The notes below the pieces were generated by a model. That model was not told the origin of the DNA, made no database searches, and saw nothing but the letters and a program-made list of their open reading frames with translations. A program made the translations under genes and the position numbers. This document shows, one piece after another, positions 1 to 20,010 of a stretch of 20,010 bases of DNA. Within the stretch, counting starts at the first letter, position 1, and every line of letters starts with the position of its first letter. The stretch is from a virus. The stretch is from IMG/VR virus record IMGVR_UViG_3300034062_005405, positions 1-20,010 of that record; one strand, given 5' to 3'.

Positions 1-180
1 ATTTGTTGGCGTTTGAGTTGGAGTTTCCGTATTTGTTGGTGTTGGGGTAGGTGTTAATCCTGACGTACCTGTTTGAGTAGGGGTTGGAGTATTAGTAGGA
101 GTATTAGTAGGTGTCTCAGTATTTGTTGGAGTTTGTGTTGGCGTCGGAGTATTAGTAGGTGTTGGTGATGGAGTAGGACT
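1..180 (-). repeat. Thr/Pro-rich degenerate coding repeat (linker)
   Basis: These 60 codons encode variations on TPTPTNT and [11 protein letters not shown]. The Thr and Pro codons use all four third bases, and two copies of TNTETPT are encoded by different codons (AAT ACT GAG ACA versus AAT ACG GAA ACT). The repetition is therefore kept at protein level rather than being a young DNA minisatellite. A short break, GTSGL, interrupts it at about 61-78. Confidence 0.85.
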
Positions 181-402
181 TATACAATCCACATTCACAA
201 CAACTCCATCTAAAAAATTATTTCGAGTTACTGCAGAGTAGTAAATAACATCATCTAAATAAATGTTAAATGGCCCAACTGAATTTGAATTTGGTGTAAG
301 ACTAACAAGGTATTGAGTACACTCCGTTACCGTTAATTGTTGTTCGATTTCAGAGGTACACCCAGGTGCATTATTGGTAACAAGAATAGAATATATTGAC
401 AT
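1..402 (-). CDS. Fibre-like protein with Thr/Pro-rich linker, 3' end outside window
   Basis: The gene starts at the ATG at 402 (protein begins [20 protein letters not shown]) and stays open to the left edge, giving 134 residues. Residues 1-74 form a small, probably beta-rich domain with four cysteines (about positions 15, 28, 73 and nearby) and the stretch [10 protein letters not shown]. From residue 75 on, the sequence is almost only Thr and Pro with Asn, Gln, Glu and Ser. I know such Thr/Pro runs as extended linkers between globular domains of surface or fibre proteins. The gene follows the 101-residue gene by 88 bases and has its own upstream TATTTATT element 15 bases before the ATG, with no clear ribosome binding site. 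Position at the end of the baseplate/fibre block suggests a receptor-binding or fibre subunit whose functional C-terminus lies beyond the window. No family is recognised for the N-terminal domain. The frame was read directly and has no stop. Confidence 0.8.
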
Positions 403-416
403 TCGATGTTTTTATT

Positions 417-425
417 AAATAAATA
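417..425 (-). promoter_or_regulatory. Candidate late-promoter-like element (TATTTATTT) before the Thr/Pro fibre gene
   Basis: On the minus strand the sequence TATTTATTT ends 15-16 bases upstream of the ATG at 402. The same distance separates the related TATTTATAA elements from the starts at 15820 and 6826. It is the weakest of the four copies, and AT-rich DNA can produce it by chance, so only the shared spacing supports it. Confidence 0.3.
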
Positions 426-428
426 CCA

Positions 429-508
429 CGACTATCCTATTTCAGTAATATTAAAATGAAAAATGAAGTTTTTATTCTTTAAGAAAACGACTATACCTCG
501 GTAATATT
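429..508 (-). repeat. Imperfect direct repeat of a gene 3' end (possible relic)
   Basis: The last bases of the 101-residue gene (488-508: AATATTACCGAGGTATAGTCG on the coding strand) recur about 60 bases downstream at 429-452 as AATATTACTGAAATAGGATAGTCG. The first encodes NITEV-stop and the second, in another frame, encodes HFNITEIG-stop, preceded by about 17 open codons without a start. This looks like the surviving end of a duplicated paralogue of the 101-residue gene, although the match is short. Confidence 0.45.
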
Positions 509-796
509 AATGTTAACAGTACAAGACACCATTTCAATAGTGATGTTAAATGCACAACCAAAGGTACAATCAAGTATTTTAAACATTTCACAATCATTAT
601 CATCCACTAACAATAACATAATTTCCGGAGCGGTATTAAATATTGTAGGTATCACAGTATTATAGTCAACTGTTGGTGGTACAGGACCTGTACCAATAAC
701 ACCTAATAAACTACGATTATTTCCGTACACATCAGCAATGTATACACTAATTGGGTAAGTACCCCCTGATATTTCATCAATTCTAACTTGTGTCAT
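491..796 (-). CDS. Small tail-associated protein, 101 residues, function unknown
   Basis: The protein begins MTQVRIDEISGGTYPISVYI and ends FNITIEMVSCTVNINITEV. It has alternating hydrophobic/polar stretches typical of a small beta-sandwich, no membrane segment, and cysteines at about 69, 77, 81 and 91. Its ATG overlaps the stop of the 711-residue gene (TAATG at 796), so it is probably translated by coupling with it. The segment TYPISVYIADV vaguely resembles FNIYLDDV in the next gene, which may mean a common fold, but this is too short to prove. Location between a repeat-rich fibre protein and a Thr/Pro-linked fibre protein suggests a fibre cap, adaptor or chaperone. I do not recognise a family. 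The gene end appears to be duplicated just downstream. Confidence 0.75.
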   Translation of the reverse strand: MTQVRIDEISGGTYPISVYIADVYGNNRSLLGVIGTGPVPPTVDYNTVIPTIFNTAPEIMLLLVDDNDCEMFKILDCTFGCAFNITIEMVSCTVNINITEV

Positions 797-2931
797 TATG
801 TTAAGCAGATTATATCATATTCAATTATCAAGTCAATTATAATCTCTTGACCTTGTAATGTATCATTACCTCTTGTCGTCTCAATTGTAATTGTATTTTC
901 TAAAGGATTTACTGTAACACTACCAACACCAGGAATACTTAATAATAACTGAGTAATAGTATCATAATATAGATTATCCTGAGGCTCATCACCTAATGAT
1001 GTAGATGTATAAAATGTCTCACTAGTCGTTAAATCTAATGGAGTCACCGAAACTTTTGCGGTAAAAGTCGCGCTAACTAAATCACAACCTGTATTATCAA
1101 CGGTTAAATCATAAAATCCTTCATTTAACATTTGTAATAACCCAAATTTAGTTGGAGATTCAATATTAAATACTTCAGAACCCATTACATATGTTTGATA
1201 TGATGTTAAAGTGGCGTTACAACTAATTGTTGTTGTACGAGATAATGAACATCCGTCACTACCAACAATAGTTAAACTATAAGTACCACCTGTTAACCCT
1301 GATACTTGAATTTGTTGTGGATTATTCGGGACGTTATTAGACCAATTAAAACTGAATGGTGTTTCCCCCTGATTAATAAACGCAGTAATTTTTCCCGAAT
1401 TACCGGTACCACAAGAAGTACTATACAAAGAAAAATCTAATTGACTACTTCCAAGAATTAAAATGTTTGCAGTTTGAATACAATCATCCGCATCCGATAC
1501 GGTAACAACGTGATTACCCGCAGTTAAATTATTAAAGGTAACTGAAGTTAATGTAGTATCAATAATATCATATACCCCATTATCAATTGAATAATCTAAT
1601 GGTAAGGTAGAACCCGGAGTGGTAAAAATAGTAACAGCACCATTTGCTCCTCCACAAGTAGTTCCTGATACCTGAGTAGAAATTGTATATTTATTTTCGG
1701 CAACTATCGTAGCTTCTTCCATATAAGCGCACCCTGAACTATCACTAACGGCAACAGTATAGGTTCCTGATGATAAATTTGAAAATAATTGAGCTGTTTG
1801 GGAACCGCTAATATTTGTTGTATTTCCACCCGGAGAAACTAATGTATAAGTATATGGTGTCACACCTCCAACAACCGAAATTAATATCTCCCCATTAACA
1901 CTAGAACAAGTCGAATTTGTTGTATTAACACTAACAGAAGACATTGAATTTACCGAGGTAATTGAAGTACTAACATTTAATTGACATAGCCCGGCGTCTG
2001 TAACTGAAAATCCGTAACCACCTGACGATAAACCTGAAATTGTATATGTTTGAGAATAAGATATTGACACGTCCCCTGTTGATGCTGAATAATAATAAGG
2101 CGCGGTCCCTCCAGTAACGGTTAAACTTATAGTTCCATCCGCGGCAAAACAACTTGGTGGAGTTGAAGTAAATGTCCCAAATCCTAATTGACTAACATTG
2201 ACCACAGTCGCACTTTTACTTAATTGACATCCATACCCATCCGTAACGGTTACAGAATATCCACCGGCAGTTAAACCCGTTATTGTAGTCCCACTAGAAC
2301 CTCCATTCCATAAATAAGTAAATGGTGGTTGTCCCGTAATACCGGTAATAGTAATCTTACCTATTGGAGTACCACCACAGGCAGAATTTGGAACCATGTA
2401 TAATCCGTAATTTAATGGTTCAGATTCTTCAACTATGAAATTTTGACTTCTTCCGGTACAACCTCCAAGGTCCAATACCGTCATATAATAAGTTCCGGCA
2501 GTTAAACTTCCAAAAATTACATTATCTTGATTTGTAGTTGCAGATTGACTAAAAACCCCATCACCGTGATAAAGAGAATAATTAGTTGATGAATATTGTG
2601 TTGTTGAAGTTCCAGTGACAGACCCGTTATTTAAAGAACAGGTAGTATTATCAACATTTAAAATACTACAACAAACACCACTTGAAACCGGAATGTTAAT
2701 AAATTCTACTTCATTTTCAGGTAATGTACTGTCATTAACACTAATACTATAAGTCCCACTTACTAAATTTGTTTTAGTAACTGATGATATTACATTAACA
2801 TCAGTTGATAATACCGGGTCAACCCATTGCACTGTATATGGACTAGAACCACCAGATATAATAAGATTAATTATCCCGTCTGAAGTGTTATTACAATCTC
2901 CCGTTACATTTATAATATAATTAAACGCCAT
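796..2931 (-). CDS. Tail fibre/adhesin-like protein with tandem SprB-like repeats
   Basis: The 711-residue protein is mostly a tandem array of units of about 75-87 residues. Each unit has a Cys near its start, then a pattern like DGxIxxxVxGGxxPYxYxW, then GLxxGxYxVxVxDxxGC. First cysteines are at 13, 98, 185, 261, 342, 426 and 507; closing cysteines at 158, 235, 316, 401, 484 and 561. The first unit lacks a closing GC, and a decayed eighth unit ends at Cys616. This matches what I know of the SprB repeat found in the gliding-motility adhesin SprB and other Bacteroidota surface proteins. Residues 627-711 form a separate C-terminal domain that resembles the end of the 995-residue protein. There is no signal peptide, as expected for a virion protein. 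ATG and neighbouring stop overlap as TAATG on both sides. Likely role: distal fibre or adhesin binding the host surface; the function is inferred. Confidence 0.85.
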   Translation of the reverse strand: MAFNYIINVTGDCNNTSDGIINLIISGGSSPYTVQWVDPVLSTDVNVISSVTKTNLVSGTYSISVNDSTLPENEVEFINIPVSSGVCCSILNVDNTTCSLNNGSVTGTSTTQYSSTNYSLYHGDGVFSQSATTNQDNVIFGSLTAGTYYMTVLDLGGCTGRSQNFIVEESEPLNYGLYMVPNSACGGTPIGKITITGITGQPPFTYLWNGGSSGTTITGLTAGGYSVTVTDGYGCQLSKSATVVNVSQLGFGTFTSTPPSCFAADGTISLTVTGGTAPYYYSASTGDVSISYSQTYTISGLSSGGYGFSVTDAGLCQLNVSTSITSVNSMSSVSVNTTNSTCSSVNGEILISVVGGVTPYTYTLVSPGGNTTNISGSQTAQLFSNLSSGTYTVAVSDSSGCAYMEEATIVAENKYTISTQVSGTTCGGANGAVTIFTTPGSTLPLDYSIDNGVYDIIDTTLTSVTFNNLTAGNHVVTVSDADDCIQTANILILGSSQLDFSLYSTSCGTGNSGKITAFINQGETPFSFNWSNNVPNNPQQIQVSGLTGGTYSLTIVGSDGCSLSRTTTISCNATLTSYQTYVMGSEVFNIESPTKFGLLQMLNEGFYDLTVDNTGCDLVSATFTAKVSVTPLDLTTSETFYTSTSLGDEPQDNLYYDTITQLLLSIPGVGSVTVNPLENTITIETTRGNDTLQGQEIIIDLIIEYDIICLT
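1072..2895 (-). repeat. Coding region of seven to eight SprB-like repeats
   Basis: This part encodes residues 13-620 of the 711-residue protein. Spacing from the opening to the closing cysteine within units 2 to 7 is 60, 50, 55, 59, 58 and 54 residues, and unit length is 76-87. The units are clearly diverged in sequence, so the array is old rather than recently expanded. Confidence 0.8.
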
Positions 2932-5918
2932 TAGTTACTATCACAATTTATTTTTATCTGTATTCCCACATTTAATGTAAGAGTTTCATCCATATTTCTT
3001 TCCGTACAAGTTAAATTCGTAATCTTTAATTCATTTCCATTTAAAAAAGGTTCAAAACCATAATCATATAACATAGGAAGATACTGAATTAACGCATTTC
3101 TCCATATAGTATTTGTTGGGACATCTGTGTATCCATACCCAACATAAAATGGTTCTTTAATTAATAATTCATTTTCAATTCTTAAATCAACATACCATTC
3201 AGTCTGAACAGAATTTTGAGTACAATCATTTAAAGTATACCCATTTTGAGATAACATATTATTAACCCTATTCGCCAAAATACTATTAAAATTACCAACA
3301 TTAGGGTCACCATTTAACCAAGGGAATATATTAAAATCAGTATACTCCGTGGTACAAGTGTAATCGAATATGTTTGAAATGATGAAACATGGGGTAACAG
3401 GTACAGGAATAAATTGACACCCTCTTTGTCTCCTATAAACAAATTTTTGTTTATGTAAGATTGAGTTTTCCATTTTAACACCTGAATTCCAAATTGTTGT
3501 TGCAGGTATCATCTGTTCCGCCAACTTCATCCAATAAGGGCCAATACCATTAACATAATCAATTAATTTTTGATATGTATACTTGTTATTTGGTAATCCT
3601 ACTGTTTGTTGTGATTCAATATATTTCCACCAAATAGATTGTAGTACCGGATATCCACCAGTTTTACCATCTGTAATGTATTGTCTATTTCTAACGTTAA
3701 TCATATTTTCCCAAAATGTTTGTGAAAATTCAAAGAATGTTTTCTTTTTAGGTTCAGGATTAATATAAGTCCAATCTACACCTCCCGGAACCGGATAACC
3801 AACAGTTAAACCTGATTCAGGAAATGGGTAATCGTATTCAACAGATTCTCTCCAAACATCATATAACAACCCTTGAGATGGATTTAAAAATAAATCAACA
3901 TTTTTAACATTTAAAACTAATTTTTCATTATCAACAAAATAATAAGCATTATAATCCGCACTTGTTGAAACTCTTATTTTAGTATCCTCTTCTAACCATG
4001 ACTTATTATTATCAACTATTTTTTGTAGTTTAAACCCTTCTGTCATATATGGGAAATCTCTAAAACGGTCTAAATATGGCTGACCATAAGTAAACGGTTG
4101 TAATTGAGTTTGGATGTTATAATTTTGTCCGGTATAAACCGCACCTGTAATAACAACCTTATCAGGACTTCTGTGTTGTGGAGTTGATTCATACCAACCA
4201 GCCCCAACTTGAAAGAAATAATTTTCAGTATTTACAGGAGCCTTTGGATATCCAAAAACATCTATTGGGTATTCATCTAAACGAATTGAAACATCTTCAT
4301 AAGTCGCATTTGAAGTATAACCTGAATAAACTCTACCTCTAATTTTATATGTTTCACCCGGTAAGTAAGAAGGAACTCTATCAACATAAGTACCTCCTGA
4401 TATTGAAGCCCATTGAGTATAGAATTGGTCTAAATTAATTTTTTGGTCGGCTAAATAGATATGTTCATTAAACTCAATTAAAGAATCCGGAGCCCCAATT
4501 AATCTTAACATAAATTCAACAGACCTTCTTGTCCCTTTTGATTTAAAAAGGTAAGAGGCATTAAGAATTAAATTACGGTAAAACGCGTAATTTATTTCTG
4601 TTGGTGTAAGAGCCCTTGCATAACCAGGGTATGTCGGGGTCGAGGTATTACCAAACACTGAACTTAAAAAATCTTCATCAGTAATTGGAGAGAAATTAGA
4701 TGTCCAACCTAAGGTTTGGGCTAAGTTCACCAATAATTGAGATGGTATATCATTTGATGGATTATAGTTAACCGAATTCATGTACGCTAAAGCATCAATG
4801 AATTGTTTTATTTGGTCAAAACTTCTTCCGTAAATTTGAAATATTTTTTCAACTTTTTGACCCAAAGTATCAAACTCTTTTAGTGAATCTGTAACTAAAA
4901 ATCTTGAAATTAAGTTTGTTTTAAATGAATCTAAATTAACAGCAATTTCATCAAGTTGAGCTAAATAATCATCAAATAAAAATGAACGGATATCAAGATT
5001 CCACACACCATCTTTAGGCCAAGTCACTTGTTGGTAATTGGTGTAAAATTCACCATTTTCTGTTTGAGCCGGTACTTGAAAAACCGCAGTAAACTCAGGT
5101 CTTATTAATCGGTTTAATAAAAATTTTTCAACCTCATCAAAACTTTCAGCAAAAACTCTATCAGCAACTAAATCATTAGGTCTGATTTGAAAATCCTCAT
5201 TTATCGTACTTGCGGTAGTCCCAAATGGTGCACCTGAAACATAAAATGAAATGTATCCTGTACTTAATGTTGGTGATGGTTGGAATGATACAATCTTAAA
5301 GATGTCATCATTAATACTAACACAATAATCTAAATAAGTGTTATACAAATTTCGATAAGGTGATGTAGTTATTTCCCTTAAGTTTAAGTTAGTTGCAGCG
5401 CTAACTGAGTAATCAATGTCAAAAGGGTTATTAATCCTATCAACATTAATTTCAAAATATGTCTCATCATTAACAGAATCATAAGAAATATTAACAGCAG
5501 TCGCACCTGTTACAAATTCTAAGTTATTAAATATTACATCTAAAGACGCAGGAAAATAATGAATTATCTTAGTCGCCGACACTTGAAATCTCTTACGTAA
5601 TGAACCATACATTGAAAAATTAAGAACTTGGGAAACATCATAATTAGGATAAACCCGAAATTGGGTTGCCATAATTCTTCTACTCTCATTAACATCTTCA
5701 ATGTTTAATGATTGTAAACTTAACGGTTCGGAAAATGCTCCTACATTAAAGGTTCTATTAACTTTTTCAGTAACCGATGTAGTAAATTCAAAATTACCTT
5801 GCGTCAAACCTCCTCCCTCAACAGTTTGTAAACCTACAATATTGTCAGAGAAAGTTGCAGCCCCACTTCCGGGTCTTGGCGGATAAAAATATTTTGTCGT
5901 ATTTACAGTTACTGCCAT
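2931..5918 (-). CDS. Large baseplate protein with tail-protein-I-like module
   Basis: The protein has 995 residues. Residues about 345-490 hold the pattern of a phage tail protein I (P2 gpI-type) module: a helical lead-in (FDTLGQKVEKIF), LLVNLAQTLGW, and then YRNLILNASYLFKSKGTRRS followed by VEFMLRLIGAP. The KGT motif followed by a helix ending in LRLIG is the most telling part. In P2, gpI sits at the baseplate rim and connects to the fibre, which fits the downstream neighbours here. Residues about 776-840 contain a further segment with MIPATTIWNSG and FVYRRQRGC. Residues 921-992 resemble the C-terminus of the next protein. The N-terminal 340 residues are mostly beta-rich and not recognised. 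The start ATG overlaps the stop of the 302-residue gene (TAATG), and its own stop overlaps the next ATG the same way. The length far exceeds ordinary gpI (about 200 residues), so this is a composite protein. Confidence 0.8.
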   Translation of the reverse strand: MAVTVNTTKYFYPPRPGSGAATFSDNIVGLQTVEGGGLTQGNFEFTTSVTEKVNRTFNVGAFSEPLSLQSLNIEDVNESRRIMATQFRVYPNYDVSQVLNFSMYGSLRKRFQVSATKIIHYFPASLDVIFNNLEFVTGATAVNISYDSVNDETYFEINVDRINNPFDIDYSVSAATNLNLREITTSPYRNLYNTYLDYCVSINDDIFKIVSFQPSPTLSTGYISFYVSGAPFGTTASTINEDFQIRPNDLVADRVFAESFDEVEKFLLNRLIRPEFTAVFQVPAQTENGEFYTNYQQVTWPKDGVWNLDIRSFLFDDYLAQLDEIAVNLDSFKTNLISRFLVTDSLKEFDTLGQKVEKIFQIYGRSFDQIKQFIDALAYMNSVNYNPSNDIPSQLLVNLAQTLGWTSNFSPITDEDFLSSVFGNTSTPTYPGYARALTPTEINYAFYRNLILNASYLFKSKGTRRSVEFMLRLIGAPDSLIEFNEHIYLADQKINLDQFYTQWASISGGTYVDRVPSYLPGETYKIRGRVYSGYTSNATYEDVSIRLDEYPIDVFGYPKAPVNTENYFFQVGAGWYESTPQHRSPDKVVITGAVYTGQNYNIQTQLQPFTYGQPYLDRFRDFPYMTEGFKLQKIVDNNKSWLEEDTKIRVSTSADYNAYYFVDNEKLVLNVKNVDLFLNPSQGLLYDVWRESVEYDYPFPESGLTVGYPVPGGVDWTYINPEPKKKTFFEFSQTFWENMINVRNRQYITDGKTGGYPVLQSIWWKYIESQQTVGLPNNKYTYQKLIDYVNGIGPYWMKLAEQMIPATTIWNSGVKMENSILHKQKFVYRRQRGCQFIPVPVTPCFIISNIFDYTCTTEYTDFNIFPWLNGDPNVGNFNSILANRVNNMLSQNGYTLNDCTQNSVQTEWYVDLRIENELLIKEPFYVGYGYTDVPTNTIWRNALIQYLPMLYDYGFEPFLNGNELKITNLTCTERNMDETLTLNVGIQIKINCDSN

Positions 5919-6826
5919 TAAGTTGTTATATTTGTAAAGTTTTTACTAAAATCAATATTATTACCTCTATTCTGTCTAACTTCATATAACAACGCATTAA
6001 ATTGGTCTCTAACCTCGTATAAGTTGTATTGTCTATAAATGTTATTAGCAGAGTCATAGATTGTGTAGATACCATCATCAATTGATTTGGTTTGATTACC
6101 ATAAAGAGCAATCGCAAGAGATGATATGTCGTATTCAACCATTTCTATCTCCAATGTTACAGGATTAAAAAATGTATTTGAAATTATTATATCTTGGCTT
6201 GGTTGACCAATAAACGGTGTTGCGTTTGGTTTGTTCGTTGGAGATGATGATGGTGATAATGTTAAAAACAATAAGTTCGACGCTCCATCAACATATCGAT
6301 ATCTAATCGACTTTTGTTGTGTATTTACCTCATTCGTTACAACAGGTTCACAATAGAAACTCGAAGTAATAACTCTAAAGAAATTTGGAATTTTTGACCC
6401 ATCTGGATTTAAATATTCAATTCTAAATCCAACTAATCCTTGAGGTACAAATTTATTTTGATATTGTGTCGGAACATTTGCCAAATCAATAACCAACCCT
6501 TTAACATTTGGGAGAGCACTTAAAACACCACAATCAGTAATTACAGTTCTAATTTGAGCGGGTCTTAAATAAAGGGTGTAAAACCCTAACGCATTAAACT
6601 GACTAGCAGGTAATGTTAAATTATACAACCCACCTAAAACCTCAACACCGGAATTTCCACCTGTTTCCGAATTCTCAAAATAAGGTCTTAAAATAGTTTG
6701 AGCATCTAATTTTGTTAGGACAAAGGCATCCGTAACGTCCCTACTTGGGGTGTAATTCATTATGATTTCAACATCCGCTGGTGAAACATCTGACGGTCTT
6801 ATAGTACCATAGCTTCCAATTGCCAT
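5918..6826 (-). CDS. Putative baseplate/tail protein, 302 residues, unrecognised
   Basis: The protein begins MAIGSYGTIRPSDVSPADVE and ends with a charged segment (EVRDQFNALLYEVRQNRGNN) that could form a helix. The middle is beta-rich with a Ser/Pro/Asn-rich loop (SPSSSPTNKPNATPF). No signal peptide or membrane segment is visible. It opens the last coupled block (302-995-711-101) and has upstream, at 16 bases from the ATG, the element identical to that before the 1784-residue gene. AAGAAG lies close before the ATG and may act as a weak ribosome binding site. The N-terminal phrase RPSDVSPADVEI resembles no family I can name. Membership of the baseplate is inferred only from context; it could be a connector between the wedge and the I-like protein. 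Confidence 0.75.
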   Translation of the reverse strand: MAIGSYGTIRPSDVSPADVEIIMNYTPSRDVTDAFVLTKLDAQTILRPYFENSETGGNSGVEVLGGLYNLTLPASQFNALGFYTLYLRPAQIRTVITDCGVLSALPNVKGLVIDLANVPTQYQNKFVPQGLVGFRIEYLNPDGSKIPNFFRVITSSFYCEPVVTNEVNTQQKSIRYRYVDGASNLLFLTLSPSSSPTNKPNATPFIGQPSQDIIISNTFFNPVTLEIEMVEYDISSLAIALYGNQTKSIDDGIYTIYDSANNIYRQYNLYEVRDQFNALLYEVRQNRGNNIDFSKNFTNITT

Positions 6827-6835
6827 ATCTTCTTA

Positions 6836-6855
6836 TTTAATTTATAAATAGTTTA
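6836..6855 (-). promoter_or_regulatory. Candidate promoter element, 20-base copy identical to 15829-15848
   Basis: The minus strand reads TAAACTATTTATAAATTAAA, identical over 20 bases to the element before the 1784-residue gene and at nearly the same distance from the start codon (core TATTTATA 16 versus 15 bases away). Because the flanking bases differ, the conserved block is well delimited. It is probably a phage late-promoter-type signal with a very short leader. TATTTATA is the exact reverse complement of the T4 late box TATAAATA, so it does not match T4 in the needed orientation. Confidence 0.5.
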
Positions 6856-6870
6856 GTTCTTTTTTTCATT

Positions 6871-7962
6871 TTAGTTTTCTTTGTTAATCACATTAAAAAA
6901 ACCATATCCGTAATTAATCATATCTCCCAAGTTATCAACCTCACCAAGTCTTTGTATTCTTTCGTAAGCACTATTCTTACCTCTTTCAACAAAAACGTTA
7001 GTTTGAACTTGAGCTTGGTCAATCACTTTTAATAACACCTCATCTTTTGTTATTGGAACTGCAGTTAAATTGTTGTCAGTTAATCCTGATGATTGTTCAA
7101 AATAAATGGTAGTTCCGTCAATATAATCATAGTAATTAACTGTATTAACTGTATAGGCAGTGTAAATTGAAGTGACATCGGTAATTGCACCCCATATTTG
7201 ACCATTACTAATAACCGGAAGTCCAATTCTATCATTAATACTTAATGTTCCATACGTCTTTAATTCATTAATTCTCGATTTTGTAACCCCTGAAATTGTG
7301 AATGGTATTGAAACATAATTATTTGATGTTTGAGCACTAACCTCATTTACCGCATCCCCTGAAAATATGTAATTATACGAAACAGAAGTACCAATCCAAT
7401 TACCTGATGATGGAGCAAAGAACGCCTCTCCTTCAGGATTATAGATAACAACATCACTAAAAGGAACAGTAATCGTTTTTGAAACTGTTGTAATCCCCCA
7501 TGGATTTGTTTGTTCTAATTTAATCGTATATTGTTTAGGTAACTGAGGATATGTATGATTAATTGAATTAGGTGCGTAAGTTGTTATTGTTTCTTTTGGT
7601 GAACCATCCCCCCAATCAATTCTATAAGCAGATAACTCTAAAAATTTTTGGAACTCGTCCGAAGTGTTATACACATTAAAAACATAAGGACTTGACGTTG
7701 TCGATGAAAATATAAAATTAGCAACTACATTTTTTTGTAATACCGCGCCATCAAAAGGACTATAATATCCCGCATCAACCGCACTTTGTCTTATCAAAAT
7801 AGGGATTGTCAATCCTGTTAGTAATGAACTACCGTTAACCCCTGAACTAACAACTTGTGTCATTGCAGAATAAACACCAACTTGAATCCCATCATAATCA
7901 ACAACTGATAAGTCACGAAGAATCGTTTCAGGTGATATTTTAATATTATAAAAATCTTCCAT
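6871..7962 (-). CDS. PKD-domain tail/baseplate protein
   Basis: The protein has 363 residues. Residues about 80-170 look like a PKD-type Ig-like domain: YRIDWGDGSP, then HTYPQLPKQYTIKLE, then TNPWGITTVSKTITV, which reproduces the family pattern WGDG...HxY...YxVxL...G. PKD domains in phage tails usually serve as spacer or carbohydrate-facing modules on fibres and baseplates. The C-terminal end (RGKNSAYERIQRLGEVDNLG, then a Gly/Tyr/Phe-rich tail) looks like a conserved docking segment rather than a globular domain. The remaining regions, about 1-80 and 170-320, are beta-rich and unrecognised. Its ATG overlaps the stop of the 274-residue gene by one base (TAATG). It is the last gene of its block, since 44 bases and a promoter-like element follow. 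The PKD call is good; the role in the virion is inferred from position. Confidence 0.8.
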   Translation of the reverse strand: MEDFYNIKISPETILRDLSVVDYDGIQVGVYSAMTQVVSSGVNGSSLLTGLTIPILIRQSAVDAGYYSPFDGAVLQKNVVANFIFSSTTSSPYVFNVYNTSDEFQKFLELSAYRIDWGDGSPKETITTYAPNSINHTYPQLPKQYTIKLEQTNPWGITTVSKTITVPFSDVVIYNPEGEAFFAPSSGNWIGTSVSYNYIFSGDAVNEVSAQTSNNYVSIPFTISGVTKSRINELKTYGTLSINDRIGLPVISNGQIWGAITDVTSIYTAYTVNTVNYYDYIDGTTIYFEQSSGLTDNNLTAVPITKDEVLLKVIDQAQVQTNVFVERGKNSAYERIQRLGEVDNLGDMINYGYGFFNVINKEN

Positions 7963-8786
7963 TATACAGGTGGATTAAGGTATTCATACCATTTTATGGG
8001 AACTGTGGTCCCGAGTCTCTGTCCATTACTATTAACTACCTGATATGTTTGGTTTTTATAATCCAAATTTACGACATAATAAAATAGTACGTTACTATCA
8101 AAATCATATTGATTAGAACCAAGAGCGAAATTTGCTTGAGGTCCTTTTGGTTGACCATTGGTCTCATTATCTGTCATCAATTTAGTGAATTGTCCGGTCT
8201 TAGCATTATAAAATTTAGCGGACATATAAAAGGTATTAATATCCAAAAAATTCCTGTTCTTTAACCAATAAAGAAAAAACCCTTCTTTATCACCAACATA
8301 ATCTAAAACAAATTTTGGTTTTCTAACATCTACAACAATTCTTTGCATTTGAGTTGTCATTTTCAAACCCTGTTGTGTCGGAATAATAACCGTTAAATAA
8401 TTTGTTTGTTTTTTTTCATCCGTATTATCGTAAAAATCTAATTTAAAAAATGAATTAGAAAAATTGTTTGTATAATAATATAAATCTTGAGGTGTAAATC
8501 CCTCACCTAAATAATTTATCTTCCAATTGTTAATATCATAAGTTGAACCTCCCGAATAAAAATAAAACTCATAATTAATTTCAGTATTATTTGTTGTTAC
8601 ATCAGGAGCATGGGCAAATCGACTGATTTCAAAGTCACGCCCAACACCAATTGCTTCGGTAATAACTTCAGTTTCATATTCTTCGATTGCCATATCCAAT
8701 CCTAAATAATCCCAAGTCAGTCTTACCGGTATATTGATTTGTTTATCAATACCATCAGGTACTATAGTTACTTTATTCACACTCAT
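7962..8786 (-). CDS. Putative baseplate protein, 274 residues, unrecognised
   Basis: I place the start at the ATG at 8786 (MSVNKVTIVPDGIDKQINIP). A TTG codon at 8789 directly before it is in frame, but nothing supports its use. The gene overlaps the end of the 566-residue gene by 14 bases and its stop overlaps the next ATG as TAATG. The N-terminus (TIVP at 7-10, DKQINI at 14-19, WDYLG at 25-29) resembles the N-termini of the two preceding proteins, suggesting a common docking segment. The rest is rich in Tyr, Phe and Asn and appears beta-structured, for example YEFYFYSGGSTYDINNW. No signal peptide, membrane segment or catalytic motif is seen. I do not recognise the family. It lies in the position of the T4 outer wedge genes, so an outer baseplate role is plausible. 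Confidence 0.78.
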   Translation of the reverse strand: MSVNKVTIVPDGIDKQINIPVRLTWDYLGLDMAIEEYETEVITEAIGVGRDFEISRFAHAPDVTTNNTEINYEFYFYSGGSTYDINNWKINYLGEGFTPQDLYYYTNNFSNSFFKLDFYDNTDEKKQTNYLTVIIPTQQGLKMTTQMQRIVVDVRKPKFVLDYVGDKEGFFLYWLKNRNFLDINTFYMSAKFYNAKTGQFTKLMTDNETNGQPKGPQANFALGSNQYDFDSNVLFYYVVNLDYKNQTYQVVNSNGQRLGTTVPIKWYEYLNPPV

Positions 8787-10473
8787 CAATTAATGGTTTT
8801 ATCGCAAAATCAGTGCCATATAGGCTCTCGTTATAGTTTATTCCTTCCGGTATTAATCTAAAAGTAATATCCGAGAATGGGTAGTGGGCAGTATTTAAAA
8901 ACGGATAATCAACTCCTCTTTCTAAATTATCAGTAAAACCATAAGTATACAAATCTCTCCATCTAAATTGTTGGTCGGCACTTGAATAAAACGAGTAACT
9001 AGGTACTTGGTCAATAAAATCAATATCACCGGTTTCAATATAATCCGAAAAAACCCTTAAAGTCATACTGTTATGAGGTTGATAATAAAACCCTAATGAA
9101 TTAGTGTCCGGATTATTCATTGTTTGGAAAACTGTTTGATTATAATTTATTTTATGAAAATATGGAGAAATCACTCTCTCAATTTGCTCATAATCATTCC
9201 ACTCACAAAAATCACCATCCATCACATCACCCTTCATTAAATCACCATTATAATAGAAAGTTTTAGTAGCACCACTAGTTTGAGTATATGAAGATAATGG
9301 AACTGTTGTATTTGATTCATTATTAACTAAATCCCAATATTCATTAACCTCTTTAGTTAAATTAAATTCCCAACCTTGTTTTAATCCCACCCCATATGAA
9401 GGTTCATTAAAATATCCGGAATATCCTTTGTTAACAATAGTTAAGAAAATCTCACTTAATGGTCGTTTTTGATTATCCAAATATCCCGCAAAATCTAAAT
9501 CATACGCCGATGTCATATTATAAGCGTTACTACTTGTTTTTTGAGAGATTCTTGAAATTTGATTAGGTGTTATTGAACTATACTCGAATTGTTTATCTTC
9601 TCGAAATACATTCTTTTCAAAACCAATTTTAGTAACAATAATATCATCTAAATTAGTAATCACTTTATGTTCTCTAACATAATATTTTGATTTGGTTTCT
9701 GTTAAATTATCAGGATTAATTACTCTTTTAAAAGTACCCATAACATTATCACCAAACGTCGTACCGGTATATCCAATATCTAAAACATTAAATACATACT
9801 CATCACTATCAAATAACCCGTTACCCAATGAGTACACTTGGAATATGTTTGAATTCCTATATGTTAAAGATAATTCAACGTACTCATTCGGTGTTAATCC
9901 ATGAGACCCAATACATTTAAAAGATATTAGACCATTACCATTAATTTCAATATTTTCAATAATAAATGGAATACCTTCTTCAGCTAACCAATCCATATCC
10001 CCATTAGGTAAATCAGAATAATAAACCAACTTCTTTTTATAGTTATTAACATGAGGATATGTTAAATAATACATCCAATTATATGTGTAAGCACTTTTTG
10101 ATTTATAAGGAAAATGTTGATTATCCACAATTGGTCTAAAAAAATCAAACTCATAATACTGTGGAAACCCCTTCCAAGTTCCACTGACAAATGATTGTTC
10201 AGGGTTTACATAATACAAATTATATTGGAAAGGTAAAAATGTTGTGGTTCCCGTATAAGTGTTGTCATACAAATACTTAACCTTAAAAGTTGGTCTAAAA
10301 ACAGTACAACCTTGCCTCTCGTCATCATAAACTTGAGCAAGACTTATTGTGGCACTTCTATCGTATTCCGTTATCTCATGACTTGTTTGGTCTAAAGATA
10401 TTGAAACTTTTTCATCAACAGAAGGAGCCCCTTTATATTTAAGGTTACTTGGTATTATTGTGTAATTATTCAT
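8773..10473 (-). CDS. Putative baseplate protein, 566 residues, unrecognised
   Basis: The protein begins MNNYTIIPSNLKYKGAPSVD and ends DFAIKPLIDECE. It is unusually rich in Tyr, Phe, Asn and Asp, as many phage structural proteins are, for example FPQYYEFDFFRPIVDNQHF. Near the N-terminus, TIIP (5-8) and DEKVSISLDQ (20-29) resemble TIVP...DKQINI of the 274-residue protein and NKTINVQLDQ of the 1784-residue protein. No membrane segment, signal peptide or enzyme motif is visible. The ATG at 10473 overlaps the end of the giant gene by 8 bases and there is no Shine-Dalgarno sequence, so translation is probably coupled. Context suggests an outer wedge component; the family is unknown to me. Confidence 0.78.
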   Translation of the reverse strand: MNNYTIIPSNLKYKGAPSVDEKVSISLDQTSHEITEYDRSATISLAQVYDDERQGCTVFRPTFKVKYLYDNTYTGTTTFLPFQYNLYYVNPEQSFVSGTWKGFPQYYEFDFFRPIVDNQHFPYKSKSAYTYNWMYYLTYPHVNNYKKKLVYYSDLPNGDMDWLAEEGIPFIIENIEINGNGLISFKCIGSHGLTPNEYVELSLTYRNSNIFQVYSLGNGLFDSDEYVFNVLDIGYTGTTFGDNVMGTFKRVINPDNLTETKSKYYVREHKVITNLDDIIVTKIGFEKNVFREDKQFEYSSITPNQISRISQKTSSNAYNMTSAYDLDFAGYLDNQKRPLSEIFLTIVNKGYSGYFNEPSYGVGLKQGWEFNLTKEVNEYWDLVNNESNTTVPLSSYTQTSGATKTFYYNGDLMKGDVMDGDFCEWNDYEQIERVISPYFHKINYNQTVFQTMNNPDTNSLGFYYQPHNSMTLRVFSDYIETGDIDFIDQVPSYSFYSSADQQFRWRDLYTYGFTDNLERGVDYPFLNTAHYPFSDITFRLIPEGINYNESLYGTDFAIKPLIDECE

Positions 10474-13400
10474 CTATCGAATATAGTTCTTTAAATTTAT
10501 CTAAAGCTGTCTCACCTTTTATTAACCCAAAATAGAAATGATTTGGGGCACCAACCAAATATTTTTGAGTTGGAACATCCCAATTACCCGCATCAGCAAC
10601 ATAACTAAAGTCAACAACATTTGTTGCAGTCCCATTAAATAAATATCCACGAGCAAATAGGTCGCTGATACTGTAAATTGATGGAATCATATAACTTGGA
10701 TTAATAATTGCTCTCCTATCAAGAGACTGATATTTTCTTGAAAAAATGTCACTTGTATTTGTTGCCCAATTATTTCCTTGGTCACCAAAAACACCCGCAT
10801 TAGGAGTGTCATTTATCCTCCATTGGTAATATGGAACTTCTTGAGATTTAATACCATAAGGATATGTTATCGCGTTTGCGTTATTTGATGGTCTAAAATC
10901 AATAACACCTGGGGTTAAGAAATCTTTGTTTTGTAAATCTTGAGTCGTTGATGAGAAAAATACCGCCATTGTTGGGTCACTAGACCCCGCTAATATCTGT
11001 ACTGGGTCATCAACAGAACCCGTAACTTGATAAAACTCAGGTGAAAATGGTATTACCCCATATTCAGAATTAATCGACATTGATTGTGCTAAGTCCGCAT
11101 CAATTCTTCTTGAACTACCATCTCGAGTAAATAACTGTTGCAATGAATTATCACCTAACGCAATAATTTGCCCTAAAAATCCCTCATCTGTAATTCTTGA
11201 AATAACAAATAAATTAACTAAATCTGATGTATCCGAATAACTTGTAGGTGCTAAACTTTTCATTATGTACCCTTTTGCCGATGGGTCAAAAATTATTTCT
11301 TGGTAAAAATCATCTTTTATACCTAAATTAATAATTGTTGTTGGGAATAATAAATTTCTTCTATTTACAGGGTTTCTTAAACCTGATACCGGTCTCCCAA
11401 TAAATCTACCTAATCCTGAAGTACTATCAGTTATTCTATACGGAGAACTTCTATAATAAAAATTATTAGTATCTTTTTCAAAATATACTACCTCATTAGC
11501 AAATCTTGGTGCTTCAGGTTGATTTAATTTATTAAAATAGGTATCAACTTGTATTGGAAATGCATATAAACTACCGTTAACCCAATTATTCATAAATGAT
11601 TGTGATAATACTCCTCGACATAAACCATAGAAGAATCTAAACCTGAATCCCCATTCTGCGAATGTCCCTAAATCTTGTCCCAAATCAATTAGTGGTTTAT
11701 TAACCATTATGTAACAACCATTTTCAACAACGTCACCAGCTTGACATCCCGGTTTTACACCAAAGTTCACACCGTTTCCTTGATAACAATCCAATCCAAC
11801 CATCTCTTCACAAGTACCTAAAGTATTTAATACGTTAGTTGCCCCAATTTGTCCTTCAATATCCGCAGTTACTAAATCAGCACCTAACGAAATTGATGGA
11901 TTATTAAATAATTGACCACCCCCTCCAATAGGATAAACAGCAAATCCTAGGTTTTGTTGTAATAAACTAACACTACCTGTTAAAATTTCCGCATTATCAA
12001 TATAATCAGAAGATGGTAATCTATCAGTTCTCATAATAATTTGAGATGAGCTAGTCATATTAACTTCAGATGTACCTGTATATCTTGGATATAATATAGG
12101 ACTAAAGTATGTTGTTTGAGGTAAACCCCGGAAATACCACTCATCAAATCGCCAAGAAAGAAAACTGTTAACAACATATGGCCCAAAGGACGCTATAATA
12201 GCCCCTCCGGATAAATCTTCAGAACCATCATAAAAACTATTAGAAATGCTCGAAGAGTAGAAACGATTATTTGTTTTTGAAGTAACACCTCTTAATGGTG
12301 GTGCCCCTAACGGTAAAAAAGGTTGTTGAATATAGTTTGTCGAAACTAACGGATTTATTGATGGAGCTAATGCTGGTGTACTAACTTGAGGTATTGGGTT
12401 TAACGATGAGTCCAACGCTCCATAAAACCCAAAATTAGGAGTTGTATACGCAGAATAATTAAGCCCCGGACTTGTTTGTCCCGGAATTCCCGGTGTATAA
12501 AAATAAGATGAATAACATATATTATTTTGATTACCATGATTTTGAACCGAAATACCATTAGTCGTTGGTGGAAGAGCTTGTATTGGAATATTCATTCTTG
12601 TCATCGCGGTAAAAGTCACCGCATCTTCATTTGGATATCCTAATATACGTCCAATACCATATTTATTCATCATTAACGGAGAATAAGGGTCAACCCCTCT
12701 TTGTAAAATAAGAACTTTTTGATTTTCATAATCTTCAAAACTTGAAGTTGGTAATGTATAAGTAGCCAATGACAATGGGTTATTTACGGACCTAGGGATA
12801 GGTCTATAATTTGGATAAGTAAGAGGAAGATAATTACCCTCAAAACTACTTTGATAAAAAGTAATTAATTTATTTTCAGCATTTAACGTATTCCAAAAAC
12901 TTGAACCAGTTTGATTATCACCCGGAAATGAATATTGTGGTTCTCCATTAACAATTGTTTTAGTAATAGTAATAGCGGTCAATACCTGATAATATTCAAT
13001 ATCCGATGGATAAATATAATTTTGACAACCCACACCATAAGTTACCGCAGAATACTCCGCGGTACCACCTGTATTTGTTAAATCAATACAATCAACATTT
13101 GTAATACCTGTAACTAACGGAAATTCAGGACTAATAATTCCCTCAGGATTAGTAGTACCTGATGTTTGACCTGTAAATAATAAAGTCACTTTAGAACCCG
13201 GACAAGTTCTATAAGTCACAGTTCCCGGTTCGGTTATTGAAATAACCATACTACTCACACATTCAGCCGGATATGCGGGAATATCATAAGTAACAACCGT
13301 ATCGGAAGTTTGAGTAAGAGCATAACGAACATTAGCAGTAAAAGCACTTGTCTTAAGGATACCATTAATACCATTAACAATATAACCTCCCGATGCTGTG

Positions 13401-15820
13401 GTTGCAGAATATAAATAATTTTTATCTTTAGTTTTTAATGGGTCAACAAATGATAATAATGTACCCGGAGTTAAATCCGTAGTAGATAATACTGTTAATG
13501 TATTATCAAAATGACTTCTTGTACCGTTTGTTGCTAATGAAAAAGTAACTTTAATTTTATTTACATTATCAAAAAATTTCTTTCGAGTATTATAAATATT
13601 AACCCTTTCACCAGGAGGTATTGTTGTTCCTTGTGATGTATTACCCCCTCCATCAGGAAATGTGTAAACACCCGAATTATTAGTTTTAAAAATTGTTGGA
13701 TTTTTTGGTTTAACTGACCGACCAGAAATCGCCTCAGCTTGCATATTTGATTCCAACTGAAAATATGAATCATAATCTTCATTATCAGGACCAATACCGG
13801 GCCAAGTACGATTTGGTATTGAAAGACTATTAGCCTCTAAACCAGCAGAATATAAACCAGGTTGTGACAATTGAGATATTAACCCAGGAGATGGACTAGA
13901 TTCTTCCGTTGCATCCTCTCCACCCGGTTCAGTACTTTCTGGAACACACTCACAAGACTGACAATCAGGATAAGTTATCATTGGTAATTTAATTCTACCA
14001 AATTTATAACTAGTAATTTGTTTAAACTTAAAAATTAAAAACGCCGCTGCTAAAGTATACAATAAAGCCATTGCAAAAAACCCGGCAATCAAACCCGCAG
14101 TTGCACCAAACGCAGCGGTACCGGCAACCGCTCCTCCAAATAACGACCAATAATTAGTTGCGTTTGCCGTAAAATTTACAATAAGATAAGCAACAAGTAT
14201 AACCGCAAAATTATTCCATAAAAAGGCTAAAAAATGATAAATTATCAAAACAGGTAACCCAATTAATTGTATTACTTGTAATATTATTGAAAATATAAAA
14301 AAGAATAAATCAAAATTTCTAAATCCTTCATTAACCGGGAATTTATTAATAGTGGAAGCACATTCATTACTATCAATTTCTTTAATACCAATAAATCTAC
14401 CTTTAGCACCATTTTTAAATTCATCAATAAAACCTGAGACAGTATAAACTTTATTAAACTCAAACTGATAAAAAGTATCCTCACAATTTATTTTTTGATT
14501 TAAAATATTGTTTTTCAACTCTACAGTAGAAAACCCTTCTGTATATCCTGACCAATCAAGTCCAAAATAATATGAACTTTTTTGTCTCTGTTTATTTTGA
14601 GCACTAGCGTTTGAACTAGTAGGGTCACCATTATCCGATGACCACCCATATTCTTTGACATTTGGAACTAAGAAATAAGCACGTCTTGTTTGTTCTGACA
14701 AACTAGGAGACTGAGACCACTTAACTTTAAATCTATATTTTCCTTTAGTTGGAATACCTACTGCAGGGTCATTTGAAATTACTTTTTCACCAAATTCATT
14801 GGTAATAAAATAATCCAAATTCATTGGTAATTCGGTTAACCAAACCCCATTACCATCAATAATATTACCTGACTTTTCTAATTGGAATAGTTCAAGTATT
14901 GGATTACCGTCTGCATCATAATTAATTGTTTGTCGTATTGCTAAAATAGACCCGGGACCCGCAGCCAATTCACATAAATTACCCATATCGTCCTTTGGCT
15001 TGGCATTTCGTCTAAGTCTCTGTGAATCAGCAGTTGAGTAAATAGACCCCATGAATACCGAAGTTGGTTGTATGTCTATATTGGCATCATCTCTAAGGTC
15101 AAAGTCAACACGGTTAACCGCAATTTGGCATATTTCAGGGTCACCCCATAATGGCGCAACCGATAAAGTTCTTGTTAAACTTACAATTTGTGGTAATGAC
15201 GATAAATCATTTGAGGTTTTAAAACGGTTACCGGCAACTTGACCTTCAGTTGCTAATCCCATTCTAATTAAATCCTGAGGAGTTAAAGAAAATTCCCCAA
15301 TATCTGATAAGTCAACATCCATTACTAAAGTTTGCGACCCTAATGGAACCCCCATTATCATATAGTCACCACTCTCGTTTGTTTTTGTTGTGTATTTGTA
15401 GTATTTGTCGTAAATTTCAACCGCAATTCCATCGGTTAACGCATCATCTCTTGTAGGTAAAGTACCTGTTGCTGCGTGAGCAGAATATGACTTTTCATAA
15501 GGTAAAAGATTATACCTAAAACCATCTTCATTTTTATCAGTTGGAGATTTATAAGGGTAGATACTTGATATCAGTGGATTAGATTCATCAACCGATGATA
15601 TTGGGATAAACACTGATACTCGGGCATTTGGAATACCAAAACCATTATTTGCAGTAACCCTTCCAACAACAACACCGTATTCTGAACAACTTCTACTATA
15701 AACGTCAGTTTGTTGTATTTTTAACGATAAGATTTCTAAGAACTCAAAATCTTGGTCTAACTGAACATTAATTGTTTTGTTAATACCTAATTCGGTTCTA
15801 ATTCTATATGACTGACCCAT
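10466..15820 (-). CDS. Giant baseplate protein with carboxypeptidase-regulatory-like domain and hydrophobic segment
   Basis: This 1784-residue protein follows gp6, where T4 has gp7 (about 1030 residues), but I see no clear gp7 motif. Residues 12-30 (NKTINVQLDQ) form an N-terminal motif resembling those of the two following proteins. Residues about 47-172 match a carboxypeptidase-regulatory-like beta-sandwich: GVVVGRVTANNGFGIPNARV at the start and ESGDYMIMGVPLGSQTLVM at the end, with an insertion of about 65 residues between. Residues 505-597 are strongly hydrophobic, with about four potential membrane spans. They are followed by a Cys cluster (C620, C623, C625) and an acidic Glu/Ser/Pro-rich linker to about 660. 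The remaining 1100 residues are Tyr/Asn/Ser-rich, beta-type and unrecognised. The ATG at 15820 has AAAGGA 7 bases upstream, the best ribosome binding site in the window. It is probably a virion protein; wedge assembly plus a membrane role at infection is speculation. Confidence 0.8.
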   Translation of the reverse strand: MGQSYRIRTELGINKTINVQLDQDFEFLEILSLKIQQTDVYSRSCSEYGVVVGRVTANNGFGIPNARVSVFIPISSVDESNPLISSIYPYKSPTDKNEDGFRYNLLPYEKSYSAHAATGTLPTRDDALTDGIAVEIYDKYYKYTTKTNESGDYMIMGVPLGSQTLVMDVDLSDIGEFSLTPQDLIRMGLATEGQVAGNRFKTSNDLSSLPQIVSLTRTLSVAPLWGDPEICQIAVNRVDFDLRDDANIDIQPTSVFMGSIYSTADSQRLRRNAKPKDDMGNLCELAAGPGSILAIRQTINYDADGNPILELFQLEKSGNIIDGNGVWLTELPMNLDYFITNEFGEKVISNDPAVGIPTKGKYRFKVKWSQSPSLSEQTRRAYFLVPNVKEYGWSSDNGDPTSSNASAQNKQRQKSSYYFGLDWSGYTEGFSTVELKNNILNQKINCEDTFYQFEFNKVYTVSGFIDEFKNGAKGRFIGIKEIDSNECASTINKFPVNEGFRNFDLFFFIFSIILQVIQLIGLPVLIIYHFLAFLWNNFAVILVAYLIVNFTANATNYWSLFGGAVAGTAAFGATAGLIAGFFAMALLYTLAAAFLIFKFKQITSYKFGRIKLPMITYPDCQSCECVPESTEPGGEDATEESSPSPGLISQLSQPGLYSAGLEANSLSIPNRTWPGIGPDNEDYDSYFQLESNMQAEAISGRSVKPKNPTIFKTNNSGVYTFPDGGGNTSQGTTIPPGERVNIYNTRKKFFDNVNKIKVTFSLATNGTRSHFDNTLTVLSTTDLTPGTLLSFVDPLKTKDKNYLYSATTASGGYIVNGINGILKTSAFTANVRYALTQTSDTVVTYDIPAYPAECVSSMVISITEPGTVTYRTCPGSKVTLLFTGQTSGTTNPEGIISPEFPLVTGITNVDCIDLTNTGGTAEYSAVTYGVGCQNYIYPSDIEYYQVLTAITITKTIVNGEPQYSFPGDNQTGSSFWNTLNAENKLITFYQSSFEGNYLPLTYPNYRPIPRSVNNPLSLATYTLPTSSFEDYENQKVLILQRGVDPYSPLMMNKYGIGRILGYPNEDAVTFTAMTRMNIPIQALPPTTNGISVQNHGNQNNICYSSYFYTPGIPGQTSPGLNYSAYTTPNFGFYGALDSSLNPIPQVSTPALAPSINPLVSTNYIQQPFLPLGAPPLRGVTSKTNNRFYSSSISNSFYDGSEDLSGGAIIASFGPYVVNSFLSWRFDEWYFRGLPQTTYFSPILYPRYTGTSEVNMTSSSQIIMRTDRLPSSDYIDNAEILTGSVSLLQQNLGFAVYPIGGGGQLFNNPSISLGADLVTADIEGQIGATNVLNTLGTCEEMVGLDCYQGNGVNFGVKPGCQAGDVVENGCYIMVNKPLIDLGQDLGTFAEWGFRFRFFYGLCRGVLSQSFMNNWVNGSLYAFPIQVDTYFNKLNQPEAPRFANEVVYFEKDTNNFYYRSSPYRITDSTSGLGRFIGRPVSGLRNPVNRRNLLFPTTIINLGIKDDFYQEIIFDPSAKGYIMKSLAPTSYSDTSDLVNLFVISRITDEGFLGQIIALGDNSLQQLFTRDGSSRRIDADLAQSMSINSEYGVIPFSPEFYQVTGSVDDPVQILAGSSDPTMAVFFSSTTQDLQNKDFLTPGVIDFRPSNNANAITYPYGIKSQEVPYYQWRINDTPNAGVFGDQGNNWATNTSDIFSRKYQSLDRRAIINPSYMIPSIYSISDLFARGYLFNGTATNVVDFSYVADAGNWDVPTQKYLVGAPNHFYFGLIKGETALDKFKELYSIDE
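14030..14308 (-). other. Polytopic hydrophobic segment inside the giant baseplate protein
   Basis: It encodes residues 505-597. Runs are about 505-534 (LFFFIFSIILQVIQLIGLPV and onward), 538-551 (FAVILVAYLIVNFT), 561-582 (a Gly/Ala-rich run with GLIAGFF) and 583-597 (AMALLYTLAAAFLIF). Only a few polar residues separate them, and basic residues follow (KFKQITSYKFGR). By composition these would be called membrane helices in any cellular protein. Confidence 0.8.
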
Positions 15821-15828
15821 TCAATTCC

Positions 15829-15848
15829 TTTAATTTATAAATAGTTTA
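15829..15848 (-). promoter_or_regulatory. Candidate promoter element before the 1784-residue gene
   Basis: The minus strand carries TAAACTATTTATAAATTAAA, the same 20 bases as at 6836-6855, with core TATTTATA 15 bases before the ATG. A degenerate second copy lies about 50 bases further upstream at 15880-15898. The 95-base intergenic gap here is one of the largest in the window, consistent with a new transcription unit. Confidence 0.5.
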
Positions 15849-15879
15849 TGTGTGATTTTTCAAATTAACACACACCATA

Positions 15880-15898
15880 TTTAATTATAAACTAGTTA
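15880..15898 (-). repeat. Degenerate second copy of the promoter-like element
   Basis: The minus strand reads TAACTAGTTTATAATTAAA, which aligns with TAAACTATTTATAAATTAAA at 15829-15848 with a few changes. It begins directly after the stop of gp6. It may be a second promoter or a duplicated remnant. Confidence 0.35.
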
Positions 15899-15915
15899 AG
15901 CCAGAAATAAACCTG

Positions 15916-17754
15916 TTAAGAGAAGGTAACTGATTGGAAATTTTTAACAGACACTCTAATATCTTTGTTAGGATATCTAACTTGGTACACTTGGGATGGT
16001 TGTGCAAAAATTGTATCATCAACAGTTGCAATTTCTTTAGTTTCAGCATCCGAATATTCCATAGATGTTTCGGCAGATGAATATTGACCTCCAACATTAT
16101 TATAAACGTTTAATCCCGCAACGGTTAATACACCATTTTGATTCTGAACAATACTTTTTAATTCAGATAAATAAACATTTTGACCTAACTCTCTTGTTTG
16201 AGGATTGAAGTAAGTTGAAATTCTGTCAACAACATCCGAAATAACTTGTCCTGAATTTTGAGCAGAATCTAAAACAATCTGAACATCAATACTCAAGTCA
16301 ATTACTTCAGCCGTTAATATTGAAATATAATCATTCATCATTCTATAGTTTGATAGATAATTTGCAACATTCTGTCTTAAAGTATCCGACACAATACTTG
16401 TTAATTTTCCTGATGTATCATAAGATAATAATTGAATTAATATCTTATTATTATTTTCCGTAATTGAAACTTTCGCAGGTGCTCCAAACTCAGCCGGCAT
16501 ATTTCTAATAATTGATTCATAATCTTGAACCGTAACCGCTCTTTTTTGAGCCGAGAAGTTAAACGATACATAGTTTCTAATCTCTTCTAATGACGGTACT
16601 CCAGAACCCCCAATAGCTGCAGTCACGTTGTTACATCTTAATGAATTAACCACGGATGAGTTTGTTGTTTCAGATGGTCCGTTTACAAAGAAGTTTACAG
16701 TACCAATTTGATTAATAACATTTGTCCCTAAATTTGTTGCCAATCCACCACCAACTCGATATTGAATGAATAGTGTTGAGTTAGGAGTTAACGCAGACCC
16801 TAATGAGAAATTGTTTGAATATCTTTGTAAATCAATTGTTGCACCAACTGTTGTAAATTGGTCTAATGAATCTTGAGCGGTATTTGTACCACCACCAAAT
16901 GTCATTTTTTTAAATCCTTCTGGGGTATATTCCGTTATAAATCTATTAGATGTTTGGATATACTTTCCAACCTTAATACCCGGTTGGTCTGATACTTTTG
17001 TTGGGTCTTCGATGAATACTCGGTCTTCCGCAAGTGCGTCAACCTCATACCATTTATTAGATGCCCCTAAAAATTCCGCAGTAGATGGAACATTGGTATA
17101 TTCGGTACCACTTTTCAGTAATACACTTGTAATACCTAACACATTTTTTTCAGGTAAGAATAATTCAAAGAATGGTTTAACATCATTTGGAGTAATAACT
17201 CTTTTGAATACTTTGGTAATACCATTAACAACTAATTCTCTTTTAGTGATTGTATAGTTAATTAAGACATTATTGGCATTGAAGTTAGGTATTTTTAATC
17301 TATTAGGGAATCCTTGTGCATTATATGGTGAAGTAAAATCAACATCATAAATGTTTTCAAACACAATACCCGCACCAACTACTTGAGACCCTCTTGTTAA
17401 CACCCCTAAATATCTTTCATCTTCTTTGTCCCCAAACGCAGGAACCGTTATTGAAAAATCAACCAAAGACACCGATGGTCTTTGTCCCGGTAATTTTAAA
17501 CCATAAGTTCTTGCGATATTATAGATAGACGACCTTTGTTGAGCATATTGTAAAACGGTCTCTTGAATACTTCTATCTATATGGTAGTGTAAGTTATCCG
17601 CAACCGCAGCGTTCAAGTCTAAGAACACAGAGAACACAGAAGCGTCGTTGAAGTCCTGTATTAATTCAGGGTAGTAAGTTCTTACATAGTTTAATAACTC
17701 AGTTCTTATTCCCTGATAATCTCTTGTAGTATATGATATATTACGATTTGCCAT
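15916..17754 (-). CDS. 6: Baseplate wedge protein gp6 / J-like
   Basis: The 612-residue protein has the organisation of T4 gp6 and P2 gpJ. The N-terminus (YTTRDYQGIRTELLNYVRTY, then SVFSVFLDLNAAVADNLHYH and IDRSIQETVLQYAQQRSSIY) is the typical helical core that binds the neighbouring wedge. Residues about 385-420 (PSLEEIRNYVSF...RAVTVQDYESIIRNMP) match the baseplate J-like signature. The C-terminal part (SDVVDRISTYFNPQTRELGQ, then YLSELKSIVQNQNGVLTV) is also characteristic. In contractile tails two gp6 copies per wedge dimerise around the hub to form the inner iris. The length is close to T4 gp6 (660). The gene begins 6 bases after the gp25 stop, without a Shine-Dalgarno sequence, so the two are co-transcribed and probably coupled. 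The start at 17754 fits the family N-terminus. Confidence 0.95.
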   Translation of the reverse strand: MANRNISYTTRDYQGIRTELLNYVRTYYPELIQDFNDASVFSVFLDLNAAVADNLHYHIDRSIQETVLQYAQQRSSIYNIARTYGLKLPGQRPSVSLVDFSITVPAFGDKEDERYLGVLTRGSQVVGAGIVFENIYDVDFTSPYNAQGFPNRLKIPNFNANNVLINYTITKRELVVNGITKVFKRVITPNDVKPFFELFLPEKNVLGITSVLLKSGTEYTNVPSTAEFLGASNKWYEVDALAEDRVFIEDPTKVSDQPGIKVGKYIQTSNRFITEYTPEGFKKMTFGGGTNTAQDSLDQFTTVGATIDLQRYSNNFSLGSALTPNSTLFIQYRVGGGLATNLGTNVINQIGTVNFFVNGPSETTNSSVVNSLRCNNVTAAIGGSGVPSLEEIRNYVSFNFSAQKRAVTVQDYESIIRNMPAEFGAPAKVSITENNNKILIQLLSYDTSGKLTSIVSDTLRQNVANYLSNYRMMNDYISILTAEVIDLSIDVQIVLDSAQNSGQVISDVVDRISTYFNPQTRELGQNVYLSELKSIVQNQNGVLTVAGLNVYNNVGGQYSSAETSMEYSDAETKEIATVDDTIFAQPSQVYQVRYPNKDIRVSVKNFQSVTFS

Positions 17755-17760
17755 ACAATA

Positions 17761-18231
17761 TTAAATATTAATGATAACGAAATCACTCGGTCCGAAAGTA
17801 CTCTTATCGGTTGAGTAATCTATTTTTATTTTTGCGGTATATTCTGAAGTCCCTTTACCCGGAAACCGATAAACAGATGACTCACTACTTCCCACCGTTG
17901 CGGTGCCCATAGCCAAATCAACTTCTTCTTGAGGGTCAGCCGGTGATATAGTAATTTGATTTAATAATAAATTCGGCATAAATGTACCAACAGCTTCCCT
18001 AATATCAGATTCAATTGCGTCAAAAGTTAACCCATCAAATGGTTCAAATAAAAACTCATAAAGTCTTGTCCCAAATGTTGGTAAATAATATCTTGAACCT
18101 TTTCGAGTCAAAAGTAAGTGAATTAAATCCGCCTTAATTTCTTGTGATTCTAATTCTGTAAGTTGTAGATAGTCACCTCTTACCGAATCCCTAAAAGGAA
18201 AATTAATACCATATGTTGTTCCGTTTGCCAT
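17761..18231 (-). CDS. 25: Baseplate wedge protein gp25 (W-like)
   Basis: The 156-residue protein matches the GPW/gp25 family: GINFPFRDS at 8-16, EIKADLIHLLLTRKGSRYYL at 31-50, FGTRLYEFLFEP at 53-64 and then a helix with AIESDIREAV. The segment LLTRKGSR...P.FGTRLYEFLFEP is the family signature; in T4, gp25 is the component at the heart of the wedge that joins gp6 and primes sheath polymerisation. Although named lysozyme-like, the family is structural in this context. The length is slightly above T4 gp25 (132), with a C-terminal extension rich in Ser/Thr. It is the first gene of the tail block, behind the terminator of nrdA and a TATTTATAA element. The start at 18231 gives the usual short N-terminus. 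Confidence 0.95.
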   Translation of the reverse strand: MANGTTYGINFPFRDSVRGDYLQLTELESQEIKADLIHLLLTRKGSRYYLPTFGTRLYEFLFEPFDGLTFDAIESDIREAVGTFMPNLLLNQITISPADPQEEVDLAMGTATVGSSESSVYRFPGKGTSEYTAKIKIDYSTDKSTFGPSDFVIINI

Positions 18232-18260
18232 ATCTATAATTATAGTGTTATGATTATTTC

Positions 18261-18269
18261 TTATAAATA
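18261..18269 (-). promoter_or_regulatory. Candidate promoter element before the gp25-gp6 unit
   Basis: The minus strand reads TATTTATAA, 29 bases upstream of the gp25 ATG and directly behind the terminator of nrdA. A new transcription start is required here if the terminator is efficient. The core equals that of the elements at 15829 and 6836, but the flanks differ and the distance to the ATG is about twice as long. Confidence 0.4.
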
Positions 18270-18270
18270 C

Positions 18271-18303
18271 CTAAAAATAAAAAATCCCGACATTGCCGGG
18301 ATT
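18271..18303 (-). terminator. Intrinsic terminator downstream of nrdA
   Basis: On the minus strand an inverted repeat at 18303-18283 forms a 9-base-pair stem (AATCCCG pairing with CGGGATT, extended by one G-U and one C-G pair) with a 3-base AAT loop. It is followed at once by a T-rich tract (TTTTATTTTTAG). It lies 22 bases after the nrdA stop. There is no T tract on the other side, so it acts for leftward transcription only. It separates the metabolic gene from the late tail genes. Confidence 0.9.
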
Positions 18304-18325
18304 AATATAATTATCGGTAATTTTA

Positions 18326-20010
18326 TTATGAACCACATCCAAAACATTCAAATTCTGAATCTGTTGGTTTTACTGTAGGTTCAACAAGATTCACTTTTGG
18401 TTTCTCTTGTTTAACTGTTGATTGATTAACTTTCGAAATATCCACCGCTAAGTGTTTTGCTCCGGTTGATATTGCTTTAGTCCTAACATAATAACAAAGA
18501 GTTTTTAATCCTTTACCCCATGAATGGAAGTGTGATGATGAAATTTTTGATAATGTTGGTTCTGACATATAGATATTCATTGATTGTGATTGGTCAATAA
18601 ATGGTGCTCTGTCAGCCGCCATATCAATAAGTTCTCTTTGAGATATTTCCCAAATTGTTTTGTATTTTGGAATTAAATGTTCAATTCTTTTAACTTTCTT
18701 GTTGTAATTTTTGTCTTCTTGGTCAAGATAATTATTAAAGTTAATGTTTTGAACCGAACCTTCATTCATAATGATTTCATTTTTCAAATCTTCAGACCAA
18801 ATACCAATTTTTTCAAAATCATTAATTAAGTATTTGTTAACAATTAAGATTTCCCCTCCAACCACACGACGATTAAATAAAGCCGAGTGAGCCGGTTCTG
18901 TCATTTCAAATGAACCTGTAATCTTAGCTGAAGACGCAACTGGCATCTGAGCCGTGAATAACGAGTTACAAACCCCGTGGTTGGACACTTCTAATTTAAG
19001 TGAATCCCAATCCCACATTCTACCTAATCCTTCATAATCTAATCCCCACATATCAAATTGAAAAATTCCTTTTGACATTGGTGAACCATTAAAAAATTCG
19101 TATGGTTTGTATTCACCTGATTTACATAATTCCATACTCTCGGTGATTGCCGCGAAGTAGATAGTTTCAAAGATTTGTTTATTAAGTTTTTTTGCCTCTT
19201 CAGTTGTGAAGATATAATCCATTAAAAAGAATACGTCAGCAAGACCTTGTGTTCCAATAGCAATTGCTCTTTGTTCTAAACCACCTTTTCTACCTTGTTC
19301 AGTTGAGTAACTATTAATATCAACAACTTTGTTAAGTGCTCTCACAACTTTTCTAACTTCACTGTAAAGTAATTTAAAATCAAACTCACCTTTAATGATA
19401 AAGTTTTTTAATACCATTGATGATAATGTACAGATTGCTGTGGTGTTCTCATCAGTATATTGGTAAATCTCATTACATAAGTTAGATTGTTTAATAACCC
19501 CAATGTTTTGATGATTTGTTTTTCTATTAGCGCTATCCTTAGAACATAAATAAGGAACTCCCGTTTCAACTTGAGATTCAATAATTTTGTTCCAAATTGT
19601 TTGAGCTTTAACTTTCTTACCTAAACCAAGTTCAACGGCTTTGTTATAATTCGATTCATACTCATCACCATAAGTTTCTTGTAATGGTTTAATTCCCGCC
19701 TTTTTAATATCATTAGGACAGAACAAATACCAATCATCGTTGTTCTTAACCGCATTCATAAAGTTGTCCGGTAACCAAATTGAAGTAAATAAATCTTTTG
19801 CTCTCAACTCTTCGGCCCCCGTATTCTTTTTGATTTCAAGTAAGTCAATAATGTCTTTATGCCAAGGTTCAATGTAGATAGCAGCACTACCCGGTCTTCT
19901 TCCTTGTTGATTAAAGAACCTTAATCCTTCATTAACAATTTTTAAGTATTTTAGTAAACCACCAGCAAATCCACCTGATGAATTAATACGACTCTCTTTA
20001 CTACGAATGT
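18326..20010 (-). CDS. nrdA: Ribonucleoside-diphosphate reductase large subunit, 5' end outside window
   Basis: The frame is open to the right edge and gives the last 560 residues. Visible motifs are QQGRRPGSAAIYIEPWHKDI, the active-site NLCNEI (Asn, Cys and Glu of the NxCxE motif; Cys codon at 19475-19477), CTLSSMVL with the Cys that pairs with the missing N-terminal active-site Cys, SMNIYMSEPT, the Tyr pair in LCYYVRTKA for radical transfer, and a C-terminal CFGC that re-reduces the active site. All identify a class Ia-type alpha subunit that reduces ribonucleoside diphosphates to deoxyribonucleotides with an NrdB partner, which is not in this window. The apparent start at 19807 is an internal TTG, since conserved sequence continues upstream of it (GAEELRAKD). 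All catalytic residues that can be seen are intact. Phages use this enzyme to supply dNTPs for genome replication. The gene ends in a strong terminator. Confidence 0.97.
   Translation of the reverse strand, partial: IRSKESRINSSGGFAGGLLKYLKIVNEGLRFFNQQGRRPGSAAIYIEPWHKDIIDLLEIKKNTGAEELRAKDLFTSIWLPDNFMNAVKNNDDWYLFCPNDIKKAGIKPLQETYGDEYESNYNKAVELGLGKKVKAQTIWNKIIESQVETGVPYLCSKDSANRKTNHQNIGVIKQSNLCNEIYQYTDENTTAICTLSSMVLKNFIIKGEFDFKLLYSEVRKVVRALNKVVDINSYSTEQGRKGGLEQRAIAIGTQGLADVFFLMDYIFTTEEAKKLNKQIFETIYFAAITESMELCKSGEYKPYEFFNGSPMSKGIFQFDMWGLDYEGLGRMWDWDSLKLEVSNHGVCNSLFTAQMPVASSAKITGSFEMTEPAHSALFNRRVVGGEILIVNKYLINDFEKIGIWSEDLKNEIIMNEGSVQNINFNNYLDQEDKNYNKKVKRIEHLIPKYKTIWEISQRELIDMAADRAPFIDQSQSMNIYMSEPTLSKISSSHFHSWGKGLKTLCYYVRTKAISTGAKHLAVDISKVNQSTVKQEKPKVNLVEPTVKPTDSEFECFGCGS

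Follow-up and report, generated by a model that had tools for sequence, protein, structure and literature searches.

A conserved multi-span hydrophobic block in a giant protein of a phage baseplate operon and its possible role at the host membrane

Introduction

What would a block of membrane-like helices do in the middle of a giant protein encoded among the baseplate genes of a phage? The question is raised by a 20-kb virus fragment from IMG/VR (20,010 nucleotides, hereafter the window), whose genes run leftwards and in which the gene directly 3' of gp6 encodes a protein of 1784 residues, P0001. An initial annotation of the window had described a segment of this protein as being as hydrophobic as a four-helix membrane domain, flanked by soluble beta-rich regions, and had suggested that it could be released at sheath contraction to open a host membrane for DNA. 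The tape-measure protein is the usual suspect when contractile phages pass their DNA through the inner membrane. Here we describe the hydrophobic block, its conservation across a family of viral contigs and the gene context in which it occurs, and we weigh what its function might be.

Results

P0001 and its gene neighbourhood

P0001 is a huge, previously undescribed and putative tail-base protein of contractile-tailed viruses from the environment, its place in the tail being suggested by the position of its gene (Table 1). Downstream lie genes for proteins of 566, 275, 363, 302 and 995 aa, none with a convincing family; the first of these is syntenic in relatives and has no hydrophobic segment on the dG scale used below. 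The order gp25-gp6-P0001-566 aa-275 aa-363 aa-302 aa-995 aa is conserved. The initial annotation had called for a search for relatives carrying the same insertion after gp6, and these proved abundant: gp6 lies upstream of the P0001 homologue in 122/122 loci with upstream sequence in a synteny scan. A contractile sheath is encoded in all seven of the long P0001-bearing contigs tested (104-309 kb).

Searches with P0001, by sequence and by profile, gave no match in PHROG, among INPHARED proteins or in the PDB. The N-terminal region aligned with Pfam PF13620 at E=0.0036 and 18.1 bits, short of the gathering cut-off (32.3) for membership of the CarboxypepD_reg/Cna_B-like family. A sequencing error or frameshift was ruled out because the protein is also encoded at full length in four further contigs, with 100% best-segment identity.

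Table 1. Features of the window and of P0001, from the upstream to the downstream end
Feature	Position	Strand	Evidence or remark
Ribonucleotide reductase-like ORF	18326-20008	leftward	
gp25-like baseplate wedge protein	17761..18231	-	Pfam PF04965 E=2.5e-10, PHROG_261
gp6-like baseplate wedge protein (Baseplate_J), adjoins P0001 upstream	15916..17754	-	Pfam PF04865 E=4e-8, PHROG_219 E=1e-21
P0001, 1784 aa, 'gp7 position', gene directly 3' of gp6	10466..15820	-	Single open frame
P0001 N-terminal soluble region, aa 1-480, CarboxypepD_reg/Cna_B-like beta-sandwich domains	14381..15820	-	Weak Pfam, Foldseek
Conserved motif KFPVNEGFRNFD, aa 493-504, directly before block	14309..14344	-	Alignment, 126 rows
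Hydrophobic block of 93 residues (aa 505-597) lacking D/E/K/R	14030..14308	-	Hydropathy, dG scale
TM-like helix 1, aa 505-527, with Q518 and G521, conserved core	14240..14308	-	dG -1.27
TM-like helix 2, aa 530-552, conserved H529 just before	14165..14233	-	dG -0.96
Weak Gly/Ala-rich fourth segment, aa 556-576	14093..14155	-	Below dG call in P0001
TM-like helix 3, aa 577-599, then positively charged flank	14024..14092	-	dG -2.21
Invariant Cys motif LPMITYPDCQSCEC, aa 612-625, after block	13946..13987	-	Alignment, 126 rows
P0001 C-terminal soluble region, mostly beta, aa 626-1784	10469..13945	-	AF2
566-aa protein, start overlaps P0001 stop, same operon	8773..10473	-	8-bp coordinate overlap
SprB-repeat protein	796-2931	leftward	

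A hydrophobic block with three confident helices

The hydrophobicity that had been noted for residues 505-597 is borne out, and these residues map exactly to positions 14030-14308. The block has a mean Kyte-Doolittle (KD) hydropathy of 1.71 vs -0.20 for P0001 as a whole. Among 2000 composition-preserving shuffles the best 93-aa window reached 1.21, and the longest uncharged run was 67 residues vs the 93 observed; together with the conservation described below, this rules out a chance origin.

Helices were predicted with a dG insertion scale that we re-implemented from the published one and checked on controls. The T4 holin, as positive control, scored -2.81, and no helix was called in nine other window proteins tested, nor in ten of 12 T4 tail proteins. 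In P0001 this topology prediction calls helices rather than rejecting them: three predicted transmembrane helices, all in or at the block (Table 1). The four-helix description is therefore right for three confident helices, but the fourth is only a weak Gly/Ala-rich stretch, which scores as a helix in some relatives (among them L057 and L037) and is replaced or absent in relatives with a short form of the block. Before the block the flank is acidic (2.1 K/R vs 5.8 D/E), and after it the 25 residues that lead up to the YPxC motif contain on average 4.3 K/R vs 1.1 D/E (125 relatives).

Predicted structure of P0001

An AlphaFold2 (AF2) monomer model of residues 1-800, built from a 93-row alignment, reached a mean pLDDT of 70 and a pTM of 0.41. 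It contains a continuous helix at 505-567 and another at 574-597, with a block pLDDT of 72-92, flanked by linkers with pLDDT <50 at aa 466-504 and within 614-640; the KFPVNEGFRNFD motif lies inside the first of these. The model thus predicts a helical module set apart from the beta domains instead of the compact soluble core that had been named as an outcome against the membrane reading. The low-pLDDT linkers that join the module to the soluble halves are probably flexible. With a single chain of 800 aa and a pTM of 0.41, the model does not bear on how partner proteins might cover the helices.

Outside the block P0001 is mostly beta in the AF2 models, and the helix-former content of its homologue in G003, a 165-kb contig, is 0.28. 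Foldseek searches with the N-terminal model returned DUF3823, pilin and teneurin Ig-like domains with low TM-scores, which puts this part near the Ig-like/Cna_B/CarboxypepD_reg beta-sandwiches. For the C-terminal 1189 residues, also modelled as a monomer, AF2 gave a mean pLDDT of 78.7; Foldseek searches with this model gave no significant match, the best E being 0.058 in the PDB and 0.0025 (prob 0.12) in BFVD. Taken with the synteny and the sheath genes, the models uphold the description of a multi-span block within a large, mostly beta protein from the baseplate operon of a contractile phage.

Conservation and modularity of the block

At least 489 IMG/VR loci encode relatives of P0001 (one scan), and further IMG/VR scans with diverged members reached down to about 35% best-segment identity. 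All of these relatives are unannotated metagenomic contigs; none was found in INPHARED, and one scan of bacterial genome contigs with a diverged member as query returned no prophage copy. The most conserved part of the family is aa 1-480, with identity mostly 0.7-0.9.

At the block site at least one hydrophobic helix is present in 125/125 scorable non-redundant relatives, and helix 1 is kept in all of them. The motifs on either side are strongly conserved, with a family consensus of KFPVN(D/E)GFRNFD before the block and LPMITYPDCxxCxC after it. In the former, P495 occurs in 126/126 sequences, F494 in 124/126 and D504 in 118/126; in the latter, Y617, P618, C620 and C623 are invariant (126/126), as is C625 in alignment A1. 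The Cys motif LPMITYPDCQSCEC is a possible metal or disulfide site that would close the block.

At the level of sequence, the first hairpin of the block is conserved (Q518 in 101/126, G521 in 98/126 and H529 in 106/126), and behind it the sequence diverges strongly, yet hydropathy remains high. Windows of 25 aa from the block keep a mean KD of 1.0-2.1, and of about 1.0-1.8 where identity drops to 0.29-0.48, whereas the 65 other P0001 windows with identity <0.5 reach at most 0.48. An analysis of the conservation moment of the block helices gave no significant face that would mark a pore lining.

The block occurs in two forms. The long form, to which P0001 of the window belongs, has about 117-137 residues between the motifs and 3-4 helices; the short form has 62-107 residues, usually 1-2 helices and often a Cys-rich tail. 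A tree built from aa 1-480 shows at least eight changes of form on well-supported branches, and 15 by parsimony; the extra helices thus act like a cassette that can be exchanged. Only one confident helix is called on the dG scale in 15-18 of the 125 relatives, a number that would not on its own suffice for a multi-span pore, and this counts against a pore role.

A tape-measure candidate lacking hydrophobic segments

In G003 the morphogenesis genes run in the order sheath, HAD-like, tube-like (162 aa), gp26-like (247 aa) and a helix-rich protein of 616 aa, where the HAD-, tube- and gp26-like labels are our reading of the sequences. By position and composition, and with weak Pfam support, the 616-aa protein is a tape-measure candidate; its comparison with T4 gp29 by hhalign gave no match, and its identity therefore rests on gene order and composition. 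P0001 itself is not a long helical tape measure, being mostly beta and accompanied by this separate candidate. The 616-aa protein shows no hydrophobic segment in 13/13 relatives from 13 contigs, with minimum dG values of +4.0 to +5.7; on the same scale T4 gp29 has one hydrophobic helix (-0.11). In the tail block of G003 (0-53 kb) TM-like helices occur in only one large structural candidate, the P0001 homologue. The remaining dG calls in these 53 kb fall in a ribonucleotide reductase subunit and in small frames overlapping larger genes.

Discussion

A possible role at the host membrane

The reading that we favour, plausible rather than probable at this stage, is that the block is a membrane-active helical cassette in a baseplate-associated protein and inserts into the host envelope when the sheath contracts. 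A helix hairpin (aa 505-552) would sit between two soluble beta-rich halves, with one or two more helices in some lineages. The assembled tail base may keep these helices away from water, until baseplate rearrangement and sheath contraction free them to insert into the host envelope. Several copies, six per baseplate if P0001 is a gp7-like wedge protein, could then assist DNA entry by opening or tethering the membrane. On this reading the baseplate would itself act directly at the membrane. P0001 has no detectable homology to gp7 or to any solved baseplate protein, an observation that counts against a membrane-active role.

In T4 and TP901-1 a comparable task is performed by the tape-measure protein, and in phi29 by the tail-knob loops. 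T4 gp29 has a hydrophobic stretch, the tape measure of phiCD508 (gp59) has a three-helix TM domain (PMC11948020), and in TP901-1 the first hydrophobic region of the tape measure is essential (PMC5099701). Like these three proteins, P0001 would carry a hydrophobic block in a tail protein, and theirs have been linked to the opening of the host membrane (PMC5099701, PMC11948020); unlike them, it is a beta-rich protein of the baseplate operon. In phi29 the hydrophobic loops of gp9 come out of the knob to build a helix barrel (PMC6542822). The tail-knob loops of phi29 gp9 and Andhra resemble the block as hydrophobic helices stored in a tail protein (PMC6542822, PMC9710869), but these are short-tailed phages with the knob at the tube tip, and we liken the proteins with no claim of homology. 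P0001 does have the hydrophobic helical segment inside a soluble protein that marks the gp9-like functional class, as computed, with its tail status suggested by gene position.

The membrane-piercing part may have moved, because P0001 always has helices and the tape-measure-like protein has none. The initial annotation had remarked that such a role is usually given to the tape measure, and the lack of hydrophobic segments in the candidate fits a role carried elsewhere. That, in a large and uncultured lineage of contractile phages, the membrane-breaching helices were relocated from the tape measure to an internal, lineage-swapped cassette of the protein in the wedge position, so that the baseplate itself would form or tether the opening, is a further step that we consider somewhat doubtful. 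The contrast occurs in a widespread family of several hundred viral contigs, in which the conserved, modular hydrophobic stretch belongs to a baseplate-operon protein and the tape-measure candidate is devoid of one.

T4 gp7 and the possibility of a structural core

Alternatively, the helices might be permanently buried between baseplate subunits or together with gp6, as the helix of T4 gp7 may be. The initial annotation had held that T4 wedge proteins have no segment of this kind; this is only partly right, as gp7 does have one marginal hydrophobic helix on the dG scale (879-900, -0.22). This helix (FVHPVGFGFIGITLLTMFI) is nearly invariant across Tevenvirinae, and the RefSeq record of T4 gp7 notes that the 'C-terminus is predicted integral membrane domain'. 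Like P0001, gp7 is large, is encoded directly after gp6 and carries a hydrophobic helix; it differs in length (1032 vs 1784 aa) and in having one helix near the C-terminus vs three or four in mid-protein. In sequence terms, P0001 shares the gene position and the hydrophobic oddity of gp7, in a stronger multi-span form. A 44-row P0001 profile compared with a Tevenvirinae gp7 profile gave an hhalign probability of 0.4%, and we have not filed P0001 as gp7 because homology is undetectable. The nearly invariant hydrophobic helix in gp7 of T4, a laboratory phage, also merits attention in this light.

T4 gp7 occurs in several solved baseplate entries, so such a helix is compatible with a wedge protein, and the conserved Q518 and H529 within the block could be packing contacts. 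Against burial in a structural core, the block is far more hydrophobic, with three segments at dG -1 to -2.2 vs the single one of gp7, and a 93-residue uncharged run would be unusual in a soluble bundle. Moreover, neither the sequence nor the presence of the extra helices is constrained, yet they remain hydrophobic, no conserved helix face was found, and homology to gp7 was not detected. We regard a permanently buried core as unlikely.

The nearest records by gp6, at about 28% identity, are Flavobacterium phage immuto, Microcystis phage Mel-JY01 and the uncultured LR756508. They resemble the window in encoding a large protein (1265-1400 aa) just downstream of gp6, but theirs is without a hydrophobic segment, and homology of P0001 to these proteins was rejected (hhalign probability <=0.2%).

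Anchoring during assembly, and a protein outside the virion

A quite improbable alternative is that the block ties or orients the growing baseplate at the inner membrane of the producing cell. A precedent exists in Cis13, whose TM helix anchors the Anabaena contractile system in the membrane (PMC8894136). In these thylakoid-anchored contractile injection systems Cis13 is, like P0001, associated with baseplate or fibre and has a TM segment, with which it ties a contractile machine to a membrane; its single helix is C-terminal and it remains in the producing cell, whereas the block of P0001 is internal. The K/R-rich flank after the block and the acidic flank before it are as expected under the positive-inside rule. 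However, that same charge pattern would put the N-terminal 500 aa outside, and no signal peptide was seen; a free virion would have to leave the membrane, and no anchoring partner is known. That P0001 is a phage membrane protein, serving in assembly or host take-over and merely encoded in the baseplate operon, is very improbable: PHROG and PDB searches gave it no family link to any structural protein, but its strict synteny, its great size and beta-rich, Ig/Cna_B-like build, as is typical of tail parts, and the overlap of its reading frame with the next gene all speak against it.

Phage group and host

A survey of large aquatic Bacteroidota phages (moraphages) reported no tape-measure gene (PMC12619734). 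Placing the P0001-bearing contigs among the moraphages (PMC12619734) found no clear support: the moraphage core gene for lysyl-tRNA ligase (PF00152) occurs in one of ten such contigs, which may be fragments. The host of the virus in the window is probably a member of the Bacteroidota, because of two features: the SprB-repeat protein and the similarity of gp6 to that of a Flavobacterium phage.

P0001 and associated tail genes

In P0001, the 1784-residue protein encoded directly downstream of gp6, the hydrophobic block is followed by an invariant YPxCxxC motif, and relatives with a shortened block carry extra cysteines immediately ahead of it. The combination suggests a metal or disulfide clasp. 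A few P0001 relatives (L130, L122 and L116) have a second hydrophobic segment in the C-terminal half, at about residues 1010-1030 (Kyte-Doolittle hydropathy 2.2-2.7).

The hydrophobic gp7 helix of T4, for which the annotation predicts an integral membrane domain, is almost unchanged throughout the Tevenvirinae; no study of its role was found in the literature searched.

Features and their coordinates (L261, L262 and L269-L281, related contigs; L282, T4).
Feature	Location	Context
YPxCxxC motif	P0001 aa 612-625; window 13946-13987	directly after hydrophobic block
T4 gp7 hydrophobic helix FVHPVGFGFIGITLLTMFI	aa 879-900; gene L282:8061-11159	
Tail sheath protein, 1066 aa	L262:10274-13474	
Helix-rich protein, 616 aa	L262:5948-7798; relatives L269-L281	after sheath, tube-like and gp26-like genes
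Giant protein, 2509 aa	L261:12029-19558	
Giant protein, 1675 aa	L262:871-5898	
SprB-repeat protein	window 796-2931	within tail operon
Thr/Pro-rich repetitive ORF	window 1-402	after SprB-repeat gene; incomplete at window edge

The helix-rich protein is probably the tape measure of the P0001-bearing lineage; a PHROG search returned no match, and its 13 relatives lack any hydrophobic segment. Between its gene and the DNA genes lie those of the two giants, for which neither a PHROG nor a Pfam family was matched. Sheath homology is recognisable only in the last 300 residues of the sheath protein, the first ~770 matching no family.

SprB repeats are found in Bacteroidota gliding adhesins, and the SprB-repeat protein and the Thr/Pro-rich ORF are probably host-binding parts.
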